DNA from: a virus
Strand: one strand, 5' to 3'
IMG/VR virus record: IMGVR_UViG_3300042914_002420
Location: 1-47,244 of that record
Length of the DNA: 47,244 nucleotides
A program made the position numbers and the translations under genes. Shown here one piece after another: positions 1-47,244 of this stretch (positions are counted from its first letter, which is position 1; each line of letters opens with the position of its first letter). Under the pieces are notes generated by a model. The model saw only the letters and a program-made list of their open reading frames with translations. It was not told where the DNA came from and did not search any database.

Positions 1-3000
1 TACTGGAGCCGCGTATGTAACAGTTATGTAACCTGTTTTGATTTCATCATCGCTTCCAGTAGAATTAGACGAAACTAGTTTAACTGTATATGTTCCCGGA
101 GTGCTATAGGTAGTTGTTGGGTTTTGATCTGTGCTATCAGTAACTCCATCATTGTTAAAGTCCCAAGCCCAACTTGTAGGTGTATTAGTTGATGTATCAG
201 TAAATGTCACTGATAAGGGAACGATACCAGATGTAGGTGTCGCGGTGAAATTAGCCACTGGAGGAGGAATCAAAACAGTTATATAATCTGTTTTGATTTC
301 ATCATCACTGCCGCCCGCATTTGATGCGTCTAGTTTAACTGTATATGTTCCCGGAGTGCTATAGGTAGTTGTTGGGTTTTGACTTGTGCTATCAGTGACT
401 CCATCATTGTTAAAGTCCCAAGCCCAACTTGTAGGTGTATTAGTTGATGTATCAGTAAATGTCACTGATAAGGGAACGATACCAGATGTAGGTGTCGCGG
501 TGAAATTAGCCACTGGAGTTGGGCCAAATCCTACTCCACTTCCAAGTTGAAGTGTGTAGTCACTTAGAATACAGTAGACCTCGGGTTTTGCATTAAAGGA
601 AATTGAATAATTCCACTCATCTCCGGGAGAAGGATTCTGAACTGTTATAGTGACCGTAAGTGTTTTCTGGAATTCTTCATAAGAATATCCCGTGCTTTGT
701 GGGACGGGTAGTCCAGCAACAGAATTGTATGTCAGAATATTTTCGTCAAAGTTTTCTATTATAATAGATGCACGATATCTATTTAATGACAATGGAGCAA
801 AATCTGCTTTAGTTAGAGTTGCTGTTATAGTAGGCAATACGCACTGTGGTGGTGATGCGATTTCTCCGTTTACATTTAGTAGTTGTCTTGTAACTGTATT
901 TCCTATAGTAGCCCCGCAAGCATTCGTTGCTGTCAGAACTATCGTCCAAGGAGTTCCGATTGGTTGTGTTGGAGTTCCGAAAATATCTATTACTTTTCCA
1001 ACAGTGGGCGCGTTATTGACAACATGATTTATTCCTAATGGCAATCCAGTAATCTGAACACTCGTTGCTGGTCGTATTTCCAATTGTTGGAAGAATGGTC
1101 TGCCAGTAATAAACGGGTTGAATTGATTAAATTCAAACAATTCTGGTAATGGGCAATCTGGAACAAGAACATTACCAGATATGGTAGCAAGAGTTATTAT
1201 ATTAGTAGGATAGCAAACTCCAGTGTTAGTGTTTCTTGCTTTAATCAAGAAGTTATATGACTGATTTCCGCTGGTCGGTGTTCCAGAAATGTTTATTTTT
1301 CCTGATTCCACATCTACAGTGTATTCCACTCCAGAAATACTAAAGTTTTCTACATATATTTCGGTTGCGTTGTATACATTTATCTCATAGAACGCGAATT
1401 CATTTAATTCAAATCTTAAATCAACGATGTCAGTTTGATTTATCGTTGGAGCAACGCAATCATTTCTGTCTAATACATTTGCAGTTACCAAAAAATCTTT
1501 TTCTGTCGGAATGCCATCAAAACAATCATTGCGAGCATTTATTGCTATATTATACTCTTGAATAGTTGTCGGAGTGCCACTTAAAGATATTATAACTTGA
1601 TTTAAATTCGAATCTATCTCGATTATTGCAGTTAAACCAGTAGGAAGAGTGAGAGTGTTCACAAACGCAAAAGTAGCATTTTGAATAGTGATAGTTCCAG
1701 TATAAGGTATATCTTTTCTCGGAGGTCTTTGTGAGATAAGAGGTCCAACACGTGGTGATGAGCATGGGTCAAAACCAATAGCATCATATTTCAAATCTCT
1801 CGCTGCACTGCTTGAGATTCCGGCTGAGCAAGCGTTGATTGCAACAACACGAACTATATTAGTCAATTCAAATCCATTCGACGATTCTATCGCGGTTACA
1901 AGTGCGCTATCTAAGTTTGTTGGCAAACCAGATAAAGTAAGAACTACATTATTTTCATCAAATGATTCTACATATGATATACCTGTTGGGAAACCCGACA
2001 CCTTGGCAGAAGTTGCGTTTTGTATTGTTATTGTTCCGTAATAATCTTGATTTACTCTAAATTCTTTATCACTTAGTGTTCCTATTATTGGGAGCGGACA
2101 ACGAACACCATCAAGGATAGTAGGTAGAAATAATACATATGAATTCTCGGAATCATCATCGATTGGTTTAACATCAGATGGGTAATCGCCCCATTCTTCT
2201 GTATCTACATCATACTGATATGATAGCGTTCTATCAACTACAAATCTATCCAGTGTAAATTGAATATCATTGAGTTTGTATTTCCACTTTGTTTCTATGT
2301 TTCTCTTGATGATTTCAGAGTATCCTGGTTTTGTGTAGCAGATTACGAATGCGGGTATAAATCCTATAGTTTCCTTATTGTTTTGAATACTTCTCATCCA
2401 AATTGGCAGTATACTATCGTCATTTAAGTTACCAAGTTGCTCTGTTATTTGCTGTTTCATGTTCACTAAACTTGCAGGAAACAAGTTTATTACTTTACCG
2501 AATATCTTTTCTATCCAGGCTAACGATTTTGATGTTCCGTCTATGTCATCTACAATTTGACTGTAGACTACTTCGTATATTGAATTTCCATTTTTGTCTT
2601 TTGCGATTGCAGTCTTTATTTCACCAAGAATAATGTCTCTTATGTAGTGATTTTTTACTACAGCATCTATGTAATCTGTTGTTAAACTTGACGTAACTCC
2701 AAACAAATGATTGTAGATTATTTTGTTTGCTTTTCCAAAATTAGAGTCTGTAAGTCTGTATATGTATTCGTTTGGAAATATCTCGGTGTTTGATATAAAG
2801 TCTTTGAACAGATTTTTGTGTTTGTCCAGTGGGAAAGCCTGCATGTAAAGATTATCATACGGCTCAGTATATTTCTGAGCCGTAGTAAGTTTGAACTGCT
2901 TCTGTGCAGTTATGTTTGGATAAAGTAAACTTGTTGTCTTTACGGTAAAAAGATATTGTGTTTCAGTATTTTTAGGTAGTTTAGCATTTCCAGACTCAAA

Positions 3001-4167
3001 AGTCACTCTACCACTTATCTCGCCGGATTGTAATAGCGTCAATTCAGGTGGTAAATTTTCACCCGCTATTGGAACTAATTCGTATTTCATTGCCAAGTTT
3101 TGCTCAGTTGATGCTACTATACTTAAACTACTGGCTACTCCGTTTGCTATTTTGCCCAGATCACTGTCTGTGATCCATGTAATCTTGGAATTTATTGATC
3201 CCTGAACTCTTAATGTCAATACAAGTGGCGCGCTTGATACGCCATTTTTTGACACGGTTATAGATATCGAGACATCTAATATAGATGTTCCTATGTTAGG
3301 AAATACCCCAGTTATCCATCCAGTTGTCGAATCATATGACAGATTTAGGTCAGATAACCCAGTTATGGTGTAAAGAAAAGGCTCATTATCAAAGTCATAT
3401 CCAATGACTTTGAACATAAAAGAAGAATTTTGTTCATATGTTCCCAAGTTGGTATTGCTTATGTAGTAAGCAGAATACTCAGGAACTTTATCAGATTCAG
3501 TGTGATTCAAATTCAATATTGCTGGAACTCTTGAAGAAAAATTGGATAGTGTTTCTTGATTTATTATTGTCATAGAAAATCTGGTAGCAGAGAATTGCTG
3601 TCTGTTATTGATTTTCAAAACAAAACTATAGGTTTTTGTTATTGGCTGTGATGCAGCATTTTTTGGCGGGCGAGCATATCCAATTATTTTTCCAGTATCA
3701 GTTATCTCTAAACCTTCTGGCAATTCACCATCCACTACTGATATATCCAAATTACTTCCAATGAGAGGATTAGTAATCGGCAAATTGACAGATATCCAAG
3801 TGCTGTCATTAAACGCTCCGAGATTTCCTCCAGATGTAAATCTTGGGACAGATTCAGCCACTATTCTGATAGAAAAAGTTCTGTCTTTTACTCCAACAAG
3901 TGTAGTTCCGTTAAACTCAGACACACGAATAGTAAATTCGTTGGTGTAAGTTTCTCCAGAAAGAATTGGTGTTCCAGTTAGTAATCCATTGGAGTCAATC
4001 GTCATGTATTGCGACGAGGAGATTTTAGGCAATACTCCGTTGTGCAGTGCGTATTTCAGCGTATTGCCATCTTCACTCGGAGTAGCACTAAACTGATATG
4101 ATATCTGACGATTCTCTAAATAAGAACCAATAGACCCACTACTGGTATTCCAAATTGGCTGACTCAT
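1..4167 (-). CDS. Large Ig/PKD-domain virion structural protein (C-terminus cut by window edge)
   Basis: The frame is open from an ATG at 4167 to the left edge, giving at least 1389 residues; the end lies outside. The N-terminus (MSQPIWNTSSGS) and the first ~450 residues hold cadherin/He_PIG-like beta-sandwich repeats, seen as motifs such as ELPEGLEITDTGKIIGYA. Around residues 570-630 there is a segment (LPIWMRSIQ, TIGFIPAFVICYTKPGY) that I recall from a structural protein of marine T4-like phages. Then follow Ig-like modules with the signature PYTGTITIQNAT, also used in the fibre gene at 41219-47244. The visible end has two almost identical PKD domains (WAWDFNNDG, PGTYTVKL). PKD and Ig folds usually mediate surface or carbohydrate contacts, so a tail or baseplate accessory/adhesion role is inferred. 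It starts 1 bp after the endolysin stop, so it is probably translationally coupled. Its precise place in the virion is unknown. Confidence 0.75.
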   Translation of the reverse strand, partial: MSQPIWNTSSGSIGSYLENRQISYQFSATPSEDGNTLKYALHNGVLPKISSSQYMTIDSNGLLTGTPILSGETYTNEFTIRVSEFNGTTLVGVKDRTFSIRIVAESVPRFTSGGNLGAFNDSTWISVNLPITNPLIGSNLDISVVDGELPEGLEITDTGKIIGYARPPKNAASQPITKTYSFVLKINNRQQFSATRFSMTIINQETLSNFSSRVPAILNLNHTESDKVPEYSAYYISNTNLGTYEQNSSFMFKVIGYDFDNEPFLYTITGLSDLNLSYDSTTGWITGVFPNIGTSILDVSISITVSKNGVSSAPLVLTLRVQGSINSKITWITDSDLGKIANGVASSLSIVASTEQNLAMKYELVPIAGENLPPELTLLQSGEISGRVTFESGNAKLPKNTETQYLFTVKTTSLLYPNITAQKQFKLTTAQKYTEPYDNLYMQAFPLDKHKNLFKDFISNTEIFPNEYIYRLTDSNFGKANKIIYNHLFGVTSSLTTDYIDAVVKNHYIRDIILGEIKTAIAKDKNGNSIYEVVYSQIVDDIDGTSKSLAWIEKIFGKVINLFPASLVNMKQQITEQLGNLNDDSILPIWMRSIQNNKETIGFIPAFVICYTKPGYSEIIKRNIETKWKYKLNDIQFTLDRFVVDRTLSYQYDVDTEEWGDYPSDVKPIDDDSENSYVLFLPTILDGVRCPLPIIGTLSDKEFRVNQDYYGTITIQNATSAKVSGFPTGISYVESFDENNVVLTLSGLPTNLDSALVTAIESSNGFELTNIVRVVAINACSAGISSSAARDLKYDAIGFDPCSSPRVGPLISQRPPRKDIPYTGTITIQNATFAFVNTLTLPTGLTAIIEIDSNLNQVIISLSGTPTTIQEYNIAINARNDCFDGIPTEKDFLVTANVLDRNDCVAPTINQTDIVDLRFELNEFAFYEINVYNATEIYVENFSISGVEYTVDVESGKINISGTPTSGNQSYNFLIKARNTNTGVCYPTNIITLATISGNVLVPDCPLPELFEFNQFNPFITGRPFFQQLEIRPATSVQITGLPLGINHVVNNAPTVGKVIDIFGTPTQPIGTPWTIVLTATNACGATIGNTVTRQLLNVNGEIASPPQCVLPTITATLTKADFAPLSLNRYRASIIIENFDENILTYNSVAGLPVPQSTGYSYEEFQKTLTVTITVQNPSPGDEWNYSISFNAKPEVYCILSDYTLQLGSGVGFGPTPVANFTATPTSGIVPLSVTFTDTSTNTPTSWAWDFNNDGVTDSTSQNPTTTYSTPGTYTVKLDASNAGGSDDEIKTDYITVLIPPPVANFTATPTSGIVPLSVTFTDTSTNTPTSWAWDFNNDGVTDSTDQNPTTTYSTPGTYTVKLVSSNSTGSDDEIKTGYITVTYAAPV
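11..520 (-). repeat. Tandem near-identical PKD-domain repeat, period 255 bp
   Basis: Two copies (about 11-265 and 266-520) are offset by exactly 255 bp (85 codons). The 3' ~190 bp of each copy differs at only a few positions, for example gatctg/gacttg. The repeat may continue beyond the left edge. Near identity at DNA level points to recent tandem duplication or conversion. Confidence 0.85.
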
Positions 4168-4168
4168 A

Positions 4169-4783
4169 TTAAAGTATTTTCATTGCTAACTCATAGTGGT
4201 GAATTCTATCTTGTAATCCATTGGTCCCCCCGTTGATTCGTTTCGTGAGTCCTATAAAATCATTCTTATCACAATAACTATTTAAGTCATTGTTATCCCA
4301 GAACCACCCACTACTACTTATTGCTCCTTCTGGAGTCTCCATATATCCAACACACTCGTCTATGGAAATTCCTAATCCAGTTGCAAACTTTGTGTAATTG
4401 TGTCTTCCCGTGAGTTGTATTACTCCTCTGCCTCTAAATTTCCATCCATCTCCACTTGATTCTGAACCATTGCTCATTCGATTTGCATATACAAGATTTG
4501 CTATCTTCTCTGGTTTTCTCGCGTATTCTCTTGCCAGTTCAATAGTAGGGAAATATTTCTTGAATATGGTCATCAATCCTTCTGCACTATAATTTAGATT
4601 TTCAACTACAAAATTAAATCCTCCCGACTCGTGTATTATCTGGGCCAGATAACAGGCTAATCTTTGATTTGTTTTTGATATTTCGTAGTAATCTATCACA
4701 TCATTCATGGCATCTACATATAAGTCCAAAATAGATTGTTTAGTCTTTGGGCAGAGTTTTTTAAGTATTGCTCCAGTAATCAT
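4169..4783 (-). CDS. Endolysin, glycoside hydrolase family 19 (chitinase/lysozyme-like)
   Basis: A 204-residue single-domain protein with the GH19 phage-lysin pattern. IIHESGGF carries the probable catalytic Glu52, Y65-SAEGLM follows, then NRMSNG (101-106), GRGVIQLTGRHNY (118-130) and the C-terminal KRINGGTNG loop. GH19 lysins cleave the beta-1,4 glycan backbone of peptidoglycan at lysis. There is no signal peptide or membrane segment, so export would depend on a holin not recognised here. The Rz/Rz1 spanins at 25.4-26.1 kb would complete lysis. A late box and an AAAGGAT ribosome-binding site precede the ATG. The downstream structural gene starts 1 bp after the stop. Confidence 0.92.
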   Translation of the reverse strand: MITGAILKKLCPKTKQSILDLYVDAMNDVIDYYEISKTNQRLACYLAQIIHESGGFNFVVENLNYSAEGLMTIFKKYFPTIELAREYARKPEKIANLVYANRMSNGSESSGDGWKFRGRGVIQLTGRHNYTKFATGLGISIDECVGYMETPEGAISSSGWFWDNNDLNSYCDKNDFIGLTKRINGGTNGLQDRIHHYELAMKIL

Positions 4784-4801
4784 ATTGTATCCTTTATATA
4801 C

Positions 4802-4809
4802 TATTTATT
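4802..4809 (-). promoter_or_regulatory. T4-type late promoter box (AATAAATA) for the endolysin
   Basis: Reads AATAAATA on the minus strand, one base from the T4 late consensus TATAAATA. The predicted start is about 6 nt downstream, giving a short leader with an AAAGGAT site before ATG 4783. It lies just after the terminator of the preceding gene. Confidence 0.6.
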
Positions 4810-4819
4810 GTTAAACAAT

Positions 4820-4847
4820 AAAAAATCCCAGTCGTTAAACTGGGATT
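4820..4847 (-). terminator. Rho-independent terminator after the AT-hook structural gene
   Basis: An 8-bp perfect stem (AATCCCAG / CTGGGATT, 4824-4831 with 4840-4847) has an 8-nt loop. On the minus strand a T-run follows (4820-4825). It sits 23 bp after the stop of the gene at 4870-7515. Confidence 0.8.
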
Positions 4848-4869
4848 GTAAGAACATCTTGTAAGCAGA

Positions 4870-7515
4870 TTACTTGATGCCGGCTAATTTTTTCATCGTT
4901 TTGGAAATACTTTCAGAAAGATTTTCTTTAACGATTTCTGCTTTCACCTTTGTGTGTGGAAGAGTAGTCTGATCGCGTTTCTGACCATTTAATCCACCGC
5001 TTATTAGTTTTGTCATGTAATCCAATTCAGTCTTGAATGATTCATCTTTACTTGCATTGCCACGACTATTGGCCCATTCATTTAGTTCGGTGCTGCACTG
5101 ATGACCTTCTGTCATCGCACATCCGCATTCATTGCAAGATTCTTGACTTTCATCTACTTTTTCTTCATCAGATGATTCTTCGTCGTCTTCGTCGTCTTCC
5201 TCTTCTTCGTCTGATTCGTATGATGATTGATCTTCAGACTCTGAACCAGATGATTCTTCGTCGTCTTCCTCTTCTTCCTCTTCTTCCTCTTCTTCGTCTG
5301 ATTCGTCAATTTCATCAGTGCCGAATTTTTGTCCAAAAGCCTTAAAAGATTTTTTGCCAGATTTTTCTGCTTCTTGATCTTTTTGTTTTAGCCATTGTCC
5401 TTTGCTGACCTCATCCAATTCTTCTTCGTCATCTGATTCTTCTTCTTTAGATTCTGATTCTTCGTCACCATTTCTTGAAGAAAGCATGCGCTGCAAGAAT
5501 GAAAAATCAGAATCTCCATTATCATCTGATGATTGAAGTTGACCCATTACTTCATCTGGTGCCATTGGCTCTACCTCGATGGCAGTTCCTTCTGTGCTAT
5601 CGGCAGCGTTCATTCCAGCACCCATTCCAGCACCCATTCCTATACCAGCATTAGCCAATACTTTCATCAATGACTGAGCGTCTTCATCCGTTGCACTAAC
5701 GCTAACGCTGTCGCCCATACCGTTTTGTCCGGTAGAAGTAGTGACGGTCATACCCTCATTTAGTAATGCGTGTAATTGACGATCCCATGCTTCCATTTGA
5801 GTGTCTTTAACTTTTTTCATTTCTGATTTTTCCTTTTTATTTTTGCCTTCCGCCACATCTTGCTTGCTTTCATACATTGCTTCGTTAGGAAATGGAAACT
5901 CTCCGTCTTCCTCACTGACTACATCATTCATAGTTTCGCCGACTGCTTTGCCGACTTGAGCGTCGATGTCATCCATAGCAGAGGCTTCTGGTCCGCCCAT
6001 TGAACTTCCGATAAAACTTTCTTCTACATCTTTATCAATTGCCATGTCTCTGAGTCTGTCTCTATTATAATCATATTCGTCTTGTCTTCTGTCTGACCAT
6101 GTTGGATGTTTAGGGTCCATTGGATCATATCCGGTGTCAGAGTCATCATCTGGATCATCTGGAATAAAATCGTCATCTACAGGATTATTGACACTTTCGT
6201 TCCAATCTTCGTCCATTTCTTCTTCGCCAAGTAATGGCTTAGTATCCTTCATATAGCAGTCAAGAACATGATTGCGGCAGTTCTCGTGATCTCCATACAT
6301 AACTTTGTTTGGAATAAATCCATTTTCAAAATAGTAATGTCTTAATGCTTCGTATAAACCTTCATCCAGTGCCCAACCTTCTTGACACATTTTTGTTTCG
6401 TATGGGAATCGCTGTTTAATATCTTCGAGTGTGTATCCTTCTGATATTTGTTTCTTTGATTCTGACATTGCTTGCTTACGAATAGTTGCAAAATAAACAT
6501 CCGCGCCCTTTTCTGGCCCGTATTGTGTTTTCATTGAACTCTTCATATTAGACGTATCGTATTTTCCTTTTAATCTTTCTTCCTTCCTTCTTTCAGAAGA
6601 AGACATTTCTCGCTCTTCAAGTTCGGGCTGTTGCTGCATGTTAGTGTTTTGCTTCATTTGATTTTGCCCAATTTGATTTTGTTGTGAGCCCGGAAATTGA
6701 ACCTCTCCACTTTCTATAGACTGCTTCAACTTATTTATTTCATCTCTTGTTCCAGTTGCTAAGGTTTGATTCCCAAACTTTAGAGTAGAATTTTGTTGTT
6801 GTGACATTGGAGAAATAGTTAGTTGATTTTCAGAAATAATATTTCTTTCAACATGTTTGATCCAACCCGACAAATTAGTAGGAATTACGGATTCATTGAT
6901 GCTTTCGTCTTTCAATTTATGCTTGACACTTGCTTTACCGGGAAGAGTCTTTGGTTTGCTTCCGACAATCCAACTGGCCAATTGATCTGTATCCCACTTT
7001 TTGACTTCACCAGTATCACTATCGCTGTCTTTTTTTGGGCGACCACGACCTTTTTTTATCGTCGGCTTGACTTTTTTGCCCGCTTCGTCGTCGTCATTTT
7101 TACGACCATATCCACCTGGTTCTGCTTTATGCACTCGACCAGTTTTTGTTTCTTTAGTGTCTTCCGCCACATCTTGCTTTTTGCTTGATTTTTTAGTGAC
7201 ACTTTCGTCTTTCAATTTATGCTTGACGCTTGCTTTACCAGGAAGAGTTTTTGGCTTACTACCAACAATCCATTGTGCAAGTTCATCAGTGCTCCACTTT
7301 TTGACTTCACCAGTATCACTATCGCTGTCTTTTTTTGGGCGACCACGGCCTTTTTTTACAGCAGGCTTGACTTTTTTGCCCGCTTCGTCGTCGTCATTTT
7401 TACGACCATATCCACCTGGTTCTGCTTTATGCACTCGACCAGTTTTTGTTTCTTTGGTGCCTTCGTTCAAAGCACTAAGACTATTCATTTTTTCAATCAG
7501 CGATCTGATACTCAT
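4870..7515 (-). CDS. Acidic AT-hook protein, probable head-core or internal virion protein
   Basis: 881 residues. The N-terminus (MSIRSLIEKMNSL) is followed by two ~100-residue copies of a basic module. Each copy holds an AT-hook-like KKGRGRPKKDSDSD and a WIVGSKPKTLPGKASVKH segment. The middle has a Q-rich stretch and a segment SVSVSATDEDAQSLMKVL. The C-terminal third is extremely acidic (long E/D runs), followed by a Cys cluster ESCNECGC and a C-terminal MKKLAGIK. I recall similar C-termini in hypothetical proteins of marine T4-like phages. Basic AT-hooks plus acidic tracts suggest packaged-DNA contact or a scaffold/core role; this is inference. LIE and similar triplets fit the (L/I)xE sites of T4-type prohead protease. 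It follows the gene at 7519 by 3 bp with ribosome-binding site AAGGAA, and is closed by a terminator. Confidence 0.6.
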   Translation of the reverse strand: MSIRSLIEKMNSLSALNEGTKETKTGRVHKAEPGGYGRKNDDDEAGKKVKPAVKKGRGRPKKDSDSDTGEVKKWSTDELAQWIVGSKPKTLPGKASVKHKLKDESVTKKSSKKQDVAEDTKETKTGRVHKAEPGGYGRKNDDDEAGKKVKPTIKKGRGRPKKDSDSDTGEVKKWDTDQLASWIVGSKPKTLPGKASVKHKLKDESINESVIPTNLSGWIKHVERNIISENQLTISPMSQQQNSTLKFGNQTLATGTRDEINKLKQSIESGEVQFPGSQQNQIGQNQMKQNTNMQQQPELEEREMSSSERRKEERLKGKYDTSNMKSSMKTQYGPEKGADVYFATIRKQAMSESKKQISEGYTLEDIKQRFPYETKMCQEGWALDEGLYEALRHYYFENGFIPNKVMYGDHENCRNHVLDCYMKDTKPLLGEEEMDEDWNESVNNPVDDDFIPDDPDDDSDTGYDPMDPKHPTWSDRRQDEYDYNRDRLRDMAIDKDVEESFIGSSMGGPEASAMDDIDAQVGKAVGETMNDVVSEEDGEFPFPNEAMYESKQDVAEGKNKKEKSEMKKVKDTQMEAWDRQLHALLNEGMTVTTSTGQNGMGDSVSVSATDEDAQSLMKVLANAGIGMGAGMGAGMNAADSTEGTAIEVEPMAPDEVMGQLQSSDDNGDSDFSFLQRMLSSRNGDEESESKEEESDDEEELDEVSKGQWLKQKDQEAEKSGKKSFKAFGQKFGTDEIDESDEEEEEEEEEEDDEESSGSESEDQSSYESDEEEEDDEDDEESSDEEKVDESQESCNECGCAMTEGHQCSTELNEWANSRGNASKDESFKTELDYMTKLISGGLNGQKRDQTTLPHTKVKAEIVKENLSESISKTMKKLAGIK
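6902..7461 (-). repeat. Tandem direct repeat, exact 300-bp period, encoding the AT-hook module
   Basis: Segments ~6902-7161 and ~7202-7461 align with a constant offset of 300 bp. Long blocks are identical, including the RGRPKK-coding block and the GRVHKAEPGGYGRKND block. Differences cluster in the WSTDELAQ / WDTDQLAS region. Confidence 0.9.
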
Positions 7516-7518
7516 TTT

Positions 7519-8124
7519 TTATTCCTTAGATTTTGAGGCACCAGTTGGTGGCTTTGGAGTTCTTTTTATAGTAGACATGGGACTCTTATCGTTGCCAGGT
7601 GTCGTTCTCATATCTTCTGCCGCTTTTGTTTTTGGAGCAGCAAAAGTCATATCCATTTTGTCTTTTTCATGAGCAGCACGAATTCTACTCATATATTGTT
7701 CAGCATATTCTTTATTGGCATCTTTGCCACTATCTTCTAATTCTTCTTTAGTTAGTAAAGGACTTGCCTGATTTGCGTATTGTTCTTCTTCAAAATCGAT
7801 GCTATCAGCATAATCGGCTTGAACCATTCTGACCAGATTTTCATCATAGTTTAACAAACGTGCAAGTTGTTTGACCATTGGCTCAGTGCAAGGATACTTA
7901 AATTCTACATCTATCAAAGTCACTGGTTGATTTTCTACTTTGCTGAAACCCAATGGCTTTTTCTGTATTGGCTTAGATGTTGGAGTTCCTACTTTCACTG
8001 GATCAAACTTTTGCAAGTTATGAACAAACATGTCCATCCAATTTTTTGGTGGTTCGCCGCAAACACAAATTTTATATTTGTATGATCGAACAGATTCCAT
8101 TAAAAAATTCTTAAAACTCTTCAT
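7519..8124 (-). CDS. Unknown head-associated protein with possible prohead-protease leader
   Basis: 201 residues, function not recognised. The start MKSFKNFLMESVRSYKY resembles short N-terminal leaders seen on several T4-like head-core proteins. It includes an LME triplet that fits the (L/I)xE rule of T4 gp21-type prohead protease. A CVCG pair follows. The middle (VTLIDVEFKYPCTEPMVKQL, LLNYDENLVRMVQADY) looks folded, while the C-terminal 80 residues are polar and low-complexity (TIKRTPKPPTGASKSKE). It lies between the small terminase and the AT-hook protein under its own late box, with ribosome-binding site TAGGAA. A capsid-core or internal-protein role is suggested by context only. Confidence 0.55.
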   Translation of the reverse strand: MKSFKNFLMESVRSYKYKICVCGEPPKNWMDMFVHNLQKFDPVKVGTPTSKPIQKKPLGFSKVENQPVTLIDVEFKYPCTEPMVKQLARLLNYDENLVRMVQADYADSIDFEEEQYANQASPLLTKEELEDSGKDANKEYAEQYMSRIRAAHEKDKMDMTFAAPKTKAAEDMRTTPGNDKSPMSTIKRTPKPPTGASKSKE

Positions 8125-8148
8125 TATAGTATTCCTATACTTTATGTA

Positions 8149-8652
8149 TTATTTATCTTTTTGAGCGTTTTTGGCAGCCTCGGCAAGAAACGATTTTATC
8201 AACTCATTTCTATCTACTACTTTAGCACTTCCCTCGGGTGCGATCTGTGACTCTTCTTTTTTAGTGGTTGCAATCTTTCTCTCAAGTTCTGCTTTCTTGA
8301 GTTGCAAATCAATCATTTTTAGTTTTTTGTTTATCTTAGCAGTTTTTGCGGTTATTGCATGCCCTAACATACTGCTTGCACTGTTAAAAATTTCTGCACT
8401 GAATCTTGAATCCACTTCCATTCCAAGATCCATTAAATTGTTAAACGCACCTTTTGCTAATGCTGCCATCTCGTCCATCTCAGCATCACTTGCTTCTAAA
8501 TCTTTTACTGTAGGCAGAGCAGATTCTATTTTTTCGATAGTGTTTAGTGTGTCACTCGATATCAACTCTTGAGTAATTATAGGCTCTTCTTTTTCTTGAA
8601 TTTCAAGATCATCAGACTCTATGTTGAACAGTGCTTCCAATTTTTTAGTCAT
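8149..8652 (-). CDS. 16: Small terminase subunit (T4 gp16-like)
   Basis: 167 residues, close to T4 gp16 (164). It has a disordered acidic N-terminus with a hydrophobic anchor (KKLEALFNI). A central helical region (DAEMDEMAALAKGAFNNL to the coiled coil KINKKLKMIDLQLKKAELERK) fits the oligomerising helices of gp16. The C-terminus DRNELIKSFLAEAAK resembles the short C-terminal helix of cyanophage gp16. Small terminase recognises concatemeric DNA and regulates the gp17 motor. No gp17 is adjacent, unlike T4. The call rests on architecture and the neighbouring gp4. A late box lies 9 bp upstream with almost no leader. Confidence 0.65.
   Translation of the reverse strand: MTKKLEALFNIESDDLEIQEKEEPIITQELISSDTLNTIEKIESALPTVKDLEASDAEMDEMAALAKGAFNNLMDLGMEVDSRFSAEIFNSASSMLGHAITAKTAKINKKLKMIDLQLKKAELERKIATTKKEESQIAPEGSAKVVDRNELIKSFLAEAAKNAQKDK
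8150..8157 (-). promoter_or_regulatory. Late promoter box GATAAATA upstream of the 7519-8124 gene
   Basis: GATAAATA on the minus strand overlaps the TAA stop of gp16. It is followed by a ~25-nt leader containing TAGGAA before ATG 8124. Confidence 0.65.
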
Positions 8653-8660
8653 AGTATAGA

Positions 8661-8668
8661 TATTTATT
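8661..8668 (-). promoter_or_regulatory. Late promoter box AATAAATA for gp16, ~3-nt leader
   Basis: AATAAATA on the minus strand ends 8 bp before ATG 8652. With T4 spacing the transcript would begin about 3 nt before the start codon, leaving no room for a Shine-Dalgarno site. It overlaps the end of the gp4 gene. Confidence 0.55.
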
Positions 8669-9104
8669 ACTTACGACTTCTTCCATTGTAAAAGATATTA
8701 TCTTCGGTTACCACTCTAAAAGAAATAGAATTTCTTTTACACCACGCTGATGCGGCGGCCCACTTGGCACTATTTACAATTACGGCAGCACGATCACGAA
8801 CGCTCATCTTTTCTTCTAACATAGTTTGTTTTTTTGGTTTTATTTCTACCAACTCTGCCTTTTTTTGCCCGAGTTTATCTTGATAGATTATAAAAAAATC
8901 TGGAACATAAATGGTTTGTTTTCCAGTGAGTGGATTTCTGTAGGGTATCTGTATTGATTCACTTGCCCATTGCAATATTTTTTCGTTGTTATCGCAGAAG
9001 TTCATAAAGGTCAACTCCCAGCCAGAACGATATCTTATCTTTCCTTGTCCTATATACTTCTGTGGATTTTTGGGAGTATAGAAACCCTGTGCAAACCTGG
9101 CCAT
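8667..9104 (-). CDS. 4: Head completion protein (T4 gp4-like, PD-(D/E)XK nuclease-like)
   Basis: 145 residues (T4 gp4 is about 150). The start MARFAQGFYTPKNPQKY and the segment IPYRNPLTGK-IYVPDFF match the gp4 family as I recall it from T4-like phages. Acidic residues are spaced like a PD-(D/E)XK/TnsA fold: Glu30 in SGWELTF, Asp69 in VPDF, and Glu87-x-Lys89 in VEIKPKK. gp4 (also called gp50/gp65) finishes the DNA-filled head before tail joining. The ribosome-binding site is GGATAA, and the upstream gene ends 3 bp away, so the pair is probably co-translated. Any nuclease activity is an inference from residue spacing. Confidence 0.85.
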   Translation of the reverse strand: MARFAQGFYTPKNPQKYIGQGKIRYRSGWELTFMNFCDNNEKILQWASESIQIPYRNPLTGKQTIYVPDFFIIYQDKLGQKKAELVEIKPKKQTMLEEKMSVRDRAAVIVNSAKWAAASAWCKRNSISFRVVTEDNIFYNGRSRK

Positions 9105-9107
9105 AAG

Positions 9108-9464
9108 TTATCCTATAGCAGGGTTATCATGAATTATGTTGCGTTGAATTTTTTCGTTTGGAGACAAAATGTTATTTACTCCATATAGCACTGTTTTAGT
9201 TTCACTAAAAGTATTGAGATAGTACGCCATAGTAAGAGTAATTTTCATCTTATCTAAACTTTCAAATTCAGACAATAGTTCAAGAACATTTACTTTTGTT
9301 TCTGCACTTATTCTAAAAATAATATTGGTAAAAGTTTTTGCAGATGCGTCAGATGTAGTTCGTGCTCTAAAAAAAGAAAACACCAATTCGTAATCATTTG
9401 CAGATACATTTATATCTTTGTTGTAAAAATTATTAAACGCTGTTATGGTTTTATCTAAACTCAT
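9108..9464 (-). CDS. Conserved small myovirus protein of unknown function
   Basis: 118 residues starting MSLDKTITAFNNFYNKD. Alternating hydrophobic pattern (YELVFSFFRAR, FTNIIFRISAE) suggests a compact alpha/beta fold with no membrane segment or enzyme motif. It lies in a tight run between the tube-like protein and gp4. Its ATG follows the previous stop (TAA) by 1 bp, and the AGAGGA site lies inside the upstream gene. Position within tail/head assembly genes suggests a structural or assembly role; I do not recognise a T4 counterpart. Confidence 0.7.
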   Translation of the reverse strand: MSLDKTITAFNNFYNKDINVSANDYELVFSFFRARTTSDASAKTFTNIIFRISAETKVNVLELLSEFESLDKMKITLTMAYYLNTFSETKTVLYGVNNILSPNEKIQRNIIHDNPAIG

Positions 9465-9465
9465 A

Positions 9466-10647
9466 TTATCCTCTTGGAACTACAGTCACATCTTTATTTA
9501 CTACTGGAGGAAGAGTTGAGATTGAATTCTTAGCGTTTGCTGTTTGTGATGCAGTCCCAGTAGTGGCGCCGGCAGCAGGAAAATTAAATAATCCACGCTT
9601 GTTTATTTCTGCTCCAATGCCTGCCACAATTTCTGCTTTTGCAGCACCTATAACTTGCGAACCATTTTTCCAAGTTCTACTTAAACGACCACCAGTTTGC
9701 AGTGCTCGTATTGCTCTTGCAGGATCACCGCTTGCCAAGTCCTCTAATATTCCAAGTCCACTATCAACCAAACCATTCTTGCCCATAATACTTGCATTTG
9801 TTCCTTGAGCACTTAGTGGACTTAGTTGGGTGTCGTAATGCACATTTGATCCAAATTGTTCTACGATAGAATCTGGACTTTGCCCATTCATTGCGCCCTC
9901 GTAATATTTTACGGTTTCATACTTTATGGTCATAGTGTTTTCCATAGTGTTTCTTGTTTCATAATAATTGTAATTATCATGACTGAAACTTTCTATCATT
10001 GGATTTATAATTTCATACAAAGCAAAGTTGTGCTGATTGAAACCATATACTTTTATAGACCTAAAGAAGGGAGTTTTATTTGTGTTATATATTCCCGATC
10101 TGTATGCATCGCTGTTATTTACGTCACCTTTTAGCCCCCAAGTAGATTGTTTTCTTATATCCGGATCATAAGTGTTGACCGTGTTTAATTCACTTGCAGC
10201 ATTTCTTGAGTTTCCAGACATGTAATTAGGCTGTCTTGGATCATAGTAGTAATAGTTAAAGTAAGAATGCCATAGATGTCTTATTTGATTTGCGTTATCG
10301 TCGTGAAATACAATTCTTATTGGATCGTAGTTTATCTTTGTTTGAACTAATTTTTTACGATTGTATTGATTCAGTTCTTCCAACTGAATACTAAATTTTG
10401 GAAGATCGATACTTTTTACCAGCAGTCCAAGATTAGTTTCTTTTGGAAATATCTTTTCAATCAGATCGCCGGCTACCGCGGATTTGTTTATATCGAAATG
10501 AACATGAAATAGCCACTTAAACTTGGGTGCATTTGCAAACCCAGAAGTAACAAAAGTTTTACTGGCGTGTTTATAGTCGCGCAAATAATCGGAGCCGAAG
10601 AAACCATCTCCGACTCCTTTTAAGAATTGCTGGAAGATACCAGCCAT
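9466..10647 (-). CDS. Tail-tube-fold protein (gp19/gp48/gp54-type)
   Basis: 393 residues. The core FKWLFHVHFDINKS, VKSIDLPKFSIQLEELNQYNRK, INYDPIRIVFHDDNANQIRHLW-YFNYYY has the strand pattern and DLP / N-x-YN / DD features of tail-tube family proteins. It is much longer than gp19. The C-terminal ~130 residues (from ~260) are Gly/Ala/Ser-rich. In T4 the baseplate caps gp48 and gp54 share the tube fold, so this may be the tube initiator or cap that nucleates gp19 polymerisation. Which one cannot be decided here. It lies 18 bp after gp19 with an AAAGGA site. Confidence 0.65.
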   Translation of the reverse strand: MAGIFQQFLKGVGDGFFGSDYLRDYKHASKTFVTSGFANAPKFKWLFHVHFDINKSAVAGDLIEKIFPKETNLGLLVKSIDLPKFSIQLEELNQYNRKKLVQTKINYDPIRIVFHDDNANQIRHLWHSYFNYYYYDPRQPNYMSGNSRNAASELNTVNTYDPDIRKQSTWGLKGDVNNSDAYRSGIYNTNKTPFFRSIKVYGFNQHNFALYEIINPMIESFSHDNYNYYETRNTMENTMTIKYETVKYYEGAMNGQSPDSIVEQFGSNVHYDTQLSPLSAQGTNASIMGKNGLVDSGLGILEDLASGDPARAIRALQTGGRLSRTWKNGSQVIGAAKAEIVAGIGAEINKRGLFNFPAAGATTGTASQTANAKNSISTLPPVVNKDVTVVPRG

Positions 10648-10665
10648 ATTTTAGTCCTTTATGTA

Positions 10666-11325
10666 TTAACCTATACCAGCGGAACCAATTCCACTCACAT
10701 TTTGACCAATTTGACGGCCAACATTTACACCGATACCTGATGCTACACCTTCGGAATCTGTTGGGGTTTGAACCGCGTTATCAAATCTGATACTCAGAGA
10801 TACCGTTACTGGCTCATTTGTTCCATAATTCAAATTGTTGTAGTTAGCACTTGCAATGTAGCAACCGTATAATTCCCAAGTTTCAAGAACTCCAGGAGTA
10901 AATATACCATTTCCGCCGTCAAGTATCTGACATACTAACTTGAATTTGTAGTTATTTCCGGCTGCTGCACTTGCTTGTTCTTCAAAGTCAAATTGTTTCT
11001 GAACTTGTTCTCCAATTAGCTTGGCAATTTGTCCAGAAGCATCGTCTCTTAAATTGACTGTGACGGCTTGCCATGTTGGTTTTCCAGCAAGATAAATTCT
11101 ACTGTTATAGATTTCTATTGGGATTTCTGGAAATTCAACATTCGGACGAGTAAAGTCAATAACTTGTTTTGTCAATTCTGTAGTGAGTTTGCTTACACCA
11201 AAATTCTCAAACAAGATTCTGAATCTATACTGTAATTTTGGCATCAATAAACCCTGAGCGTTAGACCCAGCGTCTGCTCCAGAGCCTGGCGGCACGGTCA
11301 TTTTTGATATTGAATAAAAACTCAT
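10666..11325 (-). CDS. 19: Tail tube protein (T4 gp19-like)
   Basis: 219 residues from ATG 11325 (MSFYSISKM). This start is preferred over one 18 codons upstream because AAAGGAAA lies at proper spacing and a late box sits directly before it. The order sheath then tube is T4-like. The core LQYRFRILFENFG, VIDFTRPNVEFPEIPIEIYN, WQAVTVNLRDDASGQIAKLI and WELYGCYIASANYNNLNYG matches the gp19 family pattern: polarity-defining tube strands, then the Y.A/NY..L.Y motif. gp19 polymerises into the inner tube through which DNA passes. The C-terminus is Gly/Ile/Val-rich. T4 gp19 is 163 residues, so this one is longer, mainly at the C-terminus and one loop. Confidence 0.88.
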   Translation of the reverse strand: MSFYSISKMTVPPGSGADAGSNAQGLLMPKLQYRFRILFENFGVSKLTTELTKQVIDFTRPNVEFPEIPIEIYNSRIYLAGKPTWQAVTVNLRDDASGQIAKLIGEQVQKQFDFEEQASAAAGNNYKFKLVCQILDGGNGIFTPGVLETWELYGCYIASANYNNLNYGTNEPVTVSLSIRFDNAVQTPTDSEGVASGIGVNVGRQIGQNVSGIGSAGIG

Positions 11326-11345
11326 AATTCGTGTTTCCTTTATAT

Positions 11346-11353
11346 TATTTATC
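11346..11353 (-). promoter_or_regulatory. Late promoter box GATAAATA for gp19
   Basis: GATAAATA on the minus strand, 20 bp before ATG 11325. The short leader contains AAAGGAAA. It gives the tube gene a transcript independent of the sheath gene. Confidence 0.7.
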
Positions 11354-11382
11354 ATGAGCCGAAATCGCTTTCGGCCCATATT

Positions 11383-14300
11383 TTATAGTCCGCTTATTTC
11401 TCCAGTATTCAATAGACGAACTGGGACATATATGAATTCAACTGCCTTGGCTGGCTCAATCGCAAGATCAATCCACAATTCGTTTCTGTCTATACGAGCG
11501 GGGGTATTATTTGTTTCGTCGCAAACAACAACATAATCGTATATACCACGCTTGCTTAGAATATCAGCAAGTAAAGTTTGAACTACTCCACGCGCCTCGT
11601 TGCGTGTTATTGTGTCATTCTGTTCAAATATAAATGGACGCAATGCTTTTAGTAATTGATATCTTAGATAGCAAACTAAACGAGCAACGTTGGTTCTATC
11701 CATTGCACTTTGACTATCAAAACTATTCTTGTTTCCGTAGTTCAATATTCCAATATTTGTGAAGTAAGATATTGGATTGACGAACGAAGAATATTGAATG
11801 TTTCTTAGTTCAACACGATTCTTAATGCTTACAAATTCTCCAGTTTCTGAATCAATGTAACCAATATTCGAGGCGTTATCAACAATTCCTCGTCTTTGTC
11901 CCGCTGGGGCAAACCAAGGATAACCAACATTGTCGTTATAAATCATAGTTCTTAAAATCATGTGACTTGCTGGAACTACAACTTCTGCCCCGGTTAGATC
12001 GGTCGTCAGACCACTTGGGTAGTAAATTCCCATGTAAGTGTTTCTTGTTACCAATCCATTTTCTCCAGTAGAAGTTGCATTATTAGAATTATTTGCCCAA
12101 ACAAATAGTTCGTTTGAATCGGCCTTTAATCTTAGTGGAGTGTCGCCAACAATGTAAGATATTTGTCCACGATCATTGTTTAACACAACCATATCTGGTT
12201 GTAGTTCTGGATATCCAGGAGCAGCAATCAAGTTAAAGAATGTATCTTCTTCTCGAATTTGAGTGTTAGTATTGACTGCTGCCTTCATTGCTTTAACAAC
12301 CATTGCTCGTTGTGCCTTACGTCCCATGTAAGGAGAGCCATCTGCTTTAAGACCACTAACGGTTACCCAAGTGTTCTTTTGTGCTGGCAGTGTTTCTCCT
12401 GGATAATTGATGCCACTGAAATAATTTACACGATACTCTTTGATATTGTATCCGCTTCTACGAGTGTTGAACAACAATGTTCCACGTGGATACAAAGTTG
12501 GATCAGGAGTATCCAGATCAACATAGTCGCTTACTAACAAACTCTGAATAGATGGGAAATCTGCAACCACTGGGTCAGTTGATCCGTTTGGTGCCCAACG
12601 AGCATCAGCAAAAACGATTCCGTTTTCAGTTGTTTGATCGGTGTTGTCTATTCTTACCCACTGATCAAGATCGTCAACTTTTTGCCAACGATTGATTACT
12701 GGATAGTTCTCCAAATCGTTGGTGTCGAGCCACAAATCTCCGTATGACAGTGAAAGACCTCTGCTATTTACAGTTGGCTCTGATGCACTGAGTATTGGAC
12801 CGTTTTGATCTGTAGAAGGAGTTCCAGATGCTCTTGGCAATCCATTTGAATTGAATGCAACATTTCTGTAACCCCTCCATTGACTTCCGGTGTTTACCAT
12901 AATGTCTATCTGATTTGCGGAACTAAAATACCACTGAGTTCCGTTAGATGGGTTCACAGTAGGAGGAACATCATTTGGAATAAAGTTGAATGCTTCCCAC
13001 TTACTCAACTGAATCGCATGCTGTGGAGTTGCATAACCGGACAAAGTTTCTACCTCCAGTATTACGCCATCTTCATCTACCTCTTTGACTATTAATGAAT
13101 AAGTTCCGGTGCTTGGATTTCCTCCGGCAGTATTTAATACTTGTCCGATTGAATATTCAGAGCCTCCATCTAATATAAAAAATCCGGCATCATATCCACG
13201 TGTAACGATTGTGAATGTCGCTTCCCCACTATCTACGGTTACATTATTGTAAGTTAGAGTTTTGTATGGACCCCATTTTGCACCAGAAGTTACTCCAATA
13301 GAAAAACCAGCTTGAGTTATTGCTGAGTTGCTTGCACCTTCATCATCGATGGTGATAACTCCGCCATCGACATGAGTAAGAACTATCGCTCCATTTGCGG
13401 CTACACTTGCGGTGGTGTATGTAATGTTTGCAGCAGTCCATGCATTTACGAAACCTCTTGCATCAGCAATTGCTGGTGATGCTGGCATAGTGACAAGAAA
13501 TGGGCCCAATAATTCATTGTTACCACGCTCACTTACATAAACTTTTAAGATGGAATTGGCTGATATTGCAGGATTAGTAATCGATCCAACAAACACAGAT
13601 GGACCAGTTGCTGTTCTACGGAATAACTGAAACGAATTTACAAAGTTATTTGGATTAGTAGAATGCTGAGCGTATAGTGCGCCAACAGGAATTTCTTGCC
13701 CGCCTGTGCTATCGATACGACTGTTCATTACCCAGTCATTGGCATTTACAGAGCATTGAACATTTACATATGAACCAATAGCACTATTGTATTGTCCAAA
13801 CACGAGATTCATTCCTGCATTTGCAGAATTTGTTTTTACCCACACACTGCCTGTTGGTCGTGGTTGCAAATCTGTTGATCTCCATTGAGGCTGCTGAGCA
13901 TTTGTTCCGAATACTACTTCTGGTGTGTAGTAAGTACCAGCTAAAACGCCCAATTGAGTCAATACTGTTCCACTTATTGTTTCGATAACTATAGTTTGAG
14001 AGTTTTCACTATAGAGTTCTATCTTATCATTGACTATATCAGCAGTAATGTATGGAATATTAGCACTGTTGATTTGCGCTACAAGTGCTTCTAAATTATT
14101 GCTTGGGGCGGCCGCGACAACGATTACATTTCCATTTATTTTGAATGAATCGCCTGGTGTTAGCGCGGTTTCGTCTGTATATACATTACTACCTTGAATA
14201 GCAGCACGAGTCATACGCCAATCTCTTCCTCCGAGTGTCGCCCAATCATTCGTAGATGTTTTATACCACATTGTATGACGCACTGTAGGAGAATTAAAAC

Positions 14301-14904
14301 TATTAGTAAAGTTGCTGCCATCAGTTACAAAAGATATTGCATAGTCGCCTATGTTTCCAACTGATGCGGCTGGTTGACCCGTGGTGACATTTACCATATC
14401 GGCAACTTCGGTTACTATAACAGGAACCTTGTTGATGAACTTTCCAGTTGGCTGGTTGAATTCAAAAATTCCCCATTCACTTCTTGCAATGTCTAACCAG
14501 TATGTTCCGTCTAATACTGCCCCAGAAGGACGGCTTGTTCTGCCGACGAGTGACGCTAAATCAATGTCTGCACGAAGCACATAGCAAAGATTGGTAAGAC
14601 CCAATACGCTGTATGCTGCCAGCATTCCGTATTCGTTTAATTCGTATCCCTGTAGTGGTGTTCCATTAGTTGTCTTATAGAAGAATGGATTTCCAAAGAG
14701 AGATGTCAAGTCTCGCTGACTTGTCACGCGATATAATTTGTTAGCATTTGCCGCAATAGTTCCAGAAGCAACGCCAGTTCCAGAAGCATTTGCTTTGTTT
14801 TGTGCAGTAGCCATTACTATTAGTGGAACGGTGGCTGGTGCAGCAGGTAAATATTGACTATCATCTGCTATTGTGACTTCTACGCCAGGACTTGTAAGTG
14901 CCAT
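11383..14904 (-). CDS. 18: Contractile tail sheath protein (T4 gp18-like), greatly enlarged
   Basis: 1173 residues from ATG 14904 (MALTSPGVEVTI), chosen because AAAGGAAA precedes it; an in-frame TTG 18 bp upstream lacks such a site. The N-terminus has the sheath signature SPGVEVTIADDS, and the next ~120 residues (LFGNPFFY, LNEYGMLAAYSVLGLTNLCYVLRADIDL) match gp18 domain order. The C-terminal ~300 residues hold the conserved inner domain (ISYFTNIGILNYGNK, LVCYLRYQLLKALRPFIFEQND, AKAVEFIYVPVRL). T4 gp18 is 659 residues; the extra ~500 fall in the middle as beta-rich segments with repeated W-x-G/G-x-x-W motifs (GSVWVKT, GTQWYFSS, YGDLWLDTNDLENY). These would be displayed on the outer surface. 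The function of the insertion is unknown. Confidence 0.93.
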   Translation of the reverse strand: MALTSPGVEVTIADDSQYLPAAPATVPLIVMATAQNKANASGTGVASGTIAANANKLYRVTSQRDLTSLFGNPFFYKTTNGTPLQGYELNEYGMLAAYSVLGLTNLCYVLRADIDLASLVGRTSRPSGAVLDGTYWLDIARSEWGIFEFNQPTGKFINKVPVIVTEVADMVNVTTGQPAASVGNIGDYAISFVTDGSNFTNSFNSPTVRHTMWYKTSTNDWATLGGRDWRMTRAAIQGSNVYTDETALTPGDSFKINGNVIVVAAAPSNNLEALVAQINSANIPYITADIVNDKIELYSENSQTIVIETISGTVLTQLGVLAGTYYTPEVVFGTNAQQPQWRSTDLQPRPTGSVWVKTNSANAGMNLVFGQYNSAIGSYVNVQCSVNANDWVMNSRIDSTGGQEIPVGALYAQHSTNPNNFVNSFQLFRRTATGPSVFVGSITNPAISANSILKVYVSERGNNELLGPFLVTMPASPAIADARGFVNAWTAANITYTTASVAANGAIVLTHVDGGVITIDDEGASNSAITQAGFSIGVTSGAKWGPYKTLTYNNVTVDSGEATFTIVTRGYDAGFFILDGGSEYSIGQVLNTAGGNPSTGTYSLIVKEVDEDGVILEVETLSGYATPQHAIQLSKWEAFNFIPNDVPPTVNPSNGTQWYFSSANQIDIMVNTGSQWRGYRNVAFNSNGLPRASGTPSTDQNGPILSASEPTVNSRGLSLSYGDLWLDTNDLENYPVINRWQKVDDLDQWVRIDNTDQTTENGIVFADARWAPNGSTDPVVADFPSIQSLLVSDYVDLDTPDPTLYPRGTLLFNTRRSGYNIKEYRVNYFSGINYPGETLPAQKNTWVTVSGLKADGSPYMGRKAQRAMVVKAMKAAVNTNTQIREEDTFFNLIAAPGYPELQPDMVVLNNDRGQISYIVGDTPLRLKADSNELFVWANNSNNATSTGENGLVTRNTYMGIYYPSGLTTDLTGAEVVVPASHMILRTMIYNDNVGYPWFAPAGQRRGIVDNASNIGYIDSETGEFVSIKNRVELRNIQYSSFVNPISYFTNIGILNYGNKNSFDSQSAMDRTNVARLVCYLRYQLLKALRPFIFEQNDTITRNEARGVVQTLLADILSKRGIYDYVVVCDETNNTPARIDRNELWIDLAIEPAKAVEFIYVPVRLLNTGEISGL

Positions 14905-14963
14905 GTTATTTTCCTTTATCAAATAATTAGAGTGTTCAGATTAAATATCTTTCTCTATATGAT

Positions 14964-14971
14964 TATTTATC
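14964..14971 (-). promoter_or_regulatory. Late promoter box GATAAATA for gp18
   Basis: GATAAATA on the minus strand. It implies a ~55-nt AT-rich leader ending in AAAGGAAA before ATG 14904, the longest leader seen for a late gene here. Confidence 0.65.
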
Positions 14972-15019
14972 AATAACGATAAAAAAATTCCATATCGGCA
15001 CTCTTTATAAAGAGTTGCG

Positions 15020-15027
15020 TATAAATA
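15020..15027 (+). promoter_or_regulatory. Perfect T4 late promoter TATAAATA (leaderless spacing)
   Basis: Exact TATAAATA. Assigning the box to -13..-6 as in T4 puts +1 on the A of ATG 15033. A 16-bp palindrome (15000-15015) lies just upstream. Confidence 0.8.
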
Positions 15028-15032
15028 TCTAC

Positions 15033-15380
15033 ATGAATAGACCACTATGCACTGTATGCAATAAGAATCTTGCAGCAGCAAACTACTATTACAAAGACGT
15101 AAGACACTATCGCAGTCGTTGCGAGAGTTGCATTAGAATAGATAGAAAAAAACAGCCTCCAACTCCAAAGTGGAGCACAGAAGGCTATAAGAAAAAATCC
15201 ACATGTGACTTATGTGGATTTAAGAGTTCATACAGTAGTCAGATTCTTGTTTATCACATAGATGGAAATCTAAACAACTGCACACTTTCGAATTTACGAA
15301 GCATATGTTTGTGCTGCGTAGAAGTAGTCAAAAGAAAGAATGTTATTTGGAAACGCGGTGATCTTTCAGTAGATTCTTGA
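15033..15380 (+). CDS. Small zinc-binding HNH-like protein
   Basis: 115 residues from ATG 15033 (MNRPLCTVCN). An upstream in-frame start at 15015 is rejected because it precedes the late promoter. There are two Cys clusters: C6-x2-C9 with C30-x2-C33, and C58-x2-C61 with the LCC at 93-95. The segment VYHIDGNLNNCTLSNLRSIC resembles the H-x-DgN-x-N-x-NL-x-C core of HNH endonucleases, with His75 and Asp77. I recall similar proteins in T4-like cyanophages, usually annotated hypothetical. It could be an HNH nuclease or only a zinc-finger protein. There is no Shine-Dalgarno, and the start is predicted leaderless. Its 3' end overlaps the convergent dNMP kinase gene by 38 bp. Confidence 0.75.
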   Translation: MNRPLCTVCNKNLAAANYYYKDVRHYRSRCESCIRIDRKKQPPTPKWSTEGYKKKSTCDLCGFKSSYSSQILVYHIDGNLNNCTLSNLRSICLCCVEVVKRKNVIWKRGDLSVDS

Positions 15381-15969
15381 CTGATTCGTATAGATCATCA
15401 AGTGTTCCGATGTTCATCAACACATAATCGTAATTAAGTCCTACACTACTATACTCACTTGAGTGAATATTGTAGTTTTTGACAAACTCATCTACACTAT
15501 TGTTGGAAACATGTTCAATATAAATTGGAACCCAACTTGGTTGCTCACCACGAATAACTCTAATGGTTATTCCACCAATTCGTTTGACTGTGTTTACTTC
15601 ATTTAAGAATCTGGTGTCACTGATTACTACATCACTATCGGTGTTTAGTAGTTTTCTCTCAAGACTGGCAGTCCATATTTCATCATGAAATGTGTCTCTC
15701 ATTATTTCGGTTGCGTAGTACTGCATTGCCCAGCGTGGTGTAATCTTACGATTCAATCGTTCAGACCACCACACATCCACCGATTCTCTCCACGCTCTTG
15801 ATTCGCTTGTATGACCCTCAAGCCATTCTCGATTCCATCCAAATATAACAGCAAGAGAATCTTTTACTGATCCCGCCCAACTTTCTCGAACAAACCCATG
15901 TTGTTCTACCAAGTATTTTGCAACCGAGTCCTTTCCAGAATTTATAAAACCGCTAACGCTAATAATCAT
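15343..15969 (-). CDS. 1: Deoxynucleoside monophosphate kinase (T4 gp1-like)
   Basis: 208 residues with an N-terminal P-loop (GFINSGKDS, residues 7-15) and overall NMP-kinase layout. A LID-like basic region (SERLNRKITPR) and VVISDTRFLNEVNTVK, a Walker-B-like strand, follow. ITIRVIRGEQP is the next strand. In T4, gp1 phosphorylates dTMP, dGMP and modified dCMP for the phage dNTP pool. ThyX elsewhere in the window supplies dTMP, so the two would act in sequence. Own sigma70 promoter with +1 on the A of the ATG, so predicted leaderless. The 3' end overlaps the opposing small zinc protein gene. Confidence 0.85.
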   Translation of the reverse strand: MIISVSGFINSGKDSVAKYLVEQHGFVRESWAGSVKDSLAVIFGWNREWLEGHTSESRAWRESVDVWWSERLNRKITPRWAMQYYATEIMRDTFHDEIWTASLERKLLNTDSDVVISDTRFLNEVNTVKRIGGITIRVIRGEQPSWVPIYIEHVSNNSVDEFVKNYNIHSSEYSSVGLNYDYVLMNIGTLDDLYESVKNLLKDHRVSK

Positions 15970-15975
15970 TCAGAT

Positions 15976-16004
15976 ATGATACAAAAATATATCAACTGAG
16001 TCAA
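15976..16004 (-). promoter_or_regulatory. Sigma70-type promoter TTGACT-N17-TATCAT for dNMP kinase
   Basis: On the minus strand the -35 is TTGACT (15999-16004) and the -10 is TATCAT (15976-15981), with a 17-bp spacer. Six nt separate the -10 from ATG 15969, so the predicted +1 is the A of the start codon. Confidence 0.65.
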
Positions 16005-16011
16005 ACTATGA

Positions 16012-16767
16012 TTATCCAATTACCCACGTAAGAGGTTGACTGCCATCGATATATCTCTTAAGGTCTTCAAGCAGGTCTTCCTGCATCTTGGTGCCCTCAC
16101 TCTTCATAGCACTACCATTCAAACTGGTTCCACCACCAGGACCAACAATTGATCCATATTTTTCACGAGCCTCACCCATGATAATTTTACATTGAGCAGT
16201 GACCCAACTGGTAATCCAGTTGCTACTTTGATAGTTTTGCAGCAGTGTAATTTCTGGTTTAAGATTATCGGTCCATAGCAATAGTTGCTCCCCACTGCCC
16301 TTGAAGTTTCTAACAAAGTGTATGACTTTAGTAACTGGGTTGAATGTGTAGATAACATATCCACCAAACATACGCGCTGCTAATTCAATGTATCCAGCAT
16401 AAAAGTCATAAGTGGCCAAACCACCAGCATAGTTGTAGTTCAACAAGTATGTGTTTAGTATAGCACTGCTAAAAGGATCAAAACTACTTGAACTTGGTCC
16501 AGTTTCAAGACCAACAGTTCTACGAAACACTTGACGCACATTGATAACTTCATGTGGTAGTGTATAGGTATCTTGATGCGCTTCTACTGTAAGAAGACTA
16601 TAACTTTCTTCATAGGCATTTTGCGCTCTTTGTCTGTAAGTGGCTATAGCATACTGATACGCAGCCTCATAATGTTCTGGGTCTAATTCCAGATCAATAA
16701 TGTTTTTTCCTAAACGATATCCAACATTGTCGAATATTTTTTGCTTCATTTCTGCTAAATCAGCCAT
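16012..16767 (-). CDS. 13: Neck / head-completion protein (T4 gp13-like)
   Basis: 251 residues. The N-terminus EMKQKIFDNVGYRLGKNIID-LELDPEHYEAAYQYAI corresponds to the T4 gp13 start ([20 protein letters not shown]). The C-terminus also follows gp13: IVGPGGGTSLNGSAMKSEG, a helix, and a final PLTWVIG comparable with GGVTIDGQ...PFGILVG. gp13 and gp14 form the neck that closes the portal after packaging and receives the tail; here gp14 and gp15 lie ~4 kb away on the other strand. A late box overlaps the upstream stop and a GAGGG site precedes ATG 16767. It is shorter than T4 gp13 (309). Confidence 0.85.
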   Translation of the reverse strand: MADLAEMKQKIFDNVGYRLGKNIIDLELDPEHYEAAYQYAIATYRQRAQNAYEESYSLLTVEAHQDTYTLPHEVINVRQVFRRTVGLETGPSSSSFDPFSSAILNTYLLNYNYAGGLATYDFYAGYIELAARMFGGYVIYTFNPVTKVIHFVRNFKGSGEQLLLWTDNLKPEITLLQNYQSSNWITSWVTAQCKIIMGEAREKYGSIVGPGGGTSLNGSAMKSEGTKMQEDLLEDLKRYIDGSQPLTWVIG

Positions 16768-16786
16768 GTGTTTGCCCTCGCAGATG

Positions 16787-16794
16787 TATTTATG
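16787..16794 (-). promoter_or_regulatory. Late promoter box CATAAATA for gp13
   Basis: CATAAATA on the minus strand overlaps the TAA stop of the upstream 161-aa gene. The leader of about 14 nt contains GAGGG before ATG 16767. Confidence 0.65.
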
Positions 16795-17275
16795 TTTTTG
16801 GCTCTATCGTAATAGAAACAGAAGAAGACTTGCCCGAGTAAATCTGTGGCTCTCCTACAATATATTTGTTTTCGTTACTCTGTATCAATCTTTTTATTAT
16901 TCTTTGATAGAGTGGCAACATACCACTCTTATCGGTAACAATCAATCTGATTTTTTCACCACTGTCTAACTTATTTTTATACAACTGAATAGCAGTAGTA
17001 AGATACTTGGTTGCTTTTGCAGTGTTTGGTTGTGAGCCGATATCTTTTACTCTTGAACCGCTATAGTGTTTTCCTTTAAATATAGTAGTGTGATGTATTT
17101 CCCAATACCCATCTGGTTGTTTTACTTCTACGAATACCTGAGATGAATCAGTTCTGCTTGCATAAACATGCAGTTCTTCATCTACATTTCTATCAGATAG
17201 CCATTTTTCTAATCTTCGTGTGTATTCATTAGATATCAGTTCGTGTTGAGTATCAAATATTTCCAATATACGCAT
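16790..17275 (-). CDS. Unknown protein, late, predicted leaderless
   Basis: 161 residues from ATG 17275 (MRILEIFDTQHELISNEY). An upstream in-frame start at 17290 is rejected because it overlaps the late box. The protein looks like a mixed alpha/beta domain: VFVEVKQPDGYWEIHH, a basic central loop, KIRLIVTDKSGMLPLYQRIIKRLIQ and a Ser-rich C-terminal strand. The DKSG-LPLYQRIIK stretch is loosely reminiscent of an acetyltransferase-like helix, but the motif is too weak for a call. It lies between gp13 and the structured-RNA interval, so it is expressed late with the neck genes. Confidence 0.7.
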   Translation of the reverse strand: MRILEIFDTQHELISNEYTRRLEKWLSDRNVDEELHVYASRTDSSQVFVEVKQPDGYWEIHHTTIFKGKHYSGSRVKDIGSQPNTAKATKYLTTAIQLYKNKLDSGEKIRLIVTDKSGMLPLYQRIIKRLIQSNENKYIVGEPQIYSGKSSSVSITIEPKT

Positions 17276-17280
17276 TTGTA

Positions 17281-17288
17281 TATTTATC
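17281..17288 (-). promoter_or_regulatory. Late promoter box GATAAATA (leaderless spacing)
   Basis: GATAAATA on the minus strand is followed by exactly five bases (TACAA) and then ATG 17275, placing the T4-rule +1 on the A of the start codon. Confidence 0.75.
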
Positions 17289-17289
17289 A

Positions 17290-17725
17290 ATAAGCAATAC
17301 TTGTTTTATTCATGCAGCAGAATATGCGAGTAGATATGAATCTACCGCAAAAAAACGATTATGCTCGTCACACGCGACGATGAATTATACAATTACGGTG
17401 GAGGATTGACTATGTCTCACCAATCTACATGAGTAGAAAGTATCTATATTCGCTGTTATCGCTGGAACATTATTCATCGAGTAGTTCCAACCAGCCCGCG
17501 CCCTCTATCGCTATTACCATGACGCGGCAGACTTTAAGGTGCATTGCTGCACTCACAACCATTACGACACAGAAAACGTTTCTGCCGTGGGCAGACGTTT
17601 GAGCATCCTACTCGGGTAGTTCTGTGAAGATGCGTGACCTCGCTTCTACCGTCCAAACCTAATTTGACGGATTATGTGGCATGATTCCGGGCCATGCTAA
17701 CCCATGTGGTCAGTGATGAGAAAAA
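17290..17725 (-). ncRNA. Candidate structured non-coding RNA in a gene-free 435-bp interval
   Basis: No convincing ORF on either strand; the longest minus-strand ATG frame is 30 codons. The interval looks less AT-rich than the flanking late genes and is packed with hairpins. On the minus strand: CCGTCAAA/TTT(G)GACGG (~17651-17672); GCATC/GATGC enclosing CTAC-CCGA-GTAG (~17605-17635); AACG-TCTGCC/GGCAGA-CGTT (~17576-17597); GTGCA-GCAA-TGCAC with a GNRA tetraloop (~17540-17553); GGAAC/GTTCC (~17464-17488); GATTG/CAATC (~17403-17426); TCGTC/GACGA (17365-17380); and GCG-GTAGAT/ATCTAC-CGC with one bulge (~17327-17348). The GNRA loop exists only on the minus strand, which favours that orientation. 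A U7 tract at 17349-17355 may mark a 3' end. It follows the terminator of the MazG gene, so a dedicated promoter or readthrough is needed; I see no good one. No tRNA, tmRNA, RNase P or group I intron core was found. Confidence 0.5.
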
Positions 17726-17744
17726 AATCGGTCAGTGACCGATT
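17721..17744 (-). terminator. Rho-independent terminator of the early methylase/MazG operon
   Basis: 8-bp perfect stem (AATCGGTC / GACCGATT, 17726-17733 with 17737-17744) and 3-nt loop. On the minus strand a run of seven T follows. It lies 5 bp after the stop at 17750. Confidence 0.85.
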
Positions 17745-17749
17745 CTGTA

Positions 17750-18160
17750 TTAGAGATCGCCTTCTTGGCGATTCTCGGAGTAAAAAGCATCAAAGCGTCC
17801 GCCTGGATATCTTGACTCCAACTTGCTTACATTTTCTAACAAAACGTCATTTGGATCATACCCGAGTGCCCTACAACTGTTGATCCAATACCAACCAATG
17901 TCGCCTAATTCGCGTTTCATATGGAATCGATTGTCTTCGTTGTAAGGTTTGCCCTGAAATAACATCTTCTTGACAATTTCGTTAAACTCACCACCTTCAC
18001 TTGCAAGGCCAATGCCACCTGTCATAAGCAGTGGAACATTGACACCAAGTTCATTCAGTTCACGCACTCGTGCAATAAACACTTCCATGTCGTTACTTGC
18101 ATCGCTGGTAACTGCTTGAACAAAGTTCTGATATTTGTTTAAATCAATTTTATTTGACAT
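17750..18160 (-). CDS. MazG-like all-alpha NTP pyrophosphohydrolase
   Basis: 136 residues with the all-alpha NTP-PPase acidic pattern: SEGGEFNEIVKKM (Glu55, Glu58) and KRELGDIGWYW (Glu84, Asp87), the E-x2-E ... E-x2-D Mg-binding set. The C-terminus VSKLESRYPGGRFDAF is like MazG-type proteins I recall from T4-like cyanophages. These enzymes hydrolyse NTPs or dNTPs to NMPs; in phage infection they may clean or rebalance nucleotide pools, or act on (p)ppGpp-type signals. It overlaps the methylase gene by 11 bp, has an AGAGGA site before ATG 18160, and ends at a strong terminator, so it is the last gene of the early operon. Confidence 0.85.
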   Translation of the reverse strand: MSNKIDLNKYQNFVQAVTSDASNDMEVFIARVRELNELGVNVPLLMTGGIGLASEGGEFNEIVKKMLFQGKPYNEDNRFHMKRELGDIGWYWINSCRALGYDPNDVLLENVSKLESRYPGGRFDAFYSENRQEGDL

Positions 18161-19031
18161 TTATTTTTTCCTCTGTGAATAAATTACTGTTTAATGGTTG
18201 TTTCTGTTGTTGTCTTTTCTTACGCCAACCGTCACGAAGTCGCTGACGTTTTTCTAACTCAGCATCTGTTGGACTTATTGAGGTAGGATCAGGCAACGAA
18301 ATAACCTGTGCAAGTGTTGGAACAAAAGCATCATAGGCATGTTTGTTCAGTTCAAAGCCAATGAAATTGCGTCCATATCGCACTGCTGTTCTGCCAGTAG
18401 TCAGACCACCACCAAAACAATCAAGCACGGTGTCACCACGAACACTACTATACATGATGAACTTCATTATGAAGTTCTCACTGAGTTGATTCTTGTTCTT
18501 TATCTCGCCTGGTTTATAGTCACGTGGCAATTCTTGCACACTCAAGCGATCATGATAACTGTCTTTTTGATCAGTATACTTCCAATTGCTGTTGAATGTT
18601 CTGCGTTGTCTACCACGATTTGGTTTCTGCCAGAACAATACATGATAGTGACTGCTGACATATTTGTTCTTGGTGGACACTCCGAAACTATATCGTGCAA
18701 TCAAATGATTGACTTCTTGTAGTTGCGTGATGTGTAGTGCGTTGAGTATGTGATGTAAGTTACTATACCCGCTGACAATGTAAATACTGCCACCTGGACG
18801 CAACACACGCTCACACTCTGTGATCCAATCACGACTGAATTTGGCATACTCAGCCAATGGAACGTCTACGTATCCAGGAACTACCACGCTTTCGTCACGT
18901 GCATAGTGTTTATCTAAAGTGTCGCCCTCGATTCCATAGGGCGGATCAGTGAAAATCAGGTCTACACTGTTATTCTGAACATGCTCTCGCATTCCAGTAA
19001 CACAGTCACAGTTATAGACCTGATACACCAT
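18150..19031 (-). CDS. DNA methyltransferase, N4/N6 (beta-class order), probably orphan
   Basis: 293 residues from ATG 19031, overlapping the upstream TGA by one base. Catalytic motif IV DPPY (29-32) comes first. The AdoMet-binding motif lies near the C-terminus (LDCFGGGLTTG, from ~203; then FIGFELN), the order typical of N6_N4_Mtase enzymes. It probably methylates adenine N6 or cytosine N4 in a short site. No restriction nuclease is adjacent, so self-protection of phage DNA from host restriction, or marking for packaging/expression, is inferred. The C-terminal ~50 residues are basic and low-complexity (RKKRQQQKQ). It is expressed early from the promoter at 20244-20272 together with the 395-aa unknown and MazG. 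Confidence 0.88.
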   Translation of the reverse strand: MVYQVYNCDCVTGMREHVQNNSVDLIFTDPPYGIEGDTLDKHYARDESVVVPGYVDVPLAEYAKFSRDWITECERVLRPGGSIYIVSGYSNLHHILNALHITQLQEVNHLIARYSFGVSTKNKYVSSHYHVLFWQKPNRGRQRRTFNSNWKYTDQKDSYHDRLSVQELPRDYKPGEIKNKNQLSENFIMKFIMYSSVRGDTVLDCFGGGLTTGRTAVRYGRNFIGFELNKHAYDAFVPTLAQVISLPDPTSISPTDAELEKRQRLRDGWRKKRQQQKQPLNSNLFTEEKINVK

Positions 19032-20218
19032 CAATACGCCTTGAGAATAATCAGGTTCTCGTTAGTGCGGCCTTTGACCTGCGCCTGCACCGCAGTGATA
19101 TCCTTGAAGAACTTACGAGCGGCAGGCTTGCCAGCACCAATCAACTTCTTGAGTTGGTCGCCAGGCTTACGCAGAGTCTTCATTCCACTTTGTGTAGAGT
19201 CAAAACCCATGATAGTGGCACCCTTGACACTCAACGTGCCAACGTGAGAATCAGCCACATAGTAGTGAATCTTGCGCTTGGCAGTATCATACGCCCACAC
19301 TTCGGTTGCGCCGACAATCTTGCTGGGATGAATGCTGACCAGATCAATCTTTGCAGCATCATCCTTGAATTGCTTTTGATACTTGACCTTGGAAACCAAC
19401 TTCTCAACCGGCACGACCTTACGCTTGCGAGGCTTGGCAGTGGTCTTCTTGACACTGATATATGAAGCAACGCCAGCAAGCACTGCATCACAGAACTTGA
19501 TCAGATTGCGAATAGCAACCTTGCCGTATTGCGAGTAACCTTCCTTCAGATCAGCATCCTTGCCATCCTGAACTTCTTCGAATTCAGCACGACGGCGCTT
19601 CCACATATCAACAATGATATGAGTATGCTGCGGCAGAATGTTACGCTCAGTCAGAAGACCGACAACATTTACATCCGCCGGCTGAGGATTGCCCTCAAGA
19701 AGATACGAGTCAAACAAGCCTTCAATTTCGCCGGCAGCCTCACGTGTCTTGTCACGCATGATTTCCTGCACATTGGGACGATTGGAAACTGGCTTTTCTT
19801 CGGGCACTTCAACCGTTTCTTCGATCTTGGAAGAACGCTCAAGCAAAGACTTAAGATGATCACCGATTTTGGCCAATTCCTGTTCAGTCAGAACAAGACC
19901 GCGCATACCCATACGAGCGATCCAGCCAAGAGAAATATTGTATTCACGCTCATGAACGCTACGCAGCCGCTTGATTTCACTTGCAGTGACGCCACGAGAT
20001 TGGGCGAATTCAAGAATGAGTTCCTTGCTTGTCTTCCGATCAAAAAAACGAGAATACCAGTTCAGAGACTGAACCAGAACGACGGTGCGAGTTTCGATAG
20101 ATGGCTGAACAAGAAACTGAGGCTCGGGACCAACGTACTTAACGTCCGTGTCACGAGGATTCAGTTCGGGAGCGATGACAACATCACCGACGACAGTATT
20201 GCGAGATTTGCGAGCCAT
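19031..20218 (-). CDS. Conserved unknown early protein, 395 aa
   Basis: Not assigned to a functional family. I recall similar hypothetical proteins in T4-like environmental phages. The N-terminal half is helical (LNWYSRFFDRKTSKELILEF, LGWIARMGMRGLVLTEQEL). A charged hinge (~135-150) and an NVQEIMRDKTREAAGEIEGLF segment follow. The basic stretch KKTTAKPRKRKVVPVEKLVS lies around residue 260. The C-terminal domain is beta-rich (TEVWAYDTAKRKIHYYVADS, GATIMGFDSTQSGMKTLRKP) and ends NENLIILKAY. Basic patches suggest nucleic-acid contact. It is first gene of the early operon with methylase and MazG, has an AGGAAA site, and uses many GC-ending codons. A cofactor role for the methylase is possible but unproven. 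Confidence 0.8.
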   Translation of the reverse strand: MARKSRNTVVGDVVIAPELNPRDTDVKYVGPEPQFLVQPSIETRTVVLVQSLNWYSRFFDRKTSKELILEFAQSRGVTASEIKRLRSVHEREYNISLGWIARMGMRGLVLTEQELAKIGDHLKSLLERSSKIEETVEVPEEKPVSNRPNVQEIMRDKTREAAGEIEGLFDSYLLEGNPQPADVNVVGLLTERNILPQHTHIIVDMWKRRRAEFEEVQDGKDADLKEGYSQYGKVAIRNLIKFCDAVLAGVASYISVKKTTAKPRKRKVVPVEKLVSKVKYQKQFKDDAAKIDLVSIHPSKIVGATEVWAYDTAKRKIHYYVADSHVGTLSVKGATIMGFDSTQSGMKTLRKPGDQLKKLIGAGKPAARKFFKDITAVQAQVKGRTNENLIILKAY

Positions 20219-20243
20219 GTGTATTTCCTACTGAACAGACTAT

Positions 20244-20272
20244 AGTATATCAGGTATTTGAATTATTGTCAA
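20244..20272 (-). promoter_or_regulatory. Sigma70 early promoter TTGACA-N17-TATACT for the methylase operon
   Basis: -35 TTGACA (20267-20272) and -10 TATACT (20244-20249) on the minus strand, spacer 17 bp. The -35 lies 4 bp after the upstream stop at 20277. The leader is ~20 nt and includes AGGAAA. Confidence 0.85.
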
Positions 20273-20276
20273 ATAT

Positions 20277-20678
20277 TTAGGTCCCGATAACCGACTTTCG
20301 CAGAATCAATTCTTGACGAGAAAATGCCTCAACTTCCCAGGGCATTTCAAGATATTCCATATTTTTCTTGTAGGGCTTTCCAACCCACAGAATAGAATTC
20401 TTGGTAGTTTTCAGTTGGCCACGAATCATTTGCTTGACATGGACCAGTTCGTGAGCAAGCGTAAGACCGATTTCCTTCATGGTCTGCTTGCCGTTGATCT
20501 TGATAAGATAAACAATGCCGTAGTCATATGTGACTCCGGCCTGTTCGCAGTCAGAATCAATTTGCACAACAAGCATTTTTTTGCTTGATGCGATTTTCAG
20601 TTGATCAAGCATGCTGGGCATAATTGCCTGAACAAACTCACGCTTTTTTGCGCTTCGCGTCTTGATTTCAATTTCCAT
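20277..20678 (-). CDS. Small zinc metallopeptidase-like protein (HExxH)
   Basis: 133 residues. The motif LAHELVHVKQ gives His76-Glu77-x2-His80, and PWEVEAFSRQ near 114-123 supplies a likely third Glu ligand. The N-terminus is basic (KTRSAKKREF). The layout is that of minimal zincin proteins (SprT/IrrE-like size class), not a secreted protease: no signal peptide. Substrate unknown; an early intracellular role such as cleaving a host regulator is inferred from its early promoter. The -10 is followed by six bases and then the ATG, so the transcript should be leaderless. A second HExxH protein lies at 25012-25392. Confidence 0.78.
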   Translation of the reverse strand: MEIEIKTRSAKKREFVQAIMPSMLDQLKIASSKKMLVVQIDSDCEQAGVTYDYGIVYLIKINGKQTMKEIGLTLAHELVHVKQMIRGQLKTTKNSILWVGKPYKKNMEYLEMPWEVEAFSRQELILRKSVIGT

Positions 20679-20684
20679 ACACGT

Positions 20685-20713
20685 AGTATAGCATTATGCT
20701 GATTTATTGTCAA
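20685..20713 (-). promoter_or_regulatory. Sigma70 early promoter TTGACA-N17-TATACT (leaderless spacing)
   Basis: -35 TTGACA (20708-20713), -10 TATACT (20685-20690), spacer 17 bp. Six bases separate the -10 from ATG 20678, so +1 should be the A of the start codon. It lies back to back with the plus-strand late box at 20720. Confidence 0.85.
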
Positions 20714-20719
20714 AAAATT

Positions 20720-20727
20720 GATAAATA
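20720..20727 (+). promoter_or_regulatory. Late promoter box GATAAATA for gp14 (leaderless spacing)
   Basis: GATAAATA is followed by CATG-ATG. The T4-rule +1 (20733) is within one base of ATG 20732. No Shine-Dalgarno site is present. Confidence 0.75.
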
Positions 20728-20731
20728 CATG

Positions 20732-22594
20732 ATGCCTCGTCTATCGCTTTGGAAAACAGAAAAAAGTCATGACTATCGTTTTTTTGACAAAACGATCAGA
20801 GAAATGTTTCAGGTCGGCTCTACCGATTTATATATTCACAAATATACAGGAACTAATAATCCTGCAACCGTTATCGACAAATCTCTTCCGAATTACGAAG
20901 AAACTACGGTAACCAACATACAAGACTTGCTGTTTTTGGAAAATCGTGACAGAAAGTATGACAAGAACATTTATAGACTTCGCGGTCACTACAATGTTCA
21001 GAATTTAGATTTTGATTTAAGCCAATTTGGTTTGTTCTTGTCAAATGACACTATATTTGTCACGATTCACTATAACGACATGATAGATGTAATCGGTCGA
21101 AAACTAATGGTAGGAGATGTTTTCGAATTACCACACTTGACAGATTATCATCCATTGGACGAAAAGATTCCAATTGGACTACGCAGATATTATCAAATAA
21201 CAGATGCTAATTTTGCAAGCGAAGGATTTAGTCCAACCTGGTATCCGCATTTGTGGAGAATTAAATGTGAGCCTCTGGTCAATACACAAGAATTCTCTGA
21301 TATTCTGAGTCAACCCGTTAGCAAAGACAATTATATGGGCGACTATGACCCAACAAAAACATATCCGGTTGGATATACTATAACTCAAGACGGAAAAATA
21401 TATACTCCGAAAAAACTCGTGCCTCCTGGAGTTAAACCTCCAGATGCGGAATATTGGGAAGAAGTTCCAAATTCAAGTCTTGCAGATTTGATAAGCACAT
21501 ACAAAAAGAATTTGGAAATAAACGACATCATTAAAGATGAAGCCAAGAGATTGGTTCCAAAACTTGGATACGATAGAAGCCAATTGTATGTTGTTCCAAC
21601 ATACTCGAATGGGGAGCCCGCGTCTCCGACATTTCTTACAATAGATGCTACCCCTCCAATATCAGTTGGAAACATAGAGATATTGTCTACTTCTAATTAT
21701 CCTACTCCAAGTCCAGTTCTCAGAATATATCGTGAATATCTAAACACCACTGGAATAGGACCTGGATACAGCATAATTCTTGGAACTGCATATTTAGAAC
21801 CAGATAGAACTGATACTAATAGTGGTCCAGTAGATGGAACATTAGTAGCAACCGCATGTTCTATTGGGTATATGCCGGGACCATTTGGAAGCACGGACGC
21901 AACCAATAGTAGTGCAGATCAGTATGCTTCTTTCACTGTTACCGTTGACACGCCCGCAAAATTAAACACGCAGACAATAAAATTACTGAGTGTTCCGGCG
22001 GACTTGACTCCAGGACTAAAAATAAAAGCAAGTATTATCAATGCTAATAATCAAGAGATTCAAATATTTCCAGATAACACAGTGATCAATTCAATAAACT
22101 CAGCAACAAGACAAATTGTTGTCAGCAATAAAACATTGACTGGAATTCCTTCCGGAACAGCAATTCTTATAGCAAGTAATTTTGATGGGGTAATAACAAG
22201 TCAAATGAATTATCACGCGGACAGTGATCCAAGATTCAGATATATCAGAAGAGTGTCTCCGAGAGGGTTTGGGTATATTGCTGGATACAATAGCGGAGAC
22301 GAAACGGCACCAAACGGAGAACCAGTTCGTGCTGGAACTTCTTTCCCCGCAAACCCAGAAGAGGGTGACTACTATCTAAGAATAGATTATCTTCCGCAAA
22401 AATTGTATCGATACGGTGGAACAAGTTGGGTAGAAATTTCAAGAAATGTTAGAACTGCTTCAGATTTATCAATAGACGATGAAAGTCAATTGAGCACCTT
22501 TATCAACAACACTTCTACTATTACTACATCAACTGGTCTGACCATACCATCAAGACAAAGTTTGAGTCAAGCACTTAAAATAAAAGCAGACTAA
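20732..22594 (+). CDS. 14: Neck protein (T4 gp14-like) with extra C-terminal domains
   Basis: 620 residues from ATG 20732 (MPRLSLWKTEKSHDYRFFDK). An ATG 3 bp upstream is equally possible, while starts further upstream precede the promoter. The N-terminal ~200 residues match the neck-protein pattern seen in T4 gp14 and cyanophage relatives: NIQDLLFLENRDRKYD, FDLSQFGLFLSNDTIFVTIH, VGDVFELPHLTDYHPLD, RRYYQITDA. T4 gp14 is only 256 residues. Here a YPVGYTITQDGKIYTPKK-type small beta module (~225-260) and a C-terminal module (FPANPEEGDYYLRIDY, LYRYGGTSWVEISRNVR) are added. It is co-oriented with gp15. gp14 joins gp13 at the neck; the additions would decorate the collar. Confidence 0.75.
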   Translation: MPRLSLWKTEKSHDYRFFDKTIREMFQVGSTDLYIHKYTGTNNPATVIDKSLPNYEETTVTNIQDLLFLENRDRKYDKNIYRLRGHYNVQNLDFDLSQFGLFLSNDTIFVTIHYNDMIDVIGRKLMVGDVFELPHLTDYHPLDEKIPIGLRRYYQITDANFASEGFSPTWYPHLWRIKCEPLVNTQEFSDILSQPVSKDNYMGDYDPTKTYPVGYTITQDGKIYTPKKLVPPGVKPPDAEYWEEVPNSSLADLISTYKKNLEINDIIKDEAKRLVPKLGYDRSQLYVVPTYSNGEPASPTFLTIDATPPISVGNIEILSTSNYPTPSPVLRIYREYLNTTGIGPGYSIILGTAYLEPDRTDTNSGPVDGTLVATACSIGYMPGPFGSTDATNSSADQYASFTVTVDTPAKLNTQTIKLLSVPADLTPGLKIKASIINANNQEIQIFPDNTVINSINSATRQIVVSNKTLTGIPSGTAILIASNFDGVITSQMNYHADSDPRFRYIRRVSPRGFGYIAGYNSGDETAPNGEPVRAGTSFPANPEEGDYYLRIDYLPQKLYRYGGTSWVEISRNVRTASDLSIDDESQLSTFINNTSTITTSTGLTIPSRQSLSQALKIKAD

Positions 22595-22622
22595 TTGCTT
22601 ATTTGACTCATCGACTATCACA

Positions 22623-22630
22623 CATAAATA
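22623..22630 (+). promoter_or_regulatory. Late promoter box CATAAATA for gp15
   Basis: CATAAATA, then a ~16-nt leader with TTTAGGA before ATG 22653. It lies in the 58-bp gap after gp14. Confidence 0.7.
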
Positions 22631-22652
22631 GTATATCTCTTTAGGATTTACT

Positions 22653-24032
22653 ATGGCTCAATATTTTATGGACAATCAGATAAAAAGATTTCTGATTCAG
22701 TTCGCTCGTATATTTAGTGATTGGTCTGTTTCATATGGATCAGATCAAAATGGAAATTTAATACTGCATAGAGTCCCAATTATGTATGGAGATTCAAGCC
22801 GTCAAGCAAGCGCAATTGTTGCCAACAATAGTTCAAATAACTTACCAAGTGCGCCGCTTATTACTTACTATGTAAGTGGAATTGAATACGATCAAACAAG
22901 AACACAAGAGCCGTATTTTATAGATAAACTACATGTCAGACAAAGAGCATACAACGATGTAACCAGAGAGTGGGAAACATCACAGGGAAACGCATTCAAT
23001 GTCGAACGAATCATGCCAGTTCCATACACACTAAGAATAACGGTTGATTTTTGGACATCTAATCAACAGCAAAAATATGAGTTGTTGGAACAAATCGGAG
23101 TGTTATTCAATCCAAGTATGGAGTTGCAAAGCACCGACAATTTTATTGATTGGACCTCGCTATCAGTAGTGTATCAAGATGGTCTAACATTTAGTAGCAG
23201 AAGTATACCAGTTGGAAACGCAAACCCGATTGATATCATGACATGGAAGTTTTACATGCCAATTTGGATCAGTAGTCCTATCAAAATTAAGAAGTTTAAT
23301 GTCATTCACAAAATTATTGCCAGCATCTTTAAGAAAGATTACAAGAACGATATACAAGATGATGATTTGTTGCTTGGAACTCGTCAGAAAATAACTCCAT
23401 ACGGATACAAATTATTGTTGTTGGACAATCAATTACAAATAGTTCCGGGAAGTCAACCGTTTATCCCAAATAATAGTTCTATTGACATTGCTGCTAACCC
23501 GCACTCTTGTTTATCATGGACAAGTGTTTTAAATATGTATGGAAGAATAAGACCCGGAATAAGTATGATTGCACTTGAGAATTCTCAGATAAACGCAGAG
23601 ATTCTTGGAACAATAAACTTTAATCCAGAAAACGACAACATACTAACCTACAACATAGACGAAGATACTCTTCCAGTCAATACACTTGACCCGGTGAATA
23701 GTATTATTGATCCAACTAAAAAAATTCCAGGAAGCGGGCTCCCTGTTCCTGCATTAGGACAAAGATATTTGATTGTCGAAGACATTCCTCAGCAATTAGA
23801 TTCTACTCCAAACCCAGCATGGATTGGTCTAACAGCGGGCGCAGTCGCCAACGACATTATAGAATTTAATGGAACTATTTGGACCATAGATTTCAATAGC
23901 AGAGCAAGCACTGACAACTTGGACTTGGTTACCAACATTACAACTGGAGTTCAGTATCGCTTCTCAGATGGAACTTGGATAAAGTCTTGGGAAGGATGGT
24001 ATGATCAGGGAGACTGGAGAATCATAATATGA
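22653..24032 (+). CDS. 15: Tail sheath stabiliser / tail completion protein (T4 gp15-like)
   Basis: 459 residues. The N-terminal ~230 residues follow the T4 gp15 pattern: YFMDNQIKRFLIQFARIFSD, RVPIMYGDSSRQ, APLITYYVSGIEYD, MPVPYTLRITVDFWTSNQQQ, LLEQIGVLFNPSMEL, compared with YFYNSSFRRYATLMGDLFSN and RVPITYASK in T4. gp15 caps the tail tube and sheath and contacts the neck. T4 gp15 is 272 residues; the extra C-terminal domain (PVPALGQRYLIVEDI, NDIIEFNGTIWTIDFNSR, GVQYRFSDGTWIKSWEGW) is a beta-rich decoration. It has an AGGA site, and its stop overlaps the Nudix start in ATGA. Confidence 0.88.
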   Translation: MAQYFMDNQIKRFLIQFARIFSDWSVSYGSDQNGNLILHRVPIMYGDSSRQASAIVANNSSNNLPSAPLITYYVSGIEYDQTRTQEPYFIDKLHVRQRAYNDVTREWETSQGNAFNVERIMPVPYTLRITVDFWTSNQQQKYELLEQIGVLFNPSMELQSTDNFIDWTSLSVVYQDGLTFSSRSIPVGNANPIDIMTWKFYMPIWISSPIKIKKFNVIHKIIASIFKKDYKNDIQDDDLLLGTRQKITPYGYKLLLLDNQLQIVPGSQPFIPNNSSIDIAANPHSCLSWTSVLNMYGRIRPGISMIALENSQINAEILGTINFNPENDNILTYNIDEDTLPVNTLDPVNSIIDPTKKIPGSGLPVPALGQRYLIVEDIPQQLDSTPNPAWIGLTAGAVANDIIEFNGTIWTIDFNSRASTDNLDLVTNITTGVQYRFSDGTWIKSWEGWYDQGDWRIII

Positions 24033-24457
24033 GCAACAGAGTAATAAATTCAGTTGGAGTATTATTTTGCTCATTAGAAACACAGAGACATTTATTCTTA
24101 CTCAGAAATGTAAAAAAGTATCCAGTGTGGGGATTACCTGGTGGAAAAATAGAACGCGGAGAAACAATAAAACAAGCACTTGAGCGAGAGTGTATGGAAG
24201 AAATACAATTCTGGCCAAAAAATGTCAAGTTGTTTCCTATAGAGCAATTTACTTCAGACGACACTAAGTTCGTTTATCACACATTTTATTGTTTGATAAA
24301 TTCAGAATTCACTCCTATTTTGAACAACGAACATATTGGATACACTTGGTGCGATAAGTTTTATTACCCTCAACCATTACATAGTGGATTATTCAATACT
24401 CTGTCATATGAGATAATAAAACAAAAAATTGCAATGATTCAAAGTTCTATAAAATAA
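24029..24457 (+). CDS. Nudix hydrolase
   Basis: 142 residues with a Nudix box beginning at Gly39: G-KIERG-E-TIKQALE-RECMEE (39-58), that is G-x5-E-x7-RE-U-x-EE. The usual Gly after the last EE is replaced (EEIQF). Preceded by VWGLPGG. Nudix enzymes hydrolyse nucleoside diphosphates linked to another moiety; T4 NudE acts on ADP-ribose and Ap3A, but the substrate here cannot be read from the sequence. Starts in a 4-bp ATGA overlap with gp15, so it is translated from the late gp15 transcript, and is followed by a strong bidirectional hairpin. Confidence 0.9.
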   Translation: MSNRVINSVGVLFCSLETQRHLFLLRNVKKYPVWGLPGGKIERGETIKQALERECMEEIQFWPKNVKLFPIEQFTSDDTKFVYHTFYCLINSEFTPILNNEHIGYTWCDKFYYPQPLHSGLFNTLSYEIIKQKIAMIQSSIK

Positions 24458-24477
24458 AAAGCCCCTAAGGGCTTTTT
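24456..24477. terminator. Bidirectional rho-independent terminator
   Basis: 9-bp stem AAAAAGCCC / GGGCTTTTT with loop CTAA, ending in T-runs in both directions. It separates the plus-strand gp14-gp15-Nudix unit from the convergent virion gene at 24500. Confidence 0.9.
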
Positions 24478-24499
24478 ATCTTTGTGTCATAAACCGTAA

Positions 24500-24925
24500 T
24501 TACAGCTTATTGACAGTTACTACTGGCATTGATGAGCCTGCTGGTGCTGCACTTGCTGCTCCGAAAGTAAGCAAGTAAGCAGTTCCAGAAAAATCAACGC
24601 CGAACTTATTTGATATTTGTGCTAATCTTGCTGTAGTGGTGTCTTCCTTGGTAACGGTGATAGTCATAGTATCATCAGTTAAAGCAGTGTCTATTAGATC
24701 AGCAAGAGAGCAAATTCCAGTATTAGCTCCATCAGAAACTAAAAACTTTCTTGCTCCTTTTTGACGAATGATATATCCGTCGGCTTCGGCATTGGCGCCG
24801 ATTTTAACTCTGCATAGAATTTGATCACCAGAAATTCCAGTGTCACCGCCAACTACTCCGTATCCTGCTGGATTATTAAAACCAAGATCAACACCAACGT
24901 GCCCAATTTTTAGAGGTCTTCCCAT
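24500..24925 (-). CDS. Putative small virion (decoration-like) protein
   Basis: 141 residues (MGRPLKIGHVGVDLGFNN). The Gly/Ala/Thr-rich composition and beta pattern (GDQILCRVKIGANAEADGY, TMTITVTKEDTTTAR, FGVDFSGTAYLLTFG) suit a small capsid or tail surface protein. I recall similar late proteins of T4-like marine phages described as structural. No enzyme motif. It has an AAGGAG site, a late box upstream and a terminator directly downstream, so it is monocistronic and probably abundant. Identity as head decoration is inference. Confidence 0.6.
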   Translation of the reverse strand: MGRPLKIGHVGVDLGFNNPAGYGVVGGDTGISGDQILCRVKIGANAEADGYIIRQKGARKFLVSDGANTGICSLADLIDTALTDDTMTITVTKEDTTTARLAQISNKFGVDFSGTAYLLTFGAASAAPAGSSMPVVTVNKL

Positions 24926-25002
24926 TTTTTTCTCCTTATATTTGACGTTCCAGGTCTACGCTGCGGGATTACAGCATAAGATTCTTTCCGAACCATCATA
25001 TG

Positions 25003-25010
25003 TATTTATG
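25003..25010 (-). promoter_or_regulatory. Late promoter box CATAAATA for the 24500-24925 virion gene
   Basis: CATAAATA on the minus strand just after the stop of the 25012 gene. It is followed by a ~70-nt leader ending in AAGGAG. Confidence 0.6.
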
Positions 25011-25011
25011 A

Positions 25012-25392
25012 TTAAAGATAAATATCCACGTTCTGTTTGCCGTATTCTCGCATTAAACGGCCTGCCATTGCGTTAGCAACATCTTCTATGTTCTGTCGAG
25101 TTTCCTCGTCCATGTCGTCGTATGCAAGTGACTCTTCAAATTGTTTTTTGTGAATCAACTCGTGACAAAGAGTTCTCATAACATCGGCGGCGTTTCTGTC
25201 ACCAACATGAACCCATATTTCTCCGTTACTATTGGCACTGCCAAACGATCTTCTTGACTTTACTTCGTCAATGTCATCGCTATAATTTATTTGTGGACAC
25301 TCGACAATTTTTAACTTTGCACAGGTCCACTTTACGAATTTGCTTAGTTTGGCTGTTTTTTCTACAGATTCGAATACTTCTTTTCCACGCAT
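25012..25392 (-). CDS. Small zinc metallopeptidase-like protein (HExxH), late
   Basis: 126 residues. CHELIHKKQ gives His77-Glu78-x2-His81, and NIEDVANAMAGRLMREYG supplies Glu103 as the likely third zinc ligand. This HELIHxKQ ... EDxANAMAG pattern recurs in T4-like environmental phages as I recall them. No signal peptide. Substrate unknown. ATG 25392 lies four bases after a CATAAATA box, so the late mRNA should be leaderless or nearly so. It is distinct from the early HExxH protein at 20277 (different spacing to the third ligand). Confidence 0.78.
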   Translation of the reverse strand: MRGKEVFESVEKTAKLSKFVKWTCAKLKIVECPQINYSDDIDEVKSRRSFGSANSNGEIWVHVGDRNAADVMRTLCHELIHKKQFEESLAYDDMDEETRQNIEDVANAMAGRLMREYGKQNVDIYL

Positions 25393-25396
25393 TCTG

Positions 25397-25404
25397 TATT
25401 TATG
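25397..25404 (-). promoter_or_regulatory. Late promoter box CATAAATA (near-leaderless spacing)
   Basis: CATAAATA on the minus strand abuts the stop codon of Rz1 (25405). The T4-rule +1 (25391) is one base inside ATG 25392. Confidence 0.7.
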
Positions 25405-25671
25405 CTATTTACAGGATTGCAGCGCAGTCAACAATTGTTCTTCGTATCCAAGATGAAGATTTCTGTCAGCGAGTAATGCTTTTACTTTGTCAAAAATAGT
25501 GTCCTCTTCTTTTAATTTTGGAAAATTAAAATCTGGAACTTCTGGGATAGGAGTTTCACACTTTATCGGAATTGGAACTTTGACTTCTTTTGTCTCGTAT
25601 CGGATCACTTCTTTAGTTGTGACACATCCAGTCAACAATAACGTCACGAGCAGAATACTAATTACGCGCAT
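25405..25671 (-). CDS. Outer-membrane spanin lipoprotein (Rz1-like)
   Basis: 88 residues with a lipoprotein signal MRVISILLVTLLLTGC: a hydrophobic core then the lipobox LLTGC, with Cys16 as the lipidated residue. The mature part is Pro/Lys/Glu-rich (KEVKVPIPIKCETPIPEVP), usual for o-spanins. It would sit in the outer membrane and pair with the Rz protein encoded immediately upstream to fuse membranes at lysis. It overlaps that gene by 14 bp in another frame and has an AGGAG site. This arrangement supports a Gram-negative host. Confidence 0.85.
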   Translation of the reverse strand: MRVISILLVTLLLTGCVTTKEVIRYETKEVKVPIPIKCETPIPEVPDFNFPKLKEEDTIFDKVKALLADRNLHLGYEEQLLTALQSCK

Positions 25672-26059
25672 TTTTTAACTCCTGATTAATAATGCTGTTC
25701 GCATTGTCACATTCCGATACTCCCGGAGTTGGTCTTTGATTCATTATCGAGGCTGCATCTGCTTTGAATTTGTTAGCGTTTGCTCTTGCTCTTTCTAACT
25801 CATGCTTGTGTTTTTCTAACATTCTCTTTGATTCTTCTTCAAATTTAGAAATGGCCAAATTTTGTTTATCTACTTGTAAAGACATTTCTTTTAGAGAAAT
25901 CTGAGAAACCTCAAGAGTTTTTTTGGTTAGCAGTAATTCACCGTTTAATTCATCTATTTTTCCGTTTTGTCTTAAAATATAAGCGTGTTGAAAAAATATA
26001 AGAGTGAGTAATCCAATGACTAACACCCATTTCCAATTTTTTAATATCAAAGTAAGCAT
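25658..26059 (-). CDS. Inner-membrane spanin (Rz-like)
   Basis: 133 residues. A single N-terminal transmembrane segment (WVLVIGLLTLIFFQHAYI, ~11-28) is followed by a long coiled coil (~32-105), the standard i-spanin topology (N-in, periplasmic helix). The C-terminus ends in a polar tail. Together with the overlapping Rz1 lipoprotein gene it forms the spanin complex that acts after the endolysin. It begins 1 bp after the previous stop (TAA-TATG). Confidence 0.85.
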   Translation of the reverse strand: MLTLILKNWKWVLVIGLLTLIFFQHAYILRQNGKIDELNGELLLTKKTLEVSQISLKEMSLQVDKQNLAISKFEEESKRMLEKHKHELERARANANKFKADAASIMNQRPTPGVSECDNANSIINQELKNARN

Positions 26060-26060
26060 A

Positions 26061-26309
26061 TTACATCCATCTTAAATTGTAGTAAGTAGCATTCACTTTA
26101 TTAAGTATTGCAATTATGTATGCAGTTTTACTAAATGTTTCAACATTTGAAACAGTTTCAATGTTAGGACTCCCAACAGAGTTTTCTATGACCCATTTAC
26201 CCTTTTCAGTGGTAGTCCATTCTTTTACAATCTCTCTGATAATTTCATCAGATGAATCGTAATCTGCAATGCTGAATCTATGAACTATTATGTGAACAAC
26301 ATCACTCAT
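26061..26309 (-). CDS. Conserved small protein next to ThyX
   Basis: 82 residues (MSDVVHIIVHRFSIADYDSS). Pattern: first strand, a helix (SDEIIREIVKEWTTTEKGKWV), then paired strands ending NATYYNLRWM. I recall similar ~80-residue hypothetical proteins in T4-like cyanophages. The start codon directly abuts the thyX stop, so the genes are coupled. No enzymatic motif; function unknown. Confidence 0.75.
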   Translation of the reverse strand: MSDVVHIIVHRFSIADYDSSDEIIREIVKEWTTTEKGKWVIENSVGSPNIETVSNVETFSKTAYIIAILNKVNATYYNLRWM

Positions 26310-26969
26310 TTATAGAGTAGCCATTATAGGGAACACTTGAGATATTACTTCGGCGCACTTCAATGCTATCTCTTGATGTTCTAATTGAGTTCCATTTTCT
26401 CTGCGAAGTTGAATGTAATGAACCCAACTGCGAATGGTTCCATTAGCATACACTCTACTTACGGTATTTCCTTCTGGAAGAACTGCACGAGCTTGTTCCT
26501 TTGCAATTCCGTGATCGATTGCCCACTTATAGGCTTCAAGTGCAGCATCAATTACTCTTTGCTGTTCAATTTCCCATCTGGCTTGTAAAGTCGTATCATT
26601 AGTGACTATGCTATTTTGTCGATTTTTGACATCTTGCAATCTTGCATCACGCAAAACAAAGTTCAACTCAGTAGTTGGATCAGCATATCTTTGTGAGAAT
26701 TCTTGGAAACTAAAACTTCTGTGTCTCAAAAACTGTCTTGCTATATCTCTGGTAGTTTCTATTTCCAAACAGGCACTAACCATTTCTAGTGGAGACCAGT
26801 GTGCATGCTTGATCAAATACTTTATCAATTTTTCACTGGTTTCAGTGTTAAATTGATTACTTGGATTACTTACTCTTGCACAAAATGCAATCAATTCTTG
26901 TGCGTCTTTTAATCCCGCTTCTAAGATATCGGCGCTTGGTTGAGAATAGCTGATTAGTTTTACTTTCAT
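26310..26969 (-). CDS. thyX: Flavin-dependent thymidylate synthase ThyX
   Basis: 219 residues with the ThyX signature RHRSFSFQEFSQR (82-94), matching R-H-R-x2-S-x5-S-x-R, plus upstream H55-A-H57-W-SPLE and the C-terminal RSWVHYIQLR. ThyX makes dTMP from dUMP using methylene-tetrahydrofolate and FAD/NADPH, replacing the ThyA-type enzyme (td) of T4. It feeds the dNMP kinase encoded at 15343. Own promoter (TATAAT) overlapping the preceding terminator, GAGGT site before ATG 26969. Confidence 0.97.
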   Translation of the reverse strand: MKVKLISYSQPSADILEAGLKDAQELIAFCARVSNPSNQFNTETSEKLIKYLIKHAHWSPLEMVSACLEIETTRDIARQFLRHRSFSFQEFSQRYADPTTELNFVLRDARLQDVKNRQNSIVTNDTTLQARWEIEQQRVIDAALEAYKWAIDHGIAKEQARAVLPEGNTVSRVYANGTIRSWVHYIQLRRENGTQLEHQEIALKCAEVISQVFPIMATL

Positions 26970-26987
26970 ATTTTTACCTCTATGTGT

Positions 26988-27017
26988 ATTATACGCATAT
27001 CAAGAAGCAAAAATCAA
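26988..27017 (-). promoter_or_regulatory. Probable sigma70 promoter for thyX
   Basis: -10 TATAAT (26988-26993) and -35 TTGATT (27012-27017) on the minus strand, spacer 18 bp. It overlaps the 3' arm of the preceding terminator, so termination and re-initiation are compressed. Confidence 0.6.
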
Positions 27018-27054
27018 GATGCTGAGCATCCATTATAGATTTTTCAGCATCTTG
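27015..27054 (-). terminator. Terminator overlapping the end of the 27033 gene
   Basis: 11-bp perfect inverted repeat CAAGATGCTGA / TCAGCATCTTG (27044-27054 and 27015-27025) followed on the minus strand by ATTTTT. The 5' arm is inside the last codons of the gene. The loop is 18 nt. Confidence 0.7.
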
Positions 27055-27329
27055 TCAGTTTCTGGTTGGACGGTTTCGGCTATACCCTCGATGTCAAGAA
27101 CGAATTCAATTCCTATCATATCGGAATCGTATTCCTCTAATTTTCTGGTTACCGCTTCTTCTATCTCTTCACTATCAAACCCTTGCTCTATCATTGATCT
27201 GATATTGATAGTTCGTCTTTTGCGACCTTGTAGTTTAAGAACCAGTTTTCTTATGAATTCCACTGGAATTTTTGTTTTCTCAGTGGACTCAATAATACTT
27301 TCCCATCTTTGGAAGATTTCGGGAGACAC
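27033..27329 (-). CDS. Conserved small T4-like phage protein
   Basis: 98 residues (MSPEIFQRWESIIESTEKTK). Helix-rich N-terminus, basic centre (LKLQGRKRRTINIRSM), helix SEEIEEAVTRKLEEYDSD, strand IGIEFVLDIEGIAE and final QPETDKMLKNL. I recall homologues of the same length in cyanophages, all hypothetical. It follows the 246-aa gene by 4 bp, so the two are probably made together. Function unknown; RNA or DNA contact is possible given the basic centre. Confidence 0.75.
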   Translation of the reverse strand: MSPEIFQRWESIIESTEKTKIPVEFIRKLVLKLQGRKRRTINIRSMIEQGFDSEEIEEAVTRKLEEYDSDMIGIEFVLDIEGIAETVQPETDKMLKNL

Positions 27330-27333
27330 GATT

Positions 27334-28074
27334 TTATCCTGCTATCGCCGTCTTTCGTGGGCGCCCAGCCTTTTTCGCTACAGGCTGAATTACTTCTACT
27401 ACAGCCTCTACTTTTACTGGCTTTTTGACGCGAGTTTTCTTGACCTCGGTCTGTGGCACTGATTCTATTGGCGGAGAATCCAACTCGGCTGCTTCCTTCA
27501 ATAAACGCTCGGATTCGGCCATAAGACCTTTTGCCTCGGCATTCATTCTTTGAGCCTGCTGTCGTAAGTTGTTTGCTATATCAGAGTTTCCAAGTGTACC
27601 AGCCGCAGCATTTGCCGCTGGTTGTGCCTTTTGTTCTCGCATTCTACGAGCAACATCTTTTGGATCCTGTAGTCCTCTGCTTGAGTCAATGTCTGCAAGA
27701 CGCTTGACTGCTTCCTCGCCCTTGGTCATTTCATCCAACAACGAATTCAACTCATCCAGTTTTATGTTTTGATTTGGTGCAGGAGTCATTACGACTTCTG
27801 AAGTTCTTATTTTTTTAAGCATACTTTCGCGATGCAATACCTGTAAAATTATTTGTCCGTCTTTGGTATAATTTCTGTTCAATGCATCAGCAAGATTATC
27901 GCTGGATTGCCCACTATCACTTTCTATGCATTTGATAAGTGGGTCATGTATATTTTGATTCAATATTTCGGTGTATACGACAAGACACATGTGCTCTTCG
28001 CCTGGAATCTGTCTAAAGATTACAGCGGCTTTTCGTCCACCGTGTTTTCCGATATGTTTCAAGAATTTGGCCAT
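27334..28074 (-). CDS. Conserved T4-like phage protein with C-terminal AT-hook-like tail
   Basis: 246 residues. Folded N-terminal ~90 residues (MAKFLKHIGKHGGRKAAVIF, PGEEHMCLVVYTEIL, QIILQVLHRESMLKKI) are followed by a helical middle (LDELNSLLDEMTKGEEAVKR; coiled coil NLRQQAQRMNAEAKGLMAES). The Lys/Pro/Val-rich C-terminus ends KKAGRPRKTAIAG, an AT-hook-like GRPRK. I recall this domain order in cyanophage hypothetical proteins. It may bind DNA, but no activity can be assigned. Good GGAG site. A weak late box (TCTAAATA) lies upstream. Confidence 0.75.
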   Translation of the reverse strand: MAKFLKHIGKHGGRKAAVIFRQIPGEEHMCLVVYTEILNQNIHDPLIKCIESDSGQSSDNLADALNRNYTKDGQIILQVLHRESMLKKIRTSEVVMTPAPNQNIKLDELNSLLDEMTKGEEAVKRLADIDSSRGLQDPKDVARRMREQKAQPAANAAAGTLGNSDIANNLRQQAQRMNAEAKGLMAESERLLKEAAELDSPPIESVPQTEVKKTRVKKPVKVEAVVEVIQPVAKKAGRPRKTAIAG

Positions 28075-28095
28075 TACGCTCTCCTTTGTATAATG

Positions 28096-28103
28096 TATTT
28101 AGA
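28096..28103 (-). promoter_or_regulatory. Weak late promoter box TCTAAATA
   Basis: TCTAAATA on the minus strand, two mismatches to TATAAATA at its 5' end, 21 bp before ATG 28074, with GGAG between. A TTATAC -10-like hexamer lies just downstream, so the class is uncertain. Confidence 0.4.
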
Positions 28104-28126
28104 TACAAAGTACTCAGTAGAAAAAT

Positions 28127-28468
28127 TTATGTGATCACTTGTGATTTACTTTGTCGGTCACTGTAAATTTTATTACCAATATTACGAATAGTATCGGCTG
28201 CTACTTGTGGACTACTACTGAATATTTCCACAATTTCTTTATAAGTCATACTACTACTGAATGAATAAATTTCATAACATCGTTGACTATTGAATCTGGC
28301 TCGAAGAATCATAAACTGTAGAGGATTTCTCCAATTCACTTGTTCTCCTTTCAGTGCTTGAATAATAGCCTCTCGTTCTCCTTCTGATACGTTGATCAGT
28401 GATTCAAGTCCATACATATCCCACATAACAATGTAGGTGTCAACTATTTCGTTTTCTTGTGAGTTCAT
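28127..28468 (-). CDS. Unknown small protein
   Basis: 113 residues (MNSQENEIVDTYIVMWDMYG), predominantly helical with GEREAIIQALKGEQVNWRNP in the middle and SQVAADTIRNIGNKIYSD-like C-terminus. Overlaps the 28440 gene by 29 bp in another frame, suggesting coupling. No family recognised. Confidence 0.65.
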   Translation of the reverse strand: MNSQENEIVDTYIVMWDMYGLESLINVSEGEREAIIQALKGEQVNWRNPLQFMILRARFNSQRCYEIYSFSSSMTYKEIVEIFSSSPQVAADTIRNIGNKIYSDRQSKSQVIT

Positions 28469-28670
28469 ATATTACTTCTATCTGTTGTATTGCATTTTCT
28501 AAGGATTGATTATTTTCTGCCGCGGATAAAATCTCTCTCCATCGCATCCATCTTTGCAAATTTGATTGACTATTTGCATCAACGAATCCATTTCTATCTG
28601 ACCTCAGAAATATCGATTGAGTTCCCGTGTCATTGGTATAGATGATTAATTCTTCAATGTTTTTAATCAT
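28440..28670 (-). CDS. Unknown small protein
   Basis: 76 residues (MIKNIEELIIYTNDTGTQSIF). Short beta N-terminus, central helix (QSNLQRWMRWREILSAAENN) and C-terminal helix. It begins just after the terminator of the vWA gene with no clear ribosome-binding site, and overlaps the following gene by 29 bp. Function unknown. Confidence 0.6.
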   Translation of the reverse strand: MIKNIEELIIYTNDTGTQSIFLRSDRNGFVDANSQSNLQRWMRWREILSAAENNQSLENAIQQIEVIYELTRKRNS

Positions 28671-28675
28671 AATAG

Positions 28676-28701
28676 AAAAAGACCCGCCTTAGCGGGTCTT
28701 T
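28676..28701 (-). terminator. Rho-independent terminator of the vWA gene
   Basis: 10-bp stem AAAGACCCGC / GCGGGTCTTT with a 4-nt loop. The T-run follows on the minus strand. It is 15 bp after the stop at 28717. Confidence 0.9.
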
Positions 28702-28716
28702 GTTTGCTTACTTCAT

Positions 28717-30021
28717 TCAGTCATTCATGTATGCCCAAGTTCCGAATGGAGGCTTGATTGAATCGTTACCGTGAATGATCCAGGTAACATCGGTGTAATT
28801 TTCATCACCCCAAGTGCCGCATGGATATCCATCAGTAAAGACCACCAGACGCTTGGTGTCTTGACCACGCTCCTTCAAGTGATTGAAGATAGCATTGAAG
28901 TCAGTGCCACCACCGCCTTGAGGGTCATATGACTCAATCGTGTCCATGTTGTCACTATTGAAGTCCTGAGGGTTATATACCTCGGTATCAAAGCAGAACA
29001 CGTGAACCCGATAAGAATCAAATGCCTCCATGATTCCGCGAATTTCACCCAAGAACATAGATGCTTGCTTGGCAGAAATCGAACCGCTCATGTCAATTGC
29101 CACTGCGATATCAATTTCCTCGCCGGGAGTCATACCAGGCATGATGGCATCCATATGCCAGCCACGACGACTCGGACGAATGAACGAGTAATCAACACGA
29201 ATGGCGCTGGTTAGATTAGTTTGAATCAGTTCGCGCCAAGGCATCTTGGGTTCAGTGATTTCCTGAATCATGCGCTTAACGCCGAGAGGAACATCGCCAG
29301 CATTTTCCGCGGTTTTGGCAGCGGCAATCATGTTCTGACGAATTTCCTGGCGCAACTCCTCGCGCTCAGCATCACTCAGAGGTGCAGGACGCTTACCACG
29401 CTTGCCCTTTTTGTTGCCATCGCCGTCGGCGTCACTGTCACCGTCACCGTCACCGTCACCGTCTTGATCACCATCCATATGCTCGTCAAGCATTTGATCA
29501 ATAAGATCATCGAGACTCATCTTCTTGGCATTCTTGATCAGATCATCATAGATTTCCTCCGAAGACTTGCCGTCATACTTTTGTTCATAAAGACAAGGAA
29601 CGGACTTGATGAATTCGCCAACACGATGTCGCTTCAAGTCAGCATTGACCGCATAGTCATTTGCAATGTTGAAAATCTGAGGGTCACGAGATTCGCGACG
29701 GCCCATATGATCGTAGCAGACATGCAACACTTCGTGACCGAACAGAAATTCCACCTCGCCACGACTGAGTTTCATCACAAAGCGAGAATTGTAATAGAAA
29801 TTGCGACCATCAGTCGCGGCAGTAGAAAGCCAATCATCCGAGTTGATCAACTTCAGACGAGTGGCCAGATTTCCGAAGAATGAATTCTTGAGCAGCAAAG
29901 AAACTCGGGCACCGATAAGTCGGTCACGAGCCTGCATGTCAATATTCTTGTCAGTTGGACCGATAAGATTGTCCATCTTATCGTTACGAGTTTTCTTGTT
30001 AGCAGTCAGTGTTCCAGACAT
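28717..30021 (-). CDS. vWA-domain protein with N-terminal HExxH metallopeptidase-like domain
   Basis: 434 residues. The N-terminal domain carries FGHEVLHVCYDH (His96-Glu97-x2-His100), as in DUF2201-type VWA-like metallopeptidases. A linker at ~182-205 is an (Asp-Gly)n run encoded by a simple gtcacc repeat, followed by a basic KKGKRGKR. The C-terminal vWA domain has a complete MIDAS set: D310-M-S-G-S314, Thr373 (GGTD) and Asp397 (FTDG), ending IIHGNDSIKPPFG. Such proteins pair with MoxR AAA+ ATPases, and that partner is encoded directly upstream. The pair may remodel or proteolyse a target; the target is unknown. Strong early promoter, AGGAG site, terminator after. Codons are GC-richer than in late genes. 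Confidence 0.88.
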   Translation of the reverse strand: MSGTLTANKKTRNDKMDNLIGPTDKNIDMQARDRLIGARVSLLLKNSFFGNLATRLKLINSDDWLSTAATDGRNFYYNSRFVMKLSRGEVEFLFGHEVLHVCYDHMGRRESRDPQIFNIANDYAVNADLKRHRVGEFIKSVPCLYEQKYDGKSSEEIYDDLIKNAKKMSLDDLIDQMLDEHMDGDQDGDGDGDGDSDADGDGNKKGKRGKRPAPLSDAEREELRQEIRQNMIAAAKTAENAGDVPLGVKRMIQEITEPKMPWRELIQTNLTSAIRVDYSFIRPSRRGWHMDAIMPGMTPGEEIDIAVAIDMSGSISAKQASMFLGEIRGIMEAFDSYRVHVFCFDTEVYNPQDFNSDNMDTIESYDPQGGGGTDFNAIFNHLKERGQDTKRLVVFTDGYPCGTWGDENYTDVTWIIHGNDSIKPPFGTWAYMND

Positions 30022-30043
30022 ACATATCTCCTATTGATACTCA

Positions 30044-30072
30044 ATTATATATGAACTGAGATTTATTGTCAA
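30044..30072 (-). promoter_or_regulatory. Consensus sigma70 promoter TTGACA-N17-TATAAT for the vWA gene
   Basis: -35 TTGACA (30067-30072), -10 TATAAT (30044-30049), spacer 17 bp: both hexamers are perfect. The -35 is 6 bp beyond the terminator of the ATPase gene. Confidence 0.92.
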
Positions 30073-30078
30073 ATATAA

Positions 30079-30102
30079 AAAATGGCGCCGAAGCGCCATT
30101 TT
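30079..30102 (-). terminator. Terminator of the MoxR-type ATPase gene
   Basis: 10-bp stem AAAATGGCGC / GCGCCATTTT with a TTCG tetraloop in the minus-strand RNA, then T-run. It starts at the stop codon. Confidence 0.9.
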
Positions 30103-31202
30103 TAGCGAGAGGCATCCAGAATATACTTACCGTACTTCTTGTGGAATTCTTCGAAGCAAGGCAACTTGGACGGAACCAGCGGCAGACCGTATTGCTTGAT
30201 AGCGACACGAGCACCCATGATAACCAGTTCGGTTTCGAAGTTGGCCATCATGAAGGACAGGAAGTTGTTGGTGTATTCCGTCAACTTTTCAGTCTTGACG
30301 GTCTTGGCGTCCATAATGGCACGAAGCTCATAGCACAAAGACATGGTCAGAGAATACATCGCAGAAACTTCCTTGATCTTGAGGTCCTTGACCTTGCCAG
30401 TCAGAACTTCAATCGCATCGGGCAGTTGAGAGCTGAACTTGCGATGGGCCTGAAACTTGGCAGCCAAACCCTCACCAACCGCACCAGCAACCAGCGTGAA
30501 CAAGGTTTCAGAATCGATATCAGTATCCTTCAGCAATTCGCTGACGAACGTCCAAGAACGAGGAGTAGCGAAAGCACGGCTGGCCGACTTGCTATCGAAG
30601 TCATACAGGTCTTGCTTGGCAAAACTCAGATAACCGATAACATCGGAATGAACCATCTTTTCGGCCGCCCACGTTTGCCAGGAAGCAAAGTCGGGGCGCA
30701 TTTCCACGTGAATGAAGCGATTTGCCAGAGGCATCGGCATACGGAAAGTCACACCCTTGTCGGTTTCACGATTGCCAGCGGCAACGATAACCACATTGTC
30801 GGGAAGAACATACTTGCCAACACGACGGTTCAGAATCAGTTGATAACCAGCGGCCTGAACGGACGGCGCAGCAGAGTTCATTTCGTCCAGAAACAGAACG
30901 ACGATAGGATACTTGCTTGCAAGTTCCTCGTCGGGCAGATCGATAGGCGGAGCCCAATCCATCTTGCCCAGTTCCTTGTTGAAGAACGGGATGCCGCGAA
31001 TGTCGGTCGGCTCCATTTGAGCCATACGCAAGTCGATCATGAACCCACCGAGTTCCTCGGTAATTTCGCTGACGACTTCGGACTTGCCGATTCCAGGAGG
31101 ACCCCAGAGAAACACGGGCCGCTTAGCGGCAAAAGACTTAAGCAGAGCCTTGCGAGCCTGAACAGAGGTAACGGTGTAAGAATCAGAGACTTGTGCTGCC
31201 AT
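30102..31202 (-). CDS. MoxR-type AAA+ ATPase
   Basis: 366 residues. Walker A GPPGIGKS (34-41), Walker B VVLFLDE (101-107), sensor-1 AAGN (141-144) and the MPLANRF arginine-finger region (156-163) place it in the MoxR/ChlI AAA+ group. These hexameric ATPases act with vWA-domain partners as chaperone-like machines; the vWA partner is the next gene on the strand. The C-terminal ~130 residues are helical and not conserved to my knowledge. Expressed from its own TTGACA-N17-TAAAAT promoter with AAAGGAG. Terminator separates it from the vWA gene, so the two proteins are dosed separately. A long antisense frame here is a by-product of GC-rich third positions. Confidence 0.93.
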   Translation of the reverse strand: MAAQVSDSYTVTSVQARKALLKSFAAKRPVFLWGPPGIGKSEVVSEITEELGGFMIDLRMAQMEPTDIRGIPFFNKELGKMDWAPPIDLPDEELASKYPIVVLFLDEMNSAAPSVQAAGYQLILNRRVGKYVLPDNVVIVAAGNRETDKGVTFRMPMPLANRFIHVEMRPDFASWQTWAAEKMVHSDVIGYLSFAKQDLYDFDSKSASRAFATPRSWTFVSELLKDTDIDSETLFTLVAGAVGEGLAAKFQAHRKFSSQLPDAIEVLTGKVKDLKIKEVSAMYSLTMSLCYELRAIMDAKTVKTEKLTEYTNNFLSFMMANFETELVIMGARVAIKQYGLPLVPSKLPCFEEFHKKYGKYILDASR

Positions 31203-31231
31203 TTTTGGCTCCTTTGAAAGTTGATAAAGAG

Positions 31232-31260
31232 ATTTTAAAAGAAAAACGATTTATTGTCAA
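31232..31260 (-). promoter_or_regulatory. Sigma70 early promoter TTGACA-N17-TAAAAT for the AAA+ ATPase
   Basis: -35 TTGACA (31255-31260), -10 TAAAAT (31232-31237), spacer 17 bp. The -35 is 5 bp after the upstream TAA. Confidence 0.8.
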
Positions 31261-31265
31261 ACAAT

Positions 31266-31610
31266 TTAAATTGCACCAGTCCAAGTGACGCGAGAGAAAT
31301 CCCCAGTCAGAACATTTCCACGAGAGAAATTCTTGGCAGGTGCTGCCCACGATGCGGCCTTCAAAATGTCGCCCACTTTGAACTTGGCATCAGCCTTGAC
31401 AACAATGAACGAATGCACTCCGCCATTGCTGACAATCTTGAGATACTTGCTTCCGCGCTCGGTGCTGAGACCGTTGTTAAAACGCTCAACCATTTCCTTG
31501 CGAACTTGAGCCTTGATGGGATCGGACATATCAGTCTTGCCCCACGCGAGATAATCAGCACGAATGTGATTCAGATATTCAGCGATCTTTGCGTCAAATT
31601 CAGCGGTCAT
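31266..31610 (-). CDS. Unknown early protein, 114 aa
   Basis: Helical N-terminal half (FDAKIAEYLNHIRADYLAWG, PIKAQVRKEMVERFNNG). The compact beta C-terminal half (GVHSFIVVKADAKFKVGDIL, ASWAAPAKNFSRGNVL) ends VTWTGAI. The pattern KFKVGDILKAASWAAPA resembles small conserved proteins of metagenomic phages but I cannot name it. Promoter TTGACA-N17-TATACT and CGGAG site. Early expression and GC-rich codons group it with the neighbouring host-takeover-type genes; function unknown. Confidence 0.75.
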   Translation of the reverse strand: MTAEFDAKIAEYLNHIRADYLAWGKTDMSDPIKAQVRKEMVERFNNGLSTERGSKYLKIVSNGGVHSFIVVKADAKFKVGDILKAASWAAPAKNFSRGNVLTGDFSRVTWTGAI

Positions 31611-31620
31611 TTTTTGCTCC

Positions 31621-31670
31621 GTTGTCTAACTCAGTGAATACAGTATACTATCAAACCGATTTATTGTCAA
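31621..31670 (-). repeat. 50-bp promoter cassette, copy 1 (partner at 31911-31960)
   Basis: Nearly identical to 31911-31960 (offset 290 bp). Both copies span the promoter and first transcribed bases. The differences lie only around the -10/spacer junction. Suggests that a mobile or duplicated promoter-plus-leader unit was used for two consecutive genes. Confidence 0.85.
31642..31670 (-). promoter_or_regulatory. Sigma70 early promoter TTGACA-N17-TATACT, -35 fused to stop
   Basis: -35 31665-31670, -10 TATACT 31642-31647, spacer 17 bp. The TGA stop of the upstream gene (31667-31669) lies inside TTGACA. Drives the 114-aa gene. Confidence 0.88.
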
Positions 31671-31900
31671 GCGATCACGATCACACGAGGAAATTCAGTC
31701 TTGTCAAACATATGTTGGCCTTGCTGAGGAGCAGTGAAGAAATCGGTCTTGAACTTGCGATCCTCGACGCCTTCCCAAACACGCTTGATGAACTTTGCAC
31801 GAAAAGTGCCCATCTCATGTACACCTACAACCACACCAACCATGTAGCAGTTGTCAATACCGTTGAAATCCAGACTCTTAACAATATCACCGACTTTCAT
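31667..31900 (-). CDS. Unknown early protein, 77 aa, SH3-like barrel pattern
   Basis: MKVGDIVKSLDFNGIDNCYM-VGVVVGVHEMGTFRAKFIKRV reads as a small five-stranded barrel (KVGD-x-V start, G-x-V-V-G-V turn), as in KOW/SH3-like modules; the C-terminus ends EFPRVIVIA. Such modules often bind protein or RNA, but no activity is evident. Weak ribosome-binding site (CGGACA). It ends in the -35 element of the next promoter. Confidence 0.72.
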   Translation of the reverse strand: MKVGDIVKSLDFNGIDNCYMVGVVVGVHEMGTFRAKFIKRVWEGVEDRKFKTDFFTAPQQGQHMFDKTEFPRVIVIA

Positions 31901-31910
31901 TTGTTTGTCC

Positions 31911-31960
31911 GTTGTCTAACTCAGTGAATACAGTATATCAAGAAACCGATTTATTGTCAA
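31911..31960 (-). repeat. 50-bp promoter cassette, copy 2 (partner at 31621-31670)
   Basis: See copy 1: same GTTGTCTAAC...TTATTGTCAA ends on the plus strand, 290 bp apart. Confidence 0.85.
31932..31960 (-). promoter_or_regulatory. Sigma70 early promoter TTGACA-N17-TATACT, -35 fused to stop
   Basis: -35 31955-31960, -10 TATACT 31932-31937, spacer 17 bp. The TGA of the 65-aa gene is within TTGACA. Drives the 77-aa gene. Confidence 0.88.
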
Positions 31961-32154
31961 ATTTTGCGCTCAGTCATAGCGACATATTCATCGTAAGACA
32001 GATACATATCGGTGCGAGGATTCCAGTACTGTCCAGTACGCGGGTCATAGTACAGTGCAATATTGCCATCGTAGAAAAACGGGCCTTCCAAGCCATCACG
32101 CTCAGTGAATGCGGCACGAAATTCGGGGTCAATGTTCAGAACACGATATCCCAT
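31957..32154 (-). CDS. Unknown early protein, 65 aa, OCRE-like tyrosine motif
   Basis: The core NIALYYDPRTGQYWNPRTDMY contains a YYDP-x-TGQYW motif like the repeats of eukaryotic OCRE domains; it may form a small aromatic-rich binding surface. In phages similar short proteins are uncharacterised. CAGGAG site; promoter with a 21-bp dyad over its -10. Confidence 0.72.
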   Translation of the reverse strand: MGYRVLNIDPEFRAAFTERDGLEGPFFYDGNIALYYDPRTGQYWNPRTDMYLSYDEYVAMTERKI

Positions 32155-32181
32155 TACCGACTCCTGTTGCTTTTTGACTAT

Positions 32182-32202
32182 GAATACAGTATAACTGTAT
32201 TC
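32182..32202. promoter_or_regulatory. 21-bp dyad over a -10 element (candidate operator)
   Basis: Perfect inverted repeat: arms GAATACAGT (32182-32190) and ACTGTATTC (32194-32202) with ATA centre, covering the -10 at 32188-32193. The left arm also occurs at 31636-31644 and 31926-31934, at the same place in two other early promoters, but without the mirror arm. A repressor site is plausible. Confidence 0.5.
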
Positions 32203-32216
32203 AGATTATTTGTCAA
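32188..32216 (-). promoter_or_regulatory. Sigma70 early promoter TTGACA-N17-TATACT for the 65-aa gene
   Basis: -35 32211-32216, -10 TATACT 32188-32193, spacer 17 bp. The -35 lies inside the last codons (F-D-K-stop) of the 54-aa gene. Confidence 0.85.
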
Positions 32217-32370
32217 ATCGATAACTGACTGACATTGAACTTAGATTTTCAGTGGGAACAAATCCGTCGCACCACAGACTACCAATCTGAACTGGCACGA
32301 ATCCGAATTTGATAGCATCAAACAGATCGGTCCGATTGATGACAATTATTGAAAAAGATTGTTTGTTCAT
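32206..32370 (-). CDS. Short early protein, 54 aa
   Basis: ATG 32370 to TAA 32206 on the minus strand: MNKQSFSIIVINRTDLFDAI followed by KFGFVPVQIGSLWCDGFVPT and ending SVSYRFDK. Predicted as a small alpha/beta fold; no family recognised. Support comes from a dedicated sigma70 promoter upstream (leader ~36 nt) and from its 3' end merging into the next -35, the same layout as its neighbours. There is no clear Shine-Dalgarno site. Confidence 0.6.
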   Translation of the reverse strand: MNKQSFSIIVINRTDLFDAIKFGFVPVQIGSLWCDGFVPTENLSSMSVSYRFDK

Positions 32371-32403
32371 GCTATTCAGCAGTGAATTGTTTACAGTGTT
32401 GAT

Positions 32404-32432
32404 ACTATAGAACGAATTCGATTTATTGTCAA
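32404..32432 (-). promoter_or_regulatory. Sigma70 early promoter TTGACA-N17-TATAGT, -35 fused to stop
   Basis: -35 32427-32432, -10 TATAGT 32404-32409, spacer 17 bp. The TGA of the 83-aa gene is within TTGACA. Drives the 54-aa gene. Confidence 0.8.
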
Positions 32433-32680
32433 GCCAGCAATCTACCCATAATGATCCATTGTTCCAGAGTGTCTATGGCCGAATTCACTCGTTGCAATTC
32501 TTCCAATTCCGAAAAAGATTTTTTGGTTCTTCTGGCAACGACTTCTGATCCGCCGAGTATTGTGACCATAGAATCAATATTACTAAGCATAGTTCTTAGT
32601 TCACGATTGTAGGGAAGACTCTGAATTTGTTGCTTCAGTTCGTCCCTGCGAGTGGACCATTCCAAACTATTTTTGATCAT
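32429..32680 (-). CDS. Unknown early protein, 83 aa, helical
   Basis: Almost entirely helical: LEWSTRRDELKQQIQSLPYN, MLSNIDSMVTILGG and SELEELQRVNSAIDTLEQWI. Likely a helical hairpin or coiled-coil oligomer. ATG 32680 is exactly six bases after the -10, so the mRNA is predicted leaderless. Its codon use is more AT-rich than the other early genes. Function unknown. Confidence 0.72.
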   Translation of the reverse strand: MIKNSLEWSTRRDELKQQIQSLPYNRELRTMLSNIDSMVTILGGSEVVARRTKKSFSELEELQRVNSAIDTLEQWIIMGRLLA

Positions 32681-32686
32681 TGAAGT

Positions 32687-32715
32687 AGTGTATCCAAAAT
32701 GTCATTTATTGTCAA
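32687..32715 (-). promoter_or_regulatory. Sigma70 early promoter TTGACA-N17-TACACT (leaderless spacing), -35 fused to stop
   Basis: -35 32710-32715, -10 TACACT 32687-32692, spacer 17 bp, then six bases to ATG 32680. The TGA of the fibre gene (32712) is within TTGACA, so the late fibre gene abuts the early block. Confidence 0.8.
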
Positions 32716-34769
32716 TAGTTTTTGCCCGCTACGAAAGCCAAAAATGATGTCCCGCCATCGAATGTCATGAGAGTGATGACATCCAATTTGTTTGCACTCG
32801 TAGATAGTGTCTGAGATTCTCCATTTTGCCACTTGACACTTGCTGGCCAAGATATAGTTCTACCACCAGCGGCATCTTGTCTAAAGATAAGTGCAACATA
32901 AAACAATCTGTTGCTTGCTGGCACGTTAGTAAACGTTAGATTGGTAATATTTGTTCCCATTTGTATTATGAAATTGTTAGACAAACTGCAATCTATTGTT
33001 GTGGTTGAGACTGCATTTATCGTGACAGTTGATTCGTTATATGCAGTGCCAAAAGTAATGGTAGAACTAAATGTCACTTCACTTGAGAATGTTGTGGCAT
33101 TTGCAACGATTCCTCCAGTGAAGCCTCCCACTCCAGCAACGCTATCAACATACTGCTTGGTTGCAGCGTGTAAGTTGCTGGTTGGTGCACCACTAAGAGT
33201 AAGTGCTCCAGTCATTGTATCGCCTGCTACATTTACTGGCGTGTATCCTAACGCTGCGATTATGGTCGCACTGCTTGGAGCACCTGGAGTAGTCCAAGTA
33301 GGAGAACTATTACTGCCATTGCTTGTTAATACTTGACCCGAGGTTCCGTAATTTGCTCCACTTAAACCCCACGCTCCTGTAGGTGCTATTCGTAGTCGTT
33401 CAGTATTTACAATATTAAAATACAAACTACCATTTCCACTTACGCCAGATCCACTTTTTAGTGTTACATCACCGCCAGTAGACGGAAGACCAACGTCAGC
33501 AAGCACGCCGCCCCCGCCTGTTATAGTTACACTACCACCCTGTTTGTAGATACTGGCTCCGCCAGTTATATTGATTGATCCACCCTGCCCGACTGCGCCG
33601 CCGCCGCCATTAGGGAAACTTCCTGCTGTTATACTAATACTTGAGTTTGGGTGTCCCGCTATTGTAAATGGACTTCCGGCTACTATTAGTTGATTTGTTC
33701 CATTATACGTGAGACTGCTGCTACCAGTTAGTGATCCGGAGCTGTTATAAATTAGTTGCGTATTAGAACTAGAACCTGCTGATGTGGTTGGAGCCGCCCA
33801 AGTGGGAGAACTATTACTGCCATTGCTTGTCAATACTTGACCCGAGGTTCCGTAATTTGCTCCACTTAAACCCCACGCTCCTGTAGGTGCTATTCTTAGT
33901 CGTTCTGTTAGCGTCTGACCAGTTGAGATAAAAACAGAACCCGAACGATATGGACCTGAACCTGCTTGTAGGTATACATCGCCGCCAGCGCCCTCTGAGG
34001 GCGCACCGGGACCACCTCGTATATAAACACTTCCTGGGTCTCCTCCTACTACTCCTGTGTTCCCTGATTGTCCTCCAACAATAATAATGTTCGCCCCAGA
34101 GGATGCATTCGATGATGGCCCAGAACCCGCGAATGTAAAGCTGCTGTCACTTGAACCAACGGTAAGAGTAGTTCCGCTATAACTCATCACTGAAATTGCG
34201 CCATAAGTCCCAGTGCTATTGAATAGTAGTTGACCGCTACTACCAGGAACTGAAGTTCTTCCTGTTCCACCGCTAGATAAGTTTAAGGTTCCTCCAAGTG
34301 TAAGTGTTCCGCTACTTGTAATTGGTCCCCCGGTTAGAGTTAGACCAGTGCTGCCACCGCTTGCTTCAACGCTTGTCACAGTTCCAACTGCTCCGGGCGC
34401 CCATTTTACTCCGTTTGTTGCAGTTGAATCTGCCATCAATACTTGCCCGTTTGTTCCTACTGGGAATCTTATATTGCTTGTTCCGCTATAGACAATGATG
34501 TCGCCCTTGGCACTCATCGGAGATAGTGCATTGAATGCAGAAGTTTTGTCTGAACTATTTGTTCCACCCTGTTGTATCGTTAAAGGAGTAGTAAGTCCAC
34601 TTAAACTTGTAATGTCACTGTTAGATCCACTCTTTGCTGCGCCAAGATTATTACGAGATATCACGCTGTCACTTGAACCAGTTCCTCCTTGACTAATTGA
34701 TAAGACTCCACTTATTTGTGATGCTTGTATGGATTCTATCTGACTATCTTGAATTTTTTTCTGCGACAT
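32712..34769 (-). CDS. Repetitive tail fibre protein, 685 aa
   Basis: The N-terminus MSQKKIQDSQIESIQASQIS leads into fibre repeats of the form ITSLSGLTTPLTIQQGGTNS, widely seen in phage long-tail-fibre proteins. It then has Gly/Ser-rich shaft repeats (GGSVTITGGGG). Two copies of APTGAWGLSGANYGTSGQVL precede TSNGSNSSPTW. The C-terminal ~130 residues (ATKQYVDSVAGVGG onward) form a non-repetitive tip (ISWPASVKWQNGESQTL, MTFDGGTSFLAFVAGKNY). It likely trimerises and binds the host surface. AAGGAAA site; 8 bp after the large fibre, sharing its repeat family, so the two fibres are probably paralogues that can exchange segments. Confidence 0.88.
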   Translation of the reverse strand: MSQKKIQDSQIESIQASQISGVLSISQGGTGSSDSVISRNNLGAAKSGSNSDITSLSGLTTPLTIQQGGTNSSDKTSAFNALSPMSAKGDIIVYSGTSNIRFPVGTNGQVLMADSTATNGVKWAPGAVGTVTSVEASGGSTGLTLTGGPITSSGTLTLGGTLNLSSGGTGRTSVPGSSGQLLFNSTGTYGAISVMSYSGTTLTVGSSDSSFTFAGSGPSSNASSGANIIIVGGQSGNTGVVGGDPGSVYIRGGPGAPSEGAGGDVYLQAGSGPYRSGSVFISTGQTLTERLRIAPTGAWGLSGANYGTSGQVLTSNGSNSSPTWAAPTTSAGSSSNTQLIYNSSGSLTGSSSLTYNGTNQLIVAGSPFTIAGHPNSSISITAGSFPNGGGGAVGQGGSINITGGASIYKQGGSVTITGGGGVLADVGLPSTGGDVTLKSGSGVSGNGSLYFNIVNTERLRIAPTGAWGLSGANYGTSGQVLTSNGSNSSPTWTTPGAPSSATIIAALGYTPVNVAGDTMTGALTLSGAPTSNLHAATKQYVDSVAGVGGFTGGIVANATTFSSEVTFSSTITFGTAYNESTVTINAVSTTTIDCSLSNNFIIQMGTNITNLTFTNVPASNRLFYVALIFRQDAAGGRTISWPASVKWQNGESQTLSTSANKLDVITLMTFDGGTSFLAFVAGKNY
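33301..33903 (-). repeat. ~100-bp direct repeat within the 685-aa fibre, offset 504 bp
   Basis: 33301-33399 and 33805-33903 are almost identical and encode the GAWGLSGANYGTSGQVL-type block. A recombination-prone internal duplication; the same block style is in the adjacent large fibre. Confidence 0.85.
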
Positions 34770-34777
34770 ATTTTTCC

Positions 34778-37700
34778 TTATACAAAGCTGTATATTGTAA
34801 TTTCATCATCCAGTTCGAGTGGAGAATTAAAAGTTATTTCGTTTGAACCAGTAACCTGATATGATTTAGTTGATCCTTGACGCTGTAAAACACCATTGAG
34901 AAATACTTGAAGATATGACTTTGTTGCCGAATTCGCTACTGTTTTTACCACAGTGGTTACGACAGTTTGTGCAGCAGTTGCGGTTAGTTCTTCATAATCA
35001 GGTGCTTTTGATTTCCACTGTGGAGATGCACCAGCGCCATTAGAAGTAAGAACTTCGCCAGCATTACCTGAATTTCCTTGAACTGACCAAGAGCCATTTG
35101 AATTTATTTTTAATCTTGAAGTTGATTCGGTTTTTATATCTATCGAATTTGATTCAATAATTAAGTCAGTAAATCTTGTATTGTATGCTTCATTTACATA
35201 AATAGTAGAGATACAAGATATTGTAGTGTAAGTCTCAGTTGGATGTATTCTAATTGAGTTCTCATCTTCACCCGCTCCAGGGCCAATCCATCGATGTGCT
35301 ATGTGTAAAGAGGCCAATGGATTCGTCGTTCCTATTCCAATTCCTCCGCCAGTTCCGGTTCTTTCTTTTACATATAGTCTATCTAAAACTCCAAGTCTAA
35401 TAAGAGAACTGAATTTTACGGTAGACGCTAAAGTATCTCCGATAAGTCCGCCAGCGTTAAATGTCGGGAACTTCCATATAGCAGAAGTATTTGGACCATT
35501 TGAGGTAAGAACTTGTCCCTCTGATCCTTGTGCTCCATTTACTATCCACTCTCCAGAGTTGTCTATAACAAAACGCTCTATTAGTGGCGTACCTGGGTAT
35601 AGCGTGGTTCTAAATATTATGTTTCCGCCAGCACCAAGTCCGCTTATTCCACCATCAATATATACATCTCCACCGGGAGTATACTCGCCAACAGATGTTC
35701 CACCCTTGAGATATAAATTGGCTCCAAAATTATCAGAGACGGTTTGAGTTCCTGGCTGAATCAGTATTCCATATGGATGAGGTCCCGCGGCACCGCTTGA
35801 TGCTCCAAAAATACTAAAAATATTAGCCTCTGTTTCTTTGCCCTCTCCTAAAATAATACAATCTTCCGCATAGTTTATATTTGTGGTTCCACCAATTATA
35901 CCATTTTGATTAAATAAAAAGTTTCCTGTTAGTCCTGGAGAAATAACAGTTGTTGGGTATATCCATTCACCATAACTTCCGTTACTAACTAATGATTTTC
36001 CGACAGTATTTTGATTTTGTGCTGGTAGTAAATTCTTGATGGCTGCCTCGGCAGTAGTAGCACCAGTGCCACCGCTTTCTATGTTGACGACTCCACCGAG
36101 AGTTATAGTCCCATTAGTGGTTATTGGACCTCCAGTGGCAATTAGACCTGTAGTTCCTCCGCTTATATCTATTGACTTTACTGTTCCTATTGGACCATCT
36201 GTAATTACACTGATAACCCCGTCTTGATTGACCATCAATGTTGAACCATCTGGTTTAATTACTCCAAGACGACCCACAGTTGCAATCGGAAGAAGTGTAT
36301 TTCCTTGTAATGAAGTCCAATAAGCATAATCTCCATTACTTGCGAGAACAAAGTTTTCTGTGTCTGACTGTGAGGGCAATAAATTATTAAGAGCATCTAC
36401 GCGAGTATTTGCGCCTGTGCCACCAAATTCCAAAGGAACAGTTCCCCAATAAGGAACCCCGTCAATCCCATTTGATAGTAGAGGTTGTCCTGCTGCCCCA
36501 GTCAAAGACGCTATTGTTGGAAACTGTTCAGATATTTCTCCTATAGTCCAAGAGCCAGTATCATTTATTTTTAATCTTGATTTCCCTTCTCCGTTTTCAG
36601 AAGTAATGAGAGTGATATTTCCACCGACAACATCAGAATAACCGGTGGTACCTTGCGTTGGTGCTTCTCCCGCTACCCCGCTTCCTGCTTGTATTACGAT
36701 ATTTCCGCCAGGAGTTCGATATTGATAACTGTTATAACCATCTCCCGATCTTATTAAAATTGCACCAGCGCCTGCATCATATGAACTATTTCCTGCCGAG
36801 ATATTGATATCACCGCCCTTGAAGTAAGGTACTCCACCTTCGGTTTTTATGGATAAAGATACCCCTCGCCAGGTGTTTATTTCAAATTTTGTTGAGTCCT
36901 CATTAAATCTATCTCCGAGTGTCAGTGCACCAGTTGGCGGGTCTTCTCCTCCCATTGTTCCAGTAGTGCTATCACTATAGTAAACTTGTTCTGCCAGTGA
37001 ACTCTTTCCAGCCAAATTAAACATAATATTTGGCATCATAGTTTCAAACAAAACATGTTTAGTCTTTATTCTTAACCGTTCATCCATTACAATTGACTGC
37101 GTGTCTAGTGCAACAACGCCAGCCACTGTTTCAGATGCAATTGGAAGAGATGTATTGATCCACGTGGCAGTCACTCCGTTGGTAGTTAAAAACTTTCCGG
37201 CATTTCCAGACTGATTTGGTAGCAGATAATTTATATCAGTGCTTATAACTCCGTTAGCGTCAATTTTAATTGTAATTCCGTCTGGATTTACCAATCCGAG
37301 TCCATCGCCCGCGATAGGTAAATCCAAATCTCTCGTAGAAACCCAATCGTATATTGTTCTTTTCTCTTCATCGTTAGAGAAACCATAACCCAATACTCGT
37401 TGTATAGTATCTCCCTGGTATACCGGAGGAAGTATGCCATCTATGACGGCTCTGATAACTCCGTTATTCTCTGATATCTTAATACTGCTGCCGTCAACTC
37501 TTACTGCACCAAGATTGCCGTCTGCACCTACTCCCGCAATTTCCAACATAGAGTCAGGAGATGTCCAAAATACAGTTGACCCATCGGTTGTTAATAGTTT
37601 TCCCGCCTGATTTGCTTGGTTAGGAAATGGATCAGTTGCTTCGAGACTTACTGATATTACTCCATTCTCGCTGATTATAATTGTCTGTCCATCAACTTTT

Positions 37701-40700
37701 ACTGCTCCAAGTTCTCCAGATGGGCCTACTCCAGCCTTAGGAAGAATATAGTTGCTCCAATATAACACTTCTAATCCATCTGTAGTTAAAAACTTTCCTG
37801 CATTTCCAGATAATGATGGCAGAATTTTTGCACTTAATACCTTTGAATCTACATATATTCGTCCATCTGTATTATTTCTAACTATTGTTGATTCATCTAT
37901 ATCTACTACTTTTGCTCTTAGAGATAATTTCCCGTTTATTGGACTTGGAGCAAATTCAAGTCCGCTGAGAACTGGATACGGATACCCTTCAAACATACCA
38001 GTTGGATATATTTGAATAATTCCCATTTTGTCATAACTGGAAATCATTGGATCCCATTTAGGAGTTAAATCTGGTCCTCTTGATACTAATATAGTATCAA
38101 CTTGTCCAGTGCTTGTTACTACTCCATCAAACGCCCAAGATCCAGTAGAATTTATTCTAAAAACTTCTTCAGAATTCTGCCCAGTTCTGAATGCTATATG
38201 CCCAGAATCTGCAAGACCTATTCCTCGACCGCCAGTTAAATATAGATTTCCAGCAGATAAAGTTTGTATGCCCTCAGCATCAAAAGAGTCGCCAGCTCTT
38301 ATTTCTATAGATGTTCCACCGTTTTGTATGTCTTTTGCTTCGGCTGCTGTAAAAATAAACGATTCAGTGGAACCATTTCCTACTGTCAGTTCTCCTCGAC
38401 CATCATAGAATATTCTACTTGTCGCTCCCAAAAACCCTTCATTATTATATTGTAATTGTCCAGTGAGTCCAATTGCTCCTGGCTTGGCAGTGTCCCATCT
38501 TATTTTTGTTCCGTTTGTAGTAAGAACTTTATCTTTGTTTCCAGTTTGTGGAGGCAAAAATGAATCTATTGCTACTGATGGGTCTGATGTTCCGGTTCCA
38601 CCCTGTTCAATACTCAATGGGGTAGTAAGACCACTTAAACTTGTAATATCGCTATTTGCTCCGCTCTTTGCTGCACTTAGATTTATTCTTGCAGTATTTG
38701 CATTTTCCCCGCCAGTACCGCCGGCCGCAACTGGCAATGTTCCCGCGACTAAAGAAATTGAGCTTGTAGAATATAGTGCTCTGTTTGGACCTATTAAGTT
38801 TGATAATCCAGTTCCTCCCTGTTCAACACTAAGTGGGGTAGTAAGATTGCTTAAACTTGTAATGTCGCTGTTTGCCCCGCTCTTGGCAGCACTTAGATTT
38901 ATTCTCGCATCAGTTGCATTATTTGCCCCCGTGCCTCCTTGATTGACACTAAGTGGTGTAGTGAGTCCGCTTAAACTTGTAATGTCAGTATTTGCGCCGC
39001 TTTTTGCAGCACTTAAATTAAGTCTTGCTCCGATGGCAGTATTGCTTCCAGTTCCACCCTGTTCTACAGTTAGAGGAACCTCTAACCCAGTTAAACTTGT
39101 AATGTCGCTATTTACTCCACTTTTTGCGACACTTAAATTGATGCGAGCGCCGCTGGCAGTTGTTGCTCCAGTTCCACCTTGACTAACACTTAGTGGAGTT
39201 GTTAAACCAGTCAATCTGGTAATGTCGCTGTTTACTCCTCTTTGTGCTGCATTCAATGTTATTCTGGCATCACTTGCACTGGTCGCTCCCGTTCCGCCTT
39301 GTTCAATACTCAATGAAGTTGTAAGACCACTTAGACTCGTAATGTCGCTGTTTGCTCCTCTTTTTGCAGCACTTAAGTTATCTCGTGCTGTGGCTGGGTC
39401 TGTTGCTCCAGTTCCTCCAGATGCAATATTTAATGTTCCAGAAAGAGTAATGACTCCGGTCTTATTCACTGAATCTATCGGTCCTCCGACTGTAGTTAGA
39501 CCAGTTGATCCACCGCTGACCCCAACACTGGTAACTGCTGCTGCGGTCTGGTCTACCCAAGATAGTATTCCGCCTCCGTCTGTGCTGAGAATTTTGTTGG
39601 CATTTCCAGTTTGACTTGGTAACATTGAATTGAACAATGTATTCAAGTTATCAGTGCCTGTTCCTCCAAATTCAGGGTTCAATATCTGTGTTAGCCCAGA
39701 ACTCTTTCCTGTTATATTTCCAACAATAGAACTTCCGCTAATAGTGTTTACTGTAGATAGTGTATTTCCGTCAGAAATTAAATATCCAGCATCGAATCTT
39801 GTTCGACCAGTTCCACCCTTTGATACAGGAACAGTGTTTAATGCCAAATACATACTTCCAGAACGAGTTATTGGATTAGTTCCAGTTATAGATAAGTCAT
39901 CTGATAGTAAATTGATTGAGGTTACTGAACCGTAATCCGGAATATTCAGAATATCTTCGATGAATGTCGCTGGTCCAGATGTGCCGAGAGTTCGTAATGA
40001 TAGTTTTCCCTGATATTGGGGAATATTCAAAACATTGTTAGTAAATGTTGCTGGTCCAGTTAGTCCATTTGTAGTAAATGATATAGGCAATTGATAGTCT
40101 ATATTTGCTTCTGCTGGAATCAATGCTCCGTTAAACCCTTTGATTAATCCGTTTACTGAAGTTCCAAGAGTTATAGTTGGATATGTAGTGCTGAACTCAA
40201 CATCTCCAAAGAATCCGCGAGCACTGTTTATTGCAACTGACTTTACAGTTCCTACTATGCCACTGGTGGTGACACTTATTCTGCCTGTTGAATCTACCAC
40301 AATAGTAGAGTTGTCAACTCTTACAGAACCTACTGATCCAGTAGTCGCAAGTCTGGTGCTGACTGTAATATTTCCAGTAGCAGATGATAAAATAATTCCT
40401 TGTCCCGGAGATAGTGACGACACTAAATTATTAGTAATACTGAGAACTCCGCTCTCGTCAATGACCAGCCCACTTCCAACTTTTATTGCACCAAGTCTAT
40501 CTTGTGATGCTATCGGAAGATCGTATGAAATGTAACCAGCCTCGTCTATTTTTATAGAAGAGTTATCTACTTTAACTCCGCCAAGAGTTGAACTATTAGC
40601 GACTGGTAACGAGTAAGGATTAGCATTTAGTCTTGATTGAGCATCAATAAATAATCCAGTTCCAATTTTGACTCCACCAAGAACAATATCACTTGCTACT

Positions 40701-41176
40701 GGAAGAGTGTATTGCTCAGCACTAATTACTCCGTTATTTATTTTAATAGTAGAGTTATCAACGCGAACACCCCCAATAATCGTGTCACTTGCAGTTGGTA
40801 ACGCATACGGATTTGCACTTAATACTCCATTCTCGTCAATAGTAAGATTGTCACCTACTTTGACTCCTCCAAGAACTGTGCTGGATGCGTTTTGTAATAT
40901 GTAAGCATCACCAGTGGTGCTTGATATTTCTCCTGTAGTAGGATTTATTACTATGGTTGTGCCATCAACTTTTATTCCACCAAGAACGGTGTTGGTTGCG
41001 ATAGGCAATTGATATGGTGCGCCAGTTCCAACAAATATTCCGCCCGGAGTCACGCCATCGCTAACTCTAATAGAGTTAGTCACTGGGTCATACCATAAAC
41101 GACCCTCCTGCCCAATTTTTTGCTCGTCGCCTACGACTACATTTCTACTGGTAAAAAAATCTTGAGTATAAGACAA
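34778..41176 (-). CDS. Giant repetitive tail fibre protein, 2132 aa
   Basis: TTG start at 41176 (TTG-TCT-TAT), supported by GAGGA eight bases upstream and by the attachment-like head domain MSYTQDFFTSRNVVVGDEQK ... GRLWYDPVTNSIRVSDGVTP (1-52). It is followed by ~36-residue repeats (LGGVKVDNSSIKI-GVIS), then ~40-residue repeats (LSAAKSGANSDITSLSGLTT, PLSVEQGGTG), then longer Gly-rich shaft segments. The C-terminal ~70 residues end SYQVTGSNEITFNSPLELDD-EITIYSFV, a tip common in T4-like environmental phages. The length makes it one of the longest fibres in such phages. Late promoter in a palindrome just upstream. It probably serves as the long tail fibre; whether it needs a chaperone cannot be seen. 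Confidence 0.9.
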   Translation of the reverse strand: MSYTQDFFTSRNVVVGDEQKIGQEGRLWYDPVTNSIRVSDGVTPGGIFVGTGAPYQLPIATNTVLGGIKVDGTTIVINPTTGEISSTTGDAYILQNASSTVLGGVKVGDNLTIDENGVLSANPYALPTASDTIIGGVRVDNSTIKINNGVISAEQYTLPVASDIVLGGVKIGTGLFIDAQSRLNANPYSLPVANSSTLGGVKVDNSSIKIDEAGYISYDLPIASQDRLGAIKVGSGLVIDESGVLSITNNLVSSLSPGQGIILSSATGNITVSTRLATTGSVGSVRVDNSTIVVDSTGRISVTTSGIVGTVKSVAINSARGFFGDVEFSTTYPTITLGTSVNGLIKGFNGALIPAEANIDYQLPISFTTNGLTGPATFTNNVLNIPQYQGKLSLRTLGTSGPATFIEDILNIPDYGSVTSINLLSDDLSITGTNPITRSGSMYLALNTVPVSKGGTGRTRFDAGYLISDGNTLSTVNTISGSSIVGNITGKSSGLTQILNPEFGGTGTDNLNTLFNSMLPSQTGNANKILSTDGGGILSWVDQTAAAVTSVGVSGGSTGLTTVGGPIDSVNKTGVITLSGTLNIASGGTGATDPATARDNLSAAKRGANSDITSLSGLTTSLSIEQGGTGATSASDARITLNAAQRGVNSDITRLTGLTTPLSVSQGGTGATTASGARINLSVAKSGVNSDITSLTGLEVPLTVEQGGTGSNTAIGARLNLSAAKSGANTDITSLSGLTTPLSVNQGGTGANNATDARINLSAAKSGANSDITSLSNLTTPLSVEQGGTGLSNLIGPNRALYSTSSISLVAGTLPVAAGGTGGENANTARINLSAAKSGANSDITSLSGLTTPLSIEQGGTGTSDPSVAIDSFLPPQTGNKDKVLTTNGTKIRWDTAKPGAIGLTGQLQYNNEGFLGATSRIFYDGRGELTVGNGSTESFIFTAAEAKDIQNGGTSIEIRAGDSFDAEGIQTLSAGNLYLTGGRGIGLADSGHIAFRTGQNSEEVFRINSTGSWAFDGVVTSTGQVDTILVSRGPDLTPKWDPMISSYDKMGIIQIYPTGMFEGYPYPVLSGLEFAPSPINGKLSLRAKVVDIDESTIVRNNTDGRIYVDSKVLSAKILPSLSGNAGKFLTTDGLEVLYWSNYILPKAGVGPSGELGAVKVDGQTIIISENGVISVSLEATDPFPNQANQAGKLLTTDGSTVFWTSPDSMLEIAGVGADGNLGAVRVDGSSIKISENNGVIRAVIDGILPPVYQGDTIQRVLGYGFSNDEEKRTIYDWVSTRDLDLPIAGDGLGLVNPDGITIKIDANGVISTDINYLLPNQSGNAGKFLTTNGVTATWINTSLPIASETVAGVVALDTQSIVMDERLRIKTKHVLFETMMPNIMFNLAGKSSLAEQVYYSDSTTGTMGGEDPPTGALTLGDRFNEDSTKFEINTWRGVSLSIKTEGGVPYFKGGDINISAGNSSYDAGAGAILIRSGDGYNSYQYRTPGGNIVIQAGSGVAGEAPTQGTTGYSDVVGGNITLITSENGEGKSRLKINDTGSWTIGEISEQFPTIASLTGAAGQPLLSNGIDGVPYWGTVPLEFGGTGANTRVDALNNLLPSQSDTENFVLASNGDYAYWTSLQGNTLLPIATVGRLGVIKPDGSTLMVNQDGVISVITDGPIGTVKSIDISGGTTGLIATGGPITTNGTITLGGVVNIESGGTGATTAEAAIKNLLPAQNQNTVGKSLVSNGSYGEWIYPTTVISPGLTGNFLFNQNGIIGGTTNINYAEDCIILGEGKETEANIFSIFGASSGAAGPHPYGILIQPGTQTVSDNFGANLYLKGGTSVGEYTPGGDVYIDGGISGLGAGGNIIFRTTLYPGTPLIERFVIDNSGEWIVNGAQGSEGQVLTSNGPNTSAIWKFPTFNAGGLIGDTLASTVKFSSLIRLGVLDRLYVKERTGTGGGIGIGTTNPLASLHIAHRWIGPGAGEDENSIRIHPTETYTTISCISTIYVNEAYNTRFTDLIIESNSIDIKTESTSRLKINSNGSWSVQGNSGNAGEVLTSNGAGASPQWKSKAPDYEELTATAAQTVVTTVVKTVANSATKSYLQVFLNGVLQRQGSTKSYQVTGSNEITFNSPLELDDEITIYSFV
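38851..39450 (-). repeat. Tandem 120-bp repeats in the giant fibre gene
   Basis: Blocks starting at about 38851, 38971, 39091, 39211 and 39331 recur at exactly 120 bp (40 codons). A further related block lies near 38640. Each encodes the ITSLSGLTTPLSVEQGGTGA-type unit. The copies are diverged at silent and a few replacement positions. Confidence 0.88.
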
Positions 41177-41187
41177 TTGAATATCCT

Positions 41188-41217
41188 CGTTTATTAGATA
41201 TATTTATCTAATAAACG
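41188..41217 (-). promoter_or_regulatory. Late promoter GATAAATA inside a 13-bp inverted repeat
   Basis: Perfect arms CGTTTATTAGATA / TATCTAATAAACG (41188-41200 and 41205-41217) with a 4-bp centre. GATAAATA (minus strand) occupies 41201-41208, exactly over the centre. It lies between the stop of the spike gene (41219) and the GAGGA/TTG start of the fibre. It could also fold as an RNA hairpin for readthrough transcripts. Confidence 0.65.
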
Positions 41218-41218
41218 C

Positions 41219-44200
41219 TCAAGATATTTTCTGCAATGTCATGCTTTCCCACTCTGGGGCATATGGTGTAGTAGTGACTCCGTTTGCAGTGCTTCCTGTA
41301 TAATTAGTGAGTATAGGGCCAAGAACTTTTCTGATTAGTGCCGTTTCTCCTCTTGCTATTAGACCGGCGTGAACTGCTGCACGAGCAACATCAGAATCGC
41401 TGGTGTACGGGCCACTTCCCCACACATTCGGAGATGCCGGCCCATCTAAATCACTGGTCCCGGTAACGACAACTATATTCGGGTCTTCTATAAATCCAGA
41501 ACAGATAAATTCTTGAACAACTGGAACCACATACGCTCCGTTGACAGTGCTATCATAATCATCGTTATTATTATTAAATACAGTGGTCGCTGGGTTATAA
41601 CTGTTATTATTGAGATTATTGAAATCTTCACGAGGGTGATTGAAGATGCTGTTATTAGTGGCGGTTGTATTTTCGACCAACAAATCTTTATTTCTATAGA
41701 AACTCATAGCCGATTGCTGCGTTATTCCTCCGACATTAACGAATTTATTGTATTTTACCGTGATATTATTAGAAAACTCAGTTGTTCCTTGATAGAAACT
41801 ATCATTGATGGTTGCTACTCCAATACCGCTGGCGTATTGGAAATATGTTGTTTCTTGTCCGTTATCGTAGAAAGTGTTGTATTCAACCAGTGCAGTTTTA
41901 ACGTTTGTCAAACTCAATCCATCACTTCCGCTGTTTCTAAAGAAGTTATTTCTAATTACAAAATTACTTCCTCCCAATTCTAATCCAGATGCTGATATAT
42001 TGACTCTCGTTGCTCCGTAGAAATAGTTGTTCTCAAACACTACATTATTTGTATCGTTATTTGAAAATATCGTTGACTCTCCGTTATTTACAAACAAGCA
42101 ATTACGAACTGAGCCGCCGTCCGGAATAAAATAACTTGCACTCCAGTTGTTGTTTCTGAATACACACTTATTTACATTTATATTTTTGTTTGCTCCGCCG
42201 AAATTATTTACTCCGCCAACGAACAATGCGGGCGTGCTCGTTGTAGTTGGACGAAGTTTGCCGTTATTAGCAAACTTACTACCCCAGATGTCTATATTTC
42301 TACATCCTTGAAATGCTAACGTTATAAAAGTGTTATTGATAAATCCACACTTGATAATTTTTATTCCATCAACTTGTATAAATCCTAACAATTGTTCGGT
42401 TCTATTTGCATTGTTATTTCCGTCGAATACCAGATTTTCCACACATATGTTGCTGCTAACATATGCTCCGACGACTCCAGTTGCTTGCGAAGTAACATAC
42501 ATAGAACTTGAGGCAGAATAATTACTGGTTAGTTTTATTATGGATTCTCCAATACCTGCTCCAAGTAGTCTGATGTTGCTTGGCATATTGAAACTGGTGC
42601 TAATAAAATAGGTTCCGGCAGGGAAATAAACCGTTCCACCTGATGGACAAGCGGCAATTGCGGCCGATATTGCAGTGCTGTTTGCAGCGGCACTCGATTG
42701 TGAGTTGTTGCCGGCGGCTCCATATGTCGTTACATTGACTTGGCCTCCAGTGCCAGTCCAACTTACATCATTAGTAGTCAACGTGGCAATATCATCAAAA
42801 CTGGTTACTGATTGACTTATGTATTCAAGCAATGCACAATCTAATTCACTTCCTGCCAATGCTGCCGGGAGTCTAGGTGTTGGTAATATACTTACTACAT
42901 TTGAAAATGCTAATGGATTTGTAAATGAATCTCTGTCTGCTTGAGTAGCATATAAATCTATATAAAAACTTTCATCTGTCTCGGGATCAAACACATCTGA
43001 TGCAATTGTTACGGATATAACACCACTATTAGAATTGATAGTTACCGAACCCAGTGGAGGACTCGGACTGGCTACATCAGCCGGCTGTGCGCCGGTATCA
43101 CTGGCCGCGGCCCACCATAATACAGTTCCATTGATTATTCCAGTTGTTGTTACAGTAAATGATGCAGATTCGCCTTCATACACGCTTGTTCCTACGCTTG
43201 GAGAACTGAACGAGTACGTAGCAGTCGGAGATGGACTTTGATCTATTAAGGGAACTTGAGTTCTTAATTGTGCTAATATTTGACTTGTAATAAAATACCC
43301 AAAATTTCTGTAAGGATGTATACCGTCTGGAAGACTCTTAGGGTTTGCAGATATAACTCTTGGGTTTGCATATTTTAACCCTTGTGCGGTTGCTTTGCTG
43401 ATTATTCCATTATTAATGTCAGTCGCGGCATTAATTTGTGAAACATTCGGAGGATATGATGAGCCATAATAACCGGGATTTGCTGAATTTCCAAACATAG
43501 CAGAATGATTTACACCAATGAGTATGACTTCTATTTGTTTACCTACGGCAAAATCTATAATTGTTTGTAAATTATTAAGAGTAGTAGTAGCATTGTTTGT
43601 TAAAATGGAATCAGCTAAGCCATATCTTAAAACTATTTTATCAATAGGCGCGTTATCTAAAATATATTGTGTTATTGTTAGAGACGATCCAAACGGATTA
43701 TTGCCTAAACTGGGCACTAACCCTAATGCTTCGGATGTTGTCATACCCCCTCTGGAAACATTGACTACACTGCGACTAGGATATAACTTTTGTATGGCAG
43801 ATGTGATACTCCAATCTTGTGAAAGACTATACGACTCGTCTACATTGGATGGTTGGCCTGATATTAATTGTACTCCGCCGTAAGTAGATACGCTATCACC
43901 AAAAACAATAACTTTTTTCACAACTGGCGGGCTTGAAAATGTTATTGCCTTACTTATATTTGCTGAAGAGCATGTCGAATTGTTTGTTGCGGTAAATGAA
44001 GTTCCGCTTATTACAGTTGGCGTTCCAGTGATATTGAATACATATCGTGTTGTCTTGAATGGACTAAAATCACTTAGTATTGGGGTTCCTGCTGCGGTTG
44101 TAATAGCAACACTGCCCCCTCCAGAATCCATTAGAATATTCATTCTTGTATGACCGTTGCAAGTCAGTAAAGCGGTTTCAGTTGTCGGAATCAATGGTAT

Positions 44201-47200
44201 AGTGGGTGGAGTAAATGTGCTTGCGTATATGGCAGCGCCTCTCGTGACTCTCAAATTACTAACGTAGGATTTACTGAGATTTGCTGTTGAAAATCCTCCT
44301 CCAATAGCAATATTTCCTCCGTAATTATTGGTATCATTGAGAGTGGTAATCGTTGTTCCGTTTACTATTAAAGATGTAATTCCACTTTTTCTCATTATTA
44401 CTGCATGATACCATGTGTTTATAGAAACCGTTCCAAACGGACCTGGACCACTATTATTGGCATTCAAATACCATCGATTGTTAAATACTTGAAGCGACAA
44501 TCCGTTTGTATTCGCCTGCAAACCTCCAGCAGTAGTGCTTATTTGCCAAACGCTGCGATTTTCTGAGGAATTTGTAAAATTCACCCAACATTCTACAGTG
44601 AATTCACCCGTTCCAAGAGTTGGTATTACCGCAGACGAATAACTACTGCCGTTAAATAGAACACTTTGTGATCCAATCTCATCTGACAGCACTGTTCCGC
44701 TTTTTGTAATTGCAAAATTATTACTGCTGCTGTCTGCAAGAGAATTATTGTTACAAGTGAGCAATACAGTTTGACTGGTCACTGGTAAAGAATATCTTGA
44801 TGGAGTAAAATTACTGGTATAAATTGCTGTATTAGAAATTCTTATATTTGATAGATAGCCATAGTATGGACGAGGAGTTCCAGATTCTCCAGACATGCCT
44901 ATTAGAATAGGTGATGTGCTTGTAGTTCCGTTAGAAATAGTAGTAGTAGAATCAAGAACCCCATTGATGAATATAGTCATCGAAGTTCCGTTACGACAAA
45001 TAGCGACATGATTCCAAGCAGACGATACTATCGTTCCCGTGCTCGTTGCGCCGGTTCCTCCAGTGTGTGAGAACGAAATTTTGTTTGCTGTTACACCTAC
45101 GCTTACAAACCAACCTTGATTTGCCGACGACGGCCTATTGCCAATGATCTGTTGTCTATTGGCACCATTCATGACATACATCCAAAATTCAATTGTATAA
45201 GAAGATAATGTTTCCAATTGTAATGCGGTAGCAGAAGCAATACTTAAAGCGTCATTTGTTCCATCAAAAAACCATCCATTGCTTGACATAAATGGAGCAT
45301 GCGTATTTAGAGTTGGAGTTCCCGCTTCCACGGTAAAGGCCATAGTCCCGGTCGCGTCAACCAATGTGTTCCCGTTAAATGCCAACAATGTTGTTCCAGA
45401 AATTGCAGTAAGTGGTCCAGATGGCGGAACAAAGTTAGATGCTGTATATACAGCAGTTCCCTTTACTATTCTTAGATTAGAAATCATTCCATTAAAAACC
45501 CAGGTTATTCCTCCACTGGTGTCGGAATTTCTTCCTATTCTCAATACTCCGCCACTTGTAATTCCGGAACTTTGAACGCAAGTGACGTTGCCTTGCTCTC
45601 CGTTTACATAAATTCTAATTGTTGTCCCATTTCCCACTAAGGCAAAATGATTCCAAGAATGTGCTTTTATTGCGATAGCAGAGGTCCCATATGCGTCTCC
45701 TCCATTTGACTGATAATATGAGATTATCCCAGTGCTGCCAAGAATTATTCTCCAACCGTTTTGATTCAATTGAAAATTGCCAATAATTCCGCTTGTTTGT
45801 ATTACATTTGGATATATCCATCCCTCTATTGTAAATGGAGTTGCTCCAAATTGATGTCCAACATTATTTGGAGCAGTCAAGAATGTATTACCAGGGAAAG
45901 ACCAACTTCTTTGTACATATGCAGTTCCTGTTGCCGTTAGCCCGGTTGGAAGATTCGATACACTTGCTGATGCGCTATCTAAAACTCTGAGTGTTCCGAC
46001 ATAAGGAACATTTTGTTCTATGACATTTGGATACAAATCACCAAAAATAGGCTGATCGCATGATTCTATTGCCCCACTTCCAGCAGAACCAGTTGTCGTC
46101 GTAAAACTACCAGTTCTACAATCATTATCAGCGGAAACTGTTATACTGTATGGAGTAAATGCCGGCGCTGTTGGAGTTCCAGTTACATTTATGACATAGT
46201 TAGCGACGGTGTTAGGACTATTTAGAGAAACAGTAACTGCTGCAATGTTACTAAATGATAGTATATTTGGCCCGGAATCAGCGATTGTGGTTCCAATACA
46301 TGTAAGTAATGCTGTTTGAGAAATAGCAGTTAAATCTCCAACTGGTGGTGAAAAGGCCGAATCATACACCGCAGACTTTACTACTCTTAAACTATTTATG
46401 TTACCTCTAAACCATCCTGAACTACCTATTCCGTAAGCGGTTCCTACATATAAGTTTTGACCTGAACCAAATGAAATAGTAGTGTTATTGCTCCCAGTTC
46501 CCGCTGAGGCCCCATTTATATACCAAGTCCAAACAGAATTTTTTCTTACAAACGCTATATGCGACCATCTACCCACTGGCACTGCAAAACTCGCGGAATG
46601 TGTAAGATTTGACCCGTTAGTCATTTGATTGAAATACATAGTTGGAATACTACTGCTGTTCAAATAAAAGGACATACTTCCGGCGGCAGTTCCACCCACA
46701 TTAAATATGTAATTACTTCCCGCTGCTATAGGATCAATCCATGCTTCAATAGTAAAATCTACAGTTCCAAAATTTAAAACAGTTGCAACATTGTTATTCA
46801 ATAAATAATTATCACCACCAAATGCATAACTTCTTGAAACAGAAGACGGAACAGACCAGGAAATGCCGGCAGGAAGTCCACTCACTGAACTTATGAAGTT
46901 TGCATTTTGAACTGTTATAGTTCCTGTATAAGATTGTCCCGATAAAAATGCATTTGGAGAAATAGTTTGTATAGTTGGAGTCGCGCAACTTGGTGGAGTT
47001 GCGATAGTTGCAGTTCCTGCTGAACTATTAGTAACAGTAGTTTCAATACCATCAGCACAGGCATTTGTAGCATTTATTCTAAATGTAGTTGCAGTTCCGA
47101 CACTGGCACCTGGTATTCCAGAAAGATTGATTGTTATATCTGTGCCGATAGTTGTAGTGGTTGTTACTGAAATTCCCGCCGGCAAAGACGCGCCGCTAAC

Positions 47201-47244
47201 GCTTGCAGTTGTGGCATTTCTTACAGTAATTGATCCAGTGTATG
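41219..47244 (-). CDS. Giant LamG / SGNH-hydrolase / beta-helix tailspike-like protein (N-terminus outside window)
   Basis: Open frame of at least 2008 codons running off the right edge; the TTG at 47185 is internal, since the frame upstream still reads YTGSITVRNAT like later Ig modules. Order, numbered from 47185: Ig-like modules; four LamG/concanavalin-like domains (cores FTIEAWI ~140, FTIEGWIYP ~448, YTIEFWMYV ~665, FTVECWVNF ~862); an SGNH/GDSL esterase-like domain (FGDSVSTYGG ~1095; DGIHPYRN ~1288); a Calx-beta-like domain (~1340-1430); and a right-handed beta-helix of pectate-lyase type (VTTYGAAGNNS ~1485 to ~1848, with SGGTVYFPAGTY). A short C-terminal tip ends ESMTLQKIS. Sugar-binding LamG, esterase and beta-helix together suggest a capsule- or O-antigen-degrading adhesin. 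The SGNH block-III Asn is replaced by Ala (RYGLADS). Confidence 0.88.
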   Translation of the reverse strand, partial: YTGSITVRNATTASVSGASLPAGISVTTTTTIGTDITINLSGIPGASVGTATTFRINATNACADGIETTVTNSSAGTATIATPPSCATPTIQTISPNAFLSGQSYTGTITVQNANFISSVSGLPAGISWSVPSSVSRSYAFGGDNYLLNNNVATVLNFGTVDFTIEAWIDPIAAGSNYIFNVGGTAAGSMSFYLNSSSIPTMYFNQMTNGSNLTHSASFAVPVGRWSHIAFVRKNSVWTWYINGASAGTGSNNTTISFGSGQNLYVGTAYGIGSSGWFRGNINSLRVVKSAVYDSAFSPPVGDLTAISQTALLTCIGTTIADSGPNILSFSNIAAVTVSLNSPNTVANYVINVTGTPTAPAFTPYSITVSADNDCRTGSFTTTTGSAGSGAIESCDQPIFGDLYPNVIEQNVPYVGTLRVLDSASASVSNLPTGLTATGTAYVQRSWSFPGNTFLTAPNNVGHQFGATPFTIEGWIYPNVIQTSGIIGNFQLNQNGWRIILGSTGIISYYQSNGGDAYGTSAIAIKAHSWNHFALVGNGTTIRIYVNGEQGNVTCVQSSGITSGGVLRIGRNSDTSGGITWVFNGMISNLRIVKGTAVYTASNFVPPSGPLTAISGTTLLAFNGNTLVDATGTMAFTVEAGTPTLNTHAPFMSSNGWFFDGTNDALSIASATALQLETLSSYTIEFWMYVMNGANRQQIIGNRPSSANQGWFVSVGVTANKISFSHTGGTGATSTGTIVSSAWNHVAICRNGTSMTIFINGVLDSTTTISNGTTSTSPILIGMSGESGTPRPYYGYLSNIRISNTAIYTSNFTPSRYSLPVTSQTVLLTCNNNSLADSSSNNFAITKSGTVLSDEIGSQSVLFNGSSYSSAVIPTLGTGEFTVECWVNFTNSSENRSVWQISTTAGGLQANTNGLSLQVFNNRWYLNANNSGPGPFGTVSINTWYHAVIMRKSGITSLIVNGTTITTLNDTNNYGGNIAIGGGFSTANLSKSYVSNLRVTRGAAIYASTFTPPTIPLIPTTETALLTCNGHTRMNILMDSGGGSVAITTAAGTPILSDFSPFKTTRYVFNITGTPTVISGTSFTATNNSTCSSANISKAITFSSPPVVKKVIVFGDSVSTYGGVQLISGQPSNVDESYSLSQDWSITSAIQKLYPSRSVVNVSRGGMTTSEALGLVPSLGNNPFGSSLTITQYILDNAPIDKIVLRYGLADSILTNNATTTLNNLQTIIDFAVGKQIEVILIGVNHSAMFGNSANPGYYGSSYPPNVSQINAATDINNGIISKATAQGLKYANPRVISANPKSLPDGIHPYRNFGYFITSQILAQLRTQVPLIDQSPSPTATYSFSSPSVGTSVYEGESASFTVTTTGIINGTVLWWAAASDTGAQPADVASPSPPLGSVTINSNSGVISVTIASDVFDPETDESFYIDLYATQADRDSFTNPLAFSNVVSILPTPRLPAALAGSELDCALLEYISQSVTSFDDIATLTTNDVSWTGTGGQVNVTTYGAAGNNSQSSAAANSTAISAAIAACPSGGTVYFPAGTYFISTSFNMPSNIRLLGAGIGESIIKLTSNYSASSSMYVTSQATGVVGAYVSSNICVENLVFDGNNNANRTEQLLGFIQVDGIKIIKCGFINNTFITLAFQGCRNIDIWGSKFANNGKLRPTTTSTPALFVGGVNNFGGANKNINVNKCVFRNNNWSASYFIPDGGSVRNCLFVNNGESTIFSNNDTNNVVFENNYFYGATRVNISASGLELGGSNFVIRNNFFRNSGSDGLSLTNVKTALVEYNTFYDNGQETTYFQYASGIGVATINDSFYQGTTEFSNNITVKYNKFVNVGGITQQSAMSFYRNKDLLVENTTATNNSIFNHPREDFNNLNNNSYNPATTVFNNNNDDYDSTVNGAYVVPVVQEFICSGFIEDPNIVVVTGTSDLDGPASPNVWGSGPYTSDSDVARAAVHAGLIARGETALIRKVLGPILTNYTGSTANGVTTTPYAPEWESMTLQKIS

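What the first reader, a model, noticed from the sequence alone, without database searches (positions are those of the whole stretch)
17290..17725. Candidate structured RNA in the only large gene-free interval
This 435-bp interval lacks ORFs and holds at least eight short hairpins over its length, including GTGCA-GCAA-TGCAC (GNRA tetraloop on the minus strand), AACG-TCTGCC-CAC-GGCAGA with an AA bulge before CGTT, and a nested GCATC[CTAC-CCGA-GTAG]GATGC. It looks less AT-rich than the flanking late genes, yet is bounded by a MazG terminator and a late promoter. Large structured RNAs (e.g. GOLLD-like classes) are known in phages, but I recognise no conserved core here, so it could be a new class. 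The hairpins and bounds are seen directly; RNA status is inferred.
Basis: partly seen in the sequence, partly recalled or inferred. Interest (0 to 1): 0.78.

Follow-up and report, generated by a model that had tools for sequence, protein, structure and literature searches.

The report
Phage structured RNA with coevolving repeats
The gene-free gap in this virus encodes a roughly 400-letter RNA that is held in an intricate knotted shape across dozens of related environmental phages, appears to be a distant cousin of a little-studied bacterial RNA called Polynucleobacter-1, and has an unknown job.

Summary
The interval holds a real, conserved RNA of about 405 nt (window 17309-17713, minus strand). 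About 100 homologous loci were found in IMG/VR. In a 49-sequence alignment, 55 of 76 modelled pairs, pseudoknots included, show double compensatory changes (442 cells; shuffles about 120, slid controls 60-93). G.U versus A.C asymmetry sets the strand. No Rfam family matches the window, and nothing was found in cultured phages or bacterial genomes. Single-sequence folding is not significant (z -1.3), so the proof is comparative.

The RNA shares its whole topology with full-length phage copies of the orphan motif Polynucleobacter-1 (RF01718): a 5' strand kissing a hairpin loop, a second pseudoknot, an ACUAyCC..GGAyG junction, and a P9 loop pairing with a 3' segment. Rfam models only the first 141 nt of about 430 nt. 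Sequence similarity is marginal (best 21.5 bits, threshold 37), so this is a related variant and not a member.

Both families end in two short direct repeats flanking a hairpin. The repeats change together between clades, and two paralogues in one jumbo phage carry different repeats. A free-standing, trans-acting RNA with a duplicated recognition sequence fits best. The function is unproven.

The parts
17309..17713 (-). whole structured RNA, about 405 nt, 5' end near 17713, 3' end near 17309 (ends inferred from conservation)
   Evidence: nhmmer/MAFFT homologue set and covariation
17708..17712 (-). P1 5' strand TGACC; pairs with GGTCA 17635-17639 inside the P4 loop (loop pseudoknot)
   Evidence: sequence; helix 1 (all four pairs with double changes, 96% paired)
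17632..17643 (-). P4 hairpin GCG..CGC whose loop carries the P1 3' strand
   Evidence: sequence; poorly aligned in A1 (60-66% paired), so weakly supported statistically
17679..17703 (-). P2 (GGG/CCC) interleaved with PK2 (GCAT 17694-17697 / ATGC 17679-17682): H-type pseudoknot
   Evidence: helices 3 and 4, double changes in 7 of 8 pairs
17649..17670 (-). P3 hairpin CCGTC/GACGG
   Evidence: helix 5, 99% paired
17568..17626 (-). P5 domain: CACAGA/TCTGTG closing ACTACC..GGATGC (17603-17620) and P6 hairpin (17576-17598)
   Evidence: helices 8-10; P5 6/6 pairs with double changes, 100% paired
17539..17552 (-). optional GNRA (GCAA) hairpin GTGCA-GCAA-TGCAC, absent from many relatives
   Evidence: alignment A1; coordinates
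17496..17527 (-). P8 CCGCGTC/GGCGCGG with near-invariant loop GTAATAGCGATAGA (17504-17517)
   Evidence: helix 11: 100% paired, 6/7 pairs with double changes
17452..17495 (-). P9 hairpin (GCTG/CAGC + GTTGGAAC/GTTCCAGC)
   Evidence: helices 12-13
17472..17479 (-). PK9 5' strand CGATGAAT in the P9 loop, pairs with ATTCATCG 17378-17385
   Evidence: helix 14 (97% paired); clade-specific complements
17378..17385 (-). PK9 3' strand ATTCATCG
17397..17437 (-). P12 (TCT/AGA) and P13 (GGTGAG..CTCCACC) around conserved GAGACATAGNCAATCC (17403-17418)
   Evidence: helices 15-16
17359..17369 (-). first copy of the direct repeat, X (GACGAGCATAA)
   Evidence: X and X' change together (0/5000 permutations)
17326..17348 (-). 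3' hairpin P15 between the repeats; 3' side ATCTACTCGC near-invariant
   Evidence: alignment A1; helix 17, 87% paired, only 1/6 pairs with double changes
17309..17319 (-). second copy of the direct repeat, X' (TGCTGCATGAA)
17724..17746 (-). intrinsic terminator after MazG, directly upstream of the RNA 5' end
   Evidence: same arrangement in a number of relatives
17281..17288 (-). GATAAATA, T4-type late-promoter-like motif downstream of the RNA
   Evidence: within 100 nt downstream in 39/49 homologues, upstream in none
17750..18160 (-). MazG-like pyrophosphohydrolase gene, upstream neighbour
   Evidence: PF03819 3.3e-06; phrog_229 3e-46
16790..17290 (-). 166-aa ORF of unknown function, found only in the window's clade
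   Evidence: no Pfam/PHROG match; three loci in viral contigs
16012..16767 (-). neck / head-tail adaptor protein, the usual downstream neighbour in the family
   Evidence: phrog_211 5e-23

Best explanation
The interval encodes a free-standing, highly structured noncoding RNA of about 405 nt, transcribed in the direction of MazG (window minus strand). It folds into a compact, multiply pseudoknotted body: a 5' strand paired into a hairpin loop, an H-type pseudoknot, and a P9 loop paired with a 3' segment. A 3' domain follows, presenting two near-identical short repeats (X and X') on either side of a hairpin. It shares its topology with the orphan motif Polynucleobacter-1 (RF01718), whose phage copies extend well beyond the Rfam model. 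Most likely mechanism (inferred): the RNA is cut out of read-through transcripts of the upstream gene and works in trans as one defined particle per phage genome. The body is a scaffold, and X/X' are a duplicated recognition sequence for a partner that differs between lineages. Shown here: conservation, structure, strand, topology shared with RF01718, joint change of X and X', and independence from a fixed neighbour gene. Inferred: transcription and processing, action in trans, and the role of X/X'.
For: Structure: 92.2% of cells paired against 37-45% when partners are slid; 55/76 pairs and 442 cells with double changes against 120 in shuffles; 0/500 shuffles reach any measure. Strand: in helices P2, P3, P5, P8 and P13a, 77 G.U against 1 A.C (sum of rows). 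Distribution: about 100 homologous loci. In the large contigs tested, records that carry it have one copy, except one with two; none of the 22 contigs tested with both models carries both families. Neighbours: MazG/neck in the main clade, other genes in L101/L109/L308/L313/L320/L322/L166, and in RF01718 phages SegE-type GIY-YIG or PDDEXK upstream with a convergent baseplate gene downstream, which argues against a cis role for one gene. Empty site: several close relatives lack the RNA and have MazG stop, GATAAATA, neck start with nothing between. Shared topology with RF01718. X/X' joint change: 95/126 identities against 71.5 +- 3.9 permuted, 0/5000. Two paralogues in one 277 kb record carry different X (AAGAATR against TGCATGTG).
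Against: No transcript evidence was available. Many members start immediately after a terminator U-tract or a stop codon and lack an upstream late-promoter motif, so how the RNA is made is unclear. Models R1 and R2 of the window family do not find RF01718 phage RNAs even with filters off; homology rests on topology plus one in-register 21.5-bit match found in one of many sequences tried. The X/X' joint change could be local gene conversion between close repeats and not a partner. No complement of X was found inside the RNA. The RNA is absent from many close relatives, so it is not essential in all.
Confidence: 0.6

Rival explanations
1. A GOLLD/ROOL-like ornate scaffold: the RNA assembles into an RNA-only homo-oligomer (kissing loops and tetraloop contacts between copies), and X/X' are merely part of its surface.
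For: Similar kind of object: large, pseudoknotted, phage-borne, no partner protein gene found. GOLLD and ROOL form nanocages through kissing loops and A-minor contacts, and some of their covarying pairs are intermolecular (PMC12286853). An optional GNRA hairpin is present. The P1 or PK9 pairs could equally be intermolecular.
Against: About half to two thirds the length of GOLLD/ROOL, no Rfam match to them, no tRNA island in the window; it does not explain why X and X' change together.
Confidence: 0.25
2. A cis-acting element: a leader of the neck gene or a 3' UTR stability/termination element of MazG.
For: In the main clade it always lies between MazG and neck in the same orientation; RF01718 was rated probably cis-regulatory in its first description (PMC2864571).
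Against: A late-promoter-like motif lies between the RNA and the next gene in 39/49. Other clades have other neighbours; in RF01718 phages the gene downstream is convergent in most loci. One genome carries two copies in different contexts.
Confidence: 0.12
3. A DNA-level element (replication origin, recombination or packaging site) whose hairpins form in single-stranded DNA.
For: Inverted repeats, direct repeats, between early and late genes, outside any gene.
Against: Wobble pairs on one strand only (77 G.U against 1 A.C in the best helices) indicate RNA pairing; pseudoknots with sequence-specific loops are typical of RNA.
Confidence: 0.03
4. A degenerate group I-like ribozyme or intron relative (GAGATATAGTC resembles a group I S element).
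For: Short similarity of AGATATAGTC in L308/L313/L320/L322 to the group I S sequence as recalled from memory.
Against: No Intron_gpI match even at E<=10; order and pairing of elements differ from group I; the RNA lies between genes, not inside one.
Confidence: 0.02

Closest known systems
Polynucleobacter-1 RNA (RF01718; Weinberg et al. 2010, PMC2864571)
   Same: Order and topology: 5' strand paired with the P4 loop, P2/PK2 pseudoknot, P3, P5 closing ACUAyCC..GGAyG plus an inner hairpin, a P8 stem, a P9 hairpin whose loop pairs with a 3' segment, and an X-hairpin-X' 3' domain; T4-like phage genomes; no homologous gene required next to it.
   Different: Sequence similarity is marginal (best member 21.5 bits, threshold 37; the window has no RF01718 match). 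Different genomic site (MazG/neck against SegE or PDDEXK/baseplate). Different conserved loops (GTAATNGCGATAGA and GAGACATAGNCAATCC are absent from RF01718 phages).
GOLLD RNA
   Same: Large, pseudoknotted noncoding RNA carried by phages, function unknown.
   Different: No covariance-model match, half the size, no nearby tRNA genes in this window.
ROOL RNA
   Same: Large, pseudoknotted phage RNA without an associated protein gene.
   Different: No covariance-model match; shorter; different neighbours.
manA and wcaG motifs
   Same: Structured RNAs found in T4-like phages.
   Different: Those are candidate 5' UTR elements of metabolic genes and far smaller; no match here.

Membership tests
Polynucleobacter-1 (RF01718) | covariance-model score at or above gathering (37 bits) | tested here: not met
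   window: none even at E<=10; best family member L138 21.5 bits; L175 9.3 bits
Polynucleobacter-1 (RF01718) | same helix order and topology, including the pseudoknots | tested here: met
   in-register alignment; 5' strand/P4-loop and P9-loop pairing with clade-specific sequences in both. The RF01718 alignment A4 is imperfect, so this is topology read per sequence
Polynucleobacter-1 (RF01718) | sequence detectable in the reverse direction (models of the window family hit RF01718 loci) | tested here: not met
   R1 and R2 give only chance-level matches off the RNA positions
GOLLD | match to the Rfam GOLLD model | tested here: not met
   no match
GOLLD | often near tRNA genes | tested here: not met
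   no tRNA in the 47 kb window
GOLLD | homo-oligomeric assembly | not testable with these tools
   needs cryo-EM or native mass measurement
ROOL | match to the Rfam ROOL model | tested here: not met
   no match
Group I intron | Intron_gpI covariance-model match and canonical core order | tested here: not met
   no match at E<=10; element order differs
cis-regulatory leader or riboswitch | lies in the 5' UTR of one kind of gene across members | tested here: not met
   different or convergent downstream genes between clades; late-promoter-like motif between RNA and gene in 39/49
transposon-associated guide RNA (omega RNA, HEARO, bridge RNA) | adjacent nuclease or recombinase gene of the partner family | tested here: inconclusive
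   only some neighbour clusters were identified; none identified was an IscB, TnpB or IS110 protein, but many neighbours were not searched; SegE/PDDEXK genes flank only the RF01718 phages

The most novel reading that the evidence does not exclude
A new superfamily of phage RNAs that present two identical, lineage-specific short guide or recognition segments (X and X') from a pseudoknotted scaffold, so that paralogues in one genome address different nucleic-acid or protein partners.
Probability: 0.2. Interest if true: 0.9.

Novelty: new variant of a known kind. Interest (0 to 1): 0.74.

Why it matters
A large structured RNA that phages hold in shape across dozens of lineages, single copy in most records tested, implies a costly and specific task in infection. 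The work also reinterprets an orphan Rfam motif from 2010: RF01718 covers only the first third of its phage copies, is abundant in environmental T4-like phages, and is probably not a cis-regulator there. The two repeats that change together, and differ between paralogues in one genome, give a directly testable handle on the partner of this RNA.

Tried and rejected
Single-sequence folding: not significant. Rfam gathering and permissive searches of the window: only scattered weak matches to unrelated families. Cultured phages by blastn with the window RNA, L012, L101 and three RF01718-type RNAs: no real match; R2 in Atu_ph07, XaC1, PA5oct and S-RIM14: none. RF01718 in 393 Burkholderiaceae genomes: none, with the tool's warning that nothing rang anywhere, so absence is not shown. 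Reverse covariance-model searches (R1, R2 into RF01718 loci): negative, which lowers but does not remove the homology claim. Partner of X inside the RNA: none significant. P10 (GCGA/TCGC) was dropped because it competes with P9 and fails in L101/L109. tRNA anticodon loops as targets of X were considered by eye, did not hold across clades, and were not tested with a tool. Group I similarity was rejected on element order and the absence of a model match.

Full report
Observation. The interval 17291-17749 lies between a MazG-like gene (17750-18160, minus) with its terminator (17724-17746) and an ORF (16790-17290, minus) preceded by GATAAATA at 17281-17288, a T4-type late-promoter motif. Folding energy of the single sequence is unremarkable (z -1.32 and -0.89), and Rfam has no hit at gathering. 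On this evidence alone the hairpins could be chance.

Homologues. Searches of IMG/VR with the MazG protein, the 166-aa neighbour and two DNA patterns taken from conserved loops gave about 100 loci that match the RNA over most of its length by nhmmer, among them more than 50 distinct sequences. The second pattern lies in a different loop from the first and found additional members. The RNA is more conserved than its surroundings (87% identity over 403 bases in L081 against 78% over the whole aligned stretch). No homologue was found in cultured phages or in the fetched bacterial contigs.

Structure. I set a structure by reading compensatory changes in the alignment and then counted it on A1 (49 sequences). 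Of 76 pairs, 55 show changes on both sides; 92.2% of cells pair, against 37-45% when partners slide by 1 to 3 columns, a control that keeps relatedness. P5, P8, P9a and P13a pair in every sequence. P8 runs through CCGCG, CCGGG, CCAAA and CCCCG forms with matching partners. Caveats: the structure was derived from these sequences, so the shuffles are lenient; P4, P6b, the outer P9b pair and P15 are weaker or misaligned; no tree-aware test was available.

Strand. In P2, P3, P5, P8 and P13a there are 77 G.U pairs and 1 A.C (sum over). On the opposite strand the G.U pairs would be A.C mismatches. The RNA is therefore the minus strand of the window, in the sense of MazG. No ORF is kept in frame across members.

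Context. In the main clade the RNA always sits between MazG (sometimes with an extra small gene) and the neck gene. Some close relatives lack it and show MazG stop, GATAAATA and neck start with nothing between. Members of a divergent clade (L101, L109, L166, L308, L313, L320, L322) have other neighbours. A late-promoter-like motif lies downstream within 100 nt in 39/49 members and upstream in none; many members begin directly after a terminator or a stop codon. Production by read-through and processing is the simplest inference, but it is not shown.

Relation to Polynucleobacter-1. Permissive cmscan of eight family loci placed RF01718 end to end on the 5' 136 nt of L138, in register and on the right strand (21.5 bits; E 0.016 for 601 bases against all families), below the gathering score of 37. 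A pattern from the RF01718 consensus found 75 viral contigs. Six of these were checked, and all are above gathering at 75-115 bits. Their conserved part continues about 300 nt past the Rfam model. Read sequence by sequence they show the same topology: the 5' strand pairs with the P4 loop (CTACTG/CAGTAG, CTACGG/CCGTAG, CTACCG/CGGTAG), and the P9 loop pairs with a segment before the 3' domain (CAACTA/TAGTTG, CTCTAAT/ATTAGAG, ATTGGTTT/AAACCAAT, TTAGCGT/ACGCTAA); own pairs average 6.9 Watson-Crick pairs against 4.7 for swapped partners. The reverse test failed: covariance models of the window family do not find these RNAs. I conclude common topology, probable common descent, and no formal membership. 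In most RF01718 phage loci the next gene downstream is on the opposite strand, against the 'probably cis-regulatory' rating of the original description (PMC2864571).

Direct repeats. The 3' domain of both families is X-hairpin-X', where X and X' are short near-identical sequences that differ between clades: CAAGAAT/TAAGAAT, AGGAATG twice (L096), AGTAATG twice (L126), AGAAGAT twice (L308), GCATAC twice (L081), and in RF01718 phages GTGTCAAGT, AGGATAAT, GGATGAA, GGATGAT, AGATGAA and AAGACAAG. Among 18 distinct pairs of the window family the identity is 95/126 against 71.5 +- 3.9 permuted, 0/5000. The statistic ignores the phylogeny of the sequences. One 277 kb record holds two copies of the RNA, one of them upstream of the neck gene, with different X. 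This argues against a single common partner for X in that phage. No complement of X was found inside the RNA. Gene conversion between close repeats remains an alternative.

Copy number. Of 22 large records tested with both models, nine have one window-type copy, eight have one RF01718 copy above threshold, five have neither, and none has both. Records may be incomplete.

Verdict. A real, large, pseudoknotted phage RNA. It is a related variant of an orphan motif, of unknown function, with an unusual duplicated variable segment. Existence of the structure: about 0.97. Shared ancestry with RF01718: about 0.8. Trans action: about 0.6. X/X' as a recognition sequence: about 0.35.

Noticed in passing
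L407 and L408 (one 277,516-base virus record, copies near 251.2 kb and 30.5 kb): Two paralogous RNAs in one jumbo phage genome, about 71% alike over the 5' part, with different X repeats; one lies upstream of the neck gene as in the window.
   Followed up: partly
RF01718 loci L326-L400: Polynucleobacter-1 RNAs in phages extend about 300 nt beyond the Rfam model and usually face a convergent baseplate gene; the Rfam entry looks truncated and its cis-regulatory reading doubtful.
   Followed up: partly
L006, L013, L021, L022, L025, L037, L047, L049, L059: Empty sites: MazG stop, GATAAATA and neck start with no RNA between, in close relatives.
   Followed up: partly
window 16790-17290 (-): 166-aa ORF with no Pfam or PHROG match; relatives were found only in L081-L083.
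   Followed up: no
window 18150-19034 (-): N6/N4 DNA methyltransferase gene (PF01555) next to MazG, in place of other genes in relatives.
   Followed up: no
L308:6928-7364, L313:9740-10164, L320:2901-3348, L322:15-442: The conserved loop reads GAGATATAGTC (GCGATATAGTC in L320) in these members, resembling a group I intron S element; judged coincidental.
   Followed up: partly
L093, ORF 1532 nt downstream of the RNA, minus strand: 314-aa ORF whose N-terminus looks like a GIY-YIG homing endonuclease by eye.
   Followed up: no
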